Origin: Klebsiella oxytoca
GTDB taxonomy: Bacteria > Pseudomonadota > Gammaproteobacteria > Enterobacterales > Enterobacteriaceae
Direction of reading: 5' to 3'
Assembly: GCF_009707385.1 (NCBI RefSeq)
Contig: NZ_CP046115.1
Span: forward strand, 2,108,001 to 2,172,000
DNA: 64,000 nt
A model generated the notes under the pieces. The model was not told the DNA's origin. It searched no databases and saw only the letters and a program-made list of their open reading frames with translations. This document shows, piece by piece, positions 1-64,000 of this stretch; position 1 is the stretch's first letter, and each line of letters begins with the position of its first letter. The position numbers and the translations under genes are program-made.

Positions 1-1112
1 TGACCCTCTATATGAACGAAGTGATGGCGCTGTACCGCGGCGTATTTCGTACTGAAAACCGCTGGACGATGCTGGTGGATGGGACCTCAAGGGCGGGGAT
101 TGAGGCGATTCTGATTTCGGCTATTCGGCCGGGTGACAAGGTGCTGGTGCCGGTATTTGGCCGCTTCGGCCATCTGCTGTGCGAAATCGCCCGCCGCTGC
201 CGGGCGGAAGTGCATACCACTGAAGTGCCGTGGGGCGAAGTGTTTACCCCGGACCAGGTGGAGGATGCCGTCAAACGTATTCGTCCGCGCCTGCTGCTGA
301 CGGTGCAGGGCGACACGTCGACCACTATGCTGCAGCCGCTGGCGGAGCTGGGGGAGATCTGCCGCCGCTACGACGTGCTGTTTTACACCGACGCCACCGC
401 TTCGCTGGGCGGCAACCCGCTGGAAACCGACGCCTGGCAGCTGGATGCGGTTTCGGCGGGGATGCAAAAATGCCTTGGCGGCCCGTCCGGCACCTCGCCG
501 ATTACCCTCAGCGCGCGCATGGAGGAGGCGATTCGCCGCCGCAAATGCGTCGAAGAAGGGATTCGTACCGATGCCCACCGCGACGGCGACGAGGAGATGA
601 TCTACTCCAACTATTTCGATCTCGGCATGGTAATGGACTACTGGGGGCCGGAGCGCCTTAACCATCATACCGAGGCCACTACCGCGCTGTTCGGCGCCCG
701 CGAATGCGCGCGTCTGATCCTCCAGGAGGGGCTGGATAAAGGCATTGCTCGCCATAAGCTGCACGGCGATGCGCTGCTAAAAGGCATTCAGGCGATGGGG
801 CTGGAAACCTTCGGCGATCTTAAACACAAGATGAACAACGTGCTTGGCGTCGTCATCCCGCAGGGGATTAACGGTGACCAGGCGCGGAAACTGATGCTGG
901 AAGATTTCGGCATTGAAATCGGCACTTCGTTCGGCCCGCTGCACGGCAAGGTGTGGCGGATCGGCACCATGGGTTATAACGCGCGGAAAGATTGCGTGAT
1001 GACCACGCTCAGCGCGCTGGAGTCGGTACTCAACTATCTCAAATTCCCGACCACTCAGGGCGCCGCGATGCAGGCCGCATGGGATCACTATCACAGCGAG
1101 AGCGCGCAATGA
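1..1112 (+). CDS. hpxJ: Ureide-pathway class V aminotransferase HpxJ, 5' end missing
   Basis: PLP-dependent class V (PucG-like) aminotransferase, expected to use glyoxylate as acceptor for ureidoglycine nitrogen in allantoin breakdown. The reading frame is open from base 3 (T-L-Y before the first in-window ATG at base 12), and the family has further N-terminal residues, so the gene starts outside the window. The PLP lysine is in GMQKCLGGPSG (near base 467). The stop overlaps the hpxK start as ATGA (1109-1112), so the two are translationally coupled. The name rests on recall of the Klebsiella hpx cluster and on the adjacent allantoate hydrolase; a generic alanine-glyoxylate-type aminotransferase is the alternative. 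Confidence 0.85.
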   Translation, partial: TLYMNEVMALYRGVFRTENRWTMLVDGTSRAGIEAILISAIRPGDKVLVPVFGRFGHLLCEIARRCRAEVHTTEVPWGEVFTPDQVEDAVKRIRPRLLLTVQGDTSTTMLQPLAELGEICRRYDVLFYTDATASLGGNPLETDAWQLDAVSAGMQKCLGGPSGTSPITLSARMEEAIRRRKCVEEGIRTDAHRDGDEEMIYSNYFDLGMVMDYWGPERLNHHTEATTALFGARECARLILQEGLDKGIARHKLHGDALLKGIQAMGLETFGDLKHKMNNVLGVVIPQGINGDQARKLMLEDFGIEIGTSFGPLHGKVWRIGTMGYNARKDCVMTTLSALESVLNYLKFPTTQGAAMQAAWDHYHSESAQ

Positions 1113-2371
1113 GTCAAACACAACGCCAGCAGGCGGATATGCAGCAGGCCGCGGCCCGGGTGATGGCCCGCGCCGATGAGCTGGCGGCGATCAGCGAAAC
1201 GCCGGACGCCCTGACCCGGGTTTATCTCTCCCCACAGCATCTTGCGGCTAACCAGCGGGCGGCGCTGTGGATGACCCAGGCCGGGATGACCGTGTGGCAG
1301 GACAGCGTCGGCAATATTTGCGGCCGCTATGAGGGGAAGCAGGAGGGCGCTCCGGCCATCCTGCTGGGGTCGCATCTTGATACCGTGCGCAACGCCGGAC
1401 GCTATGACGGCATGCTCGGCGTCCTGACGGCGATTGAGGTGGTACACAGCCTGCACCGACAGGGGCGACGGCTGAAAAAAGCCATTGAGATTGTCGGCTT
1501 TTGCGATGAAGAGGGGACGCGGTTCGGCATTACGCTGCTCGGCAGCCGCGGGCTGACCGGTACCTGGCCTGAGAGCTGGCTGGCGCAGACCGATGCCGAT
1601 GGCGTCAGCGTGGCGCAGGCGATGGTGCTGGCCGGGCTGGATCCGGCGCGTATCCATCTTGCCGCCCGCCGCCAGGAGGAGATTGTCGCCTACCTCGAAC
1701 TGCATATCGAACAGGGTCCGTGCCTCGAGCAGGAAGGTCTGGCGCTGGGCGTAGTGGAAGCAATCAACGGCGCGCGTCGCCTGAACTGCCGCTTTACCGG
1801 CGAGGCCGGTCACGCCGGAACGGTGCCGATGAGCCATCGTAAAGATGCGCTGGCCGCCGCCGCCGAGTGGATGGTGCTGATAGAGACCCTGACCCGCGAG
1901 CAGGGCGGAAACCTGGTCGCCACGGTGGGGACGCTGCGCTGCGCGCCCGGCGCGGTTAACGTTATCCCCGGCGACGTTACGCTGACTCTGGATATTCGCG
2001 GGCCGCACGACCAGCCGCTCGATGCACTGCTCGAGACGCTGCTGACGAGGGCACAGGCGATTGCCGCCCATCGCCAGCTGCAGTTCAGCGCGGAAGAGTT
2101 TTACCGCATTGCCGCCACCGCCTGCGATAGCGGATTGCAGCAGGTACTGAGCAAAGCGGTGCAGGAGGTGCAGGGGCGTTCGCTGACCCTGCCGAGCGGC
2201 GCCGGACATGACGCTATCGCCATCGCCGAACGTTGGCCGTCCGCCATGCTTTTTGTCCGCTGTAAAGGCGGCATCAGCCACCATCCCGCCGAGTCGGTTA
2301 TCAGTAACGATGTGGCGTTGGCGATCGAGGCTTATTCTCGTGCGGTGTTGGCGCTGGGAGAGGTGAAATAA
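1109..2371 (+). CDS. hpxK: Allantoate amidohydrolase HpxK (M20 family)
   Basis: Cytoplasmic metal-dependent hydrolase of 420 residues that should convert allantoate to ureidoglycine, ammonia and CO2. M20 landmarks appear in order: GSHLDTV (metal ligands), GFCDEEGTRFG (catalytic and metal-binding acids), ELHIEQGPCLE, a dimerisation-type lid domain in the middle, and GAGHDA near the C-terminus. The ATG at 1109 overlaps the hpxJ stop; a longer frame reaching back to 992 lies inside hpxJ and is not needed. N-carbamoyl-amino-acid hydrolase is the family alternative, but the hpxJ neighbour favours allantoate. About 230 bp without a gene follow. Confidence 0.88.
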   Translation: MSQTQRQQADMQQAAARVMARADELAAISETPDALTRVYLSPQHLAANQRAALWMTQAGMTVWQDSVGNICGRYEGKQEGAPAILLGSHLDTVRNAGRYDGMLGVLTAIEVVHSLHRQGRRLKKAIEIVGFCDEEGTRFGITLLGSRGLTGTWPESWLAQTDADGVSVAQAMVLAGLDPARIHLAARRQEEIVAYLELHIEQGPCLEQEGLALGVVEAINGARRLNCRFTGEAGHAGTVPMSHRKDALAAAAEWMVLIETLTREQGGNLVATVGTLRCAPGAVNVIPGDVTLTLDIRGPHDQPLDALLETLLTRAQAIAAHRQLQFSAEEFYRIAATACDSGLQQVLSKAVQEVQGRSLTLPSGAGHDAIAIAERWPSAMLFVRCKGGISHHPAESVISNDVALAIEAYSRAVLALGEVK

Positions 2372-2604
2372 CCGTCGCGGCAATATTTGGCGGTACACCG
2401 CGTTGTGTTTCTTTTTCTGCCTGAGAAAAACCGCGCAAAACGCGGCCCTAACCGGCGGTAGGGGTATTTACCTTTAACCGTCGGTTTAAACTGTTTGCCG
2501 GGTTTGAGCCTGAATAACTTATCATCGCCGGGAGTGTAGCGAACGCTCCCGCTTGCCATAAAAAAGCGCTTTGCGTGAATCCAGCGCCATTAAGGAAATT
2601 ACCT

Positions 2605-3090
2605 CTACGCTCTGACAACCAGGGCCGCGATGTAAAGCCCCAGGGCAAATACCAGATGTGCGATCGCGCTGAACATTCTGGCCAGCCACGGGCGAGGCGT
2701 TCGGGAGGCGGCCAGGCCAAAACCTAATGCTGGCTGGAGGAGTATAAACGGCGCAAATAAAGTTAACGCGCCGGCTAGCAGACCTGTTGTAAGTGAAGGC
2801 GCGTTTAACCAGCCTGATCCGTTCAGTACAAGCGGGACAAAAGCAAAAACGATCCCGGTAAGATAGTGAAATACCCAGCCAGTAAATAACTCCCCGTGTA
2901 TTCCCGGCGTTGAAATGATGGTGTTATGACAAAGCTTTCCTCTGGGTAACCATAATATCCAGCGGCCAACCAGGGCATAGTTTAGCGGTGGTACTTTGAG
3001 AAGGTGTTTCTGACAGAATGACCATAAATCCATAACCAGCGTCGCGCCAATGCCCGTTATGGCAGTTTTAAGAATAATAATCGTCTCCAC
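2605..3090 (-). CDS. DUF2938 family membrane protein
   Basis: A 161-residue inner-membrane protein with about four hydrophobic segments (residues 3-20, 70-90, 95-120 and 138-158). The N-terminal stretch METIIILKTAITGIGATLVM and the later LLQPALGFGLAASRTP fit the DUF2938 family; its biochemical role is unknown. The start is GTG at 3088-3090, supported by an AAGGAG ribosome binding site about seven bases upstream. It is divergent from a MerR regulator across 68 bp containing a perfect dyad, so it is the likely target of that regulator. Confidence 0.75.
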   Translation of the reverse strand: METIIILKTAITGIGATLVMDLWSFCQKHLLKVPPLNYALVGRWILWLPRGKLCHNTIISTPGIHGELFTGWVFHYLTGIVFAFVPLVLNGSGWLNAPSLTTGLLAGALTLFAPFILLQPALGFGLAASRTPRPWLARMFSAIAHLVFALGLYIAALVVRA

Positions 3091-3136
3091 GGTGTACTCC
3101 TTTCCGAATGAATGTCAGGCTGATAGCCAGTGTGCA

Positions 3137-3156
3137 ACTTAAAGTGAGGTTTAAGT
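3137..3156. promoter_or_regulatory. MerR-type operator dyad
   Basis: A perfect inverted repeat, ACTTAAA - GTGAGG - TTTAAGT, lies between the divergent DUF2938 and MerR genes and ends three bases before the regulator's ATG. On the minus strand a TTGACT -35-like hexamer overlaps its right arm. A weak -10 (CACACT) follows after 19 bp, which is the long spacer typical of MerR-controlled promoters. The dyad is seen directly; the binding protein is inferred. Confidence 0.55.
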
Positions 3157-3158
3157 CA

Positions 3159-3560
3159 ATGATGAAAGAACTGGATATCCGCCAGGTTGCTGACTTTTCC
3201 GGCGTTAAGCCCTCTGCATTGCGGTATTACGAAAAAAAGGGATTAATTCAGCCGGTTGGCCGGAATGGTTTAAGAAGGCAGTATCATGAAAATGTGCTTA
3301 ATAAACTGCAACTTATTGCGCTGGGGCAGGCGGCAGGGTTTACTTTGGATGAACTGGCGGCGATGTTCGCTACCGAAGGTAAGATAGATTTAGACAGGGC
3401 GCTGCTGCAGCAACGTGCAAAGGAAATCGACGCCACTATTCGCCGATTACAGCTGTTGAGCCGCGGGCTCAAGCATGTTGCCCGTTGCACCCAGCCCGAG
3501 CATATTCATTGTGAAGAGTTCAAAAGGATTGTTGCGAGAGGTTTGAAACTCGTCAGGTAA
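3159..3560 (+). CDS. MerR family transcriptional regulator
   Basis: A 133-residue MerR-type regulator. The N-terminal winged helix reads IRQVADFSGVKPSALRYYEKKGL (residues about 5-27, split here by family pattern), followed by RQYHENVLNKLQLI and a C-terminal dimerisation helix. A short tail holds Cys and His residues (HVARCTQPEHIHCEEF), which could sense a metal or thiol but match no named class I recognise. The ATG at 3159 (or 3162) has a GAGGT site upstream; an in-frame start at 3108 would put the operator dyad inside the gene. Likely autoregulator and regulator of the divergent DUF2938 gene. Confidence 0.8.
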   Translation: MMKELDIRQVADFSGVKPSALRYYEKKGLIQPVGRNGLRRQYHENVLNKLQLIALGQAAGFTLDELAAMFATEGKIDLDRALLQQRAKEIDATIRRLQLLSRGLKHVARCTQPEHIHCEEFKRIVARGLKLVR

Positions 3561-3752
3561 ATATTTCGCCATCCGTATCTCTTTATTGCTGCTGACGACG
3601 TCGAGGCCCCGTTCGCGCACTGCCAGTTGGGTAACTTCTGATGCCAGCCATCGCTGTTCGTTTAGGGCCTGCTCCACAGGAGCCGTTGATGAAAAACGCG
3701 CTCTATAAGGTGAAAAATAACGGCTGCGGACGGGTTGAGTGGGCCGGCTGAC

Positions 3753-4586
3753 TCACCCCTGCTGGACGCTGCGGCAGTGGCGGCGGTATTCGGAAGGAGA
3801 ACGCTCGGTGTAGCGTTTGAACACCCGGCAGAAATAGTTGCTGTCGACAAAACCGCAGTTGTGGGCGATCTCTTTGACTTTGAGATCGTAGCCGCGCAGC
3901 AGCTTTTTGGCTTTTTCCAGGCGTACGCTGGTGAGAAATTCATTAAAGCCGACGGAGCCTGATTTCTGAAAAATATGCGAAAGATAGTTGGGCGTAATAT
4001 GGAAGCGTTTCGCTACCGACTCGCGAGTCAGGGGCTGGCTGAGATGCTCTTCCAGATAATCCTGTACGGCCATAAACAGATCGCGGCTGCGGCTGACGCG
4101 CATCTCCAGCCCGACCAGCTGCTCAAGACAGTGGCTCAACAGCGCGGAGACGACCAGCCTGGCGGTAACCGGATCCGGCTGCAGGCAGATCTCATTGAGC
4201 GACAGCAGCAGATAAGAGCCTACGCGCGGCCCCAGACGAGCGACGTTCTGCTTTTCCGTCCGCAGCTTCTTGCCGTCCCAGTACTGTACGCAAAACCCAA
4301 GCTTCTGACGGCCGAACAGAATGCTTAAGGTTGCTGCCGGTCCGCTCCATTCCGGCAGCGTCCATTTGCCCGCCTGTACGTAGAGGACCTGCGAAGCAGA
4401 CAGCATAGTTTCCGACAGCGGTAGCCCGCTCTCCTTTAGCTCGCCCTCAAGCACAATCTCCAGTCGCGGAAAAGGCACCTTAAAAGCCAGCGCGGGCTCT
4501 GAGATATCCGGGTCGGGGAACCTGACGTGCAGATTATCTTTCTGATTTACTAAACGATTTAAAATATCCGCCAGATCGTTAATCAT
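3753..4586 (-). CDS. AraC family transcriptional regulator
   Basis: A 277-residue protein with a divergent N-terminal sensor domain (residues 1-165) and a typical C-terminal AraC/XylS DNA-binding domain. Its first helix-turn-helix region is at about 190-210 (LTRESVAKRFHITPNYLSHI). The second helix-turn-helix is at about 235-262 (VKEIAHNCGFVDSNYFCRVF), with the final RYTERSPSEYR motif. It is divergent from the dioxygenase gene at 4840, with 253 bp between, which makes that gene the probable target. E. coli has an AraC gene (yijO) beside frwD, but there it is convergent; orthology is not claimed. Confidence 0.82.
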   Translation of the reverse strand: MINDLADILNRLVNQKDNLHVRFPDPDISEPALAFKVPFPRLEIVLEGELKESGLPLSETMLSASQVLYVQAGKWTLPEWSGPAATLSILFGRQKLGFCVQYWDGKKLRTEKQNVARLGPRVGSYLLLSLNEICLQPDPVTARLVVSALLSHCLEQLVGLEMRVSRSRDLFMAVQDYLEEHLSQPLTRESVAKRFHITPNYLSHIFQKSGSVGFNEFLTSVRLEKAKKLLRGYDLKVKEIAHNCGFVDSNYFCRVFKRYTERSPSEYRRHCRSVQQG

Positions 4587-4839
4587 TCCGTAGGCCTTAG
4601 AAGAGAACTATTATCCTGTTGATTGTAATCTATTTTATCAGCAGTGGTTTGCTCTGTATCAGACTACTTCGCGAATGAGTGGCCGGGAATCGATAGTGAA
4701 ACTGCTGGACTTTGATAGCCATCACACTTTTCCCGGTCGCGTACGCTTGTCCAGTTTTTCGTAGTTTTGCCCTCATGTATTCCGGGACGGCGCAGATTAG
4801 AGTTTGTTTTGTGTTATCGATAAGTTAAGGAATATAAAT

Positions 4840-5607
4840 ATGGAACAACAATCTGCGGTTTACCTGGATGCGCTGGGAGCAAACGTTGAACTGAGCGCGC
4901 AAATGAAACATGAGCTGGATACCCTTGGCTACACCGTCGTGCACAACGTGGTGGACGCGGAATGGCTTGAAGCGATGCGCACCCTTATCGATGCCATTGT
5001 TGAGAAAGAGGGCGATAACCTGGCGATTGAACATCATCAGGAGGCCACGGCAACGCGTATTGCCAACCTGATTAATAAAGGGGTGATTTGGGAGAAAGTG
5101 TGGTCACATCCGCTGATCCTTTCCGCCTGTCAGCACGTTTTTCAGGGTGATTTTAAAGTCTCCAGCCTGAACGCGCGCGAAGCGCTGTTTAACGGCGGCC
5201 ATCAGCCGCTGCATGCGGACTGGAAAAAGCCGCGTCACGATTTTCCGAAAGTGCATCTGGTGAATACCATCTGGGCTATCGATGACTTAAGCGCGGAAAA
5301 TGGCGCGCCGCGTATTATTCCCGGCACTCACTTGCGCCCGGAACTGCCGGAAGAAGTGCTGGATGACCCGGAGCAGGCGCATCCAGATGAGATTGTATTT
5401 GCCGCGCCGGCGGGCAGCGTGATGATTTATAACGCCCACGCCTGGCACGGCGGGACGCGCAATCTTGTCGGAAGCAGAAGACGCGTGCTGCATGGTTTAT
5501 ACATCGACCGGGCAGATACCGCGCAGCAGGATCAGCGGCGCTGGCTGACGCCGGAAACCGCCAGTCGCTTGACGCCAGCGCAGAAATGGCTGCTGGACGT
5601 GGAGTAA
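4840..5607 (+). CDS. Phytanoyl-CoA dioxygenase (PhyH) family protein
   Basis: A 255-residue Fe(II)/2-oxoglutarate-dependent oxygenase of the PhyH family. The metal triad is visible as HAD (in HQPLHADWKK, about residue 126) and a distal His in AHAWHGGTRN (about residue 208). The arginine expected to bind 2-oxoglutarate follows in the same block. The substrate cannot be told from sequence; bacterial relatives hydroxylate diverse small molecules. The ATG at 4840 has a TAAGG site ten bases upstream and is preferred to an in-frame start at 4804. It stands alone, divergent from an AraC regulator. Confidence 0.78.
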   Translation: MEQQSAVYLDALGANVELSAQMKHELDTLGYTVVHNVVDAEWLEAMRTLIDAIVEKEGDNLAIEHHQEATATRIANLINKGVIWEKVWSHPLILSACQHVFQGDFKVSSLNAREALFNGGHQPLHADWKKPRHDFPKVHLVNTIWAIDDLSAENGAPRIIPGTHLRPELPEEVLDDPEQAHPDEIVFAAPAGSVMIYNAHAWHGGTRNLVGSRRRVLHGLYIDRADTAQQDQRRWLTPETASRLTPAQKWLLDVE

Positions 5608-5621
5608 GAATCGCGTGCAAT

Positions 5622-5727
5622 TGTAGCCCCGGTAAGCGCAGCGCGACCGGGGAAAACCTGAAACTGCCGAAGTGTTATTTAGTGTTATTTCCCCGGGCCG
5701 CGGCGCAAGCGCCTTGCCCGGGCTACA
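5622..5727. repeat. REP-like palindromic pair
   Basis: Two GC-rich imperfect hairpins enclosed by the inverted ends TGTAGCCC and GGGCTACA, between the convergent dioxygenase and frwD genes. The cores (CCCCGGTAAGCGCAGCGCGACCGGGG; CCCGGGC...GCGCAAGCGC...GCCCGGG) recur in other gaps of this window, so this is a dispersed bacterial interspersed mosaic element. Confidence 0.7.
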
Positions 5728-5742
5728 AAATCACAGGTGCGC

Positions 5743-6084
5743 TCAAGGGATCTCAATATAAACCACCGGTTTTTTCATAATGTATTTAACCGCTTCGACA
5801 ATCTGCTGTGGCTGCAGCAGAAAGGTTTTGATGCTGGTCTTAATGGTGCGAATGCCGCTAAAGCGCCCGGCATCATCAATTTCAATATCCGTCACCAGCA
5901 GAACAACGTCGGCGTGAGCAATATCGTCAGGCGTAATTTTATTCTCAACCCCCAACGCTCCCTGCGTTTCAATTTTGATATTCCATTTCTCCTGGTGGCC
6001 GACCTTTTCCAGGCGCTCGGCCGCCATATAAGTATGAGCGACACCGCTTACGCAGGCCGTTACGGCAACGATATTGAAATCCAT
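5743..6084 (-). CDS. frwD: Fructose-type PTS enzyme IIB, FrwD
   Basis: A 113-residue cytoplasmic PTS IIB protein of the fructose family. The phosphorylated cysteine lies in VTACVSGVAHTYMAAERLE (Cys about residue 11), and the next block is ETQGALGVENKIT. It is the last gene of the frwC-frwB-pflD-pflC-frwD operon, starting 15 bases after pflC. It is a second IIB beside FrwB and has an extended C-terminus; whether both carry phosphate to the same IIC is unknown. The gene order matches E. coli. Confidence 0.88.
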   Translation of the reverse strand: MDFNIVAVTACVSGVAHTYMAAERLEKVGHQEKWNIKIETQGALGVENKITPDDIAHADVVLLVTDIEIDDAGRFSGIRTIKTSIKTFLLQPQQIVEAVKYIMKKPVVYIEIP

Positions 6085-6099
6085 AGCATCCTCCAGGCG

Positions 6100-6975
6100 T
6101 TATCCGCCGATGGTTACGCTAAAACCGGCCTGTTCGGCCAGCGTTTTGAATGGTTGAATCTCAGATTCTTCGGGCGCTTTAATCATCGACATCGACCATC
6201 TTTTTCCCAGTAAGTGATATTTCGGTTCTCCGTACTGATGGAACGGCAGAAGATGAATTTCGGGCAGCTTAAAGGGGGCCAGAAACGCCAGGATCTGGCG
6301 GAAATTCTCTTCATTCAGGGTGAATCCCGGAATTAACGGTACCCGGGGGATCACGCGGATATTTGCTTCCACCAGGCGGGTAAAGTTATCGAGTACCCGC
6401 GGCATATTCATCAACAGCTGCTCCCGGGCCTGCGCTTCATCCATGATTTTTAGATCGAACAGCACTTCGTCGCACTCTTTTGCCACCGGTAAAAAACGGC
6501 TAAAAGCGGTATCGCCCGCCGTTTCAATAGCGGTTCTGATTCCCCATTCGCGCAGGCGCTGCAAAAAACGTGTAGCAAATTCAGCCTGCATCAGCACTTC
6601 GCCGCCCGAGAGGGTAACGCCGCCGCCGGAGGCGCGGAAGAAAACCTCATCCTTCAGCACCTCTTTAAGCAGATTATCCAGCGTGATGTCGCGACCAATT
6701 TGCTCCCACGCGCCGGAAGGGCATTCGACAACATCCTGCTGGCAGCGCGAGCAGCGCAGACATTTGCTTTCCCGGCGCACGGTTTGAATTTTCGGTGAAA
6801 TTGACTCCGGGTTGGCGCACCAGGGACAAGCGTGCGGGCAGCCCTTAAAAAAAACGACGGTGCGGATCCCCTGACCGTCATTCAAAGAGTAGCGCTGGAT
6901 GTTAAAAATGCGCGCCTTATCGGCGCGCGTTTCTATCACCTCACAGCTGATGCGCGGTGCGGCGGATAATGTCAT
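6100..6975 (-). CDS. pflC: Radical SAM activating enzyme for PflD
   Basis: A 291-residue glycyl-radical-enzyme activase. It uses a [4Fe-4S] cluster and S-adenosylmethionine to place the radical on PflD. The radical-SAM cysteines are in FFKGCPHACPWCANP (Cx3Cx2C, about residues 34-41). A second Cys-rich insert (CLRCSRCQQDVVECPSG) suggests an extra Fe-S cluster, as in activases of the dehydratase type. SGGEVLMQ and the GVTLSGG block follow. The start at 6975 (MTLSAAPRISCEV) overlaps the pflD end by 35 bp; the longer frame to 7071 has no similarity to the family. Confidence 0.88.
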   Translation of the reverse strand: MTLSAAPRISCEVIETRADKARIFNIQRYSLNDGQGIRTVVFFKGCPHACPWCANPESISPKIQTVRRESKCLRCSRCQQDVVECPSGAWEQIGRDITLDNLLKEVLKDEVFFRASGGGVTLSGGEVLMQAEFATRFLQRLREWGIRTAIETAGDTAFSRFLPVAKECDEVLFDLKIMDEAQAREQLLMNMPRVLDNFTRLVEANIRVIPRVPLIPGFTLNEENFRQILAFLAPFKLPEIHLLPFHQYGEPKYHLLGKRWSMSMIKAPEESEIQPFKTLAEQAGFSVTIGG

Positions 6976-9238
6976 CCTGGATCTCCTGCGACAGCTCGAC
7001 GAAAAATGCGCTGTAGCCCGCAACGCGCACCACCAGACCGGCAAAATCCTGCGGCCGCTGCTGGGCTTCACGCAGCGTATCGGCGTTCACCACGTTGAAC
7101 TGAATATGCTGTAACTTCAGCTTGGTGAATGCCTGCAGGAAGTCGGCCAGCTTATTGAGGCCGCTGTCACCGGCAAGCGTTGCCGGAGTGAATTTAACGT
7201 TCAGTAGCGTACCGTTGGACAGCAGATAGTTATCCAGCTTGCTGACCGACTTAAGCACCGCGGTTGGTCCCTGCGCATCCTGGCCAAGCATCGGCGACAG
7301 CCCGCCGTCCGCCAGCTGTTCGCCGGCCAGACGGCCGTCCGGGGTGGCGCCGACTACCGAGCCGAGCGGCACGTGGGCGGATACAGTATAGGAGCCCGGC
7401 GTAAACTGACCGCCGCGCGGGTTCTGGTATTGCTCAACCTCTTTGCAGTAGAAGCGCAGCAGGTCGGCGCTGATGTTGTCCACTTCGTCGATATCGTTGC
7501 CGTATTTCTCAAAACGGTTGATCAGGCGAGCGCGGATTTTTTCGCCTTCCGGCGTCTGGAAGTTGGCTTTCAGTACCGCGATCAGTTCAGCAAAGCTCAG
7601 GCGTTTCTGCTCAAAGACCATCCCTTTTAGCGCGTGCAGCGAATCGCTAAGATTAGCGATGCCGATGCCCTGAACCCCGGAGAAGTTATAGCGCGCGCCG
7701 CCTTCGGTAATATCTTTGCCGTTCTGCACGCAATCTTCAATAAATGAAGAAAGCAGGGGCACCGGCGCCCAGTCGCGATGGCCGATATCGCAAATATTGC
7801 TGCCTTCGACCATCAGCTTAATGTAATAGCGAATCTTGTCGCGGATTTGGTTAATCAGGCCATCCCAGGTGATATCAGGATTGCTTTCGTTTTCCAGCAT
7901 TACGATTTCCATGACCTTCAGCAGGTTAAACATGGCGATATCGTGCAGGCCGTAAGTGCGTCCCGGGATCGACAGCTCAACGCAGCCGACGACCGAGTAA
8001 TCCCGCGCGTCTTCGAGCGATACGCCGCGGTTGAGAAACGCCGGAATGACCACTTCATCATTGAAGATTTGCGGGATACCGGTACCGAGGCGGATGGTTT
8101 CTGCGGTTTTGCGCAGGAAAGGACGGTCGATAAGCTCGTTGACCCGTACGCCGAGGTTTGGCTGCGGCAGACGAACGTTTTGATAGGCATCGAGGGATAA
8201 AAACGACAGGATGTTTACCGCGCTGCGTCCGGTCTCGGTCAGACCGCCAAGCAGGGCGGTATAGCCGGTCGGGAAGCCGGCAAAATAGCGCGCGCTGCTG
8301 GTTGAACGCAGCAGGACAATATCGTTGCACTTCACCCACAGCGACTCCAGCAGCTCCTTAAGGAACTGCGGATCCTGGCCGCGATTCAGCGAAGCCTGAT
8401 AGTACGGCAGCATGTACTGGTCAAAGCGACCAAGCGAAATGGAGCTGGCGTTGGATTCATACTGCAAAATGATGTTCATATACCAGAAGAGCTGGCAGGC
8501 CTGCCAGAAATCTTCCGGGCGGTGCAGAGCATTATGGCGGGAAATTTCCGCGATAGTCTGCAGCTCTTTGCGGCGCTGCTCATCATCGCAGCCGGCGGCC
8601 ATTTCATCGGCAAGCGCTGCATAGCGCAGGATATGGCGCTGAGACGCCTCCAGCAGGATCAGCACCGCCTGATAAAAGCTGTTCTGCGGATGTTGCTTAA
8701 TCACCGCTTTAATCTCCGATACCAGCGCGGAGAGGCCGTTTTCCAGCAGGCGAGGGTAGTCGATAATAATATGCCCCTGGCCTTTGTCGGTCTGGTTAAC
8801 GCTAAAAATCTGCGTACTGACGGCGTTCTTTACTTCATCGGTCATCTGGGCGTTGATGAAGTCTTTCATCGAACGATTTTCCCAGTAAGGGAACAGCTCT
8901 TCGCGGTAGATGCGCTTGTCTTCTTCACTGATGTTGAAGCGGTCCTGCGGGCGGGTCGGGAACTGGTCCAGCTCCTTGAGCAGCCAGTAGGGATCCATCT
9001 CCGGAGACATAATTCCGGCGCGTGGTTTAATCGTTCGGTTACCGGCAATCAGTTCATCATCACGAATCGAAATCTGCACATGATCGAGGATCCATGCGGT
9101 CGCTTTCGCGCGGCGGATCATCACCGGCTCCCCCTCTGTCTGTTTGTGGCTTGCGGTGTAGAGTAGTGCTCGCTCGAGGGAGATTTCACGCGGGTTGGCG
9201 AACAGACGGTCTTTTAAGCGTTGAGTGCGATTAGTCAT
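6941..9238 (-). CDS. pflD: Glycyl radical enzyme PflD (formate acetyltransferase-like)
   Basis: A 765-residue glycyl radical enzyme. The active-site cysteine is in VVGCVELSIPG and the radical glycine in VVRVAGYSAFF near the C-terminus. The GCVE motif, with one Cys followed by Glu, is that of glycerol/choline-type eliminases; pyruvate formate-lyases have two adjacent cysteines. A dehydratase or lyase reaction is therefore more likely than formate formation, and the PTS neighbours suggest a sugar or polyol substrate. The start at 9238 gives MTNRTQRLKDRLF, as in E. coli PflD. It should be active only without oxygen. Confidence 0.9.
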   Translation of the reverse strand: MTNRTQRLKDRLFANPREISLERALLYTASHKQTEGEPVMIRRAKATAWILDHVQISIRDDELIAGNRTIKPRAGIMSPEMDPYWLLKELDQFPTRPQDRFNISEEDKRIYREELFPYWENRSMKDFINAQMTDEVKNAVSTQIFSVNQTDKGQGHIIIDYPRLLENGLSALVSEIKAVIKQHPQNSFYQAVLILLEASQRHILRYAALADEMAAGCDDEQRRKELQTIAEISRHNALHRPEDFWQACQLFWYMNIILQYESNASSISLGRFDQYMLPYYQASLNRGQDPQFLKELLESLWVKCNDIVLLRSTSSARYFAGFPTGYTALLGGLTETGRSAVNILSFLSLDAYQNVRLPQPNLGVRVNELIDRPFLRKTAETIRLGTGIPQIFNDEVVIPAFLNRGVSLEDARDYSVVGCVELSIPGRTYGLHDIAMFNLLKVMEIVMLENESNPDITWDGLINQIRDKIRYYIKLMVEGSNICDIGHRDWAPVPLLSSFIEDCVQNGKDITEGGARYNFSGVQGIGIANLSDSLHALKGMVFEQKRLSFAELIAVLKANFQTPEGEKIRARLINRFEKYGNDIDEVDNISADLLRFYCKEVEQYQNPRGGQFTPGSYTVSAHVPLGSVVGATPDGRLAGEQLADGGLSPMLGQDAQGPTAVLKSVSKLDNYLLSNGTLLNVKFTPATLAGDSGLNKLADFLQAFTKLKLQHIQFNVVNADTLREAQQRPQDFAGLVVRVAGYSAFFVELSQEIQDDIIRRTAHQL

Positions 9239-9260
9239 GACAAACTCCATGTTATTTTGC

Positions 9261-9279
9261 GGGGCGCAGGCCGCGCCCC
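9261..9279 (-). other. GC hairpin in the pflD leader
   Basis: GGGGCGC and GCGCCCC can pair around a five-base loop (AGGCC) just before the pflD ribosome binding site. It is not followed by a T-run, so it is not an obvious terminator. It could stabilise the downstream message. Confidence 0.35.
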
Positions 9280-9285
9280 GTGATT

Positions 9286-9424
9286 TATACCCGTCATACT
9301 TCAAGTTGCAGGAGCGTTGGCTGTGTCACCTGGCTCATCCATGAGCCTCGCCCCTACGGGGCCAGCGCTAGCGCTGTTCAAGTCACAAGTCCCCCATCCT
9401 GCAACCCGGATTATCCAGGGTATA
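9286..9424. repeat. Intergenic palindromic repeat between frwB and pflD
   Basis: A 139-bp element with inverted ends TATACCC and GGGTATA and an internal GCGCTAGCGC palindrome. Near the ends it reads CCGTCATACTTCAAGTTGCA and GTTGCAACCCGGATTATC-like sequence. It resembles a repeat I recall from other enterobacterial intergenic regions. It lies inside the frw-pfl operon, so it must be transcribed and could separate the PTS and enzyme messages. Confidence 0.5.
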
Positions 9425-9425
9425 T

Positions 9426-9746
9426 TCAGGCATTCTGAGAAAGGTGGCTGTCGATTTTGTTCATAATGGCTTCAGCGCGCTTCACGGCATCGCTGATATT
9501 GACGCGCACGATAGTTTTTCCGGCAAAACGCTCTTCGAATTTGATGCCGATATCCTTTGTCAGGATTACCATGTCGGCGCTGGCGACGTCTTCCGCCGTC
9601 AGTTCGTTCTCAATGCCGATAGAACCCTGGGTCTCGACTTTAACCTGCCAGCCCTTGGCTTTAGCGGCGCTTTCCAGTGATTCGGCGGCCATATAGGTGT
9701 GGGCAACACCAGACGGACAAGCGGTAACGGCGATAATTTTAGTCAT
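9426..9746 (-). CDS. frwB: Fructose-type PTS enzyme IIB, FrwB
   Basis: A 106-residue PTS IIB protein. Its phosphocysteine is in VTACPSGVAHTYMAAESLE (residue about 11), followed by VETQGSIGIENELTAEDV. It should take phosphate from the IIA part of FrwA and pass it to the sugar bound by FrwC. It starts 20 bases after the frwC stop and is co-transcribed with it. Length and sequence agree with E. coli FrwB as I recall it. Confidence 0.92.
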   Translation of the reverse strand: MTKIIAVTACPSGVAHTYMAAESLESAAKAKGWQVKVETQGSIGIENELTAEDVASADMVILTKDIGIKFEERFAGKTIVRVNISDAVKRAEAIMNKIDSHLSQNA

Positions 9747-9766
9747 ACAATATTCCTTCCAGCGTT

Positions 9767-10843
9767 TCAGTTAATTTCGAAATCAAGATCCATTTCGTCA
9801 TCGGCTTTAGCGTCTGACGTTTTCTTTTTCGCAAGGGCTTTGAGCAGGATGACGCAGGCGGCGCTGACGATGGCGCCTACCGCCAGTCCGGCAATAAATC
9901 CGCCTTTACCTTCGACTACCGGCAGGACGATCAGTCCGCCCCATCCGGCGTAGCACTGGGCGCCAAGCAGCGCGGCGGTTACGCAGCCGGCAGCGGCGCC
10001 AATCATGTTGGCGGGGATAACGCGCAGCGGGTCGGCGGCGGCGAAGGGAATAGCGCCTTCGGTAACACCAACGCATCCCATTACCAGCGCGGCTTTACCG
10101 GTTTCGCGCTCTTCAGCGGAGAAGTATTTACGTCCAATCAGCGTTGCCAGACCCATACCCAGCGGCGGTACGGCGATACCTACGGCGGCGATGGCAACCA
10201 CGGTGTAAACCCCCTGGGAGACGCAAATCAACATGAAGGCGTAGGCGACTTTGTTCACCGGACCGCCCATGTCGAAAGCCAGCATCAGGCCCATAATGAT
10301 GGCGAGGATAATGATGCTGCCTTCCTGCATTCCCTGCAGCCAGCTGGTCAGGTTGGTAGTCAGGGCGCCAATAGGCTCACCGAGGCCCCACATCATGATC
10401 CCGGCGGTGATAAAGGTGCCGATAATCGGGATAACGAAGATAGGCATCACCGAGCGCAGCACCTTGTGTACCGGGATTTTTTTCAGGTAGTAGACCACCA
10501 GACCGCCAATAAGACCGGCAATCAGCGCGCCGAAGAAACCGGCGCCGAAGCTATTGCCGACCCAGGCGCCTATCGCGCAGGGGGCCAGCGCAGCGCGGTC
10601 AGAGATGGAGTAACCGATATAGGCTGCCAGAAACGGCACCATCAACGTCAGACCAGCCACGCCGATGTCGAACAGTTTCTTCAGATTAGGATCCGTGGCA
10701 ACATCGGGCACCGCGCCCTTGCCGTACAACATGACGGAGACTGCCAGTAAGATCCCACCGGACACGACAAAAGGGATCATGTGTGAAACCCCGGTCATGA
10801 GGTGCTGGCGTGTATTTTTTAATATTTGCACCAGTTCGTTCAT
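9767..10843 (-). CDS. frwC: Fructose-type PTS enzyme IIC permease, FrwC
   Basis: A 358-residue inner-membrane PTS permease with about nine to ten membrane segments. Fructose-family IIC blocks are visible: DMGGPVNKVAYAFML (about residues 190-205) and GVTEGAIPFAAADPLRVIP (about 258-276). A charged cytoplasmic tail (KKKTSDAKADDEMDLD) ends it. It is the first gene of the operon that continues into frwB, pflD, pflC and frwD, divergent from frwA. The transported sugar is not known for this family. Confidence 0.9.
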   Translation of the reverse strand: MNELVQILKNTRQHLMTGVSHMIPFVVSGGILLAVSVMLYGKGAVPDVATDPNLKKLFDIGVAGLTLMVPFLAAYIGYSISDRAALAPCAIGAWVGNSFGAGFFGALIAGLIGGLVVYYLKKIPVHKVLRSVMPIFVIPIIGTFITAGIMMWGLGEPIGALTTNLTSWLQGMQEGSIIILAIIMGLMLAFDMGGPVNKVAYAFMLICVSQGVYTVVAIAAVGIAVPPLGMGLATLIGRKYFSAEERETGKAALVMGCVGVTEGAIPFAAADPLRVIPANMIGAAAGCVTAALLGAQCYAGWGGLIVLPVVEGKGGFIAGLAVGAIVSAACVILLKALAKKKTSDAKADDEMDLDFEIN

Positions 10844-11151
10844 CTTTATTCTCCTGAGCGCTGTGTGGCCCGTGACTGAGTTGATGTCTCAACATTAGAA
10901 AAAGGGCGGCGCATAAAATAGTAGAGAAAAAGTGCATTTACTGGATATTTGTAAGGTGAGGGGAAAATTGGGATCCACCTCAAATCTTAGTGTTTATGGG
11001 TTTTTTAACCATCTGCGAGGCTATTTGTGACCGTGAGCATAAAAAAGATGCTCGCATACAATTATCCAGTAATTACCACATTTATCGTGTAGTGGCGGGG
11101 GAATTCTTTCTTTACCTTTTGGATAAATACGCATTATTCAGGAGGAAGGCG
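10844..11151. other. frwC-frwA divergent control region
   Basis: About 308 bp separate the two start codons. The clearest element is the inverted repeat GAGCAT - seven bases - ATGCTC at 11035-11053, preceded by TTTGTGACCGTGAGCATA, which is only half of a CRP site. An AGGAGGAAG ribosome binding site at 11140-11148 fixes the frwA start. I could not assign -35/-10 pairs with confidence on either strand. Confidence 0.4.
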
Positions 11152-13653
11152 ATGGCTCTGGTAATTGAATTTGTATGTGATTTGCCCAATGGCGTACATG
11201 CGCGTCCGGCAAGCCTGGTAGAGACGTTATGCAATACTTTTTCGTCTTCGGTCGAATGGTTAAACACCCGCACGGAAGGGCGAGGGAATGCGAAAAGCGC
11301 GCTGGCGATTATCGGCACCAACACAATCAAGGGAGACAGCTGCCGGCTGATTATCAGCGGTCAGGACGAACAGCAGGCGTTTGAGGCGCTGTCGGCGTTC
11401 ATTACCGATGAGTTCCCGCACTGCGATGCGCCGCTGCCGACGGTGGAACAAATGGACGTTCAGCCGGTTCCCGAATCCCTCTCACGCCTCAATCCTACTC
11501 TGTTTCTCGCCTTACCGGTGTGTGCCGGAAGCGCCGGCGGCAGGCTCACCCATCTTAAGTCTCTGGACCTGCGCGATTTAGGCGAGCTGCCTGCCGCGGG
11601 GGCCATCGAACAGGAACAGGCTGCGCTGGACAGAGGCTTGACGCTGCTGGTGAAAAATATTGAGTTTCGCCTGCTGGATAACGACGGTACCGCCAGCGCT
11701 ATCCTTGAAGCGCATCGTTCGCTGGCTACCGACGCCTCGCTGCGCCAGCACCTGCTGGGAGGGCTGCTGACCGGCCTGAGCTGCGCCGAAGCGGTCGTTG
11801 CCACCGGGGAGCATTTTTGCGCCCAGTTCAGCGCTTCCGGCAACAGCTATTTGCAGGAGCGCGTGCTGGACGTCCGTGACGTCTGCTTCCAGCTGCTGCA
11901 GCATATCTACGGCGAGTCGCGCTTTCCGGCTCCGGGTAAGCTGACGGAGGAGTCAATCTGCCTCGCCGATGAGCTCACCCCCAGCCAGTTCCTTGAACTG
12001 GATAAAACCCTGCTTAAAGGCTTGCTGCTGCGCAGCGGGGGGACCACGTCACACACGGTGATCCTCGCGCGCTCGTTCAATATTCCCACCCTCGTGGGCG
12101 TCGATATGGAGGCGCTGCTGCCGTGGGTTGACCAGCGGGTACAGATCGACGGTAACGCCGGGCTGGTAGTGGTCAAGCCCGACGAAGCGGTAGCGCGTTA
12201 CTATCAGCAGGAAGCCTGGGTTCAGGCGCAGATCCGCAGCCAGCAGCAGGCGTGGCTGGATAAAGAGGGGCGTACGGAAGACGGTATTCGTCTCGAAGTG
12301 GCGGCGAACATTGCCCATTCGGTCGAGGCTACGGCGGCGTTTAACAACGGCGCGCAGTCGGTAGGCTTGTTCCGCACCGAGATGCTCTATATGGACAGGC
12401 CCAGCGCGCCGTCGGAAAATGAGCTTTACAATATCTTCTGCCAGGCGCTGGAGCCTGCCAACGGGCGCAGCATTATCATCCGCACCATGGATATCGGCGG
12501 CGATAAGCCGGTGGCTTACCTCAACATCCCGGCGGAGAACAACCCGTTCCTTGGCTACCGGGCGGTACGTATTTATGAAGAGTATCAGGCGCTGTTCCGC
12601 ACCCAGCTGCGGGCGATTCTGCGCGCTTCCGCGCATGGCGCGCTGAAAATTATGATCCCGATGATCTCCTCGATGGAGGAGATTCTGTGGGTGAAAGAGC
12701 AGCTGGCGGATGCCAAACAGTCGCTGCGCAGCGAACATATTCCGTTTGATGAAAAGATCCCGCTGGGCATTATGCTTGAGGTGCCGTCGGTGATGTTTAT
12801 CATCGACCAGTGCTGCGAAGAGATTGATTTCTTTAGCATCGGCAGTAATGACCTGACCCAGTATCTGCTGGCGGTGGATCGCGATAACGCCAAGGTGACG
12901 CGCCACTATAACAGCCTCAATCCGGCATTCTTACGGGCGCTGGATTACGCGGTTCAGGCGGTGCATCGTCAGGGGAAATGGATTGGCCTGTGCGGCGAGC
13001 TGGGGGCTAAAGGTTCGGTGCTGCCGCTGCTGGTGGGGCTGGGGCTGGATGAGCTGAGCATGAGCGCGCCGTCGATCCCGGCGACCAAAGCGCGTCTGGC
13101 GCAGCTTGATAGCCGGGCCTGCCGTCAGCTGCTTAATCAGGCGATGCAGTGCCGGACATCATTAGAGGTGGAACATCTGCTGGCCCAGTTCCGCATGACC
13201 CAGCAGGACGCGCCGCTGATTACTCCGCAGTGCATTACGCTGAACAGCGACTGGCGTAGCAAAGAGGAGGTCATTAAGGGCATGACTGATAATCTGCTGC
13301 TGGCCGGGCGCTGCCGCTATCCGCGTAAGCTGGAAGCCGATCTGTGGGCCCGCGAAGCGGTGTTCTCCACCGGTTTAGGGTTTAGCTTCGCCATTCCGCA
13401 CAGTAAATCGGAGCATATCGAGCAGTCGACCATCAGCGTCGCCCGTCTGGCGCAGCCGGTAGCCTGGGGTGACGACGAGGCGCAGTTTGTGATTATGCTG
13501 ACTCTGAACAAACATTCGGCGGGCGATCAGCATATGCGTATTTTCTCGCGGCTGGCGCGGCGCATTATGCATGAGGAGTTCCGGCAATCGCTGGTGACCG
13601 CGGAGAGCAGTGAGGCGATCGCGACGCTGCTGCAGCGCGAGCTGGAGCTGTAG
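11152..13653 (+). CDS. frwA: Multiphosphoryl transfer protein FrwA (HPr-EI-EIIA fusion)
   Basis: An 833-residue PTS fusion (E. coli ptsA/frwA). Residues 1-90 are an HPr domain with phospho-His16 in LPNGVHARPAS. Residues about 110-680 are an enzyme I domain with phospho-His301 in GGTTSHTVILAR and PEP-binding blocks LFRTEMLYMD and GSNDLTQYLLAVDRDN. Residues about 690-833 are a fructose-type IIA with phospho-His750 in FAIPHSKSEH. One polypeptide can therefore carry phosphate from PEP to FrwB/FrwD. The ATG at 11152 has a strong AGGAGG site; an in-frame extension to 10990 is not supported. In E. coli fsaB and gldA follow; they are absent here. Confidence 0.92.
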   Translation: MALVIEFVCDLPNGVHARPASLVETLCNTFSSSVEWLNTRTEGRGNAKSALAIIGTNTIKGDSCRLIISGQDEQQAFEALSAFITDEFPHCDAPLPTVEQMDVQPVPESLSRLNPTLFLALPVCAGSAGGRLTHLKSLDLRDLGELPAAGAIEQEQAALDRGLTLLVKNIEFRLLDNDGTASAILEAHRSLATDASLRQHLLGGLLTGLSCAEAVVATGEHFCAQFSASGNSYLQERVLDVRDVCFQLLQHIYGESRFPAPGKLTEESICLADELTPSQFLELDKTLLKGLLLRSGGTTSHTVILARSFNIPTLVGVDMEALLPWVDQRVQIDGNAGLVVVKPDEAVARYYQQEAWVQAQIRSQQQAWLDKEGRTEDGIRLEVAANIAHSVEATAAFNNGAQSVGLFRTEMLYMDRPSAPSENELYNIFCQALEPANGRSIIIRTMDIGGDKPVAYLNIPAENNPFLGYRAVRIYEEYQALFRTQLRAILRASAHGALKIMIPMISSMEEILWVKEQLADAKQSLRSEHIPFDEKIPLGIMLEVPSVMFIIDQCCEEIDFFSIGSNDLTQYLLAVDRDNAKVTRHYNSLNPAFLRALDYAVQAVHRQGKWIGLCGELGAKGSVLPLLVGLGLDELSMSAPSIPATKARLAQLDSRACRQLLNQAMQCRTSLEVEHLLAQFRMTQQDAPLITPQCITLNSDWRSKEEVIKGMTDNLLLAGRCRYPRKLEADLWAREAVFSTGLGFSFAIPHSKSEHIEQSTISVARLAQPVAWGDDEAQFVIMLTLNKHSAGDQHMRIFSRLARRIMHEEFRQSLVTAESSEAIATLLQRELEL

Positions 13654-14084
13654 TTCGAGCCGGAGAATCTCCCCGGTTGCGCTGCGCTTACCGGGGCTAC
13701 GGGTTTCCAGCCGTCTGCGGGGCGGTGTTCGTGCAGCTACGATATGCCTCTGAAACGACGTGATATACAGCGATGCCCTGGCCCCCGCTGAAATCGGCGA
13801 GCCGGAGGACCGAAGACAAGGTCTGGCCGCCAGGGATGGCGGCCAGAGGCGAATCGAGACAGTGATGTCGAGTTGAGCCGACCGCAGGCTGAGGACCGGG
13901 AGGTGAGCGCAGTGCGCAGCACCGATTTCTATGCGGGACCGCGGGGATTGTAAAGGGGGAGACGGTTTTCTCCCCCTTTACCCGTTCACGTACCACGGTA
14001 AGACATTTTCTGCGGGATAATAGTGAACGGAACCCCTACCACACCGTCCCGGAGGCGGCGCTTACACGCCTGTCCGGGCGACTT
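13654..14084. other. Structured gene-free region between frwA and dmlA
   Basis: A 431-bp gap rich in hairpins. A REP-like palindrome (CCCCGG...CCGGGG) is at 13671-13703. A perfect ten-base stem (TCTGGCCGCC, loop AGGGAT) is at 13822-13847, GGTGAGCGCA/TGCGCAGCACC pairing is near 13890-13912, and a perfect 13-base stem is at 13950-13981. Two overlapping minus-strand frames of 99 and 61 codons run through it, but they share the palindromes and have no ribosome binding site, so I do not call them genes. A structured RNA or a mosaic repeat is possible. Confidence 0.45.
13950..13981. terminator. Perfect 13-bp hairpin, possible bidirectional terminator
   Basis: GTAAAGGGGGAGA pairs without mismatch with TCTCCCCCTTTAC around a six-base loop (CGGTTT). 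No long T-run follows on either strand, so intrinsic termination is uncertain. It lies between the convergent frwA and dmlA genes. Confidence 0.45.
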
Positions 14085-15170
14085 TTATCCGGCAATAGCC
14101 TGACAAATCGCTTCGCCCACCTGCTGGGTGGAGGCGGAGCCTTTCATATCCGGCGTCTTTGGCCCGCTGGCGATGGTCTGCTCAATCGCCGCCAGGATAC
14201 CGTCATGGGCGGCCTGATAGCGCGCATCCCCATTGCCGAGGAAATCGAGCATCATCGCGCCGGCCCAGATGGTAGCAATCGGGTTGGCAATATTTTTGCC
14301 GTAGATATCCGGCGCCGAACCGTGTACCGCTTCAAACAGCGACGGGAAGGTGCGATCCGGGTTGAGGTTTGCTGACGGAGCAATGCCGATGGTGCCGGTA
14401 CAGGCCGGGCCGAGGTCGGAGAGGATATCGCCGAACAGATTGGAGCCGACCACCACGTCAAAACGCTCCGGCTGCAGCACAAAACGGGCGCACAGAATAT
14501 CTATATGCTGCTTATCCCATTTCACTTCCGGATAGTGCTGCGCCATCGCTTCGACGCGCTGATCCCAGAAAGGCATACTGATGGCGAGGCCGTTGGATTT
14601 GGTCGCTGAAGTTAACGTTTTGCGCGGGCGGCTTTGCGCCAGCTCAAAGGCGTAGCGCAGGATGCGGTCCACGCCGCGGCGGGTAAACACCGACTCCTGA
14701 ATCACCACTTCATGTTCGGTTCCCGGATTCACATGGCCGCCAATGGCGGAATACTCCCCTTCGGTGTTTTCTCGCACCACGTAGAAATCGATATCGCCGG
14801 GCTGTTTACCCGCCAGCGGGCAGGGGACGCCGGGGAACAGGCGCACCGGGCGCAGGTTAACGTACTGGTCGAACTCGCGGCGGAACTTCAGCAGCGAATC
14901 CCATAGGGAGATATGATCCGGGACGATATCCGGCCAGCCGACCGCGCCGAAGTAGATGGCGTCAAATTCTTTCAGCTGCGCGTGCCAGTCGTCGGGCATC
15001 ATTTTGCCGTACCGGGCGTAGTAATCGCAGCTGGCCCATTCGAAATGCTCGAAGCTTAACGCCAGTTCCCAGCGTTCGGCGGCGGCCTGCAGTACGCGAA
15101 TGCCTTCAGGCAGCACCTCTTTTCCGATGCCATCCCCGGGGATGGCGGCAATACGTAAGGTTTTATTCAT
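14085..15170 (-). CDS. dmlA: D-malate dehydrogenase (decarboxylating)
   Basis: A 361-residue NAD-dependent beta-decarboxylating dehydrogenase of the isocitrate/isopropylmalate family that oxidises D-malate to pyruvate and CO2. Seen are the N-terminal IPGDGIGKEVLPE, the substrate-arginine region NLRPVRLFPG, the catalytic Tyr in VVRENTEGEYSAIGG, the metal-binding acids in NLFGDILSDLGPACTG and the NAD-binding EAVHGSAPDIYGKNIANP. The sequence follows E. coli DmlA (YeaU) nearly throughout. It is divergent from dmlR, the pairing known in E. coli; tartrate dehydrogenase is the family alternative. Confidence 0.92.
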   Translation of the reverse strand: MNKTLRIAAIPGDGIGKEVLPEGIRVLQAAAERWELALSFEHFEWASCDYYARYGKMMPDDWHAQLKEFDAIYFGAVGWPDIVPDHISLWDSLLKFRREFDQYVNLRPVRLFPGVPCPLAGKQPGDIDFYVVRENTEGEYSAIGGHVNPGTEHEVVIQESVFTRRGVDRILRYAFELAQSRPRKTLTSATKSNGLAISMPFWDQRVEAMAQHYPEVKWDKQHIDILCARFVLQPERFDVVVGSNLFGDILSDLGPACTGTIGIAPSANLNPDRTFPSLFEAVHGSAPDIYGKNIANPIATIWAGAMMLDFLGNGDARYQAAHDGILAAIEQTIASGPKTPDMKGSASTQQVGEAICQAIAG

Positions 15171-15273
15171 CGTTGTTCTCAGTTTGAGGTAAGGAAAATT
15201 GACTTACTCTCTATCCTATAATTGACTGATTCATAATTAATCCCGTCAACTGGTGAAACATAAAACACGAATC

Positions 15274-16230
15274 ATGAATAATCTGCCGCTGCTGAATGAC
15301 TTACGCGTCTTTATGCTGGTCGCCCGCCGCGCCGGTTTTGCCGCCGCTGCGCAAGAGCTCGGGGTTTCCCCGGCTTTTGTCAGCAAGCGCGTGTTGTTGC
15401 TGGAACAAACCCTTAGCGTCCAGCTGCTGCACCGTACCACCCGACGGGTGACAATCACTGAAGAGGGCGAGCGCATCTACGAGTGGGGGCAGCGCATTTT
15501 GCAGGATGTCGACCAGATGATGGATGAGCTCTCCGATGTGCGCCAGGTGGCACAGGGAACGCTGCGGATAATCAGCAGCTTTGGCTTTGGCCGCCGGATT
15601 GTCGCACCGGCGCTCTCCGAGCTGGCTCGTCAATACCCGCAGCTGGAGATCCGTTTTGACGTAGCTGACAGGCTGGTAGATTTAGCCAATGAAGGGGTCG
15701 ATCTGGATATTCGCGTCGGCGATGACATCGCTCCTAACCTGATTGCCCGCCAGCTTGCTAACAACCATCGAATTCTCTGCGCCTCGCCGGAGTTTGTGGC
15801 TCGATATTCGCGACCAAAGCAGCTTAGCGATCTTGCCGCGCTGCCGTGTCTGGTGATCAAAGAGCGCGACCGGCCTTTTGGCGTCTGGCAGCTGCGCGAC
15901 AAAGAGGGCGAGCACGCTATTAAGGTCACCGGACCGCTGTCGTCTAACCACGGCGAAATTGTTCATCAATGGTGTCTGGACGGGCAGGGGATTGCGCTGC
16001 GCTCGTGGTGGGACGTCAGTGAAAATATCGCCAGCGGCAATCTGCTGCATCTGCTGCCGGAGTACTATCAGCCTGCCAATATCTGGGCGGTATACGTGTC
16101 GCGGCTGGCGACCTCGGCAAAAATTCGTACTACCGTGGAGTTTTTACGCCACTACTTCCGTCAGCGCTTTCCGCAGCAGTACGGCGAGGCAAAATTGCCG
16201 ACGGCGGGCGCCGTCGGCCGGGGGGATTAA
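15274..16230 (+). CDS. dmlR: LysR-type activator of D-malate use
   Basis: A 318-residue LysR regulator. The N-terminal winged helix is LRVFMLVARRAGFAAAAQEL (about residues 8-27), and the effector domain runs from about 90 to 300 with SSFGFGRRIVAP and HQWCLDGQGIALRSWWDV. It matches E. coli DmlR, which activates dmlA when D-malate is present. ATG 15274 (MNNLPLLNDLRVF) is chosen; an in-frame GTG at 15253 would add seven residues, and neither has a good ribosome binding site. Its stop overlaps the end of puuB by four bases, tail to tail. Confidence 0.9.
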   Translation: MNNLPLLNDLRVFMLVARRAGFAAAAQELGVSPAFVSKRVLLLEQTLSVQLLHRTTRRVTITEEGERIYEWGQRILQDVDQMMDELSDVRQVAQGTLRIISSFGFGRRIVAPALSELARQYPQLEIRFDVADRLVDLANEGVDLDIRVGDDIAPNLIARQLANNHRILCASPEFVARYSRPKQLSDLAALPCLVIKERDRPFGVWQLRDKEGEHAIKVTGPLSSNHGEIVHQWCLDGQGIALRSWWDVSENIASGNLLHLLPEYYQPANIWAVYVSRLATSAKIRTTVEFLRHYFRQRFPQQYGEAKLPTAGAVGRGD

Positions 16231-17507
16231 ACGCCGAGCCTGTCGCGCAGGCTGTAGTAGGCCGCGCCCATGGCGGTAAATGGAATGCGCAGGCTGCGCC
16301 CGCCGGGGAACGGATAGTGCGGCAGCTTCGCAAAGGCGTCGAAGCGTTCGGCGTCGCCGCGCAGCAGCTCCGAAATCAGCCGTCCGGCGAGGTGGGTACA
16401 GGTAACGCCGTGGCCGCTGTAGCCCTGCATATAATAGATATTGTTATCGAGGCGGCCAAACTGCGGCATCCTTGAGAGGGTCAGCAGGAAGTTGCCTGTC
16501 CAGCGATAGTCGATTTTCACCCCCTGCAGCTGCGGGAAGGTTTTCAGCAGCTTCGGCATAATCAGTCGCTCAACGTCGTCCGGATCGCGCGCGCCGTAAA
16601 CCACGCCGCCGCCGTACAGCAGGCGGTTATCGGCGGTCAGGCGGTAGTAATCCAGCAGATAGTTACAATCTTCCACGCAGTAGTTTTTCGGGATCAGCGA
16701 GCGCGCCAGATCTTCGGACAGCGGCGCGGTGGTCACCACCTGGGTGCCGCAGGGCATGCTGCGCTTCGCCAGCTCCGGCTCGAGTTTATCACCGAGATAG
16801 GCGTTACCGGCGACGATGATGTAGCGGGCGGTCACCTGTCCGCGTTCGGTGGTCACCACCGCCGGGCTGGTGTGCTGAATGCAGGTGACCGGTGATTGCT
16901 CGTACACCCGGCCGCCGTTCAGACGAATGGCGTCCGCTTCGCCAATCGCCAGATTCAGCGGATGGATATGGCCGCCGCTGTGGTCCAGCAGGGCGCCGGT
17001 GTAGCGGTCGCTGTCAACTTCGCGCCGAATGGCGCTGGCATCCAGCAGCTCCAGCTGAGTATTGCCGTAGCGCTCCCAGTTGGCTTTCTGCTCTTCCAGG
17101 GTTTCCAGCTGCTTGTGATTCATCGCGACAAACAGCCCGCCGGGGCGATAGTCGCAGGCAATCTGATAGCGCTGGATGCGCTCGCGAATAATATCGCCGC
17201 CTTCAAACATCATGCTGCCGAGCATCCTGGCCGCATCCGGTCCGTAGGTTTTCTCGATAACGTCGATATCGCGGCTGTAGGAGTTAACTAACTGGCCGCC
17301 GTTGCGTCCGCTGGCGCCGAAGCCGATGCGCGCGCTTTCCAGCAGCACCACATCGTAGCCCATCTCGGCCAGATGCAGCGCCGAAGAGAGGCCGGTATAG
17401 CCGCCGCCGACGACGCAGACGTCGCAGCTGATCGATTCGTCCAGCGCCGGGAACGGTTCATAGCGGTTGGCGCTGGCGGCGTAATAGCTGGTGGTATGTT
17501 CGGTCAT
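16227..17507 (-). CDS. puuB: Gamma-glutamylputrescine oxidase
   Basis: A 426-residue FAD oxidase of the DAO family that oxidises gamma-glutamylputrescine to the aldehyde with release of ammonia and H2O2. The dinucleotide fold is CVVGGGYTGLSSALHL (about residues 30-45), followed by GFGASGRNGGQLVNSYS and the C-terminal YYMQGYSGHGVTCTHLAGR flavin-binding block. It is the last gene of the puuD-puuR-puuC-puuB unit, two bases after puuC. In E. coli puuE follows; here the gene meets dmlR tail to tail instead. Confidence 0.93.
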   Translation of the reverse strand: MTEHTTSYYAASANRYEPFPALDESISCDVCVVGGGYTGLSSALHLAEMGYDVVLLESARIGFGASGRNGGQLVNSYSRDIDVIEKTYGPDAARMLGSMMFEGGDIIRERIQRYQIACDYRPGGLFVAMNHKQLETLEEQKANWERYGNTQLELLDASAIRREVDSDRYTGALLDHSGGHIHPLNLAIGEADAIRLNGGRVYEQSPVTCIQHTSPAVVTTERGQVTARYIIVAGNAYLGDKLEPELAKRSMPCGTQVVTTAPLSEDLARSLIPKNYCVEDCNYLLDYYRLTADNRLLYGGGVVYGARDPDDVERLIMPKLLKTFPQLQGVKIDYRWTGNFLLTLSRMPQFGRLDNNIYYMQGYSGHGVTCTHLAGRLISELLRGDAERFDAFAKLPHYPFPGGRSLRIPFTAMGAAYYSLRDRLGV

Positions 17508-17509
17508 GA

Positions 17510-18997
17510 TTAAGACTCCAGGGCAATCCAGATAGTTTTTAGTTCAGTGAATTTTTCCAGCGCGTGCAGCGACTTATCGCGCCCGTTGCCGCTCTGCTTG
17601 TAGCCGCCGAACGGCACGGTCATATCACCATCGTTATAGTTATTGACGAAGACGGAGCCAGCCTTCAGGCGGCGGCTGACGCGGTGAGCGCGGGAGAGAT
17701 CGCGGGTCCAGACCGCCGCGCCGAGGCCGTAGCGGCTGTCGTTGGCCAGCGCCAGCGCCTGCTCTTCGGTTTTAAAGCGGGTCACCACCAGGACCGGGCC
17801 AAAAATCTCCTCCTGGCTGAGCGCAGAGGAGGGGTCGACATCGACGAAAATCGTCGGGCCGACCGCCGCGGGCCACGGGTTTTTACGCCCGTCGAGCAGC
17901 AGCGTGCTGTGCGCTTCGCCGGCGCGAATAAAGCTGTGGACGCTATCGGCGTGGCTGTTGTCGATCAGCATACCCATGGTGGTATTCGGGTCGAGCGGGT
18001 TGCCCGGCTGCCAGCTCCTGGCCTGTTCTTTTAACAGGTCGAGAAATCTGTCGGCGATGCTCTCTTCCAGCAGCAGACGGGTTCCGGCGATACAGACCTG
18101 GCCCTGGTTATAAAAAATACCGCCGGCGGTAGCGTTAACCGCTTTTTGCAGGTCCGGGCAGTCGGCAAAGACGATATTGGCGCTTTTACCGCCAGCCTCC
18201 AGCCAGACGCGCTTCATATTGCTGTCGCCCGCGTCCTTCAGCAGCTGCTTACCGGTGCGGGTGGAGCCGGTAAAGGTAATGACTTCCACATCCGGATGCT
18301 GCGCCAGCGCCTGACCGGCTTCATGACCGAAGCCGGTGACCACGTTGAATACGCCGTCCGGCAGTCCGGCCTCTTTTGCCAGTCCCGCCAGACGCAGAGC
18401 GGTAAGAGGCGATTTTTCCGACGGCTTCAGAACGACGCTATTGCCGGACGCCAGCGCCGGGCCAAGTTTCCAGCAGGCCAGCAGCAGCGGGAAGTTCCAC
18501 GGCACGACCGCCGCGATCACGCCAATCGGTTCGCGGACGATCATCGCCAGTTCATTGCTGCCGGTAGGCGCGACTTCGCCGTACACTTTATCGATAGCTT
18601 CGGCATACCAGCGAATCGCACGGGCGGCGCCGGGCACATCATCGCGCAGGCTGTGGCGAATCGGTTTGCCGGTGTCCAGCGTTTCCAGCAGCGCCAGCTC
18701 TTCGCGATGAGCGTCCATCAGGTCGGCGAATTTATTCAGCACCGCTTTACGCTGCGCGGGAGATGCCTGGGACCAGTCGCCGCTGTCGAAAACGCTGCGG
18801 GCGGCCTGGACCGCGCGATCGACGTCGGCTTTTTTGCCGCGAGCCACTTCGGCGAGAGTCTCCTGCGCCGCCGGATCGACGGTGGCAAAAACGCTATTAT
18901 CAGCGGCGGCGCTATATTCGCCGTTAATAAATAACCGCGTCTCAATAGCGAGATTTTTTGCTTTTTCTTGCCAGTAAGCCAGGTTGTGAAAATCCAT
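17510..18997 (-). CDS. puuC: Gamma-glutamyl-gamma-aminobutyraldehyde dehydrogenase
   Basis: A 495-residue NAD(P)-dependent aldehyde dehydrogenase for the third step of putrescine degradation, giving gamma-glutamyl-GABA. Seen are VVPWNFPLLLACWKLGPAL, the cofactor motif FTGSTRTGK, the general base in LEAGGKSANIVF, the catalytic Cys in NQGQVCIAGTRL and FGGYKQSGNGRDKS. Two adjacent ATGs exist (19000 and 18997). The second has the better spacing from the AAGGAG site and gives the E. coli length. Confidence 0.93.
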   Translation of the reverse strand: MDFHNLAYWQEKAKNLAIETRLFINGEYSAAADNSVFATVDPAAQETLAEVARGKKADVDRAVQAARSVFDSGDWSQASPAQRKAVLNKFADLMDAHREELALLETLDTGKPIRHSLRDDVPGAARAIRWYAEAIDKVYGEVAPTGSNELAMIVREPIGVIAAVVPWNFPLLLACWKLGPALASGNSVVLKPSEKSPLTALRLAGLAKEAGLPDGVFNVVTGFGHEAGQALAQHPDVEVITFTGSTRTGKQLLKDAGDSNMKRVWLEAGGKSANIVFADCPDLQKAVNATAGGIFYNQGQVCIAGTRLLLEESIADRFLDLLKEQARSWQPGNPLDPNTTMGMLIDNSHADSVHSFIRAGEAHSTLLLDGRKNPWPAAVGPTIFVDVDPSSALSQEEIFGPVLVVTRFKTEEQALALANDSRYGLGAAVWTRDLSRAHRVSRRLKAGSVFVNNYNDGDMTVPFGGYKQSGNGRDKSLHALEKFTELKTIWIALES

Positions 18998-19241
18998 CAT
19001 GACTCCTTAATGACATAATCGGAAAAATATAAAAGGGGCTATTGCATACCTTCAGGGCGCAGGGCGTCCCCGGGGTTGAGCACCGTACTTATTGCCTGTT
19101 AACAGGCGTAAATTATCTGGGGCCAGCGGGAATAAGCATTTCCGCATCGCGCAAGGTGAACTGCGTTTTCTTCGCACCGCCGGAATAAACCTCCGGCGGC
19201 GCAGGCCTGAAGAAAGCCTGAGCAAATCTCAGGCTAAAAAA

Positions 19242-19799
19242 TCAGAATGTGGTGGGCGTATGGGCGCTGATAATACGGCAGATACCCGCCGAGGTGTTGC
19301 TGAAGCTATGCGGTATGCCGGTGTTAATGGCATAGCTTTGCCCAGCCACCAGGTGATACGCCTGACCGTTAATGGTCAACACGACTTCACCCTCCAGTAT
19401 GGTGCCTATCTCCTCACCCTGATGCTTGATCCTCTCTCCGGTTGTGGTTCCAGGCTGGTACGTTTCAAAAATCATCGCCAGCGTGCGGTTCGGGTTTCCA
19501 TTGTGAACCAGCTTCATCGAGACCCCCTGACTGCCGATTTCAATCAGATCGTCCTGATTGATAACCACCTGAGGTTCAGCCGGTTTTTCTGGTTCAGAAA
19601 AGAACTCCGAGAGCGACAGCCCGTAGACTTTCAGCAGCTTTTGCAGCGTACTGATGGCAGGACTGACTTTGTCCTGTTCTATGGTGCTGATGGCACTATG
19701 TGTTAACCCAGACAGTTCGGCTGCACGACGCTGTGAAAGACCCAGCTGTTGGCGGATCTCTGACAGACGTTTCCCTGGCGCCAGTCCGTCATCGCTCAT
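19242..19799 (-). CDS. puuR: Putrescine-responsive repressor PuuR
   Basis: A 185-residue repressor. An XRE-type helix-turn-helix (LSQRRAAELSGLTHSAISTI, about residues 20-39) is followed by a cupin domain (about 110-180: GEEIGTILEGEVVLTINGQ, GIPHSFSN) that senses the inducer. In E. coli it represses puuA and puuD promoters. It sits between puuD and puuC; the 242-bp gap before puuC (18998-19241) contains hairpin-rich sequence but no gene that I can see. Confidence 0.93.
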   Translation of the reverse strand: MSDDGLAPGKRLSEIRQQLGLSQRRAAELSGLTHSAISTIEQDKVSPAISTLQKLLKVYGLSLSEFFSEPEKPAEPQVVINQDDLIEIGSQGVSMKLVHNGNPNRTLAMIFETYQPGTTTGERIKHQGEEIGTILEGEVVLTINGQAYHLVAGQSYAINTGIPHSFSNTSAGICRIISAHTPTTF

Positions 19800-19824
19800 A
19801 TTTGCATTTCCTTAACGGTAGTGG

Positions 19825-20589
19825 TCAGAGCCGCTGTTTTTCAGCAATATAGCTCTGACAGGCGGTGATAAAACCTTCAAACAACATCCGCGACAGGGCG
19901 TATTCGCTACTGTTCCATTCAGGATGCCACTGCACGCCGAGGGCGAAAGGATGGTCTTTAACGCTAACCGCTTCCGCCAGCCCGTCCGAAGAAAGCGCCT
20001 CTACGCGCAGCCGTGGACCCGTCGTTTTTGCTCCCTGTCCGTGTAACGAGTTTACCCAAAACGTGTTGCAGCCCGGTATTAACTGAGAAAGTAATCCTCC
20101 TTCCTGAACCTGAACTTCATGCGAGGGCGCATACTGTTGCTCTACGGGAAGCTCAGGGTCTTCGCGGTGCTCAAGAAGCTCAGGCTGCTCGAACAGACGA
20201 CGATACAGAGTCCCGCCGGTGGCGACAACCAGTTCCTGTAGTCCGCGACAGATGGCGAAAATGGGGATGCGCCTTTCGAGCGCGGCGTCGATCAGCGCCA
20301 TGCTCAGAAGATCACGCCCGGGATCGGCGTCAGGCTCATCGCCGTTTTCACCATAAAGGTGCGGCTGTACGTTGCTTGGGCTGCCAGGAAGATAAATGCC
20401 GTCCAGTTTAGGTAGCAGCGTAGCAAGCAGTTCCGGCTCGGCCAGCGCGTGCGGCAGGGCAATCGGCACGCCTCCGGCGTTAACAATCGCATTCAGGTAC
20501 TTTTCTTGCAAAGTCTGGGTCTGGTGACCCTTAAGCCTGTTTCGACACATCACCACGCCAATAACTGGCTTGTACATTATATTTTCCAT
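19825..20589 (-). CDS. puuD: Gamma-glutamyl-GABA hydrolase
   Basis: A 254-residue class I glutamine-amidotransferase-like hydrolase that releases glutamate and GABA from gamma-glutamyl-GABA. The nucleophile Cys is in FAICRGLQELVV (about residue 114), the catalytic His and Glu in ALGVQWHPEWN near residue 222-224. MENIMYKPVIGVVMCRNRL matches the E. coli N-terminus from the ATG at 20589, so the four extra codons to 20601 are dropped. First gene of the leftward puu operon, divergent from puuA. Confidence 0.93.
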   Translation of the reverse strand: MENIMYKPVIGVVMCRNRLKGHQTQTLQEKYLNAIVNAGGVPIALPHALAEPELLATLLPKLDGIYLPGSPSNVQPHLYGENGDEPDADPGRDLLSMALIDAALERRIPIFAICRGLQELVVATGGTLYRRLFEQPELLEHREDPELPVEQQYAPSHEVQVQEGGLLSQLIPGCNTFWVNSLHGQGAKTTGPRLRVEALSSDGLAEAVSVKDHPFALGVQWHPEWNSSEYALSRMLFEGFITACQSYIAEKQRL

Positions 20590-20603
20590 GATCGCCCTCA
20601 CAA

Positions 20604-20760
20604 AGTGGACTAAATTATGACCGGTTTAGCGGGTAAAACGGCCATTTCGTTCAATATTTTCTCAATCTAGCAGTGGATATTGCCCTTTGCAAACTTAATT
20701 TAACATTTGACAAACAATTTGTTTGCATACACATTCGAATAGTGGACATTATATTTAACA
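20604..20760. promoter_or_regulatory. puuD/puuA control region with three candidate PuuR operators
   Basis: Three same-strand copies of AGTGGAY followed by an A/T-rich stretch begin at 20604, 20672 and 20741, spaced 68 and 69 bp apart. The reverse complement of the third reads TAAATATAATGTCCA, close to the PuuR consensus as I recall it (AAAATATAATGAACA). The second lies inside the 17-bp spacer of a good leftward promoter (-35 TTGCAA at 20687-20692, -10 TAGATT at 20664-20669) for puuD. A TTGACA at 20707-20712 may serve puuA, though its -10 is weak. Repression by blocking RNA polymerase is inferred. Confidence 0.6.
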
Positions 20761-20801
20761 GTGCCATTCAGGGTCTGAAACTAAAACAACGGCGGTGAAT
20801 C

Positions 20802-22220
20802 ATGGAAACCAATATCGTAGAAGTTGAGAATTTTGTTCAGCAGTCCGAAGAGAGACGGGTCAGCGCATTCACCTGGGAAGTGAAGCGCTACCTTGAGCGT
20901 TACCCCAATACGCAATACGTTGACGTCCTGCTGACCGATCTGAACGGCTGCTTCCGCGGTAAGCGGATCCCGGTCTCCGGCCTGAGCAAGCTGGAGAAAG
21001 GCTGCTATTTCCCGGCTTCGGTATTTGCGATGGATATTCTCGGTAACGTGGTTGAAGAGGCGGGTCTTGGCCAGGAGATGGGCGAACCGGATCGCACCTG
21101 CGTGCCGGTGCTGGGGACCTTAACGCCGTCGGCGGCTGACCCGGAATACATTGGTCAGGTTCTGCTGACCATGGTTGATGAAGATGGCGCTCCCTTTGAC
21201 GTTGAGCCGCGGAACGTACTGAACCGACTCTGGCAGCAGCTGCGCCAGCGCGGACTGTTCCCCGTGGTAGCGGTAGAGCTGGAGTTCTATTTGCTTGACC
21301 GCAAGCGCGACGCTGAAGGTTACCTGCAGCCGCCGTGCGCGCCGGGAACCGGCGATCGCAATACCCAAAGCCAGGTTTACTCCGTCGACAACCTTAACCA
21401 CTTTGCCGACGTACTAAGCGAAATTGATGAAATCGCCCAGCTTCAGCTCATTCCGGCCGACGGCGCGGTGGCGGAAGCCTCTCCGGGACAGTTTGAAATC
21501 AACCTTCATCATACCGATAACGTGCTCGATGCCTGCGATGATGCGCTGGCATTAAAACGTCTCGTGCGTTTAATGGCAGAGAAGCATAAGATGCACGCCA
21601 CTTTTATGGCGAAGCCCTATGAAGAGCACGCCGGTAGCGGAATGCATATCCATATCAGCATGCAGAACAATAAGGGTGAGAACGTGCTGGCTGAGGCTAA
21701 CGGCGAAGATTCGGCGATGTTAAAACGCGCGCTCGCCGGAATGATTGACCTGATGCCCGCGTCGATGGCGCTGCTGGCGCCGAACGTCAACTCGTATCGC
21801 CGCTTCCAGCCGGGAATGTATGTGCCGACCCAGGCATCGTGGGGGCATAACAACCGCACGGTGGCGCTGCGTATCCCGTGCGGCGATCGACAAAACCACC
21901 GCGTGGAGTACCGCGTGGCCGGGGCGGACGCCAACCCGTATCTGGTGATGGCGGCGATTTTCGCCGGCATCCTCCATGGTCTGGATAATCCGCTGCCGCT
22001 ACAGGAAGAAGTAGAAGGTAACGGCCTTGAGCAGGAAGGGCTGCCGTTCCCGATTCGCCAGAGCGACGCCCTGTGGGAGTTTATGCAAAACGACCACCTG
22101 CGCGAGCGGCTTGGTGAACGTTTCTGCCATGTTTATCACGCCTGTAAGAATGACGAATTACTGCAGTTTGAGCGATTGATTACTGAAACGGAAATTGAGT
22201 GGATGTTGAAAAACGCCTGA
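20802..22220 (+). CDS. puuA: Gamma-glutamylputrescine synthetase
   Basis: A 472-residue ATP-dependent ligase of the glutamine synthetase family that joins glutamate to putrescine, the first step of the route. GS landmarks: VELEFYLLDR, GQFEINLHHTDNVLDACD, KPYEEHAGSGMHIHIS (ATP/metal region), and NRTVALRIPCGDRQNHRVEYRVAGADANPYL. It lacks the adenylylation loop of GlnA. The ATG at 20802 follows a GGCGGTG site. Divergent from puuD and followed 348 bp later by the importer puuP. Confidence 0.93.
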   Translation: METNIVEVENFVQQSEERRVSAFTWEVKRYLERYPNTQYVDVLLTDLNGCFRGKRIPVSGLSKLEKGCYFPASVFAMDILGNVVEEAGLGQEMGEPDRTCVPVLGTLTPSAADPEYIGQVLLTMVDEDGAPFDVEPRNVLNRLWQQLRQRGLFPVVAVELEFYLLDRKRDAEGYLQPPCAPGTGDRNTQSQVYSVDNLNHFADVLSEIDEIAQLQLIPADGAVAEASPGQFEINLHHTDNVLDACDDALALKRLVRLMAEKHKMHATFMAKPYEEHAGSGMHIHISMQNNKGENVLAEANGEDSAMLKRALAGMIDLMPASMALLAPNVNSYRRFQPGMYVPTQASWGHNNRTVALRIPCGDRQNHRVEYRVAGADANPYLVMAAIFAGILHGLDNPLPLQEEVEGNGLEQEGLPFPIRQSDALWEFMQNDHLRERLGERFCHVYHACKNDELLQFERLITETEIEWMLKNA

Positions 22221-22568
22221 TTGCCGCCCCGCAAGGGGCACTCTGGTTTTAAATAGCATCATGCGGCCTGAGCGGAGCCTGGTCGGAGGTTTTTTGCTGG
22301 CAAGCCAGCCATTTCCCGGATGTCGCGTTAAGGAGCGCAGGCGGCAACGGGGCTTCAGTTAACGACACAGTGTGAACGAGGTAGGAAATGATGCAGATGT
22401 TTAAATATCCGCAGGGAGAAGGGGGCCGTCATGGCCGCATGGAATGCGCAGCCACCGCCGCTCGTCGGTTCTTTTTACCTTTTGATTTGCCATTAACCCC
22501 GTTGCGAAGCAGGTTGGTTTCCCGGTCTCTACGACCGCAAACCCAGGTTTGCAGCGGGGGAAATGGCC
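22221..22568 (+). other. puuA-puuP gap with two stem-loops
   Basis: No gene seen in these 348 bp. A GCTGGC-AA-GCCAGC palindrome lies at 22296-22309. A GCAAAC-CCAG-GTTTGC hairpin at 22537-22552 sits right before the puuP ribosome binding site (GGGGG) and could affect its translation. The gap is long for an operon, so puuP may have its own promoter. Confidence 0.4.
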
Positions 22569-23960
22569 ATGGCTATTAACACTTCTCTCGACACGACGTC
22601 TGAGGCGGGTAAACCGCGCCTGCGCAAATCGCTCAAGCTGTGGCAGGTGGTGATGATGGGCCTCGCCTATCTGACCCCGATGACGGTGTTTGATACCTTC
22701 GGCATCGTTTCCGGTATCAGCAACGGCCACGTTCCGGCCTCCTATCTACTGGCGCTGGCCGGCGTGCTGTTTACCGCCATTAGCTACGGCAAGCTGGTAC
22801 GCCAGTTTCCCCAGGCGGGCTCAGCGTATACCTATGCGCAGAAGTCTATCAGCCCGCACGTTGGTTTTATGGTTGGCTGGTCATCGCTGCTGGATTATCT
22901 ATTTTTACCGATGATCAACGTGCTGCTGGCGAAGATTTATCTTTCCGCGCTGTTTCCTGAAGTTCCACCGTGGGTGTGGGTGGTGACCTTTGTGGCGATT
23001 CTGACCGCGGCGAACCTGAAAAGCGTTAATCTGGTAGCGAACTTCAACACCCTGTTTGTGCTGGTGCAGATCTCGATTATGGTGGTCTTTATCGTGCTGG
23101 TGGTGCAGGGGCTGCATAAAGGGGAGGGCGTCGGTACCGTCTGGTCGCTTCAGCCGTTTATTAGCCAGAACGCGCACCTGATCCCGATTATTACCGGCGC
23201 GACGATAGTCTGCTTTTCGTTTCTCGGCTTTGATGCGGTCACTACGCTTTCCGAAGAGACGCCGGACGCCGCGCGGGTGATCCCGAAGGCTATCTTCCTC
23301 ACCGCAGTCTACGGCGGGGTGATTTTTATCGCCGCATCCTTCTTTATGCAGCTCTTTTTCCCCGATATCAGCCGCTTTAAAGATCCGGACGCGGCGCTGC
23401 CGGAGATTGCTCTGTACGTCGGCGGCAAGCTGTTTCAGTCGATTTTCCTGTGCACAACCTTCGTCAATACGCTGGCTTCCGGCCTGGCGTCGCACGCCAG
23501 CGTTTCACGACTGCTGTACGTCATGGGCCGCGATAACGTTTTCCCGGAGCGTATTTTTGGCTATGTCCATCCGAAGTGGCGGACTCCCGCGCTGAACGTC
23601 ATCATGGTCGGGATTGTCGCGCTGTCGGCGCTGTTCTTCGACCTGGTCACCGCCACGGCGCTGATTAACTTTGGCGCGCTGGTGGCGTTTACCTTCGTCA
23701 ACCTGTCGGTGTTTAACCACTTCTGGCGGCGTAAAGGCTTAAATAAAACGTGGAAAGATCGTTTTCACTATCTGCTGCTGCCGATGGTCGGCGCGCTGAC
23801 GGTGGGGGTGCTGTGGATTAATCTGGAAGCGACATCGCTGACGCTCGGTCTGATATGGGCGGGGTTGGGGTTACTCTATCTGACTTATCTGACCCGCCGT
23901 TTCCGTAAGCCGCCGCCGCAGTTTGACGGCGCCAAAGCGGAACAGGTCTGGGAATCGTAA
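22569..23960 (+). CDS. puuP: Putrescine importer PuuP
   Basis: A 463-residue inner-membrane APC-family proton/putrescine symporter with about twelve membrane segments. The N-terminal [20 protein letters not shown] (unwound first helix of the fold), [20 protein letters not shown] and [15 protein letters not shown] are diagnostic of the family and follow E. coli PuuP closely. ATG 22569 is eight bases from GGGGG and is preferred to the ATG at 22563. It supplies the substrate for PuuA. Confidence 0.92.
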
Positions 23961-23980
23961 CGATTATTGAATCACAGGCA

Positions 23981-24010
23981 AAGGCAGGCAATTAAGCCTG
24001 CCTTCTTTTT
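23981..24010 (+). terminator. Rho-independent terminator after puuP
   Basis: AAGGCAGGC pairs with GCCTGCCTT around a short AATTA loop, followed by CTTTTT. It starts 20 bp after the puuP stop. Confidence 0.8.
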
Positions 24011-24074
24011 GGTCATTATTCGTTGAAAATCAGGGAACTCAGGAGAGACTGCAGGTAAGAATAGTTCAGCGGTT

Positions 24075-24197
24075 TTATTTCTTTGTCTTATGAGTTGGCA
24101 GTTGGGCTGAGCGCCGTTCCCGGATATAGGAACCCAGGCTGTAGACGGCGACTCCCAGCAAAACTACCGCGACGATAAAGAGCAGGATACCTGACAT
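24075..24197 (-). CDS. Small single-pass membrane protein (40 aa)
   Basis: A 40-residue reading frame that starts MSGILLFIVAVVLLGVAVYS, one strong hydrophobic helix (residues 3-23), and continues into a basic tail rich in Arg and Lys (SYIRERRS...THKTKK). This is the classic layout of enterobacterial small inner-membrane proteins with the tail in the cytoplasm. TTAGG lies about nine bases before the ATG. I recall similar unnamed small membrane proteins from Klebsiella; the function is unknown. It lies alone between puuP and an SDR gene. Confidence 0.65.
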   Translation of the reverse strand: MSGILLFIVAVVLLGVAVYSLGSYIRERRSAQLPTHKTKK

Positions 24198-24502
24198 AAA
24201 TTAACCTAATGTTATGTTTAACATGGAGAAAAAATACCGTGATATCGGAGCAATAGCATCGGGATATTTCTTAAAGATGATGCGATGAGAGAAACCAGAA
24301 TGGACTGCCAGTGAAGTTCTTAACCAATTATTTACATGAATAAAGGTTAAGTGTAAAGCGGATTTTTGGTGGAAAATTAACCGATGGCGTGTTGGTTTAA
24401 ACGAACTTACTGACGCGCTAACGGCGTGCTGGTCGTGCCGTCGGGCGTAGACGGTCTCTGTCTTCTGGCGGCGCCGTTACGGAGTCGCCGCCGCCGTCAG
24501 CA
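24198..24502. other. Gap between the small membrane protein and the SDR gene
   Basis: 305 bp, A/T-rich on the left and G/C-rich on the right. GGCGGCGCCGTTACGGAGTCGCCGCC near 24465-24492 can form a hairpin beyond the SDR stop but lacks a clear T-run. No coding frame with a ribosome binding site was seen. Confidence 0.35.
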
Positions 24503-25252
24503 TTACAAATTCCCCGTACCGCCATCAACCAACAGCTCCGTACCGACCACATAGCTGGACTCATCTGACGCCAGGTACAGGGCGGCCTTAGCCAGCTCCT
24601 GCGGGGTGCCCATCCGCCCCAGCGGAACCAGCTCCTCGATTTCCGCCTGTAGGTTTACCAGCGCCTCGGCGCTGAGACCGAGTTTATCCAGCGCCGGAGT
24701 GCGTACCGGGCCAGGGCTCAGGCCATTAACCCGAATGCCGCGCGACAGCAGCTCGCCGGACAGCGTACGAGCCAGCGACAATAGCCCGGCTTTGCTGGCT
24801 GCGTAGGCGCTGCTGGTCGGTAAACCAATATGGGCGCTCACGGAGCCGCAGAGGATCACCGAGGCCGGATTTGCCAGCAGCGGCAGCAGCGCCTGTAGCA
24901 AGAAGAAGGGACCCTTCAGGTTGATGTTCATCAGACGATCCCAGTCCCCTTCCTGCCATTCACCAAACCGACCGTGGGTCACGTCTCCGGCATTGATAAA
25001 TACCGCATCCAGCCGCGGCCAGCGCGCGGACAGCGTTTCTGCCAGCTGACGCTGCCCATTGATATCGCCGGCATCGGCGGCGATAACCCAGGCTTGTTCT
25101 CCGAGTAGGGATTGAGCTTGTTCAAGCGCGGCAGAACTGCGCCCGGTGACGGCAACCTGTGCGCCCTCGGCGAGAAATTCCTGTGCGGTGGCAAGACCGA
25201 TGCCGCTGGTGCCCCCGGTTATTAAGCTATATTTACCTGCTAAACGCCCCAT
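24503..25252 (-). CDS. SDR family oxidoreductase
   Basis: A 249-residue short-chain dehydrogenase/reductase. The nucleotide-binding motif is ITGGTSGIGLATA (about residues 10-22), the catalytic Ser in ILCGSVSAHIG, and the Tyr and Lys in SAYAASKAG (about 148-156). The C-terminal VVGTELLVDGG is typical of classical SDRs. The substrate is not predictable. It is divergent from an HxlR regulator across a large palindrome, a common pairing in which HxlR responds to quinones, aldehydes or other electrophiles. Confidence 0.82.
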   Translation of the reverse strand: MGRLAGKYSLITGGTSGIGLATAQEFLAEGAQVAVTGRSSAALEQAQSLLGEQAWVIAADAGDINGQRQLAETLSARWPRLDAVFINAGDVTHGRFGEWQEGDWDRLMNINLKGPFFLLQALLPLLANPASVILCGSVSAHIGLPTSSAYAASKAGLLSLARTLSGELLSRGIRVNGLSPGPVRTPALDKLGLSAEALVNLQAEIEELVPLGRMGTPQELAKAALYLASDESSYVVGTELLVDGGTGNL

Positions 25253-25294
25253 TTTTGCACTCCCTCTGTTCGACTGGAAAAGCCACTATAGATA

Positions 25295-25337
25295 CATTAG
25301 TATCCAAAAGGTACCAGGTACCAAATGGATACTAATG
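25295..25337. promoter_or_regulatory. Near-perfect 43-bp palindrome, HxlR operator
   Basis: CATTAGTATCCA and TGGATACTAATG are perfect inverted 12-mers at the ends. Inside them GGTACC occurs twice around a single central A (25316). This nested dyad fills the short interval between the SDR and HxlR genes and must overlap at least one promoter. Two dimers of the regulator could bind side by side. Confidence 0.7.
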
Positions 25338-25353
25338 AACAAAGAGGTGTGCT

Positions 25354-25713
25354 ATGGCGCAAACCGCGGCGCAGGCAGCGCAAAAAAATTTACCGCAAGA
25401 CCCTTGTCCGATGACCGATTTCGTTAATTTGATCGCCGGAAAATGGGCGATTCCGATCCTCTACCGGCTGATTGTACTTAACGCGCCGGTGCGTTTTGGC
25501 GAACTGCAGCGCGCGGTATCACCGATCGCGCAAAAAGAGCTCACCCGCCAGCTGCGCCTGTTTGAACAGCGCGGGCTGGTCTCGCGTCAGGTCTATGCGG
25601 AAATACCGCCGAAGGTGGAATACCAGATAACCGAACTGGGGCTATCGATGCGCGACGCGCTGCAGCCGCTGGCGGAGTGGATGCGGCAATACGGGAAACT
25701 CTTAAAACGTTAG
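25354..25713 (+). CDS. HxlR family transcriptional regulator
   Basis: A 119-residue winged-helix regulator of the HxlR (DUF24) family. Seen are DPCPMTDFVNLIAGKWAIPILYRLI, with the conserved N-terminal Cys that senses thiol-reactive compounds in several members, FGELQRAVSPIAQKELTRQLRLFEQ (recognition region), and YQITELGLSMRDALQPLAEWM. The ATG at 25354 has an AGAGG site. It is divergent from the SDR gene and probably controls it and itself through the palindrome between them. Confidence 0.88.
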   Translation: MAQTAAQAAQKNLPQDPCPMTDFVNLIAGKWAIPILYRLIVLNAPVRFGELQRAVSPIAQKELTRQLRLFEQRGLVSRQVYAEIPPKVEYQITELGLSMRDALQPLAEWMRQYGKLLKR

Positions 25714-25813
25714 AGAAATCGTCTATTTAACCGGTTTGCGAGCCATTGCGCGGAAAAGTGTCATAAATTTGTCACAATGAAGGCGATGATTATCAACGAC
25801 TGAGGATTAAGGG

Positions 25814-27061
25814 ATGAAAAAAAGTCTACTTGCTGCCGCTGTGGCTGGCGTTGTCTTACTGTCCGCCGGTGCCCAGGCGCAGGAACAGGCTACACCTGAG
25901 GGGTATCAGCTCCAGCAGGTGCTGATCATGAGCCGCCATAACCTGCGCGCGCCGCTGGCGAACAACGGCAGCGTGCTGGAGCAATCAACGCCGAAGTCCT
26001 GGCCGGAGTGGGATGTTCCCGGCGGGCAGTTGACGACCAAAGGCGGGGTGCTGGAAGTCTATATGGGGCACTACATGCGCGAATGGCTGGCGCAGCAGGG
26101 TCTGGTGACCAGCGGTGAATGTCCGCCGGAGAACGCTGTCTATGCTTATGCCAATAGCCTGCAGCGCACCGTCGCTACCGCGCAGTTCTTCATTACCGGC
26201 GCGTTTCCCGGCTGCGGCGTGACCGTGCATCATCAGGAAAAAATGGGCACCATGGACCCGACCTTTAATCCGGTGATCACCGACGATTCCGCCGCCTTTA
26301 GCGAAAAGGCCGTGCAGGCGATGGAGAAAGAGCGTCAGGGAATGCAGCTGAGCGAAAGCTACAAGCTGCTGGAGGAGATGACGGATTACCGCAATTCTCC
26401 TTCCTGCAAAGAAAAACAGCAGTGCTCGCTGAGCGACGGGAAAGATACTTTTAGCGCTAAATATCAGCAGGAGCCTGGCGTATCTGGCCCGCTTAAGGTG
26501 GGCAACTCGCTGGTTGACGCCTTTACGCTGCAATATTATGAAGGTTTCCCTAAAGACCAGGTGGCGTGGGGGGAAATTAAAAGCGATAAGCAGTGGCAGG
26601 TACTGTCGAAGCTGAAAAACGGCTATCAGGATAGCCTGTTTACCTCTCCTGAAGTGGCGCGTAACGTTGCTAAACCGCTGGTGAAATATATTGATAACGC
26701 GCTGGTGGGCGATGCGGCAAAGGCGGCGAAAGTGACGCTGCTGGTCGGGCATGACTCCAATATCGCCTCGCTGCTGACGGCGATGGATTTTAAACCTTAT
26801 CAGCTGCAGAACCAGTACGAGCGTACGCCAATCGGCGGTAAACTGGTCTTCCAGCGCTGGCATGATAACAACGGTAATCGGGATCTGATGAAGATTGAGT
26901 ACGTTTATCAAAGTACCGAGCAGTTGCGCAATGCCGATGCGTTAACCCTGCAGTCGCCGCCGCAGCGGGTGACGCTGGCGCTGAACGGTTGTCCGGTTGA
27001 TGACAACGGTTTCTGCCCGATGGATACCTTCAAAAAAGCGATGGCTGAGGCCACGAAGTAA
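25814..27061 (+). CDS. agp: Periplasmic glucose-1-phosphatase
   Basis: A 415-residue histidine acid phosphatase that releases glucose from glucose-1-phosphate in the periplasm and can also attack phytate. A signal peptide ([21 protein letters not shown], cut near AQA) precedes the catalytic motif [10 protein letters not shown] (RHxxRxP). The distal acid pair is GHDSNIA, with Asp as proton donor. Two cysteine-rich stretches suggest disulfides. The gene has its own RBS (AAGGG) and is followed by yccJ and wrbA on the other strand, as in E. coli. Confidence 0.93.
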
Positions 27062-27070
27062 CAAAGCATA

Positions 27071-27093
27071 AAAAACCCGGAGCAATCCGGGTC
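27071..27093 (-). terminator. Terminator between agp and yccJ
   Basis: ACCCGG and CCGGGT pair around AGCAAT. On the minus strand the stem is followed by TTTTT, so it ends the wrbA-yccJ transcript; on the plus strand it may also stop agp transcription. Confidence 0.65.
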
Positions 27094-27118
27094 TTGCGGC
27101 CGATGTTTAGCCTGGCCT

Positions 27119-27197
27119 TGTAGTCCGGACAGGCGCAATGCGCAGCCTCCGGGAAGCTTATGCAATAACTCCCGGAGGCGGTACTGTCCGGGCTACA
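27119..27197. repeat. REP-like inverted pair at the yccJ end
   Basis: TGTAGTCCGGACAG and CTGTCCGGGCTACA form the outer arms, and CCTCCGGGA/TCCCGGAGG the inner ones. The right arm supplies the yccJ stop codon (TAG on the minus strand at 27193-27195). Confidence 0.65.
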
Positions 27198-27420
27198 CGT
27201 TCTTGCGTTCGATGGTTTGTTCGCCCCAGAACAGGGAGTCTTTATCCGTTTTGGCGAAGGCGCGGGGCAGAACCTCATCGCTGCCTTCTTCCCAGATTTT
27301 CTCCGCCAGCTTTTCATCGTAATTGGCTAATTCAAAAATTGCCTCGGCGATTTCGGGAGAAGTATTGCGCAGGCTGGCCCATTCACCCACGCGGTGCGTT
27401 TTTGCTTCTTGATTTGCCAT
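27193..27420 (-). CDS. yccJ: Small conserved protein YccJ
   Basis: A 75-residue acidic cytoplasmic protein ([20 protein letters not shown], then [21 protein letters not shown]). It follows wrbA by 14 bases, the same pair as in E. coli, where wrbA-yccJ expression rises in stationary phase. The molecular function is unknown. No membrane segment, signal or metal motif is visible. Confidence 0.92.
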
Positions 27421-27434
27421 ACTTTTCCTCCTGC

Positions 27435-28405
<971 letters not shown>

Positions 28406-28579
28406 ATGGCAAACCATCGTGGCGGTGCCGGCAACTTTGCCGAAGACCGTGAAAGAGCATCAGAAGCAGGTCGTAAAGGTGGCCAGCATAGCGGGGGGAA
28501 CTTTAAAAACGATCCTCAACGCGCTTCCGAAGCTGGCAAAAAAGGGGGAAAAAACAGTCACGGCAGCCGCGATAGCTAG
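28406..28579 (+). CDS. ymdF: Stress-induced KGG-repeat protein YmdF
   Basis: A 57-residue very hydrophilic protein with two near-identical repeats: GNFAEDRERASEAGRKGGQH and GNFKNDPQRASEAGKKGGKN. This is the KGG/GsiB-like stress repeat, expected to be disordered; E. coli YmdF is almost the same. GGAGGT is six bases upstream of the ATG. An overlapping frame at 28419-28604 is a shadow. Confidence 0.9.
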   Translation: MANHRGGAGNFAEDRERASEAGRKGGQHSGGNFKNDPQRASEAGKKGGKNSHGSRDS

Positions 28580-28638
28580 CGCCGTCCTGATTGTCTGCCG
28601 ATAGGGGTTAATCTCCAGAGCAAACCCCATCACCCTCG

Positions 28639-28667
28639 CCGCCGACGTGTAGTCGGCGGTTTTTTTT
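28639..28667 (+). terminator. Rho-independent terminator after ymdF
   Basis: CCGCCGAC - GTGTA - GTCGGCGG followed by eight T residues; a textbook intrinsic terminator 60 bp after the stop. Confidence 0.9.
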
Positions 28668-28700
28668 ATCCCGATGCATGCAGATGCTGCTAAGCGGGAG

Positions 28701-28792
28701 TAGCCCCCGGCTTGCGGCTAAAGCCTTAGCCGGGCTACGAGTTGACGCTGTTTTGTAGCCCCGGTAAGCGCAGCGCGACCGGGGATTTCCCG
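28701..28792. repeat. REP-like elements between ymdF and rutG
   Basis: Two palindromes: TAGCCCCCGGCTTGCGGCTA...TAGCCGGGCTACG (28701-28739) and TGTAGCCCCGGTAAGCGCAG...CGACCGGGG (28754-28785). The second is the same core as at 5622. Confidence 0.6.
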
Positions 28793-28819
28793 GTACGGGT
28801 CTGCTGGCGTCGGAAGCTT

Positions 28820-30142
28820 TTATACGGTAGTGACGTTGGTTTGCCCGGCCTCACGCGGACGGCGGTTAAGCAGAGCGTGCAGCAAAATAGCGCCGAAAGT
28901 GGCCGTACCGATCCCACCGAGGGTAAAGCCGCCAAGCGAGAGGGCAAAATCACCCGCTCCCAGCACCAGCGTTACCGCCACCATGATCAGATTACTGTTC
29001 TGGCTTAAATCCACCCGGTTTTGTACCCAAATCCGCGCGCCCGCGACGGCGATCAGACCGAACACCACAATCGATGCGCCGCCGATAACCGGCCCGGGAA
29101 TCGTGTGGATCAGCGCACCGAATTTCGGCGAAAAGCCGAGCAGCATCGCTATCAGCGCCGCCGCAACGAACACCAGCGTTGAGTACACTTTGGTGACCGC
29201 CATCACGCCGATATTCTCTGCGTAGGTAGTGACGCCGCTGCCGCCGACCGATCCGGAGAGCATCGTGGCCAGTCCATCGCCGACGAACGCGCGCCCCATA
29301 TACGGGTCCATATTGCGCCCGGTCATTCCCGCAACCGCCTTCAGATGGCCGAGGTTTTCCGCCACCAGAATCACCGCGACGGGTGCTATCAGCATCATCG
29401 CCTGGCTATTAAACGTTGGGGTAGTCATCTGCGGTAAGCCAAACCAGGCCGCCTGTTCAAGCAGACTAAAATCCAGCGCCTTGCCCAGACCGAAGACATT
29501 AGCCAGCAGGGCGTAAAGCACGCAGGCGACAATCAGCCCCACGAGGATCAGCAGCCGCTGCAGCATCCCGCGGGTAAACACCGCCACCAGCCCGATGCAC
29601 AGCACCGTCAATACCGCCATCCAGCCGTCGAACGGCGTCGCCGATACGCTGCGCACCGCAATAGGGGCCAGATTAAGGCCTATCGCCATCACCACCGCGC
29701 CGGTGACTACCGGCGGCATCAGCCGTTCAATCCAGCGGGTGCCGATTTTCATCACCACCAGGCCTATCAGGGTATAAACCAGACCGCAGATAATAATGCC
29801 GCCCAGCGCAACGCTGAGGTGCGGGTTAAGCCCCTGGCCGTTGAAGCCGGTGACGGCGATCACCACGCCGACAAAAGCGGCGCTGGAGCCAAGATAGCTC
29901 GGCACGCGTCCGCCGATGACCAGAAAGAACAGCAGGGTGCCGACGCCGGACATCAGAATCGACAGGTTGGGATCCAGTCCCATCAGAATTGGCATCAGGA
30001 CGGTCGCGCCAAACATCGCTACCGCGTGCTGAACGCCCATCACCACGGTTTGCCCGACCGACAGCCGCTCATCGGGGGCCACGACGCCGGAGGCGGCGGA
30101 AGGGGAGGTTAACTGCCAGCGAGGAAAATCGAAGAGAGCCAT
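28820..30142 (-). CDS. rutG: Pyrimidine permease RutG (NCS2 family)
   Basis: A 440-residue inner-membrane nucleobase transporter with about fourteen membrane segments, proposed to import uracil or thymine for the Rut pathway. NCS2 markers: GVQHAVAMFGATVLMPILMG (residues about 36-55), LGGIIICGLVYTLIG, and SVGGSGVTTYAENIGVMAVTKVYS in helix 10. It is the last rut gene, 21 bases after rutF. Confidence 0.93.
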   Translation of the reverse strand: MALFDFPRWQLTSPSAASGVVAPDERLSVGQTVVMGVQHAVAMFGATVLMPILMGLDPNLSILMSGVGTLLFFLVIGGRVPSYLGSSAAFVGVVIAVTGFNGQGLNPHLSVALGGIIICGLVYTLIGLVVMKIGTRWIERLMPPVVTGAVVMAIGLNLAPIAVRSVSATPFDGWMAVLTVLCIGLVAVFTRGMLQRLLILVGLIVACVLYALLANVFGLGKALDFSLLEQAAWFGLPQMTTPTFNSQAMMLIAPVAVILVAENLGHLKAVAGMTGRNMDPYMGRAFVGDGLATMLSGSVGGSGVTTYAENIGVMAVTKVYSTLVFVAAALIAMLLGFSPKFGALIHTIPGPVIGGASIVVFGLIAVAGARIWVQNRVDLSQNSNLIMVAVTLVLGAGDFALSLGGFTLGGIGTATFGAILLHALLNRRPREAGQTNVTTV

Positions 30143-30163
30143 GATGAGATCCTGGGTTAAAGG

Positions 30164-30658
30164 TTAACAGGCTGGACGCATCAGCGTGTGGTAGCCGCGC
30201 TCGAACCACATCAGTCCACGCGGTTCCGGATGGCGAACAATTGCCGCCACCTCACAAAACAGAATGTCGTGCGTCCCGACGCTGACTATCTGGCTGATAC
30301 GGCAGTCGAAGCTGGCCAGCGCATCTTTCAGGCGCGGGCAGCCGGTTGCGCCGGTTTGCCAGTCGGCGGCGGCGAAGCGCTCCACCATCGGCGTTTTGCC
30401 GCCGAATACGTTCGAGAGTCTTTCCTGACCGGCCGCCAGGGTATTGACGCACAGCGTCTGGTGCTGGCTGAAGATCGGCCACACCGAGGCGGAGCGATTC
30501 AGGCAGACCAGCAGCGTGGGCGGCGCGTCGGTGACGCTGCAGACCGCGCTGGCGGTAAACCCCGCGCGGCCTGCGGGACCATCGGTGGTAATAATGTTAA
30601 CCGCCGCGCCGACGTGGGCCATGGCGTCGCGAAAGCTTTGTTTATCGGCAAGAGACAT
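30164..30658 (-). CDS. rutF: Flavin reductase RutF
   Basis: A 164-residue NADH:FMN reductase that supplies reduced flavin to the oxygenase RutA. Flavin-reductase-like signature [29 protein letters not shown] is spread over residues about 13-43 (two blocks: [15 protein letters not shown] and [11 protein letters not shown]), then [10 protein letters not shown] and C-terminal FERGYHTL. It lies between rutE (nine bases upstream) and rutG. Confidence 0.93.
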
Positions 30659-30667
30659 GCGGGCTCC

Positions 30668-31258
30668 TTATGCCAGCTGGCAGGCATCATCAAAGGACAG
30701 GCGCGGCAGGCGATCGTACAGCTTGCCGCGATCGCCGTAGCCGATATTAATCAGCAGGTTACTTTTCCAGGCGCCGTCGGCAAAAAACGCCGCATCGACC
30801 TTTTCGCGATCGAAGCCCGACATTGGGCCGGTATCAAGACCCAGTGCCCGGCAGGCGAAAATCAGGTATGCCGCCTGTAATGAGCTGTTGCGAAAGGCGG
30901 TCTCTTCCGCCAGCTGTGGGCTGGAGGTGAACCAGCTGCGGGCGTCGCCGTGCGGAAATAGCTCCGGCAGGCGGTCGTAGAAAGCGCTGTCCCAGGCCAC
31001 AATAGCGGTGACCGGCGCCTGCATGGTTTTGGCTAAATTGCCGCTCGACAGGGTCGGGCGCAGCCTCTCTTTACCCTCCGGCGTGCGGATAAAAACGATC
31101 CGCGCCGGGGAGCAGTTGGCGGAGGTCGGCCCCATTTTCATCAAGGCGTAGATTTCACGCAGCTGCTCGTCGGAGACCGGTTTATCCAGCCAGCCGTTGT
31201 GGGTTCTGGCCTCGGTAAACAGCGCGGCGCGGGCGGCCGGGCTAATGGCTTCGCTCAT
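30668..31258 (-). CDS. rutE: Malonic semialdehyde reductase RutE
   Basis: A 196-residue nitroreductase-fold enzyme proposed to reduce malonic semialdehyde to 3-hydroxypropionate, removing the toxic end product of the pathway. Seen are [18 protein letters not shown] (FMN-binding) and [12 protein letters not shown] near residue 145. The ATG at 31258 overlaps the end of rutD by four bases; the frame continuing to 31303 is inside rutD. Confidence 0.93.
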
Positions 31259-32055
31259 AGATTCTCCTGAGCGACCGGCAGCATGGCGGCCAGCCCGTCG
31301 CATAAAATGGGGTTAAAGGTGGCGGTGTCGGTGACGTTGCAGGCGTGGCCTCCCCAGGCCATTTCTACCAGTTGACTGCCCGCAATTGCCGCCTGCAGCG
31401 CGCGGGAACAGGAGGCCGGTACCAGCAGATCGTCGGCGGCGCTGATAATCAGCGTCGGGCAGGATATGGCCGCTGCCCGGCGCGAAAAGTCGGCCTGCCT
31501 GAGGGCATTAAGCCGTTTCAACAGATTATCTTTGCCCTGAAAATGGCTGATGGCGAGCGCCTCTTCGGCCTCAAGGCGCGGCAGGCGCGAGGCCATCCAC
31601 TCCGCCGGGTAGAGAAACAGCGGCTGCGCTTCGACCCATGCCTGCGCGCCGCCCGCGTGCAGCAGGCGTTCGCGTACCTGGAAACAGCGGCGGGTATGCG
31701 GGGAGAGGGTCAGCCAGCCGTTCACCAGCACCAGGGCGCTCACCGTTTCGGGGAAGTCCAGCGCCAGCTGGAGGCCAATCAGCGCGCCCAGCGCGTGACC
31801 GACCAGGGTACAACGTGTTATTCCCGCCTCCTCCAGCGCCGCACGGAGCTCCTGCGCCATGGTCGCCATGCTGTAACCGGTAGGCAGCGGGCCGCCGTTT
31901 TCGCCGGTACCGTTATGGTCGTAGCTCACCAGCTGATACTGCGCTTCCAGCGCCGTACGCTGCGCCAGCCAGTAGACACCCGTGCCGCCGAGCCCGGCGC
32001 TCAGAACCACCACCGGCGCGCCCGGATAAGGCGCCGGGGAGATATTCAGCTTCAT
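31255..32055 (-). CDS. rutD: Alpha/beta hydrolase RutD (aminoacrylate/carbamate hydrolase)
   Basis: A 266-residue alpha/beta-hydrolase that speeds a hydrolytic step after ring opening (aminoacrylate or carbamate hydrolysis). The region equivalent to the nucleophile elbow is [12 protein letters not shown]: the serine position is Ala, as I recall for E. coli RutD, so the family may not use a classic serine nucleophile. A C-terminal His is in [10 protein letters not shown]. Two ATGs (32058, 32055) overlap the rutC stop; MKLNISP at 32055 matches E. coli MKLSLSP. Confidence 0.9.
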
Positions 32056-32447
32056 CATGCCGGTTTCCCGATATGGGCGACGGTCGCTATCTCTACCAGC
32101 GCATCGGGCTTCACCAGTCCGCACTGAATGCAGAAACGCGCCGGTTTGTCGCCGGGAAAGAATTCAGCGTAAACCTCGTTAATCGCGGCGTAGTTTTTCC
32201 AGTCGGTGATAAAGATGCTGTTGAAGGTCACGTCCGCCATGCTGCCCCCCGCCGTCTCGATAACGCTCCTGATAGTTTCCAGCACGTGGCGGGTTTGCGC
32301 CTTTGGGTCGCCGATATACACCACGTTGTTTTGCTTATCAAACGGCAGGGTGCCGGAGACGTAAACCACGCCGTCAGCCAGCGTGCCGGGGACAAACGGC
32401 GCGATAGGCGTGGTGGTACCCGGCGGAATAATCACTTGTTTAGGCAT
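32055..32447 (-). CDS. rutC: Aminoacrylate deaminase RutC (RidA family)
   Basis: A 130-residue trimeric RidA/YjgF-family protein that deaminates 3-aminoacrylate. The family arginine is in [11 protein letters not shown] (about residue 103) and the pocket block is [11 protein letters not shown]. The ATG at 32447 overlaps the rutB stop by eight bases. A longer frame to 32633 is a shadow of rutB. Confidence 0.92.
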
Positions 32448-33150
32448 AACGTTTCTCCTCGGTAAACGAGAGCGAGGCTGCGGGCTCAAGGGCGCTACAG
32501 AAGCTGGCGACATCGCTGACCCAGCCGAAAAAGGTTTCGATATTGAACAGCGCCGCCTGCTGGGCGAAGGCCGGACCGGCCTGGTGGGTGGCGTCCTCCA
32601 GCACGATGCCGAAATATTCGAGGAAGAAGCCATCGCGCAGGGTCGACTCCACGCAGACGTTGGTGGCGATACCGGTAAACACCAGGTGGCGAATACCGCG
32701 GCTACGCAGGATGCTGTCGAGAGCGGTATTGAAGAAGCCGCTGTAGCGCGGTTTCGGCAGCACGATATCGCCGGGCTGCGGCTTAAGCTGATCGACCAGC
32801 TGATAGTCCCAGCCGCCTTTCGCCAGCAGCTTGCCCTGCAGCTCCGGGTTCTGGCGCATGGTTTTCAGCGCGTTGGATTTATGAAAATTCGGCGAACCGG
32901 GGCCTCCGGCCTCCACGTACTGGTCATCCCAGCCGTTCTGAAACCAGATAATCAGCATCCCGGCGGCGCGGGCAGCGGCCACGGCGGTATTGATATTGTC
33001 GATAACCGGTCGGGTGGCGGAAACGTCAAAGCCGGCGAGGTCGAGATAGCCGCCCTGGCTGGCGTAGGCGTTCTGCATATCGACGACGATCAGCGCGCTT
33101 TGCAGCGGCGCAAAGGTCAGTGATTCCGGGCGAGCGGGCAGGGTAATCAT
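32440..33150 (-). CDS. rutB: Peroxyureidoacrylate amidohydrolase RutB
   Basis: A 236-residue isochorismatase-fold hydrolase that splits (peroxy)ureidoacrylate to aminoacrylate and carbamate. Catalytic triad: Asp in [11 protein letters not shown] (about residue 24), Lys in [10 protein letters not shown] (about 130), Cys in [15 protein letters not shown] (about 166). The start overlaps the rutA stop as ATGA. The last residues overlap rutC. Confidence 0.93.
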
Positions 33151-34241
33151 CAGGCAACCTCTTGAGTCATAGTGGCGATATGGTCGCGGCAGCGCATCAG
33201 CGGCTGAATGCGCTGGCCAAAGGCTTCGATACCGATAAGGAAATCATCAAACGTCAGCAGCACGCCGTCGGTGCCGGGAACCGCCGCCACTTCGTCGAGC
33301 ATACGGGCGACATTGGCGTAGGAGCCGACAAGGGTGCCCATATTGATATTGACCGCCGAGGTGGGATCGGCCATCTGACGCACGTTAGTGTCGCTGCCGG
33401 AGCGGGTGTCTTTCTGGCTCTGTTCAGTCAGCCATGCCAGCGCTTCGTCATCCGCGCCGGCTTTGTAGTGCTCCCATTTGGCGCGGGCTGCCTCGTCGGT
33501 TTCATCGGCAATGACCATAAACAGCACGTATGAGCCGACGTCGCGGCCGGTTTTTTCCGCCGCCTGCAGCATGCGGGCGGCGGTGGGGGCAAAGGCGGCA
33601 GGGGTGTTGACGCCTTTACCGAAGCAGAAGTTATAGTCAGCGTGCCGGGCGGAGAACGCCATCCCGGCATCGCTTTGTCCGGCGCAAATCACCTTCATCG
33701 GCTGCGACGGCTGCGGGCTGACCCGGCAGTCGTTCATGGTGAAGTAGTCGCCTTTGAAGTCGCTACGCCCGGTTCCCCACAGGTCGCGCAGAACCTGGAC
33801 ATACTCGGTGAGATAGTCGTAGCGGCTGGCGAAGTAGTCATCGCCAGGCCAGATGCCCATCTGCTCGTACTCCGGCTTTTGCCAGCCGGTGACCAGGTTG
33901 ACGCCAAAGCGGCCGCTGGAGATCGAGTCAATGGTTGAGGCCATGCGGGCGACGATCGCCGGGGGCAAGGTCAGGGTGGCGGCGGTGGCGTAGATCTGGA
34001 TGCGTGAAGTCACGGCGGCCAGTCCGGCCATCAGGGTGAAGGACTCCAGATTATGATCCCAGAATTCAGTTTTGCCGCCGAAGCCGCGCAGTTTGATCAT
34101 CGACAGCGCGAAATCAAAATGGTAGTGCTCGGCTTTTTGCACGATGGCCTTATTGAGCTCAAAAGTCGGCATGTACTGGGGAGCATGGGTGGAAATCAAC
34201 CAGCCGTTATTACCAATCGGAACGAAGACACCAATTTTCAT
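33150..34241 (-). CDS. rutA: Pyrimidine monooxygenase RutA
   Basis: A 363-residue luciferase-fold flavin-dependent oxygenase that opens the uracil ring, using FMNH2 from RutF and O2. Seen are [18 protein letters not shown] at the start, [20 protein letters not shown] (flavin-binding loop) and [14 protein letters not shown]. First gene of rutABCDEFG, in which neighbouring genes overlap or nearly touch. Start 34241 gives the E. coli length; the frame up to 34445 covers the promoter. Regulated by NtrC/sigma-54 and RutR from the sites upstream. Confidence 0.94.
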
Positions 34242-34314
34242 AGCTACCTCTCTGCATGTCGTTGAACAAGGAAGGCGCGCGGTGCTTTCCCGGGTCACCT
34301 CGCCAGGGTGATAA

Positions 34315-34330
34315 AGCAAAGGCGATGCCA
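34315..34330 (-). promoter_or_regulatory. Sigma-54 promoter of rutA
   Basis: On the minus strand TGGCAT-N5-TTGCT matches the -24/-12 consensus (TGGCAC-N5-TTGCW) with one change. It places the start of transcription about 60 bases before the rutA ATG and agrees with the known nitrogen control of rut. Confidence 0.75.
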
Positions 34331-34395
34331 GTTTTATAAAGGTTAATGTTATTAATGTGTTGCTTGATGGTTGCTGAAAGTGACAGCAAAAAAAG

Positions 34396-34411
34396 TAGAC
34401 TGAATGGTCAA
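34396..34411. promoter_or_regulatory. RutR operator candidate
   Basis: TAGACTGAATGGTCAA matches the RutR consensus TTGACCAnnTGGTCAA at 11 of 14 fixed positions, with a perfect right half. It lies upstream of the sigma-54 promoter, overlapping a possible NtrC site, so RutR could block activator binding. Confidence 0.6.
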
Positions 34412-34455
34412 AATTGGTGCACGAAAAAACCGCAGTCGTGCGCAATCGGAGTGCA
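34405..34455. promoter_or_regulatory. Two candidate NtrC enhancer sites
   Basis: TGGTCA-N5-GGTGCA (34405-34421) and TGCGCA-N5-AGTGCA (34439-34455) resemble the NtrC dyad TGCACC-N5-GGTGCA. Their centres are 34 bp apart, about three helical turns, and lie roughly 110 and 145 bp upstream of the predicted start. The second is the better match. Confidence 0.5.
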
Positions 34456-34516
34456 GAGAGTCGTGTCGACGTTGGGTTTTTGCTATGCTGATGGCGTGAA
34501 ATGAAGGAGAAAATCT

Positions 34517-35155
34517 ATGGCACAGGGTGGCGTGAAAAAGAGTGGAAAACGTTCGCTGGCGGTGAGCGCAAAAAAAGAGGCTATTCTGGCCGCCGCGCTG
34601 GACGCGTTCTCGCAGTTTGGTATCCACGGTACGCGGCTTGAGCAGGTTGCCGAGCTGGCCGGGGTGTCAAAGACCAATCTACTCTATTACTACCCGTCGA
34701 AAGAGGCGCTGTATATTGCCGTTCTGCAGCAGATCCTGGCTATCTGGCTGGCGCCGCTGAAGGCATTTCGCGAGGATATTAGCCCTCTGGTGGCCATCGG
34801 CGAATATATTCGTCTGAAGCTTGAGGTGTCGCGCGATCATCCGCAGGCGTCGAGGCTGTTCTGCCTGGAGATGCTGCAGGGCGCGCCGCTGCTGATGGAC
34901 GAGCTGACCGGCGATCTGAAAGCGCTGGTGGATGAGAAGTCGGCGATTATATCCGGCTGGGTCGCGAGCGGCAGGCTGGCTCCGGTTGACCCGCAGCATC
35001 TGATCTTTATGATTTGGGCCACCACACAGCATTACGCCGATTTTGCCACTCAGGTTGAGGCGGTAACCGGCGCGACGCTGCGCGATGAGGCGTTCTTTCA
35101 GAAGACCGTCGATAATGTCCAGCGGATGATTATCGAAGGAATTCGCGTGCGTTAA
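34517..35155 (+). CDS. rutR: TetR family regulator RutR
   Basis: A 212-residue TetR-family regulator that binds uracil and thymine and represses rutA; it also regulates other nitrogen and pH genes in E. coli. The helix-turn-helix is at about residues 25-65 (ALDAFSQFGIHGTRLEQVAE, LAGVSKTNLLYYYPSKEAL). AAGGAG is upstream of the ATG. Divergent from rutA; its last four bases overlap the end of the LprI-like gene. Confidence 0.95.
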   Translation: MAQGGVKKSGKRSLAVSAKKEAILAAALDAFSQFGIHGTRLEQVAELAGVSKTNLLYYYPSKEALYIAVLQQILAIWLAPLKAFREDISPLVAIGEYIRLKLEVSRDHPQASRLFCLEMLQGAPLLMDELTGDLKALVDEKSAIISGWVASGRLAPVDPQHLIFMIWATTQHYADFATQVEAVTGATLRDEAFFQKTVDNVQRMIIEGIRVR

Positions 35156-35547
35156 TTGGCGGGGGGCAGCGGGCAGCTCTGATCGCCATCTTCGCACTGC
35201 AGCAGCGAAGCAAGGAATGACTCGCGCTCTACCGTTTTGTCGGACAGGCACTGGTTGAGCAGCATCGGCTGAACGCTGCCGCCTTCTGCGCCGGAGGCCA
35301 GAAATTTGCAGTCGGCGTCGCGCAGTTCAATCCACGTTAGCTGCGCTTTTTTAAGCAATTCCTGCTGTCTGGCGGAGGCGCGCTTCAGCGCTTCCTGGTA
35401 CGTTTCGTTTAGTTTTTTGTCGTCGGCCTGATATCGCTCGGCGCTGCACTGGTTCATTTCCGTTTGATTGCTGGCGTTGCTGCATTGGTCCGCCAGCGCG
35501 TAAGTGCTTGCCAGCAGCGCGGCAAGAGCGAGTAAAGTGCGTTTCAT
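35152..35547 (-). CDS. Periplasmic LprI/DUF1311-like protein
   Basis: A 131-residue secreted protein. A signal peptide (MKRTLLALAALLASTYALA, cut before DQC) precedes a DUF1311/LprI-type domain: DQCSNASNQTEMNQCSAERY, a central helical region rich in Gln, Lys and Glu, and further Cys pairs (CKFLAS, NQCLSD, CEDGDQSC). Relatives include lysozyme inhibitors, but that role is not shown for most members. It follows the putA terminator, so it has its own promoter, and ends tail to tail with rutR. Confidence 0.78.
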   Translation of the reverse strand: MKRTLLALAALLASTYALADQCSNASNQTEMNQCSAERYQADDKKLNETYQEALKRASARQQELLKKAQLTWIELRDADCKFLASGAEGGSVQPMLLNQCLSDKTVERESFLASLLQCEDGDQSCPLPPAN

Positions 35548-35561
35548 TATTCAACTCCCAT

Positions 35562-35587
35562 AAAAAAAGCTCCCGTCCGGGAGCTTT
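35562..35587 (-). terminator. Rho-independent terminator before the LprI-like gene
   Basis: AAAGCTCCCG and CGGGAGCTTT form the stem; on the minus strand a run of T residues follows. It stops transcription coming from putA, just before the ATG at 35547. Confidence 0.7.
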
Positions 35588-35636
35588 AATTAACCACAGC
35601 CTGCGTCTGGTGTCATTAGCTGACGTTGTGCCGGTC

Positions 35637-35850
35637 TGTTTTCCCGGGGGCGGCGCAGAGCGCCTTGCCCGGGCTACAGGTACCTGCGGCCTGCATTGGG
35701 GTAGCCCGGACAGATGCGCAGCATCGCCTCCGGGAAATGATGCCATCCAGCGCTCTGCTCCCGGGAGCGGCGCAGAGCGCCTTGCCCGGCTACCGGTACC
35801 TGCGGCCTGCGTTGGGGTAGCCCGGGTAAGGCGTCAGCCGCACCCGGGGA
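35637..35850. repeat. Duplicated REP/BIME cluster after putA
   Basis: Four REP-like palindromes in two tandem units. GGCGGCGCAGAGCGCCTTGCC, GGTACCTGCGGCCTGC and TTGGGGTAGCCCGG all recur in the same order about 117 bp later. The element lies between the putA stop and its terminator, so it is transcribed and may protect the message. Confidence 0.7.
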
Positions 35851-35854
35851 GGCT

Positions 35855-38800
35855 TTAACCAATCGTCATCAGGCTGGCGTTGCCGCCGGCCGCGGCGGTA
35901 TTGACGCTGAGGGAACGTTCAATATAGAGGCGTTCCAGCAGCAGATTGCTCTCACCGCGGGCGAAGCCCTGCACCGAAACAATCGCCCCATCGCGCGCCG
36001 CAACCTGTTCACACAGCTCACGCAGCTGATCGGAATCGCCATGGTAGATAACCGCATCGAACGGTTCGTTCATCAGAGTCTCCGCTTTCGCAAAATGGAT
36101 CCGCTCGCTGACTTCGCGCGGCAGCTTGTTCGCCAGCTCGCGCTGCAGCGGCGTATCCGGCCACAGCACCTCACAACCAACGGCGGTTACGCCTGCCAGC
36201 TGGATTAACGCGTCCTGCTCGTTATCGGCTACGCACAGCACGCGGTCGCGCGGCATAAAGGTCAGGGTGTTGCGCTCACCGGTGGGGCCCGGCAGCAGAC
36301 GTTGGGTACCGGCCTGAGCCTGCTCGCTAAACTGTTGGCACAGGGCCTTCAGTTCCGGGCGATCCGCTGCCCACTGTTGCAAAGCAAGCAGCGGTTTTTC
36401 CAGCAGCGTCTTCAGCTGCGCGTCCAGCGGATAGTCCGCGTCCTGACGGGCGAGGGTGACCCCGACCGCGTTTTGCGGCCGACTGGAGAGCAACCGGTAC
36501 AGATACAGCGGACCGCCGGCTTTCGGACCGGTGCCAGACAGGCCTTCGCCGCCGAACGGCTGCACGCCGACCACTGCGCCGACCATATTGCGGTTGACGT
36601 ACAGGTTGCCGACGTTGGCGCTGCCGGTCACCTGGGCGATGGTTTCGTCGATACGGGTATGTACGCCGAGGGTCAGGCCGTATCCGGAGGCGTTGATCTG
36701 CTCAACCAGCCCATCCAGCTCGTTGCGGTGATAGCGCACCACGTGCAGCACCGGGCCGAAGACCTCTTTTTTCAGTTCGTCGAAGCTCTCCAGTTCGATA
36801 AGCGTCGGCGGAACGAAGGTCCCGTTTTCCCACTCGCGAGAATCTTCGCTATTTTCGCGCACCGCCTGGAAGACTTTGCGTCCTTTGGCGCGCAGCGTCT
36901 GAATATGGCGCTCAATATTTTCTTTGGCTTCGGCGTCTATGACCGGCCCGATATCGGTGGTCAGACGGCCAGGGTTGCCCATCCGGCACTCGGCCATCGC
37001 GCCGCGCAGCATGGTCAGCGTATGGTCGGCGATATCATCCTGCAGGCAGAGTACGCGCAGGGCTGAGCAGCGCTGCCCCGCGCTGTCGAACGCTGAGGCG
37101 AGAACGTCGATCACTACCTGCTCGGTTAATGCAGAAGAGTCGACGATCATCGCGTTCATGCCGCCGGTTTCGGCGATCAGCGGCGTCGGGCGACCCTGAG
37201 CGTCCAGGCGGCTGGCGATGTTGCGCTGCAGAAGAGTGGCAACTTCGGTTGAGCCGGTGAACATCACGCCGCGTACGCGCTCATCGGAAGTCAGCGCGGC
37301 GCCGACGGTTTCCCCGCGGCCTGGTAGCAGCTGAATAACGCCCGGCGGCACGCCTGCTTCCAGCAGGATCGCCACGCCCTGAGCGGCGATGAGCGGCGTC
37401 TGTTCGGCGGGTTTCGCCAGCACGGTATTACCGGCCGCCAGCGCGGCGGCAATTTGTCCGGTAAAGATCGCCAGCGGGAAGTTCCACGGGCTGATACAGA
37501 CTAACGGGCCCAGCGGACGGTGGGTTTCGTTATCAAAATCATTACGAACCTGGCCTGCGTAGTAATGAAGGAAATCTACCGCTTCGCGCACTTCAGCAAT
37601 GGCGTTACTGAAGGTTTTACCCGCTTCGCGCACCAGGATACCCATCAGGGTCGGCATCTGGCCTTCCATCAGCACCGCGGCGCGTTCGAGGATCGCCGCG
37701 CGCTCCTGCGGCGGGGTGGCGAACCAGATTGGCGCGTTGTTGACCGCGCTGCTCAGCGCCTGCTGAATTTCAGCCTCGCTGGCTTCGCGCACGTGGCCGA
37801 CGACATCTTTTGGCTCAGCCGGGTTTATCACCGCCTGCATTTCGCCTTCCTCCACCGGCTGTTCCAGCATCGGCAGCGCCTGCCATTTATGCAGCGCGCT
37901 ATTTAATAATGAAGATGAGAGGGAGGCCAGACGATGTTCGTTGGCCAGATCCAGGCCAGCTGAGTTGCTGCGCCCTTTGCCGTAAAGATCGCGCGGTAGC
38001 GGGATTTTCGGGTGCGGCAGGCCAACCTGACCTTCCTGCTGGGCCAGTTTTTCCACCGCGGCGACCGGGTCAGCAACCAGCTCATCCAGCGGCAGAGTGC
38101 TGTCAGCGATACGGTTCACGAACGAGGTGTTGGCGCCGTTTTCCAGCAGGCGACGCACCAGATACGCCAGCAGCGTTTCGTGGGTGCCCACCGGGGCGTA
38201 AATACGACACGGACGGTTGAGTTTGCCATCGGCGACTTTGCCGGTCACCTGCTCGTACAGCGGCTCGCCCATGCCGTGCAGACACTGGAATTCGTACTGC
38301 CCAGGATAGTAGTTCTGCCCGGCGAGCTGATAAATTGCCGCCAGGGTATGAGCGTTATGGGTCGCGAACTGCGGATAGATTAGGTTCGGTACAGCCAGCA
38401 GCTTTTTCGCGCAGGCCAGATAGGAGACGTCGGTGTAGACCTTGCGGGTATAGACCGGATAGCCTTCGAGACCATCCATCTGCGCGCGTTTGATTTCGCT
38501 GTCCCAGTATGCGCCTTTTACCAGGCGGATCATCAGGCGACGACGGCTGCGGGTGGCAAGATCAATCAGATAGTCAATCACGAACGGGCAGCGTTTCTGG
38601 TAGGCCTGGATAACAAAGCCAATTCCGTTCCAGCCCGCCAGTTCCGGCTCAAAACAGAGTTTTTCCAGCAGATCGAGCGAGATCTCCAGGCGATCGGCCT
38701 CTTCGGCGTCAATATTGATGCCGATATCGTACTGGCGCGCCAGCAGGGTCAGAGACTTCAGGCGCGGATAGAGCTCTTCCATCGCGCGATCGTACTGAGC

Positions 38801-39817
38801 GCGGCTGTAGCGCGGGTGCAGCGCGGAGAGCTTAATCGAAATGCCCGGCCCTTCATAAATGCCGCGGCCATTGGAGGCTTTGCCGATGGCGTGGATAGCC
38901 TGCTGATAGGAAACCAGATAGGCCTGGGCATCGTCGGCGGTCAGCGCCGCTTCGCCCAGCATATCGTAAGAGTAGCGGAAGCCTTTATCTTCCAGCTTGC
39001 GGGCGTTGGCCAGCGCCTCGGCGATAGTTTCGCCGGTGACAAACTGCTCGCCCATCAGGCGCATCGCCATATCGACGCCTTTGCGGATCAGCGGTTCGCC
39101 GCTCTTGCCAATAATGCGGTTCAGCGAACGCGACAGGCTGGTTTCGTTGTGGGTCGAGACCAGCTTACCGGTAAACAGCAGCCCCCAGGTGGCGGCATTA
39201 ACGAACAGCGACGGGCTGCGGCCGATATGCGACTGCCAGTTGCCGTTGCTGATTTTGTCGCGGATCAGGGCGTCGCGGGTGGCCTTATCGGGAATACGCA
39301 GCAGCGCTTCCGCCAGGCACATCAGCGCCACGCCTTCCTGCGAGGAAAGAGAGAATTCCTGCAGCAGGCTTTGCACCATCCCGGCGCGGCCGCTGGCAGT
39401 TTTCTGATTGCGCAGCTTCTCCGCCAGCTGATAGGCGAGCTTATGCGCCTGTTCGCCGAGATCCTGCGGCAGGCGAGCTTGTTCCAGCAGCATTGGTACG
39501 GCGTCGGTTTCGGCCCAGCGCCAGGCTGCGGTAATCGACGCGCGGGAAACGGACTGCGGCAGGATCTGCTCGGCAAATTCGAGAAACGGCTGATAAGGCT
39601 CATCGCCAGCACTGCCTGCTTCATCGCTTTCGTTGGCCGCGCCGGAAAGCAGCGCCGGTAGCTCGGGCAGCGTCTCGTCGTTTTCCAGCTTTTCCAGATA
39701 ATTGAAGATGGCCTGTTTAATCAGCCAGTGCGGCGTGCGGTCAATACGGCTCGCTGCGGACTTAATGCGTTCGCGCGTCGCGTCGTCAAGTTTTACACCC
39801 ATGGTGGTGGTGCCCAT
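35855..39817 (-). CDS. putA: Bifunctional proline dehydrogenase / P5C dehydrogenase and repressor PutA
   Basis: A 1320-residue trifunctional protein that oxidises proline to glutamate. Residues 1-50 are a ribbon-helix-helix repressor ([20 protein letters not shown]). Residues about 230-570 are FAD-dependent proline dehydrogenase ([37 protein letters not shown]). Residues about 650-1120 are P5C dehydrogenase ([47 protein letters not shown] with catalytic Cys). Without proline it represses putA and putP through the shared gap; with proline it moves to the membrane. Full length. Confidence 0.96.
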
Positions 39818-40371
39818 GTCAGGAACTCCTGTGATTAGTCGTTCGCTTCATCCTTCAACCTGCCTCATTGTTGGCTTTATTTACGCGCCCCGGTCACATC
39901 GTTGTCCATGCTTTCAGGGACTAACAAATTTGCCGCCTCGATGCAGATTGAATGCGTTTGCGAACTTCGCTGCTGTTCAGTTATGCGGTTGCGTAGAAAT
40001 ATCTATCATGTTGCAACTTTGTGCAACCTTGTTAATTAAGAATTGTGGGGCAGGCTGGGAAATACCGGGAATGTTAAAAAGAATGACTAAAATAGCAGGA
40101 ATTTATCCCCTGTCTAATAAGGTATTTCTATGCGTCACTTAACACTTTTGCATGGTGCAACCGCTAAAAACGTGAGAGAGTGCAACCTATAACAAAATGA
40201 AGTTTGGTCATGAAAGCATTTCGTGTAAATGCTGTGTTAAATCATTTGTGAAAAAACAAAGCTTCCGTCAGGATACGGTCGCCCAATACAACCAATAGGC
40301 CATTGCCCCGTTCCGGCAGTGGATAAAACGACAAATCTGGACGCTGTCGACAAAAATTCTGGAGATTTTAC
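39818..40371. promoter_or_regulatory. putA-putP control region with PutA operator motifs
   Basis: The 554-bp gap holds several GTTGCA motifs, the core recognised by the PutA ribbon-helix-helix domain. They are the palindromic GTTGCAAC at 40010-40017 and TGCAAC (the reverse complement) at 40022-40027, 40156-40161 and 40181-40186. GTTGCG at 39989 is a weaker one. The motifs cluster in the A/T-rich middle, where both promoters should lie. A plus-strand frame at 39702-40142 has no support as a gene. Confidence 0.65.
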
Positions 40372-41880
40372 ATGGCTATTAGCACACCCATGTTGGTGAC
40401 TTTTATTGTTTATATTTTTGGCATGGTACTTATCGGTTTTATTGCCTGGCGTTCTACAAAGAACTTTGATGATTATATTCTTGGCGGCCGCAGCCTTGGC
40501 CCATTCGTCACCGCGCTCTCCGCCGGGGCATCAGATATGAGCGGCTGGCTGCTTATGGGGTTGCCCGGCGCCATTTTTATTTCCGGAATTTCCGAAAGCT
40601 GGATTGCCATTGGCCTGACCTTAGGCGCATGGATTAACTGGAAGCTGGTGGCGGGGCGCTTGCGGGTGCATACCGAGGTGAATAATAACGCTCTGACGCT
40701 GCCCGATTATTTCACCGGCCGCTTTGAAGATAAAAGCCGCGTACTGCGAATTATCTCGGCGCTGGTGATTTTGTTATTTTTCACCATCTATTGTGCCTCC
40801 GGTATTGTGGCCGGCGCGCGTTTGTTTGAAAGCACGTTTGGTATGAGCTACGAAACCGCGCTGTGGGCCGGCGCGGCGGCAACCATTATCTATACCTTCG
40901 TCGGTGGTTTCCTCGCGGTGAGCTGGACTGATACCGTCCAGGCAAGCCTGATGATATTCGCGCTGATCCTGACGCCGGTGATGGTGATTATTTCCGTCGG
41001 CGGTTTTGGCGATTCCCTGGAAGTGATCAAGCAAAAGAGCATTGAGAACGTTGATATGCTCAAGGGCCTGAATTTCGTCGCCATTCTTTCGCTGATGGGC
41101 TGGGGTCTTGGCTATTTTGGCCAACCGCATATTCTGGCGCGCTTTATGGCGGCGGATTCGCACCACAGTATCGTTCACGCCCGTCGTATCAGTATGACGT
41201 GGATGATCCTTTGCCTGGCGGGTGCCGTTGCCGTCGGCTTCTTTGGCATCGCGTACTTCAATAACAACCCGGGCGTTGCCGGAGCGGTGAACCAGAACGC
41301 TGAACGCGTCTTTATTGAACTGGCGCAGATTCTGTTCAACCCATGGATTGCCGGGATCCTGTTGTCGGCGATTCTGGCGGCGGTAATGTCGACTCTGAGC
41401 TGCCAGCTGCTGGTGTGTTCCAGTGCGATTACCGAAGATCTGTATAAAGCGTTTTTGCGTAAAAATGCGGGTCAGCAGGAACTGGTATGGGTCGGACGCT
41501 TTATGGTGCTGGTCGTGGCGCTGGTATCCATCGCCCTGGCGGCCAACCCGGAGAACCGCGTGCTGGGTCTGGTGAGCTACGCATGGGCAGGCTTCGGCGC
41601 GGCGTTTGGTCCGGTGGTGCTGTTCTCGGTAATGTGGTCAGGAATGACGCGTAACGGCGCGCTGGCCGGAATGATTATCGGCGCTATCACCGTTATCGTC
41701 TGGAAACAGTTCGGCTGGCTGGGCCTGTATGAAATTATCCCTGGCTTTATTTTTGGTAGCCTGGGGATTGTGGTTTTCAGCCTGCTGGGGAAAGCGCCTT
41801 CAGCCGAGATGCAAAGACGCTTTGCCGAAGCGGACGCGCACTATCGCTCTGCGCCGCCAGTACGCGCTACCGCCGAGTAA
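40372..41880 (+). CDS. putP: Sodium/proline symporter PutP
   Basis: A 502-residue inner-membrane SSS-family transporter with about thirteen membrane segments that brings in proline with Na+. Seen are GGRSLGPFVTALSAGASDMSGW (residues about 38-59, read here as GGRSLGPFV and SAGASDMSGW, Na+ site region), GWGLGYFGQPHILARFMAA and AVMSTLSCQLLVCSSAITED. GGAG lies seven bases before the ATG. Divergent from putA, which supplies both catabolism and repression. Confidence 0.95.
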   Translation: MAISTPMLVTFIVYIFGMVLIGFIAWRSTKNFDDYILGGRSLGPFVTALSAGASDMSGWLLMGLPGAIFISGISESWIAIGLTLGAWINWKLVAGRLRVHTEVNNNALTLPDYFTGRFEDKSRVLRIISALVILLFFTIYCASGIVAGARLFESTFGMSYETALWAGAAATIIYTFVGGFLAVSWTDTVQASLMIFALILTPVMVIISVGGFGDSLEVIKQKSIENVDMLKGLNFVAILSLMGWGLGYFGQPHILARFMAADSHHSIVHARRISMTWMILCLAGAVAVGFFGIAYFNNNPGVAGAVNQNAERVFIELAQILFNPWIAGILLSAILAAVMSTLSCQLLVCSSAITEDLYKAFLRKNAGQQELVWVGRFMVLVVALVSIALAANPENRVLGLVSYAWAGFGAAFGPVVLFSVMWSGMTRNGALAGMIIGAITVIVWKQFGWLGLYEIIPGFIFGSLGIVVFSLLGKAPSAEMQRRFAEADAHYRSAPPVRATAE

Positions 41881-41897
41881 TATTTGGCTCTCCTCTC

Positions 41898-41924
41898 AAG
41901 CCCGCGTCCTGCGGGCTTTGTTGT
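41898..41924 (+). terminator. Rho-independent terminator after putP
   Basis: AAGCCCGC - GTCCT - GCGGGCTT followed by TGTTG, 18 bp after the stop. The T-run is short. Confidence 0.65.
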
Positions 41925-41992
41925 ATATGACACTTGCTAATTGCTTGAAAATACGCTGATATCTCAGCTCAGATAACAATGAGGGTAGCAAA

Positions 41993-42427
41993 ATGAATTT
42001 CAAACAGGGTGCGATGGCGCTGGTTCTGGCAGGGGTCTTGAGCGGCTGCGTGGCACCTGCTGCGAACAAGGCTCCGGTGGCTGAGACTAACGCCTGCCCG
42101 GCGGAAAATACCATGATGCAAACGACGCTTTATTTCGGATTAAGCCGTCCGGCAGGGAAAGATATTACCGCTCAGGAGTGGCAGCAGTTCGTTGACCGCG
42201 ATGTGACGCCGCGCTTTCGGGATGGCCTGACGGTATTTGATGCGCGCGGACAGTGGCTGGGCAATGACGGGACTATCGCACGTGAACAGAGCAAGGCGCT
42301 GATGCTGATCCATGGCAAAGATGCAAAGAGCGAAGAGGGAATTGAGGCGCTGCGCAATACGTATAAATCACGCTTTGCGCAGGAGTCGGTGATGCGCGTT
42401 GACCAGCCGGTATGCGTTCATTTTTAA
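41993..42427 (+). CDS. DUF3574 family lipoprotein
   Basis: A 144-residue lipoprotein. The signal peptide MNFKQGAMALVLAGVLSGC ends in an LSGC lipobox; Val follows the acylated Cys, so outer-membrane sorting is likely. The mature part has QTTLYFGLSRPAGKDITAQE and FRDGLTVFDARGQWLGNDG, the DUF3574 pattern; the role is unknown. GAGGG precedes the ATG. It stands alone between putP and a convergent transporter. Confidence 0.8.
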   Translation: MNFKQGAMALVLAGVLSGCVAPAANKAPVAETNACPAENTMMQTTLYFGLSRPAGKDITAQEWQQFVDRDVTPRFRDGLTVFDARGQWLGNDGTIAREQSKALMLIHGKDAKSEEGIEALRNTYKSRFAQESVMRVDQPVCVHF

Positions 42428-42474
42428 ACAGTGCCCTGATGGAATGTCGACCCCACAAGATTTACGTTGCGGCT

Positions 42475-42562
42475 GTTTCCCGGGCTGCAGCGGGCTCCCG
42501 ACCTACGGGCCGCACGCATCTGCAGCCCGGGTAAAGCGCTCTGCGCCGCCCCCGGGAAAACG
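42475..42562. repeat. REP-like inverted pair
   Basis: TTTCCCGGGCTGCAG and CTGCAGCCCGGG...CCCCGGGAAA form nested arms between the convergent lipoprotein and transporter genes. The AAAGCGCTCTGCGCCGCC segment is shared with the cluster at 35637. Confidence 0.65.
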
Positions 42563-42581
42563 GGTAGGCAGGCAATTCTGA

Positions 42582-43775
42582 TTACAGCACCAGGCCCGCG
42601 AAGCTGGCAGAGAGCAGGCTGACCAGCGTCGCGCCGTATACCAGGCGCAGGCCGAAGCGGGAAACGATATTCCCCTGCTGCTCGTTCAGGCCTTTAATCG
42701 CCCCGGCGATAATGCCGATAGAGGCAAAGTTGGCGAAGGATACCAGGAACACGGATAGAATACCCAGCCCGCGCGGCGTCATGCCGGCGGCTATTTTTTG
42801 CAGCTCAATCATGGCGACAAATTCATTCGCTACCAGCTTGGTCGCCATAATACTGCCGGCGTTCAGCGCATCGCTAAGCGGAATGCCTATCAGCCACGCC
42901 AGGGGATAAAAGACGTAGCCGAGGATCTGCTGGAAGCTCAGGCCAAATATCGTGGCGAACAGGGCATTTATGGCGCTAATTAAGGCAATAAAACCAATCA
43001 GCATAGCCAGAATAATCATCGCGACTTTAAAACCAGCCAGAATATATTCACCGAGCATCTCAAAAAAACTCTGCGATTCATGCAGCTTCTCGAGCTTGAT
43101 CTCCTCCTCGCTGCCCGGACGCGTGGGGTTAATTATCGACAGAACAATAAAGGTGCTGAACATATTCAGAATTAGCGCGGCGACGACGTATTTTGCGTCG
43201 AGCATACTCATATACGCGCCGACAATGGACAGCGATACCGTCGACATCGCGGTGGCCGACATAGTAAACAGGCGGCGTGAAGAGAGGTCGCCGAGCACGC
43301 CTTTATAGGCGATAAAGTTTTCCGATTGACCGAGAATCAGCGAGCTGACCGCATTGAAGGATTCCAGTTTACCCATACCGTTAATTTTCGCCAGCAGGGT
43401 ACCAATCAGACGAATAAATATCGGTAAAATCCGCCAGTGCTGAAGAATACCAATCAGCGCAGAGATAAAGATAATTGGGCACAGGACGCCAAGGAAAATA
43501 AACGCCAGCCCTTTTTCACTCATGCCGCCAAATACAAAGTTGGTTCCTTCGGCGGCGAAACCGAGCAGCGATTCAAAAAAGGACGCGATATTTTTCACTA
43601 ACCACAGGCCGCTTTCTGCGTGGAGAAAAAAGAAAGCCAGCGCAATTTCAATAACGATTAGCTGAATAATATAGCGGATGCGGATTTTTTTACGGTCATA
43701 GCTGGCAAGCCAGGCAAGGGCAAGAATAACCACCAACGCCAGCAGGAAGTGCAAGAATTGAGTCATGTTGTTCAT
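42582..43775 (-). CDS. NupC family nucleoside transporter
   Basis: A concentrative nucleoside transporter of about 397 residues with some ten membrane segments, expected to import nucleosides with protons. [41 protein letters not shown] and [13 protein letters not shown] are the family core; [20 protein letters not shown] near the N-terminus is close to E. coli NupC. It is a paralogue rather than NupC by location, so no symbol is given. The start is uncertain: ATG at 43775 or 43766 ([11 protein letters not shown]), with 43799 least likely. Confidence 0.85.
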
Positions 43776-43961
43776 TTCACGGGTCAATAAGGCCGCCATT
43801 TAGCCACAGCCGTCAAGCCGGGTAAATATCTGCGGCAAAAAAAACGTCATCCTGCGATTGCGCATAACGGCGGAGAGATAATTGCCTGAGTCATTATTTG
43901 TTAGCGATTAATTTACAAATCGTCATTAATCTCTACACATTTCACTTGTGTTTCTGATTAT

Positions 43962-43980
43962 TGTAATGATAATCACTATC
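43962..43980. promoter_or_regulatory. Fur box upstream of efeU
   Basis: TGTAATGATAATCACTATC matches the 19-bp Fur consensus GATAATGATAATCATTATC at 16 positions. It ends 58 bases before the efeU ATG, so iron repression of efeUOB is expected. Confidence 0.8.
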
Positions 43981-44038
43981 ATAAATATTTACCTAACTTT
44001 GCATCAGTTGACTGCGGTTCACATTTAAGGGTGTTGGC

Positions 44039-44869
44039 ATGTTTGTCCCATTTCTCATCATGTTACGTGAAGGTCTGGAAGCAGCGCTGATTGTCAGCCT
44101 GATTGCCAGCTATCTGAAGCGCACTCAGCGCGGAAGCTGGATTGGCGTTATGTGGATTGGCGTGCTCCTTGCCGCAGCGCTATGCCTGGGGCTGGGGATC
44201 TTCATCAACGAAACGACCGGTGAATTTCCGCAGCGTGAACAGGAGCTGTTCGAAGGTATCGTGGCGGTAGTAGCGGTGTGTATCCTGACCTGGATGGTGT
44301 TCTGGATGCGCAAGGTATCGCGTAACGTCAGGCAGCAGCTTGAGCTGGCGGTTGATAATGCGCTTCAGCGCGGCAATCACCACGGTTGGGCGCTGGTGAT
44401 GATGGTCTTTTTCGCCGTTGCCCGGGAAGGTCTGGAATCGGTGTTTTTTCTGCTGGCGGCCTTTCAGCAGGATGTGGGAATTTGGCCGCCTATCGGGGCG
44501 ATGCTTGGTTTGGCGACGGCAATCGTTTTAGGGTTCCTGATCTACTGGGGCGGCATCCGTATGAATCTTGCCGTCTTTTTCAAATGGACCAGCCTGTTTA
44601 TTTTGCTGGTGGCCGCGGGCCTTGCCGCGGGCGCTATCCGCGCCTTTCATGAAGCCGGTCTATGGAACCATTTCCAGGATATAGCCTTTGATCTGAGCAA
44701 CGTGATTTCGACGCACACGCTATTCGGTACGCTGCTGGAAGGGATTTTTGGCTATCAGGAAACGCCAACTATCAGCGAAGTAGCGGTCTACTTTATCTAT
44801 CTGATTCCGGCGCTGGTGCTTTACGTCTCGCCGCCGGGCAATAAAACCACCGCATCCCGAGCCGCCTAG
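44039..44869 (+). CDS. efeU: Ferrous iron permease EfeU (FTR1 family)
   Basis: A 276-residue inner-membrane permease with seven membrane helices and the two REGLE iron motifs: [14 protein letters not shown] (helix 1) and [13 protein letters not shown] (helix 4). It imports iron with EfeO and EfeB, best at low pH. The frame is whole; in E. coli K-12 this gene is broken by a frameshift, so this strain should have a working system. First gene of efeUOB, downstream of the Fur box. Confidence 0.94.
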
Positions 44870-44921
44870 TCGGGCATCGCGGACTGAAATAGTTACAACA
44901 TACTTATCGAAAGGGATGGTC

Positions 44922-46049
44922 ATGATGAATCATTTTCGTCGCAATGCGCTGCAGCTTACCGTTGCCGCGCTGTTCGGCTCTGCTTTTTGCGCTCAGGCAG
45001 CCGATATTCCACAGGTAAAAGTTACCGTCACTGATAAACAGTGCGAGCCGATGAACGTCACGGTGAAAGCGGGTAAAACCCAGTTCATTATTCAGAACCA
45101 TAGCCAGAAAGCGCTGGAGTGGGAGATTCTGAAAGGCGTGCTGGTAGTTGAAGAGCGTGAGAATATTGCTCCCGGGTTTACGCAAAAGCTGACGGCGAAC
45201 CTGCAGCCGGGTGAATACGATATGACCTGCGGCCTGCTGACCAACCCGAAAGGTAAACTGACGGTCACTGGTGAAGCGACCAAAGATGCTGCTAAAGCCG
45301 ACACGTTGCTTAGCCTGGGAGAGGCGATTACCGCCTATAAAGCGTGGGTTACCGCCGAGACCGCGGAGCTGGTGAGCAGCACTAAAGCCTTTACCGGGGC
45401 GGTAAAAGCGGGTGATATCGACAAGGCAAAAGCGCTTTACGCGCCGACGCGCCAGCATTATGAACGTATTGAACCGATCGCCGAACTGTTCTCCGATCTT
45501 GATGGCAGCATCGACGCCCGCGAGGATGACTACGAGAAAAAAGCCGAAGATCCGAAATTCACCGGTTTCCACCGGCTGGAAAAAGCGCTGTTTGGCGATA
45601 ACAGCGTCAAGGGAATGGATAACTATGCCGATCAATTGAACGCCGACGTTCTCGATCTGCAAAAACGCATTAGCGAGCTGGCGTTCCCGCCGTCAAAAGT
45701 GGTTGGCGGCGCTGCCGGGCTAATTGAGGAAGTGGCGGCCAGCAAAATCAGCGGTGAAGAAGATCGCTACAGCCACACCGATTTGTGGGATTTCCAGGCC
45801 AACATTGACGGCGCGCAGAAAATTATCGACCTGCTGCGCCCGCAGTTGCAAAAGAAGAACGGCGAGCTGCTGGCGAAAGTTGACGCTAATTTCAAAAAAG
45901 TAGACGCCATTCTCAGCAAGTACCGCACCAAAGACGGTTTTGAAACCTATGACAAGCTGACGGATGCCGATCGTAACGCGCTGAAAGGGCCGATTACCAC
46001 GCTGGCGGAAGATTTGGCCCAGCTGCGCGGGATCCTGGGTCTGGACTAA
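44922..46049 (+). CDS. efeO: Periplasmic iron-uptake protein EfeO
   Basis: A 375-residue periplasmic protein. A signal peptide ([20 protein letters not shown], ending near CAQA) is followed by a cupredoxin-like domain (residues about 27-120, with the CEPM and MTCGLLTN blocks). An M75 peptidase-like helical domain follows, with the metal motif HxxE in [11 protein letters not shown]. It is thought to bind iron and hand it to EfeU. Three ATGs are close together (44916, 44922, 44925); GGG at 44913 fits the second best. Confidence 0.92.
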
Positions 46050-46053
46050 GTCG

Positions 46054-47334
46054 ATGGCTGAGCAAAAGCATAATGTAAATGAACCGTCGCGTCGGCGGTT
46101 ACTTAAAGGGATCGGCGCGCTCGGCGGCGCGCTGGCCATTACCGGCGGTTGTCCGGTGGCGCATGCGGCGAAGGGTGAGAGTTCTCCAGGCACGGTGTCG
46201 CCGGATGCGCGTCTGGAAACCCAGCCGTTTTATGGTGAGCATCAGGCTGGCGTGCTGACGCCTCAGCAGGCGTCGATGATGATTGTCGCTTTTGATGTCC
46301 TCGCCGGCGATAAAGCAGACCTTGAGCGGTTGTTCCGTCTGCTGACCCGGCGTATCGCCTTTCTGACTATGGGTGGGCCTGCGCCGGAGACGCCCAACCC
46401 GCGTCTGCCGCCGATGGACTCAGGCATTCTCGGGCCGTGGATCGCGCCGGATAACCTGACGATGACCGTGTCGGTGGGCCATTCGCTGTTTGACGACCGG
46501 TTTGGCCTGGCCAGTCAGGTGCCGAAAAAGCTGCAGAAAATGACGCGTTTTCCTAACGACTCGCTGGATGCGGCGCTGTGCCATGGCGATCTGCTGCTGC
46601 AAATTTGCGCCAATACGCAGGATACGGTCATTCACGCGCTGCGGGATGTGATTAAACACACGCCAGATCTGCTCAGCGTACGCTGGAAGCGGGAAGGCTT
46701 TATTTCCGATAGCGCCGCGCGCAGTAAGGGTAAAGAGACGCCGATTAATCTCCTGGGCTTTAAAGACGGTACCGCGAATCCGCTGAGCACAGATAATGCG
46801 CTAATGGATAAAGTGGTGTGGGTTACTCCCGACCAGAAAGAGCCAGCATGGGCGACGGGCGGCAGCTATCAGGCGGCGCGGATTATTCAGTTTCGCGTTG
46901 AATTCTGGGACCGAACGCCGCTTAAAGAACAGCAGACTATTTTTGGTCGCAATAAACTGACCGGCGCGCCGCTAGGGATGCAGCACGAGCACGATGTGCC
47001 GGATTACAGCAAAGATCCCGACGGCGATACTATTGCCCTCGATAGTCACATTCGTCTGGCGAACCCGCGCACGGCAGAAACCGAGTCCAGCCTGATGATG
47101 CGTCGGGGTTACAGCTATTCGCTGGGGGTGACTAACTCAGGGCAGCTGGATATGGGGCTGCTGTTTGTCTGTTATCAGCACGATCTGGAAAAAGGTTTTC
47201 TGACGGTGCAAAAGCGCCTGAATGGAGAAGCGCTGGAAGAGTATGTGAAACCGATCGGCGGTGGATATTTCTTTGTTCTGCCCGGAGTTATCGACAGTCA
47301 GCATTACCTCGGGCAATCGCTGATCGAAGCCTGA
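46054..47334 (+). CDS. efeB: Tat-exported heme peroxidase EfeB (DyP type)
   Basis: A 426-residue periplasmic DyP-type heme peroxidase. The N-terminus has a twin-arginine signal ([19 protein letters not shown]) and is exported folded with heme. The DyP motif GFKDGTANP (GxxDG) carries the catalytic Asp, and HIRLANPRT contains the probable proximal His. It may oxidise ferrous iron for EfeU or act on heme. It starts four bases after efeO and closes the operon. Confidence 0.93.
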
Positions 47335-47364
47335 CGCGCCTGCCCCGTGGGGCAGGGCGTTTTC
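47335..47364 (+). terminator. Terminator of efeUOB
   Basis: CGCCTGCCCC and GGGGCAGGGCG pair around GT, followed by TTTTCTGCTGTTTTT. It begins right after the efeB stop. Confidence 0.75.
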
Positions 47365-47401
47365 TGCTGTTTTTCCATTCATTTTATGTATTTCCTGCCT
47401 T

Positions 47402-47423
47402 GTTTCATTTTTCTGTAATCTTA
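47402..47423 (+). promoter_or_regulatory. Possible PhoB box upstream of phoH
   Basis: GTTTCAT and CTGTAAT start 11 bp apart (47402, 47413) with A/T-rich spacers, resembling two CTGTCAT half-sites (5 of 7 and 6 of 7). PhoB control of phoH is known in E. coli. The match is moderate and the distance to phoH is long (about 420 bp). Confidence 0.35.
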
Positions 47424-47567
47424 TAGTCGGAAACTCTCCCCTGCTGCGGGGAGAATTATTTGTTGTGTTTATGTGAAAAAGAAGTTGCGCTTAGAATTAT
47501 TTCTGATGTACTTATTACAGACGCGGTAGTTCTCAGCAGTAGTTTCGTTTCATTATGGAGATCGCGA

Positions 47568-47783
47568 ATGCCCGATTGCTGTAACGGAAAACGTCAAACC
47601 CCATACCGTACTCATCAGCACGGCAGCCACACTTCCGGCCGCGATTTTCACACCGCTAAATCATCCTCTTCTACCATAGAAAACCCGAACCCAGGCAAGG
47701 TTATCGGTGCGCGTAGCCGTGACCCTCTGCCAATTCGTCAGGCAAGCAATGGCTTACAAGGAAGCCAAAACCTCAATCGTTAG
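47568..47783 (+). CDS. Small ORF upstream of phoH (71 aa)
   Basis: A 71-residue hydrophilic frame, MPDCCNGKRQTPYRTHQHGS..., rich in Ser, His, Arg and Asn, with no hydrophobic segment. GGAG lies eight bases before the ATG and the codons look ordinary. Its end overlaps, in another frame, a 46-codon extension of phoH. It could be a leader peptide or a small protein; I know no family. The other reading is that this region is only the phoH leader. Confidence 0.4.
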   Translation: MPDCCNGKRQTPYRTHQHGSHTSGRDFHTAKSSSSTIENPNPGKVIGARSRDPLPIRQASNGLQGSQNLNR

Positions 47784-47844
47784 TGCGCATAATCGCGTCG
47801 AACGTGGCGCGTGTGATGTAAACCAACAACGCAAGGTGCTATCC

Positions 47845-48633
47845 ATGGGAAGACAAAAAGCAGTGACCAGAGCTCGTCGTGAGGCCAAACGTGTGCTGAG
47901 ACAGGATTCGCGAAGCCATAAGCAGCGCGAAGAAGAATCGGTCACATCGCTTGTGCAAATGAGTGGCGTAGAAGCAATTGGCATGGCGCGGGATAGCCGC
48001 GATGCATCGCCAATTGAGGCGCGCAATGAGGCTCAGGCGCATTATTTGAATGCTATCGACAATAAGCAGCTGATTTTTGCGACGGGCGAAGCCGGGTGCG
48101 GTAAGACCTGGATTAGCGCGGCAAAAGCCGCTGAAGCCCTGATCCACAAAGATGTGGACAGAATTATTGTTACCCGTCCCGTTCTGCAGGCCGACGAAGA
48201 TCTCGGCTTCTTACCGGGAGATATCGCCGAGAAGTTTGCTCCCTATTTCCGCCCGGTCTATGACGTACTGGTGAGAAGGTTAGGCGCTTCCTTTATGCAA
48301 TACTGCCTGCGTCCGGAAATCGGCAAGGTGGAAATCGCGCCGTTCGCCTATATGCGCGGACGTACATTTGAAAATGCGGTAGTGATCCTGGATGAGGCGC
48401 AGAACGTGACCGCGGCGCAAATGAAAATGTTTTTGACCCGCCTCGGGGAGAACGTGACGGTCATCGTCAACGGCGATATTACCCAGTGCGATTTACCTTC
48501 TGGGGTGAAATCAGGACTCGCCGATGCGCTGGCGCGTTTTGAGGAGGACGAGATGGTAGGTGTTGTACGCTTTACTACCGACGATTGCGTGCGTTCAACC
48601 CTTTGTCAGCGCGCGCTGAAAGCCTACTACTGA
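47845..48633 (+). CDS. phoH: PhoH, phosphate-starvation-inducible ATPase
   Basis: A 262-residue cytoplasmic P-loop ATPase related to the N-terminal part of superfamily I helicases. Walker A is FATGEAGCGKTWISAAKAA (about residues 78-96) and Walker B VVILDEAQNVT (about 178-188), with VNGDITQCDLP as a sensor motif. The role is unclear; PhoH-like proteins have been linked to RNA metabolism. MGRQKAVTRARREAK is the conserved start, with AAGG nine bases upstream. The frame is open back to 47707, so a longer form is possible. Confidence 0.9.
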   Translation: MGRQKAVTRARREAKRVLRQDSRSHKQREEESVTSLVQMSGVEAIGMARDSRDASPIEARNEAQAHYLNAIDNKQLIFATGEAGCGKTWISAAKAAEALIHKDVDRIIVTRPVLQADEDLGFLPGDIAEKFAPYFRPVYDVLVRRLGASFMQYCLRPEIGKVEIAPFAYMRGRTFENAVVILDEAQNVTAAQMKMFLTRLGENVTVIVNGDITQCDLPSGVKSGLADALARFEEDEMVGVVRFTTDDCVRSTLCQRALKAYY

Positions 48634-48648
48634 TTGTTTCTAAGTCTG

Positions 48649-48677
48649 CAAAGCCCGGGAAACCGGGCTTTGTTTTT
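48649..48677 (+). terminator. Rho-independent terminator after phoH
   Basis: CAAAGCCCGG - GAAA - CCGGGCTTTG followed by TTTTT, 15 bp after the stop. Confidence 0.88.
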
Positions 48678-48683
48678 GCTGGT

Positions 48684-48977
48684 CTAAAGTAAATGTTGCA
48701 GCGAAGGGGCGGTCATTGTTGCCTCGAAAGGAATGATATCAGCTTTCGCTACACCTGATTGTTGGAACGGATCCTGACTTAGCCGGGTACGCAATGCATC
48801 CATATCATTGCCTTTAGCCAGAATCACGCCGCCGGACCTGGGGATTTTGCGCCCTGATGCGAGGAAGATTCCGTCAGCGTAACCTTTCTTAAGCCATTCC
48901 ACGTGCGCAGCAAGCTGTGCGTCAACTTCATCAAGCGGTTTAACGTAAGTCAGAACAACAACGGCAATAGTGCTCAT
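48684..48977 (-). CDS. YciI family protein
   Basis: A 97-residue ferredoxin-like-fold protein of the YciI family (MSTIAVVVLTYVKPLDEVDA, HVEWLKKGYADGIFLASGRK, RSGGVILAKG). The conserved His (HVEWL) and the Asp of GYADG are the putative active site; most members have no known substrate. ATG 48977 has GGA at about seven bases; an ATG at 48989 adds four residues. It is convergent with phoH and lies where E. coli carries the pga genes. Confidence 0.8.
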   Translation of the reverse strand: MSTIAVVVLTYVKPLDEVDAQLAAHVEWLKKGYADGIFLASGRKIPRSGGVILAKGNDMDALRTRLSQDPFQQSGVAKADIIPFEATMTAPSLQHLL

Positions 48978-49065
48978 TTTGATGTCCATCTTTTAAATGG
49001 GTATATAAAAGTAGCATGCGGAGAGCTGCGGGTGATAGTAGGCCGAATGCGGTTTCTGAATGGTG

Positions 49066-49309
49066 CGACATGCGAAAAAAAAGCCCGTACTTACGTACGA
49101 GCTCTTCTTAAAATATGGCGGTGAGGGGGGGTGAGGGGGGGATTGACTCGCTTTGCTCGCCCTCCGGGCAGCTTCCTCGCAGGCTCGTCAGCTGTCCAAC
49201 TGGCTGACGCCAGTTGTCGACCCCCGGTCGGGGGCTCTCATCCCCCCCTGGTGGGGTGCAATATGCGAAAAAAAAAGCCCGTACTTACGTACGAGCTCTT
49301 CTTTGAATA
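49066..49309 (-). repeat. RtT-like tRNA-tail repeat, first locus
   Basis: Read on the minus strand, the first tRNA-Ser is followed by its terminator (AGCTCGTAC-GTAA-GTACGGGCT and a T-run). Next come CCCC/GGGG, CCCCCGACCGGGGG and AACTGGC-GTCA-GCCAGTT hairpins, a second tRNA-like 3' end at 49116-49144 and a second terminator (near 49068-49105). The 3' tail carries an internal 10-bp duplication (GTGAGGGGGG twice, 49121-49140). Same unit as at 54059-55551. Confidence 0.8.
49116..49309 (-). ncRNA. RtT-like RNA unit after the first tRNA-Ser
   Basis: One repeat unit from the base after the tRNA CCA to the next tRNA-like tail. If the primary transcript passes the first terminator and is cut at the CCA ends, this segment would be released, as rtT RNA is from the E. 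coli tyrT transcript. Expression is inferred. Confidence 0.55.
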
Positions 49310-49397
49310 TGGCGGTGAGGGGGGGATTCGAACCCCCGATACGTTGCCGTATACACACTTTCCAGGCGTGCTCCTTCAGCCACTCGGACACCTCACC
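49310..49397 (-). tRNA. tRNA-Ser (anticodon GGA), copy 1
   Basis: An 88-nt class II tRNA with CCA encoded. Acceptor stem GGTGAGG/CCTCACC, D-arm GAGTGGCTGAAGG, anticodon loop CTGGAAA giving GGA, a long variable arm (TATACGGCAACGTATC), and T-arm GGGGGTTCGAATCCCCC. It reads UCC/UCU codons. It is identical in all 88 bases to the copy at 55552. Terminator and repeat follow on the minus strand. Confidence 0.97.
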
Positions 49398-49438
49398 ATA
49401 TTGTATTGCTGCTCACCTTGGGTGGGCAACGGGGCGGT

Positions 49439-49467
49439 ACTATAGGGAGTTGCGCTAAAACGGTCAA
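49439..49467 (-). promoter_or_regulatory. Promoter of tRNA-Ser copy 1
   Basis: TTGACC (49462-49467), 17-bp spacer, TATAGT (49439-49444), then the G/C-rich ACCGCCCCG discriminator typical of stringently controlled stable-RNA promoters. Confidence 0.85.
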
Positions 49468-49542
49468 GCAGTATTTATTCTTTCGCTATCGTTCGGTTAA
49501 GCAATGAACACTGCCCCGACCTTGAGCGGCGGGGCAGGCATT

Positions 49543-50220
49543 TTAACGCTGTGAATCAAGCTGTTCGTTATTCTTCACCACGTCCTGAGCTTTGGCGTAG
49601 CTTTCTATCAACAGCTGGTAGGCCGGGAAAACTTTAGTGTAAACCTCAGCCCACTCTGCGGCGTCCGGACGATTCCAGGTCCGCTGTAGCTCAGACGCAA
49701 CTGCGGCGGTATCCATTGGCACGACGCCCGCCTGAACGATGCGGGCGAGGGTGATTTCCTGCGCCATCTTGCTGTAAGTGCCTGAGGCATCAATTACCGC
49801 AAAAACTTTGTAGCCATCGGCGACGGCGGCAATGGCCGGGAACGCCATGCAAACGCTGGTAATCGTACCGGCGATAATCAGCGTTTTACGTCCGGTAGCT
49901 TTTACTGCGGCCACAAATTCCGGGTTATCCCACGCGTTGATTTCGCCTTTACGCGCAATATATTGCGCATGAGGTGCATTTTCATGAATTTCGGGAATCA
50001 GCGGACCGTTGGGACCCTGCGGCACGGAAGCGGTCGTGATCACCGGAATCCCGGCTAATGAGGCCATCTTTGCCAGCGCTGCGGCACGAGCGCGCAGCTC
50101 CGGCATCGGCATATCGCCGACGGTCTGGAACAGACCGCTTTGATGGTCAATCAGCAGCATTGCGGTATCATTTGCATCAATAACCGGACGAGAACCGTTA
50201 AAATTAGCTGGGATGGACAT
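49543..50220 (-). CDS. Isochorismatase-family (YcaC-like) hydrolase
   Basis: A 225-residue cysteine hydrolase of the isochorismatase superfamily. Catalytic Asp in [12 protein letters not shown] (about residue 24), Lys/Arg region [14 protein letters not shown], and the Cys in [14 protein letters not shown] (about residue 118). The closest family I know is YcaC, whose substrate is unknown. The GTG-started frame to 50229 is rejected in favour of the ATG at 50220, seven bases after AAGG. Twenty bases after the pirin gene, so probably one operon. Confidence 0.82.
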
Positions 50221-50240
50221 ATTCTTCACCTTATCAAATA

Positions 50241-51101
50241 TCAGATTTGGCCGAAGCGGCCGCTATTGAAATCAGCAATCGCTTCCGCGATTTGCGATTT
50301 GGTATTCATCACGAACGGGCCGTAGCCCACAATTGGCTCCTGCAGCGGCTCGCCGGCCATCAGCAGAACCTTTGCATCGGAGCCTGCTTCCAAATGGAAA
50401 GCGTCACCTTTCTGGCTCAACACCACCAACTGTCCTTCCCGTGCGCTTTCCGCGCCGTTTACGGTAACTCCACCTTCGAGCACCACCAGCGCGGTGCTCC
50501 AGCCTTCCGGCTGAAGCAGCGTCACCTCACGACCCTGTCTGAGCTGTAAATCCCATACGTTCAGCGGTGAGAACGTATGCGCAGGGCCGGCGACATCGCC
50601 GTAGCGCCCGGCAATCACTCTGACTGTTCCGGCATCGTCGTCCAGCGTCGCTTGCGGAATGACGTCTGCGGTAATGCTCTGATATCCCGGATGCGTCATT
50701 TTGTCTTTGGCCGGCAGGTTGACCCACAGCTGAATCATTTTTAGCTCGCCGCCGGTACGGGTAAATTCCGCAGAGTGGGACTCCTCGTGCAGGATCCCGG
50801 AGCCAGCGGTCATCCACTGCACATCGCCCGGACCGATAATGCCGCCTCTACCGGTCGAGTCTCGATGCTCGACCTCACCGGAGTAGACGACGGTAACGGT
50901 TTCGAATCCGCGATGCGGATGTTCGCCGACGCCGCGTTTACCGCTTCCCGCCGGAAAAGTGTGCGGCCCCGCGTAATCAAGCAGCAGGAAGGGGCTTAGC
51001 TGTTCGCCGTGAGTCTGATAAGAGAACATGGAGCGAACCGGGAAACCATCGCCTACCCAGTGCTGAGAAGGCGCGGTGTAGATTCCAGTAATCTGTTTCA
51101 T
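50241..51101 (-). CDS. Pirin family protein
   Basis: A 286-residue bicupin. The pirin iron site is in the N-terminal cupin: [24 protein letters not shown] (two His in HPHRGFE, a third in EHRDS) and [12 protein letters not shown]. Some bacterial pirins oxidise quercetin; others have no known activity. [13 protein letters not shown] starts at 51101 with AGGAG upstream; the longer frame to 51194 covers the promoter region. Divergent from a LysR regulator, the usual neighbour of such pirin/hydrolase pairs. Confidence 0.88.
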
Positions 51102-51215
51102 GGCAATCTCCTGAACGTCTGTTTCTGATGTGAATAAGCATATATTCACCACTAATACTCCGGTAGATAGCGAAAATGGCCTATACTGTTCCAAAAATAG
51201 AACGATGGAGAGAGG

Positions 51216-52121
51216 ATGCAGGATCTCAATGATTTAGCCTGGTTTGTCCAGGTTGTTGATTACGGCGGATTTACTGCGGCGGGTAGGGCACTCGATCAAC
51301 CTAAATCCAAACTCAGTCGTCGCATCGCTCAGCTGGAAGAACGACTCGGCGTACGTTTAATCCAACGTACTACCCGCCAGTTTGCCGTCACGGAAGTTGG
51401 GCACACCTTCTATCAGCACTGTAAGGCGATGCTGATAGAGGCTGAAGCGGCAGAACAAGCGGTAGAGACGCTGCGCTCCGAACCTCGCGGCAGCGTCAAG
51501 CTGACCTGCCCGGTAACGCTTTTACATGCACACGTTGGGCCAATGCTGGCACGTTTTATGGTGCGCTATCCGGGAGTGAATCTTCAGCTTGAAGCAACTA
51601 ACCGAAGAGTTGACGTGGTGGGCGAAGGCATTGATGTGGCGATTCGCGTGCGCCCGAGACCGATAGAGGACAGCGATCTGGTGATGCGCGTTCTTGCCGA
51701 TCGTGGGCATCGCCTGGTAGCCAGCCCGCAGTTAGTTGCTCGGATGGGGCAACCTGATTTTCCAGCAGAATTAAGCAATTGGCCGGGATTAAGTCTGGGG
51801 GCTGGCAAACATCAGCATAGGTGGCAGTTAACTGGCCCTGAAGGGGAAAAGGCGGAAGTCTACTTCACGCCCCGAATGATCACCTCGGATATGCTGGCGC
51901 TGCGTGAAGCAGCTATTGCCGGAGTGGGGTTGGTACAGCTTCCTTTATTAATGGTCCGTGAACAGCTGGCTGCCGGCGAACTGGTGGTGGTGCTCGATGA
52001 GTGGCAGCCACGCAGGGAGGTAATCCATGCGGTGTTTGCTTCTCGCCGTGGTCTGCTACCGTCGGTCAGGGCGCTGGTGGACTTCCTGAGCGAAGAGTAT
52101 CAGCGGATGGAGGAGGATTAG
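51216..52121 (+). CDS. LysR family transcriptional regulator
   Basis: A 301-residue LysR regulator: winged helix in MQDLNDLAWFVQVVDYGGFT / AAGRALDQPKSKLSRRIAQLE, linker helix, and effector domain from about residue 90. GAGAGGA precedes the ATG. It is divergent from the pirin gene with 114 bp between, containing GTTC-N8-GAAC at 51188-51203 just before its own start. It probably controls the pirin-hydrolase pair. Confidence 0.85.
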   Translation: MQDLNDLAWFVQVVDYGGFTAAGRALDQPKSKLSRRIAQLEERLGVRLIQRTTRQFAVTEVGHTFYQHCKAMLIEAEAAEQAVETLRSEPRGSVKLTCPVTLLHAHVGPMLARFMVRYPGVNLQLEATNRRVDVVGEGIDVAIRVRPRPIEDSDLVMRVLADRGHRLVASPQLVARMGQPDFPAELSNWPGLSLGAGKHQHRWQLTGPEGEKAEVYFTPRMITSDMLALREAAIAGVGLVQLPLLMVREQLAAGELVVVLDEWQPRREVIHAVFASRRGLLPSVRALVDFLSEEYQRMEED

Positions 52122-52760
52122 GGCTGTCGGTATTCTGCGTCTGCTGGCCAGGCAGACGTAATACGGTGAGTTAATCACAGTGGGCATCAATATTACTTAA
52201 GCGCTATGAAATAATTCAGCGTTTTGATTGAGCTATTATTCCTGGAGCTAAAATCGGGTGAAAAAATCAATAATAATATAAAAGAGCGTCTTAATTTTTC
52301 CAGGGAGTGTTTTATCTTTTACGCTCGTAAAATTTTAGCTGCTTATAGTCCCGATTTGCCTGGGAAACATAATTGAAACTATAGTATTCAGGGCTTTCTT
52401 AATGCACAAGCTTGCCGAAAACGTTGTTGATAATGAGTCAATGATTAATTCGGGTAAGGATCATACGCGTATAGACCGTCTTCCTGATTGCAGTAAAGCG
52501 GATAAATTTATCGCCAATAAACATTTTTCATTAGTGATGGCGCGGGCTCAGTATTGCCTGATTTATCACTGCTTTCGCCTTGCTGTAACCGTCCTGGATC
52601 ATTTATCCTTTCGCGCTGCAGCTTGTTGAAGTAAAACGCGATATTGTTAGAGTCGTTAATCCAACACAAGCGCTATTCCCGCGCAATGTACCCGGGAATA
52701 CGTAATAAATGCTACCGCCACAATATAAAACACACCACAACCTTATGCTAAGGAGTCAGC
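52122..52760. other. A/T-rich gap between the LysR and racemase genes
   Basis: 639 bp, clearly richer in A/T than its neighbours. One plus-strand frame of 75 codons (52402-52629, MHKLAENVVDNESMINSGK...) has no ribosome binding site and matches nothing I know; it is not called. The composition and the lack of conserved neighbours fit recent insertion. The racemase RBS (AAGGAG) is at 52750. Confidence 0.4.
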
Positions 52761-53987
52761 ATGGCAGCCCCTTTGGGTCGTTTGGCGCTTATCCCGCTGT
52801 TATTTATTACCGCTTGTCATCAGCCTGTGTCGTCAACAGCGGCAGGACCGGTACCCATTACCCAGGATCAACAAGCGATTATTGATAACACCACGCTTGA
52901 GATCTCACGCAGCGCGCTGGAATACAATATTCATAAGGTCCAGCAGCTTCTGGGCAATCAAACTCGTTTATGCGCCATCCTGAAAGGGGATGCCTATGGC
53001 CATGACCTTAAGCTTGTTGCGCCAATAATGATGCAGAACAATGTTCAGTGCATCGGTCTTGCCAGCAACGAGGAAATTCACACCGTTCGTAGCCTCGGTT
53101 TTAAAGGGCAGCTAATGCGCGTACGCAATGCGACTGAAAAGGAGATGCTGCAAGCGGCAGATTTCGATACCGAAGAGCTTATTGGCAACCTGGAAATGGC
53201 GAAACGTCTGAGCGCTATCGCTGTCAACAAAGGAAAAGTTATCCGTATCCATCTGGCGCTGAACTCTGGCGGGATGTCGCGTAATGGCCTTGAAGTCAGT
53301 AATGTCGCCGGTCTTGAGCAGGCCCGTGCGATTTCAGCACTGCCGGGCCTGAAAATCGTCGGGATCATGTCTCACTTCCCCGAAGAAGACGCTGCGGTGG
53401 TGAAACGGGATCTTGCTCGTTTTAAAAACCAGTCAGCCCAAGTGTTGCAGATTACTGGACTGAAACGCGAAGACGTTACGTTGCATGTTGCCAATACTTT
53501 TGCCACGCTGACGGTACGTGATTCCTGGCTCGATCTGGTTCGCGTCGGCGGCGTTTTTTACGGTGATACCATTGCCAGTACGGAATATAAACGCGTAATG
53601 ACGTTTAAATCCTCGATTGCTTCGGTAAATCACTATCCTGTAGGCAATACCGTCGGCTACGATCGCACCTACACTCTTAAACGCGACTCTGTCCTCGCCA
53701 ATATTCCTACGGGCTACGCGGATGGTTATCGGCGTGTATTCAGTAATACCGGGCATGTGCTGATTAACGGGCAGCGGGTTCCGGTGCTCGGCAAAACGTC
53801 GATGAACACGGTAATTGTCGATGTTACGGACCTCAAGCAGGTTAGTCCTGGCGATGAAGTAGTGCTCTTTGGTAGGCAAGGAAATGCGCAGATTAGCGCA
53901 GAAGAAGTCGAAGAGATCAGCGGCGCGCTGTTCACTGAGATGTCGATTCTCTGGGGCGCGACCAATAAGCGAGTGCTTGTCGACTAA
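52761..53987 (+). CDS. Lipoprotein alanine/broad-specificity amino acid racemase
   Basis: A 408-residue PLP racemase of the Alr/Bsr type. The N-terminal LLFITACH is a lipobox, with the acylated Cys at residue 19 followed by His, so the enzyme is probably anchored in the outer membrane facing the periplasm. PLP lysine in [12 protein letters not shown] (cytoplasmic Alr has KADAYGHG); [15 protein letters not shown] and [13 protein letters not shown]; catalytic Tyr region [20 protein letters not shown]-terminal [13 protein letters not shown] and [21 protein letters not shown] and the export signal favour broad-specificity periplasmic racemases over house-keeping Alr. Confidence 0.82.
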
Positions 53988-54008
53988 CTCCGATTCAGCG
54001 CTATAAGC

Positions 54009-54043
54009 AGCAGGGGTTTCATTTATCCCAGGAAACCCCTGCT
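54009..54043 (+). terminator. Hairpin after the racemase gene
   Basis: AGCAGGGGTTTC and GAAACCCCTGCT form a perfect 12-bp stem with an 11-base loop, 22 bp after the stop. There is no T-run, so it may protect the 3' end rather than terminate. Confidence 0.5.
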
Positions 54044-54104
54044 GTTCAGGCCAGCCCGGATGCGAAAAAAAGCCCGTACTTATGTACGAGCTCTTCTTTG
54101 AATA

Positions 54105-54286
54105 TGGCGGTGAGGGGGGGATTGACTCGCAGCGCTCGTCCTCCGGGCAGCTTCCTCGCAGGCTCGTCAGCTGTCCAACTGGCTGACGCCAGTTGTCGAC
54201 CCCCGGTCGGGGGTTCTCATCCCCCCCGGTGGGGTGCAATATGCGAAAAAAAAGCCCGTACTTACGTACGAGCTCTTCTTAAAATA
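54105..54286 (-). ncRNA. RtT-like RNA unit, tRNA orientation (left flank)
   Basis: Full 182-bp unit in the same direction as the tRNA, left of the inverted core. The terminator stem shows TTTGAATATGG wording like the first locus, so this copy is closer to the 49.3-kb repeat than its neighbours are. Confidence 0.5.
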
Positions 54287-54452
54287 TGGCGGTGAGGGGG
54301 GGATTGACTCGCTGCGCTCGCCCTCCGGGCAGCTTCCTCGCAGGCTCGTCAGCTGTCCAACTGGCTGACGCCAGTTGTCGACCCCCGGTCGGGGGTTTTG
54401 GACAGCTGACGAGCCTGCGAGGAAGCTGCCCGGAGGGCGAGCGCAGCGAGTC

Positions 54453-54630
54453 AATCCCCCCTCACCGCCATATTTTAAGAAGAGCTTGTACGTAAGTACG
54501 GGCTTTTTTTTCGCATATTGCACCCCACCAGGGGGATGAGAACCCCGACCGGGGTCGACAACTGGCGTCAGCCAGTTGGACAGCTGACGAGCCTGCGAGG
54601 AAGCTGCCCGGAGGGCGAGCGCAGCGAGTC
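54453..54630 (+). ncRNA. RtT-like RNA unit, inverted core 1
   Basis: 178-bp unit on the plus strand starting with the tRNA-like tail AATCCCCCCTCACCGCCA. The terminator stem has AGCTTGTAC in place of AGCTCGTAC; the changed base still pairs (U-G). The spacer palindrome is ACCCCGACCGGGGT, one G/C pair shorter on each side. Confidence 0.5.
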
Positions 54631-54810
54631 AATCCCCCCTCACCGCCATATTTTAAGAAGAGCTTGTACGTAAGTACGGGCTTTTTTTTCGCATATTGCA
54701 CCCACCAGGGGGGATGAGAACCCCCGACCGGGGGTCGACAACTGGCGTCAGCCAGTTGGACAGCTGACGAGCCTGCGAGGAAGCTGCCCGGAGGACGAGC
54801 GCTGCGAGTC
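54631..54810 (+). ncRNA. RtT-like RNA unit, inverted core 2
   Basis: 180-bp unit, same orientation as core 1. The end of the spacer reads GGACGAGCGCTGCGAG where core 1 has GGGCGAGCGCAGCGAG. Confidence 0.5.
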
Positions 54811-54992
54811 AATCCCCCCCTCACCGCCATATTTTAAGAAGAGCTTGTACGTAAGTACGGGCTTTTTTTTCGCATATTGCACCCCACCAGGGGGGATGAG
54901 AACCCCCGACCGGGGGTCGACAACTGGCGTCAGCCAGTTGGACAGCTGACGAGCCTGCGAGGAAGCTGCCCGGAGGGCGAGCGCAGCGAGTC
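54811..54992 (+). ncRNA. RtT-like RNA unit, inverted core 3
   Basis: 182-bp unit with the full seven-C tail and the long ACCCCCGACCGGGGGT palindrome. GGGCGAGCGCAGCGAG form of the spacer end. Confidence 0.5.
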
Positions 54993-55171
54993 AATCCCCC
55001 CCTCACCGCCATATTTTAAGAAGAGCTCGTACGTAAGTACGGGCTTTTTTTTCGCATATTGCACCCCACCGGGGGGATGAGAACCCCGACCGGGGTCGAC
55101 AACTGGCGTCAGCCAGTTGGACAGCTGACGAGCCTGCGAGGAAGCTGCCCGGAGGACGAGCGCTGCGAGTC
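54993..55171 (+). ncRNA. RtT-like RNA unit, inverted core 4
   Basis: 179-bp unit with the AGCTCGTAC terminator form and the short ACCCCGACCGGGGT palindrome. GGACGAGCGCTGCGAG form of the spacer end; the two spacer forms alternate along the array. Confidence 0.5.
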
Positions 55172-55369
55172 AATCCCCCCCTCACCGCCATATTTTAAGA
55201 AGAGCTCGTACGTAAGTACGGGCTTTTTTTTCGCATATTGCACCCCACCGGGGGGGATGAGCTGGCTGACGCCAGTTGTCGACCCCCGGTCGGGGGTTCT
55301 CATCCCCCCTGGTGGGGTGCAATATGCGAAAAAAAAGCCCGTACTTACGTACAAGCTCTTCTTAAAATA

Positions 55370-55551
55370 TGGCGGTGAGGGGGGGATTGACTCGCTGCGC
55401 TCGCCCTCCGGGCAGCTTCCTCGCAGGCTCGTCAGCTGTCCAACTGGCTGACGCCAGTTGTCGACCCCCGGTCGGGGGTTCTCATCCCCCCTGGTGGGGT
55501 GCAATATGCGAAAAAAAAGCCCGTACTTACGTACAAGCTCTTCTTAAAATA
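55370..55551 (-). ncRNA. RtT-like RNA unit directly after tRNA-Ser copy 2
   Basis: 182-bp unit from the base after the tRNA CCA to the next tail at 55370. It starts with the real terminator of the tRNA (AGCTTGTAC-GTAA-GTACGGGCT, T-run). By analogy with the tyrT operon it would be the first rtT-type RNA released from read-through transcripts. Confidence 0.6.
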
Positions 55552-55639
55552 TGGCGGTGAGGGGGGGATTCGAACCCCCGATACGTTGCCGTATACACAC
55601 TTTCCAGGCGTGCTCCTTCAGCCACTCGGACACCTCACC
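55552..55639 (-). tRNA. tRNA-Ser (anticodon GGA), copy 2
   Basis: An 88-nt tRNA with encoded CCA, identical in every base to the copy at 49310. Its position just before ghrA corresponds to serX of E. coli. Anticodon loop CTGGAAA, long variable arm. The array of tRNA-tail repeats follows on the minus strand. Confidence 0.97.
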
Positions 55640-55675
55640 ATATTGTCTTTCCCGTTGTTGCCGGGAACGGGCGCT

Positions 55676-55704
55676 AATTTAGGGAAATCCGTATCTCCCG
55701 TCAA
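55676..55704 (-). promoter_or_regulatory. Promoter of tRNA-Ser copy 2
   Basis: TTGACG (55699-55704), 17-bp spacer, TAAATT (55676-55681), then GCGCCCG discriminator. The sequence is unrelated to the promoter of copy 1 outside the consensus elements. Confidence 0.8.
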
Positions 55705-55907
55705 TCAACTTTTAAAAAAAATCGCGCGTTTAGCCAAACTTCAAGCAACTTGCTTCCTAAATACGCGTGAATCGTTTTTTTTGTCGCCATTCCCTTTTTC
55801 ACACGCTCGCCAGACGAAATTTGCTATGCTGGCAAACCAATAGAAAACAATGAGTAAAACACGGCGCTAACCAAACCTGCCAGTAGCGTCGGCTTTCAGG
55901 AGCCCCT

Positions 55908-56846
55908 ATGGATATCATCTTTTACCACCCGACGTTCGACACCTCTTTCTGGATTTCACAACTGGAAAAACAGCTGCCCGGCTCGCGAGTTCGTGAGTGG
56001 AAATCCGGCGATGATCAACCCGCTGACTACGCTCTGGTCTGGCATCCGCCGGTAGAAATGCTGCAGGGACGTGAGCTCAAGGCGGTCTTTGCCCTCGGTG
56101 CTGGTGTCGATTCAATTCTTAGTAAGCTACGGGAGCACCCGGAAATGCTGCCGTTGTCGACTCCGCTATTTCGTCTGGAGGACACCGGCATGGGATTGCA
56201 GATGCAAGAGTATGCGGTGAGCCAGGTTCTGCACTGGTTTCGTCGCTTCGACGACTATCAGGCGTTAAAGCAGGAGGCCCGCTGGCAGCCGTTGGATGAA
56301 TATCAGCGTGAAGATTTTACGATCGGAATAATGGGGGCCGGCGTGCTCGGTGCGAAGGTGGCCGAAAGCTTGCAGAGCTGGGGATTCCCGCTACGTAGCT
56401 GGAGTCGGAGCCGCAAATCCTGGCCTCAGGTAACGAGTTTTGCTGGTGAAAAAGAGCTGAGTGATTTCCTCAGGGGTACACGAGTGCTGATAAACCTGCT
56501 GCCTAACACGGCGGAAACCGTCGGAATTATTAATCAGGCGCTTCTGTCGCAGCTGCCGGATAACAGTTATGTGCTGAACCTGGCTCGCGGCGTACATGTA
56601 GTTGAGGACGATCTGCTGGCGGCGCTCGACAGCGGAAAGCTGAAAGGGGCGATGCTGGATGTATTCAGCCGTGAACCGCTGCCGAAGGAGAGCCCGTTAT
56701 GGCGCCATCCGCGCGTGGCGATGACGCCGCATGTGGCCGCGGTCACCCGGCCTCTGGAAGCCATTGCCTATATCGCAAAAACAATCGGTCAGTTAGAGCG
56801 AGGTGAAACGGTAAGCGGGCAGGTCGATCGACTGTTGGGATACTAA
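55908..56846 (+). CDS. ghrA: Glyoxylate/hydroxypyruvate reductase A
   Basis: A 312-residue D-2-hydroxyacid dehydrogenase that reduces glyoxylate and hydroxypyruvate with NADPH. The nucleotide fold is [21 protein letters not shown] (residues about 139-157, read as [14 protein letters not shown]); the catalytic Arg is in [13 protein letters not shown], and the Glu/His pair lies in [11 protein letters not shown] and [15 protein letters not shown] precedes the ATG. It begins the conserved ghrA-ycdX-ycdY-ycdZ block. Confidence 0.94.
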
Positions 56847-56853
56847 GTGAAAG

Positions 56854-56875
56854 CCCCGCAAGCGCGGGGTTTTTG
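56854..56875 (+). terminator. Rho-independent terminator after ghrA
   Basis: CCCCGC - AAGC - GCGGGG followed by TTTTT, eight bases after the stop. Confidence 0.85.
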
Positions 56876-56931
56876 CTGATCTTGCGCGCAGATTCCTGCT
56901 ATTCTTGCCACAAACAGAGAAGGAGATTGTG

Positions 56932-57669
56932 ATGTATCCTGTTGACCTGCACATGCATACCGTCGCCAGTACCCACGCTTACAGCACCCTGCACGATTAT
57001 ATTGCGCAAGCAAAACGCAAAGGGATCAAACTCTTTGCCATTACCGATCATGGCCCTGATATGGCCGATGCGCCGCACCACTGGCATTTTATTAATATGC
57101 GTATCTGGCCGCGACTGGTGGATGGCATCGGTATCCTGCGCGGTATCGAAGCCAATATCAAAAATACTCAGGGCGAAATAGACTGTACCGGCCCGATGCT
57201 AACTTCGCTGGATCTGATTATTGCCGGTTTTCATGAACCCGTGTTCCCACCTCAGGATAAATCGACTAATACTGAGGCGATGATCGCCACCATAGCGAGC
57301 GGCGCGGTGCATATTATCAGCCATCCAGGTAATCCTAAGTTCCCCGTTGATATTCCGGCCATTGCCGCTGCGGCGGCGAAGCACCATGTAGCGCTGGAAA
57401 TCAATAACTCGTCTTTTGTCTCTTCGCGAATCGGCAGTGAAGATAATTGTCGTGCCGTTGCGGCGGCCGTGCGCGATGCCGGCGGTTGGGTTGCGCTGGG
57501 CTCGGACTCTCATACTGCGTTTACGCTCGGTGAATTTGGCGAGTGCCGTAAAATCCTTGATGCCGTCGGTTTTCCGGAAGAGCGAATTCTTAACGTGACG
57601 CCCCGGCGTCTGCTTAATTTTCTTGAATCGCGTGGGATGCCTGCGATTCCTGAATTTGCTGAACTTTAA
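56932..57669 (+). CDS. ycdX: PHP-family phosphatase YcdX
   Basis: A 245-residue PHP-domain hydrolase with a trinuclear zinc site. Ligand motifs: [11 protein letters not shown] (HxH), [23 protein letters not shown] and LGSDSHTA. It is thought to be a phosphatase and has been linked to swarming in E. coli. The ATG at 56932 is six bases after AGGAG, so nine upstream codons are dropped. Confidence 0.94.
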
Positions 57670-57691
57670 TTTGAATAACTGGAATAAATGA

Positions 57692-58246
57692 ATGAACGAG
57701 TTTTCAATCCTCTGCCGCGTGCTGGGCTCTCTCTATTATCGTCAGCCGCAGGACCCGCTGCTGGTTCCGCTATTTACCCTTATCCGTGAAGGGAAGCTGG
57801 CGGCGAGCTGGCCGCTGGAGCAGGATGAACTGCTGGAGCGCCTGCAAAAGAGCTGCGATATTTCGTCTCTGGCTACCGACTACAATGCGCTGTTTGTGGG
57901 GGAAGAGTGCGCCGTTCCGCCCTATCGTAGCGCATGGGTAGAAGGCGCAACGGAAGCTGAAGTTCGTGATTTTCTCAGCGCGCACGGTGTTCCCGTAGGA
58001 GAGGGCGCGGCGGATCATTTCGGCTCCTTGCTGCTGGCAGCCTCATGGCTGGAAGATCACGTTCCGCAAGATGAGACCGAGGTTCTGGAAACGCTGTTTG
58101 CTGAGTATCTTTTACCCTGGTGCGGGGCGTTCCTTGGCAAAGTCGAAGCGCATGCGACAACGCCGTTCTGGCGCACAATGGCCACGCTGACCCGAGAAGC
58201 GCTCTCCGCCATGTGGGATGAGCTTCAGGAAGACAATGAGCAATAA
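57692..58246 (+). CDS. ycdY: TorD-family chaperone-like protein YcdY
   Basis: A 184-residue all-helical protein of the TorD/DmsD redox-enzyme-maturation family (LATDYNALFVGEE, LLAASWLEDHVPQDETEVLE, EYLLPWCGAFL). In E. coli it is reported to help insert zinc into YcdX, which agrees with its place 22 bases downstream of ycdX. Confidence 0.92.
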   Translation: MNEFSILCRVLGSLYYRQPQDPLLVPLFTLIREGKLAASWPLEQDELLERLQKSCDISSLATDYNALFVGEECAVPPYRSAWVEGATEAEVRDFLSAHGVPVGEGAADHFGSLLLAASWLEDHVPQDETEVLETLFAEYLLPWCGAFLGKVEAHATTPFWRTMATLTREALSAMWDELQEDNEQ

Positions 58247-58349
58247 ATCGTGATTTAAATCACAATTTAAATGCAACAGAGATTTCATTATTTCACGTAG
58301 TGTGTTCGGTGTCGCATTTGCATGGTGCGTTTCTGCTATGATACGCGCC

Positions 58350-58832
58350 ATGAACATACTCTTCGCAATCGCATTAACGACAGGCATTCTCTCCGGTATC
58401 TGGGGATGGGTGGCGGTCGCTTTGGGCCTGCTGAGCTGGGCGGGATTTCTTGGCTGTACGGCTTACTTTGCCTGTCCGCAAGGGGGCTTGAAAGGTCTGC
58501 TGATCTCAACCTGCACGGTAATGAGCGGCGTGGCGTGGGCATTAGTCATTATTCATGCCAGCGCCCTGGCGCCGCAGCTGGAAATCCTGAGCTACATGAT
58601 GACCGGGCTCGTGGCATTCCTTATGTGCATACAGGCGCGCCAGCTGTTGCTCTCTTTTGTGCCAGGCACCTTCATCGGCGCGTGTTCAACGTTTGCCAGT
58701 AACGGGGACTGGCGTATTGTTGTCCCTTCGCTGGCGCTGGGGCTGCTATTCGGCTATGCCATGAAGAATAGCGGACTGTGGCTGGCAGCTCGCGCGGAGA
58801 AAAATAAACCTCTTGCGAATGAAAGCAATTAA
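58350..58832 (+). CDS. ycdZ: Inner-membrane protein YcdZ (DUF1097)
   Basis: A 160-residue membrane protein with about five hydrophobic segments, starting MNILFAIALTTGILSGIWGW. FLGCTAYFACPQGGLKGLL and SFVPGTFIGACSTFASNGDW are shared with E. coli YcdZ. The family is DUF1097 and its function is unknown. The ATG at 58350 is chosen by that similarity; the frame is open to 58302. It sits 103 bp after ycdY and may have its own promoter. Confidence 0.9.
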   Translation: MNILFAIALTTGILSGIWGWVAVALGLLSWAGFLGCTAYFACPQGGLKGLLISTCTVMSGVAWALVIIHASALAPQLEILSYMMTGLVAFLMCIQARQLLLSFVPGTFIGACSTFASNGDWRIVVPSLALGLLFGYAMKNSGLWLAARAEKNKPLANESN

Positions 58833-58858
58833 ATACATGTAAATCATCCAGCATGAAT

Positions 58859-58885
58859 AAAAAGGGCCCTTTGGGCTCTTTTTTT
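58859..58885. terminator. Terminator after ycdZ
   Basis: AAAGGGCCC - TTT - GGGCTCTTT with one G-U pair, followed by TTTT. On the other strand A-rich sequence follows. Confidence 0.8.
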
Positions 58886-59117
58886 GCGTAGAACCCGCCT
58901 TTTTCACCTTTGTTTGATGCATTTTCCTCCACTCGTGTTTGCCATTAACTGTACCGATGGTCAGTGAATCGATTTTGTTATCAAAATTAATATAAATGAA
59001 ATTTATTTGTTTTTGTTTTGTTAATATAAATACACCAATGTAAGTAGATGTAACCCGATGCGCTCATGGATGGCTTGTTCTTTTGATGGCTATGCAGACA
59101 GGCAGAGGAGTTGAATC

Positions 59118-59423
59118 ATGAAGAAACAGGCATGTGTATTAACGGCAGCTATATGTACTCTTTCTGGGATATTTAATCCGGTGATGGCTGAACAGGTACA
59201 GGCTGGCGTCATCTACTTCTATGGGCAAGTAGTGGAAACTCCCTGTCAGTTGGATGCGGTCAACCACCAGGTTTTTATGGATTGTCCAAACCAGAAGACG
59301 GTACGGATTTCGACTCAGCAGCTTGAAAAAGGAAATATTCATAACGAGAACATTCGCTCTGCGCAAATAAGATATCTGAACCCGCAGAAGACCCTTGCTA
59401 TTGTGGAAGTCGATTATCGGTAG
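59118..59423 (+). CDS. Small secreted protein, fimbrial-subunit-like
   Basis: A 101-residue protein with a signal peptide (MKKQACVLTAAICTLSGIFN, cut near VMA). The mature part begins GVIYFYGQVVETPCQLDAV and has a second Cys in FMDCPNQ, about 17 residues after the first; this resembles the first strands and disulfide of chaperone-usher pilins, but it is too short for a full subunit. E. coli has ymdA, of similar size, at this place before ymdB; I cannot confirm identity. 285 A/T-rich bases precede it, with no gene seen. Confidence 0.6.
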   Translation: MKKQACVLTAAICTLSGIFNPVMAEQVQAGVIYFYGQVVETPCQLDAVNHQVFMDCPNQKTVRISTQQLEKGNIHNENIRSAQIRYLNPQKTLAIVEVDYR

Positions 59424-59509
59424 GACTTGCCCCAGGCTTTCGTCCTGGGGTCTATCGTGCCATATTATCCTCGTCTATTAATTTGAAGACGTAGCCGACA
59501 GGAGGAGAA

Positions 59510-60064
59510 ATGGCTGTTCAACCTGAAGTTATTCTCGGCGACATTACCAAACTTGCGGTCGACGTCATCGTCAATGCCGCAAACCCATCATTGCTTGGCG
59601 GCGGCGGGGTTGATGGTGCAATCCATCGCGCTGCGGGGCCTGCACTGCTGGCTGCCTGTAAAGTGGTGCGGCAGCAGCAGGGGGAATGTCCACCGGGCCA
59701 TGCGGTTATTACCAGCGCAGGGGATTTACCCGCCAGTGCGGTTATTCACGCCGTGGGGCCCGTCTGGCACGGTGGTGACAGGCAGGAGGCGGAAGTACTG
59801 GCTGACGCCTATAAAAATAGCCTGCAGCTGGCTTCGGCAAACAATTTTCGATCGATTGCGTTTCCTGCCATTAGTACCGGCGTTTATGGCTACCCTAAAC
59901 AAGCCGCCGCGGAGATAGCCGTGAGGACGGTGAATTCATTTCTTACTCGCTACAATCCTCTGGAGCGCGTGTATTTCGTTTGCTTTGATGCCGAAACCGC
60001 CGGTATCTATAACCAGGTACTGGCAGCGAGTCGGGCGCAATTCGGCCACCATAATAAGATATGA
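59510..60064 (+). CDS. ymdB: O-acetyl-ADP-ribose deacetylase YmdB (macrodomain)
   Basis: A 184-residue macrodomain protein. ADP-ribose-binding motifs: [37 protein letters not shown] and [12 protein letters not shown]. It hydrolyses O-acetyl-ADP-ribose and, in E. coli, modulates RNase III. GGAGG is seven bases before the ATG. The E. coli neighbour clsC does not follow here; a TetR gene does. Confidence 0.93.
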
Positions 60065-60094
60065 TAGTTTCCTGTAATCGCGGGACACTATCAT
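60061..60094. promoter_or_regulatory. Dyad before the TetR gene
   Basis: ATGATAGT and ACTATCAT are perfect inverted 8-mers separated by 18 bases, overlapping the ymdB stop and ending one base before the TetR ATG. Autoregulation by the TetR protein is the simple reading; a transcript hairpin is the other. Confidence 0.45.
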
Positions 60095-60095
60095 C

Positions 60096-60701
60096 ATGGG
60101 AGATTTACCGGTGGCTGAAGGGAAGGTTCTACAAAAACAGCGGCTTCGCAGGATGGAAATTGTTGTCGCCGCACAGCAATGCTTTGCGGAAAAGGGCCTG
60201 CATGGCGCCTCCGTAGCGGATATTGCGCGCAAGGCGGGTCTGAGCGTAGGCCAGCTTTATCGTAGTTTCACCAGCAAAGAAGAGATAATCGAAGTCATCG
60301 TCAGCGAGATTGTCAACGCCAGAGTGGGTGAGATGGTTGCCGGAAACCAAGATTTACCCCGTATGGCGATGGTTTTAGCGGGCGTGCTCCCGACGGCTGA
60401 ACATACAAAAAACGATAATTATCTGCTGATGGAAATTAACGCCGAGGCGTCCCGTAACCCCCGGCTGCGGGAAATCTTAAACCAGGCCGATCGTCGCCTG
60501 AAAGAAGAGGGCGGGCGGCTTACCCGGCAATATCATCCCGATATGACAGATGATCAAATCAATATCGCCTGCGAATTTATCGCGATCCTGACGGAAGGAG
60601 CAGCCTATCGTTGCGATCTGGCAACGGCATCGACGGTGGATAAGTCGGCGATGGAAACCCTGTATCACGATATCTTTCAGCTCTTGTGCGCCAAAAAATA
60701 A
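60096..60701 (+). CDS. TetR family transcriptional regulator
   Basis: A 201-residue TetR regulator: helix-turn-helix in AAQQCFAEKGLHGASVADIA and RKAGLSVGQLYRSFTSKEEI (about residues 26-65); the C-terminal ligand domain matches no named member. The ATG at 60096 lacks a clear ribosome binding site; an in-frame GTG at 60111 lies nine bases after GGGAG and could be the true start. It occupies the place of clsC between ymdB and opgC. Its target is not obvious. Confidence 0.8.
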   Translation: MGDLPVAEGKVLQKQRLRRMEIVVAAQQCFAEKGLHGASVADIARKAGLSVGQLYRSFTSKEEIIEVIVSEIVNARVGEMVAGNQDLPRMAMVLAGVLPTAEHTKNDNYLLMEINAEASRNPRLREILNQADRRLKEEGGRLTRQYHPDMTDDQINIACEFIAILTEGAAYRCDLATASTVDKSAMETLYHDIFQLLCAKK

Positions 60702-60734
60702 AGCTGCCAGGTTGGCCTTACACAGCAGCTTTAT
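60698..60734. terminator. Hairpin between convergent tetR and opgC
   Basis: ATAAAGCTGC and GCAGCTTTAT form a perfect 10-bp stem with a 17-base loop. The left arm overlaps the TetR stop. Weak T-runs; possible bidirectional terminator. Confidence 0.45.
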
Positions 60735-60742
60735 CAGAAGAA

Positions 60743-61903
60743 CTAATTGGTCGATATCTGTGGCTTAGCGGTTTTTGCCTGAAACTTTCCGGAAAAAAGA
60801 AAGCGCAATAGCGGTATCCGCAGATGAATTTCATACAGAACCAGAGCAATTCCAACCACAAAAACCAGTCCGGTAATAAATCCAAGCGTATTGGATTTAA
60901 TGATCGGGGTTATCCAGGCTCCGTAAAGCAGGGTCAGAGGATGATGCACCAGATAGATAAAGAGTGATGCATTAACGAAATAGGTGACACGCGCTGACTG
61001 GAAATTCAACAGACGATGGCCAAGCGAAAAGACGACGTTAACCATCCACAGTCCCAGCACCATGGTAATAACGTATTCGGTCTCATACATCCAGCCATCG
61101 CCAGAGCCGTACTGTTGATTCAGGCGGTATGCTATGAATCCCAGCAAAGCTGCGCCAAAGCACCAGGGCGATGGGGTCGTAAACATCGTTTTCAGGCGCG
61201 GATTAATAAACGTCTGGGCGCCGAGAATAAAGAAAGGCAGGTAAAACAGCGTCTGCATGACGATAAAGTTGAACAAACCGTTGCTGAGAATGGGCGGATA
61301 GAGCATAAAAATGGTGCGGCGGATTACCGCATACAGCACGCCCAGAGCAAGAAAAATCATCGACAGCTGACCTAATGTGACGGTGTCACCAAAGGTGGGC
61401 GCTGTGGCAGAACGCTGGTGCGTGAGCCATTTAAACATGACAACTCCCAACGACGTCAGCACCACCAGGACCAACAAAAACCACAAGTGGGAAATCAGCT
61501 CCCAGGCAAGAGTGTTGAATTTGTCGTAGCCTGAGAGAGTATGCCAGTACTGCGCTTTACCATTGACGTACTGCAGCATAATAAATTGCGGCACGGTCAG
61601 CAGCGGAATCGCCGTTAACATAGGAATTCCTACGCGCTCAACGCGTACTTTCCACCATTTTTTAAGCGGATAGCGCAGAAACAGCATGTAGGAAAAATAC
61701 CCGGAAATCACAAAGAAAACCTGCATGCGAAAGGCATGGATGAAATCATTAAACAACGTCAGCCACCAGGAAGGCTCTGCGCTGTTCACATGCCAGCTAT
61801 GGCTGGAGTATATAAGCGAAATGTGAAAAGGGATCCCCAACAGCATCAACCACGCGCGGATGCTGTCGAAAAAATATTCACGCTCTACCGGAGTATTATT
61901 CAT
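60743..61903 (-). CDS. opgC: Glucans biosynthesis protein C (succinyltransferase)
   Basis: A 386-residue inner-membrane acyltransferase-3 protein with about ten membrane segments that adds succinyl groups to osmoregulated periplasmic glucans. [20 protein letters not shown] carries the conserved Arg and His of the family; [17 protein letters not shown] follows. Divergent from opgG, 252 bp apart, as in E. coli. Confidence 0.93.
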
Positions 61904-62107
61904 ACAATATCACTACATTCTCAGACAATTCGTCTTATCACTCAACGTGATAACCTATAAATTCTCTGCAACCCTACATGAACTCTGGTTATCTGTCTCC
62001 AGGATAAGCACGCAAAGTGCAATAGGGGCAGTGAACGGTGTATTCCCTGTGTCGCCAGGCCGAACATTGCAGGGATTATGTTGTCGGAATGCCTGAGTTT
62101 CCATTAA

Positions 62108-64000
<1,893 letters not shown>

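Follow-up and report, generated by a model that had tools for sequence, protein, structure and literature searches.

Results

The repeats behind a tRNA-Ser(GGA) gene of Klebsiella oxytoca form a tandem array whose units are, as judged from their sequences, relatives of the RtT family lying below the Rfam cut-off. We favor the reading that their hairpin core is a palindromic DNA module over the reading that they constitute a small RNA (sRNA) family. Two genes for tRNA-Ser(GGA) lie on the minus strand of the window, meaning the whole stretch of 64,000 nucleotides that was analyzed, at 49310-49397 and 55552-55639 (ARAGORN; the second scored 53.8 bits with the Rfam tRNA model). The tail of the second gene, that is, its last 17-19 nt, is repeated in an array on the minus strand that starts at ~54065 and ends at 55551. 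Three copies are in tRNA sense, at 55370-55388, 54287-54305, and 54105-54123 on the minus strand, and five are inverted, at 55172-55190, 54993-55011, 54811-54829, 54632-54648, and 54454-54470 on the plus strand. Once the block 54398-55261 is flipped back, eight cores become visible, and the tail spacings, counted from the tRNA tail, are 182, 182, 178, 180, 182, 179, 182, and 182 nt. These results confirmed the earlier sequence-only reading, which had described eight tails after the second tRNA, 178-182 nt apart and partly inverted. The inverted-repeat arms extend up to 333 nt with 97% complementarity, so that a chance origin of the array is excluded. A unit consists of the tail, a terminator, and, according to the predicted fold and conserved pairs, hairpins P2, H1, H3, and H4 with a weaker H2. 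Tail and terminator were therefore as that reading had them, the tail measuring 17-19 nt, but the hairpins exceed the three it had counted. At the tRNA-Ser locus of 19 relatives of the genus, where some cuts are truncated by the end of the contig or have no tRNA called, we observed 0-4 extra tails versus the eight seen here, and a single orientation per locus cut.

The inverted block

The inverted block spans 864 bp (54398-55261, plus strand) and contains five tails. Its inversion is an exact, blunt flip, and turning it back yields a seamless head-to-tail array at both ends. The breakpoints (CCAG|TTGG and GATGAG|AACC) have, by eye, no inverted homology between them. Since both are blunt and unlike each other, recombination between inverted repeats was rejected as a simple account of the flip. 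The inversion would be either a later, separate event or an error of assembly, in which an 864-bp contig or repeat path was misoriented and the true array consists of eight direct units. We consider the chances of such an error to be about even. It would account for the seamless flip-back and for breakpoints that share no inverted homology, and a hairpin-rich stretch of 36 nt borders the block at each end. Mixed orientation was also absent elsewhere: among 82 locus cuts with at least two cores, the 24 cuts with two orientations all represent this array, and one of the two flip junctions, searched in E. coli, was covered to 80% in none of 5426 genomes. Against an error stands the chromosome itself, which is a single contig of 5394761 bases and for this reason suggests a long-read assembly.

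Relation to the RtT family

The RtT repeats of E. coli tyrT are 178 bp long and contain 19 nt of tRNA-Tyr, and RtT has been regarded for decades as a possible stress sRNA of a single tRNA operon. The Rfam model RF00391 matched six window units with 31.0-37.3 bits, thereby not reaching the gathering cut-off of 45 bits. The sequence-only reading had named the lack of any RtT hit as evidence against itself; what we found lies between, namely hits to six units, but below the cut-off. In placement, the window units agree with RtT, lying behind a tRNA gene and ending in the 3′ tail of that tRNA. Scores over the cut-off (103-136 bits among the best 150 of 351 candidates scored) were obtained at the tRNA-Tyr and tRNA-Pro(CGG) elements of this genome, and 22 of 148 genomes of the order have a match above it. 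The tRNA-Tyr pair of this genome shows two RtT matches 177 nt apart, each ending in 19 nt of tRNA-Tyr, so the comparison with the tRNA-Tyr repeats drawn by that reading holds within this genome.

A covariance model, R1, was built from 35 elements at tRNAs other than tRNA-Ser, and it detected seven array units with E values from 2.6e-12 to 8.1e-8. In tRNA sense, it matched the full unit (core plus tail) nearest the tRNA at 55370-55499 (minus; 52.6 bits, E 2.6e-12; RF00391 36.7 bits at 55370-55506), the unit at 54287-54395 (minus; 35.7 bits), whose upstream part is cut by the distal flip junction (54397/54398), and the full unit at the distal array end, 54105-54234 (minus; 50.1 bits; RF00391 37.3 bits at 54105-54241). 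Full inverted units were matched on the plus strand at 55063-55190 (41.5 bits), 54882-55011 (52.6 bits), 54700-54829 (47.3 bits), and 54524-54648 (41.0 bits). Units cut by the flip junctions scored weakly, at 55241-55317 (minus; 17.7 bits, E 0.005; tRNA-proximal junction, 55261/55262) and at 54382-54470 (plus; 18.7 bits, E 0.0027; distal junction). A lone unit after the first tRNA-Ser was also found, at 49126-49255 (minus; 51.2 bits, E 6.1e-12; tail 49126-49142). Because a model without Ser elements matches seven array units, the likeness between the array and RtT is homology, and an independent origin of the Ser array was rejected. The earlier idea that one plan is built on different tRNAs is retained, but the array is no second invention of that plan.

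At the same tRNA-Ser locus, beside ghrA, two E. coli regions contain units annotated as "RtT sRNA" and described as "processed from tyrT transcript", and many E. coli matches are likewise named RtT sRNA among the matches listed. RtT-like units at tRNA-Ser are therefore not new, as E. coli annotation already gives them this name. Of 5426 E. coli genomes, 3724 had a close match to the Ser core of E. coli itself, and in 3328 the match covered at least 80% of that core (median 2 places, maximum 12). The window array resembles the RtT RNA of E. coli tyrT in its tandem units of ~178 nt behind a tRNA, the last 17-19 nt of that tRNA, and the core motifs; it differs in scoring 31-37 bits against a cut-off of 45, in sitting after the terminator of tRNA-Ser, and in comprising eight units, partly inverted.

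Elements ending in the tail of their own tRNA

We derived a search motif from the Ser, Tyr, and Pro units of this genome, and its letters are accordingly conserved by construction. It occurred at 6 places in this genome. Among 119 family genomes, 36 had a match, and among 185 class genomes, 5 did (the own genome being counted in both); the reversed motif had no match in any of these searches. In genome contigs, at least 118 stretches were matched. Among these 118 listed, 13 had less than 300 nt upstream, and in 95 of the other 105 a tRNA end was located 18-94 nt upstream. The elements were found to end in the tail of their own tRNA: for the 91 stretches of these 95 with sufficient downstream sequence, the last 17 nt of the own tRNA were present in 84 (at most 2 edits) and exact in 70, a count made over all 118 listed stretches without preselection for the own tail. 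Tails of tRNAs of other classes fitted in 33 of 2103 tests on the same listed matches. The tRNAs carrying elements among the matches listed were those for Lys, Tyr, Ser, Pro, Arg, Glu (2), Gln (3), and Gly (1). Ten listed stretches had no tRNA end within 150 nt. L161, which is coding-like, and L075 look like chance, and most of the remaining ones look like later units or units of uncalled tRNAs. In the open-licence PMC literature, as far as titles and the starts of abstracts tell, no paper states this own-tail rule or links RtT to the ERIC module described below.

Short forms, which lack P2 and H1, separate tandem tRNA-Arg(ACG) genes and also occur in this genome's Lys/Val cluster. In two tRNA-Arg(ACG) arrays (L217 and L221), short forms occupy the spacers of identical tandem tRNA genes; such forms might contribute to the duplication of tRNA genes. 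One motif match (L060) came from a Firmicute, Paenibacillus flagellatus, 18 nt behind tRNA-Ser(TGA), with a tail copy present and a fold unlike the others. In two Rheinheimera stretches (L125 and L090), some H4 loops read ACAGGAUGU, which we take to resemble the CsrA/Rsm binding motif.

Element anatomy and covariation

A unit begins with a spacer S (in the array, one with the tRNA terminator) and a 5′ arm; these are followed by a T-arm-like hairpin that has TTCGA or TCGA at its end, by a module M, and by the last 17-19 nt of the tRNA. The 5′ arm is reverse-complementary to the 3′ strand of the T-stem and acceptor of its own tRNA, and M comprises ~75 nt of hairpins (…CCCGNAGGGYGAG…CGARU). We analyzed arms, terminators, G.U and A.C pairs, RNAfold structures, and the tree below with a set of 171 elements, for which the own tail (at most 4 edits) was required, or with 79 dereplicated elements from it. 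For 13 tRNA classes, none of 20000 class permutations reached the observed sum of arm-to-own-tail matches, and the same was obtained with Watson-Crick pairs only. The own tail nevertheless ranked top in only 7 of the 13 classes: that of Ser(GGA) was third with G.U pairs counted and first with Watson-Crick pairs alone, and those of Pro(CGG), Pro(TGG), Pro(GGG), Ser(CGA), and Ser(TGA) were not first under either pairing rule. This comparison of sequences has shown that the closing stem covaries with the tail of its own tRNA.

Covariation was evaluated in hand-picked alignments, A1 (50 sequences), A2 (35), and A3 (20), which contain family elements, a window unit, and modules located in ERIC-like repeats or elsewhere (including five of six ERIC right-arm sites). 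Of the cells in the named stems of the 50 sequences, 89% pair, compared with 32-49% when the stems are slid by 1-3 columns. Double-sided changes amounted to 182 cells versus 67.8 in shuffles, with a score of 0.306 versus 0.104. Two of the five covariation measures were not above shuffles, namely double-change pairs (12 versus 11.9) and further pair types (40 versus 37.6). The invariant letters GATGAG, CCCGNAGGG, and CGAR suggest a selected recognizer, which palindrome correction alone would not give.

A module shared with ERIC-like repeats

R1, the model without Ser elements, also matched places without a tRNA, and among the best 150 of 2000 candidates scored most of these were ERIC-like repeats, recognized as ERIC/IRU repeats by ERIC-PCR primer sequences. 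ERICs can carry an insert of ~70 bp. The module was present at 6 and absent from 12 of the 18 ERIC right-arm sites in this genome, and further modules were observed in left arms. In the right arm, the module reads CAAA…GAGTA or similar and follows GAGCGA or a near variant. A module from an ERIC site and a tRNA-Arg element agreed at 80% over 75 nt. In a joint module alignment of 20 sequences, 83 double changes were found versus 27.9 in shuffles, and pair types were no more numerous than in shuffles.

At E ≤ 0.01, a module model, R2, located at least 61 places in this genome (best 150 of 2383 candidates scored), of which 42 were in an ERIC context, 13 at tRNAs, and 6 in a third repeat. A single mark out of four sufficed for an ERIC context, and 5 of the 42 places had no more than that; the 13 places at tRNAs include three array units more than 600 nt away from the tRNA. 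In the window, R2 matched a hairpin module in an ERIC-like repeat at 9326-9401 (minus; 44.1 bits, E 1.1e-9), which bears two ERIC marks (contig position 2117326). Its matches to the Ser modules of the window were weak (19.6-26.9 bits; for array units, 19.6-26.8 bits, E 3.3e-5 to 0.0024), and among the best 150 of 2383 candidates scored at E ≤ 0.01 it missed the Tyr units of this genome. With the ERIC center (CCCCAGGAGC…GTGACTGGGG) and arms as marks, no ERIC mark occurred within 170 nt of five checked module matches at two tRNA-Ser loci. The hairpin module of ERIC/IRU repeats is matched weakly in the array, which lacks the ERIC arms and center and carries tRNA-derived arms instead. At two tRNA-Phe loci (L284 and L333), three modules are reversed, each before a tRNA-Phe tail copy in tRNA sense. 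The third palindromic repeat with the module was seen in this genome at L303, L306, L311, L314, L315, and L331, and most copies continue with CCTCACGTAC or a close sequence.

RNA helix or DNA palindrome

Pair counts frame a testable choice, since an RNA helix tolerates G.U, whereas a DNA palindrome treats G.U and A.C alike. Hairpins were counted with home-made finders, one common to cores and terminators and a segment-anchored one that differs from it and returns other numbers. With the common finder, 253 core hairpins of 79 dereplicated elements contained 1553 Watson-Crick, 7 G.U, 16 A.C, and 14 other pairs. The 77 neighboring terminator hairpins contained 675, 33, 0, and 4, respectively, and the ratio of G.U to A.C differed between cores and terminators with a Fisher p of 6e-9. 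In the same count series, tRNA stems of the same loci showed 402 Watson-Crick, 5 G.U, and 1 A.C pairs. Segment-anchored counting gave 6 G.U and 3 A.C for H1, H2, and H4 together, 9 and 8 for the closing stem, and, for the Y-R pair, 46 C-G, 21 U-A, 3 U.G, and 5 C.A; the contrast of H1, H2, and H4 with terminators was weaker here (p 0.007). The Tyr class alone had 2 G.U and 4 A.C. In RNAfold structures, the G.U share was 4.6% in elements (139 of 3051 pairs) versus 6.6% in tRNAs (58 of 884; p 0.018), a small difference. If a helix is maintained as RNA, its changes should run via G.U and not via A.C, and the cores show no clear G.U excess in any count.

Of 117 distinct spacers, 75 had a terminator separating the tRNA from the core, with 29 of 30 for Ser(GGA), 18 of 18 for Pro, 19 of 26 for Lys, and 0 of 31 for Tyr. 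Since Tyr elements and the operon forms at Arg and Lys have no terminator behind the tRNA, these are probably transcribed. The scarcity of G.U in the cores and the terminator before most non-Tyr cores together make an RNA function less probable.

Discussion

The sequence-only reading had proposed a family of small RNAs. On an sRNA account, the units would encode sRNAs cut, as rtT-like RNAs, from tRNA read-through, with a tRNA-like CCA end and a part in stress or amino-acid control. The family name and the E. coli annotation agree with it, as do a conserved and strong predicted fold, RNAfold structures that do include G.U pairs, and Tyr cores that follow no terminator. RtT RNAs placed upstream of tRNA genes are reported to give signals on Northern blots in Actinobacillus pleuropneumoniae (PMC4986893). 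The cores, however, hold 7 G.U against 16 A.C pairs (with segment-anchored counting, 6 and 3) where terminators hold 33 and 0, the Tyr class is no exception, and nearly all distinct Ser spacers have a terminator ahead of the core. The module also occurs within ERIC-like repeats and in both orientations relative to the tail. Taken together, the sequences lend little support to a family of small RNAs, A.C being no rarer than the rare G.U, and we judge that account unlikely, if still to be reckoned with. Its competitor, a core behaving as DNA, is favored over a new set of sRNAs because the same hairpin core is found inside ERIC-like repeats.

Regarding the array, the explanation we prefer, to which we give an even chance, is that an RtT-like tRNA-tail element was tandemly expanded and that M is a palindromic insertion module maintained at the DNA level. 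The repeats of tail and S would permit homologous recombination, by which units may be gained or deleted, and the drifting copy number (0-4 extra tails in relatives, eight here) would follow from it. The Pro loci fit such gain and loss, because repeats of tail and spacer can recombine: in this genome and eight chosen relatives we observed one or two units, arrays with a truncated end core, truncated cores alone, or core-free loci, six of these nine chosen loci having been picked for the absence of a strong match. An inserted rtT is reported as a difference between E. coli J53 and MG1655 (PMC5968721). M may transfer between tRNAs via the T-loop letters that these have in common (TTCGA/AATCC), and palindrome correction or selection would afterwards adapt the arm to the new tail. 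A core tree required 23 changes of tRNA identity, compared with a possible minimum of 13 and 48 in shuffles, and grouped six Pro elements with a Tyr element (SH-aLRT 97); the tree is weak, with 103 columns and 39 of 76 inner branches open. Because of these identity changes and the Pro/Tyr grouping, movement of elements between tRNAs is likely. We know of no mover of the module. Read-through RNA may be made, and it need not be the function.

More broadly, and more tentatively, with the odds slightly against it, RtT may not be primarily an RNA, but one of several settings in which a promiscuous palindromic DNA module of ~75 bp resides. This module would insert into copies of the tRNA T-loop and tail in either orientation, into both ERIC arms, and into a third repeat; its tRNA form would re-match the flanking arm, and its arrays would gain and lose units and possibly flip. 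Should the DNA reading be true, the label "rtT sRNA, processed from tyrT transcript" behind tRNA-Ser is wrongly placed on a repeat element, and the long forms of ERIC and the tRNA-tail repeats become a single puzzle. The own-tail rule, over tRNAs for eight amino acids, would then be a natural record of a short element adapting to new tRNA targets.

Two further explanations address the position behind tRNA genes. The T-loop is a usual crossover place of tRNA-targeting integrases, and the tail copies start there (AATCC…CCA), as they would if they were decoys or remnants of attachment sites for elements that integrate by recombination in the T-loop. Such sites leave the tail-complementary arm and the hairpin module unexplained. 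Among the 10 of 11 flanking ORFs scanned, no integrase or transposase family and no prophage or island genes were found; the ORFs belong to peroxidase, PhoH, isochorismatase, pirin, LysR, alanine racemase, 2-hydroxyacid dehydrogenase, PHP, and nitrate reductase delta/chaperone-type families, with one having no family. Only 1 of 50697 phage records had a match, which was partial, and 23 of 72556 plasmid records had one, several of these being chromosome-sized, and carriage by phages or plasmids was rejected. We consider attachment sites very improbable. Alternatively, the elements might function as BIMEs do, forming a topological or termination barrier after tRNA genes that are strongly transcribed. 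BIME and REP elements are palindromic, as the array is, dispersed, and extragenic, and to our knowledge they are not bound to a tRNA tail, unlike the array. The elements do sit behind tRNA operons, and Naville and Gautheret tied rtT-like sequences to BIMEs (PMC2965389). Copy number nonetheless falls to zero in close relatives, and a barrier is in our view hardly less improbable than attachment sites.

Two observations concern the neighborhood of the tRNA-Ser genes. The alanine racemase ORF (52761-53987, plus) lies between them, and its start appears, by eye, to be lipoprotein-signal-like. A match to Rfam RF02855, Ysr251 (Yersinia sRNA 251), of 150 bits is located at 48435-48628 on the minus strand, antisense to the PhoH-type ORF at 47707-48633.
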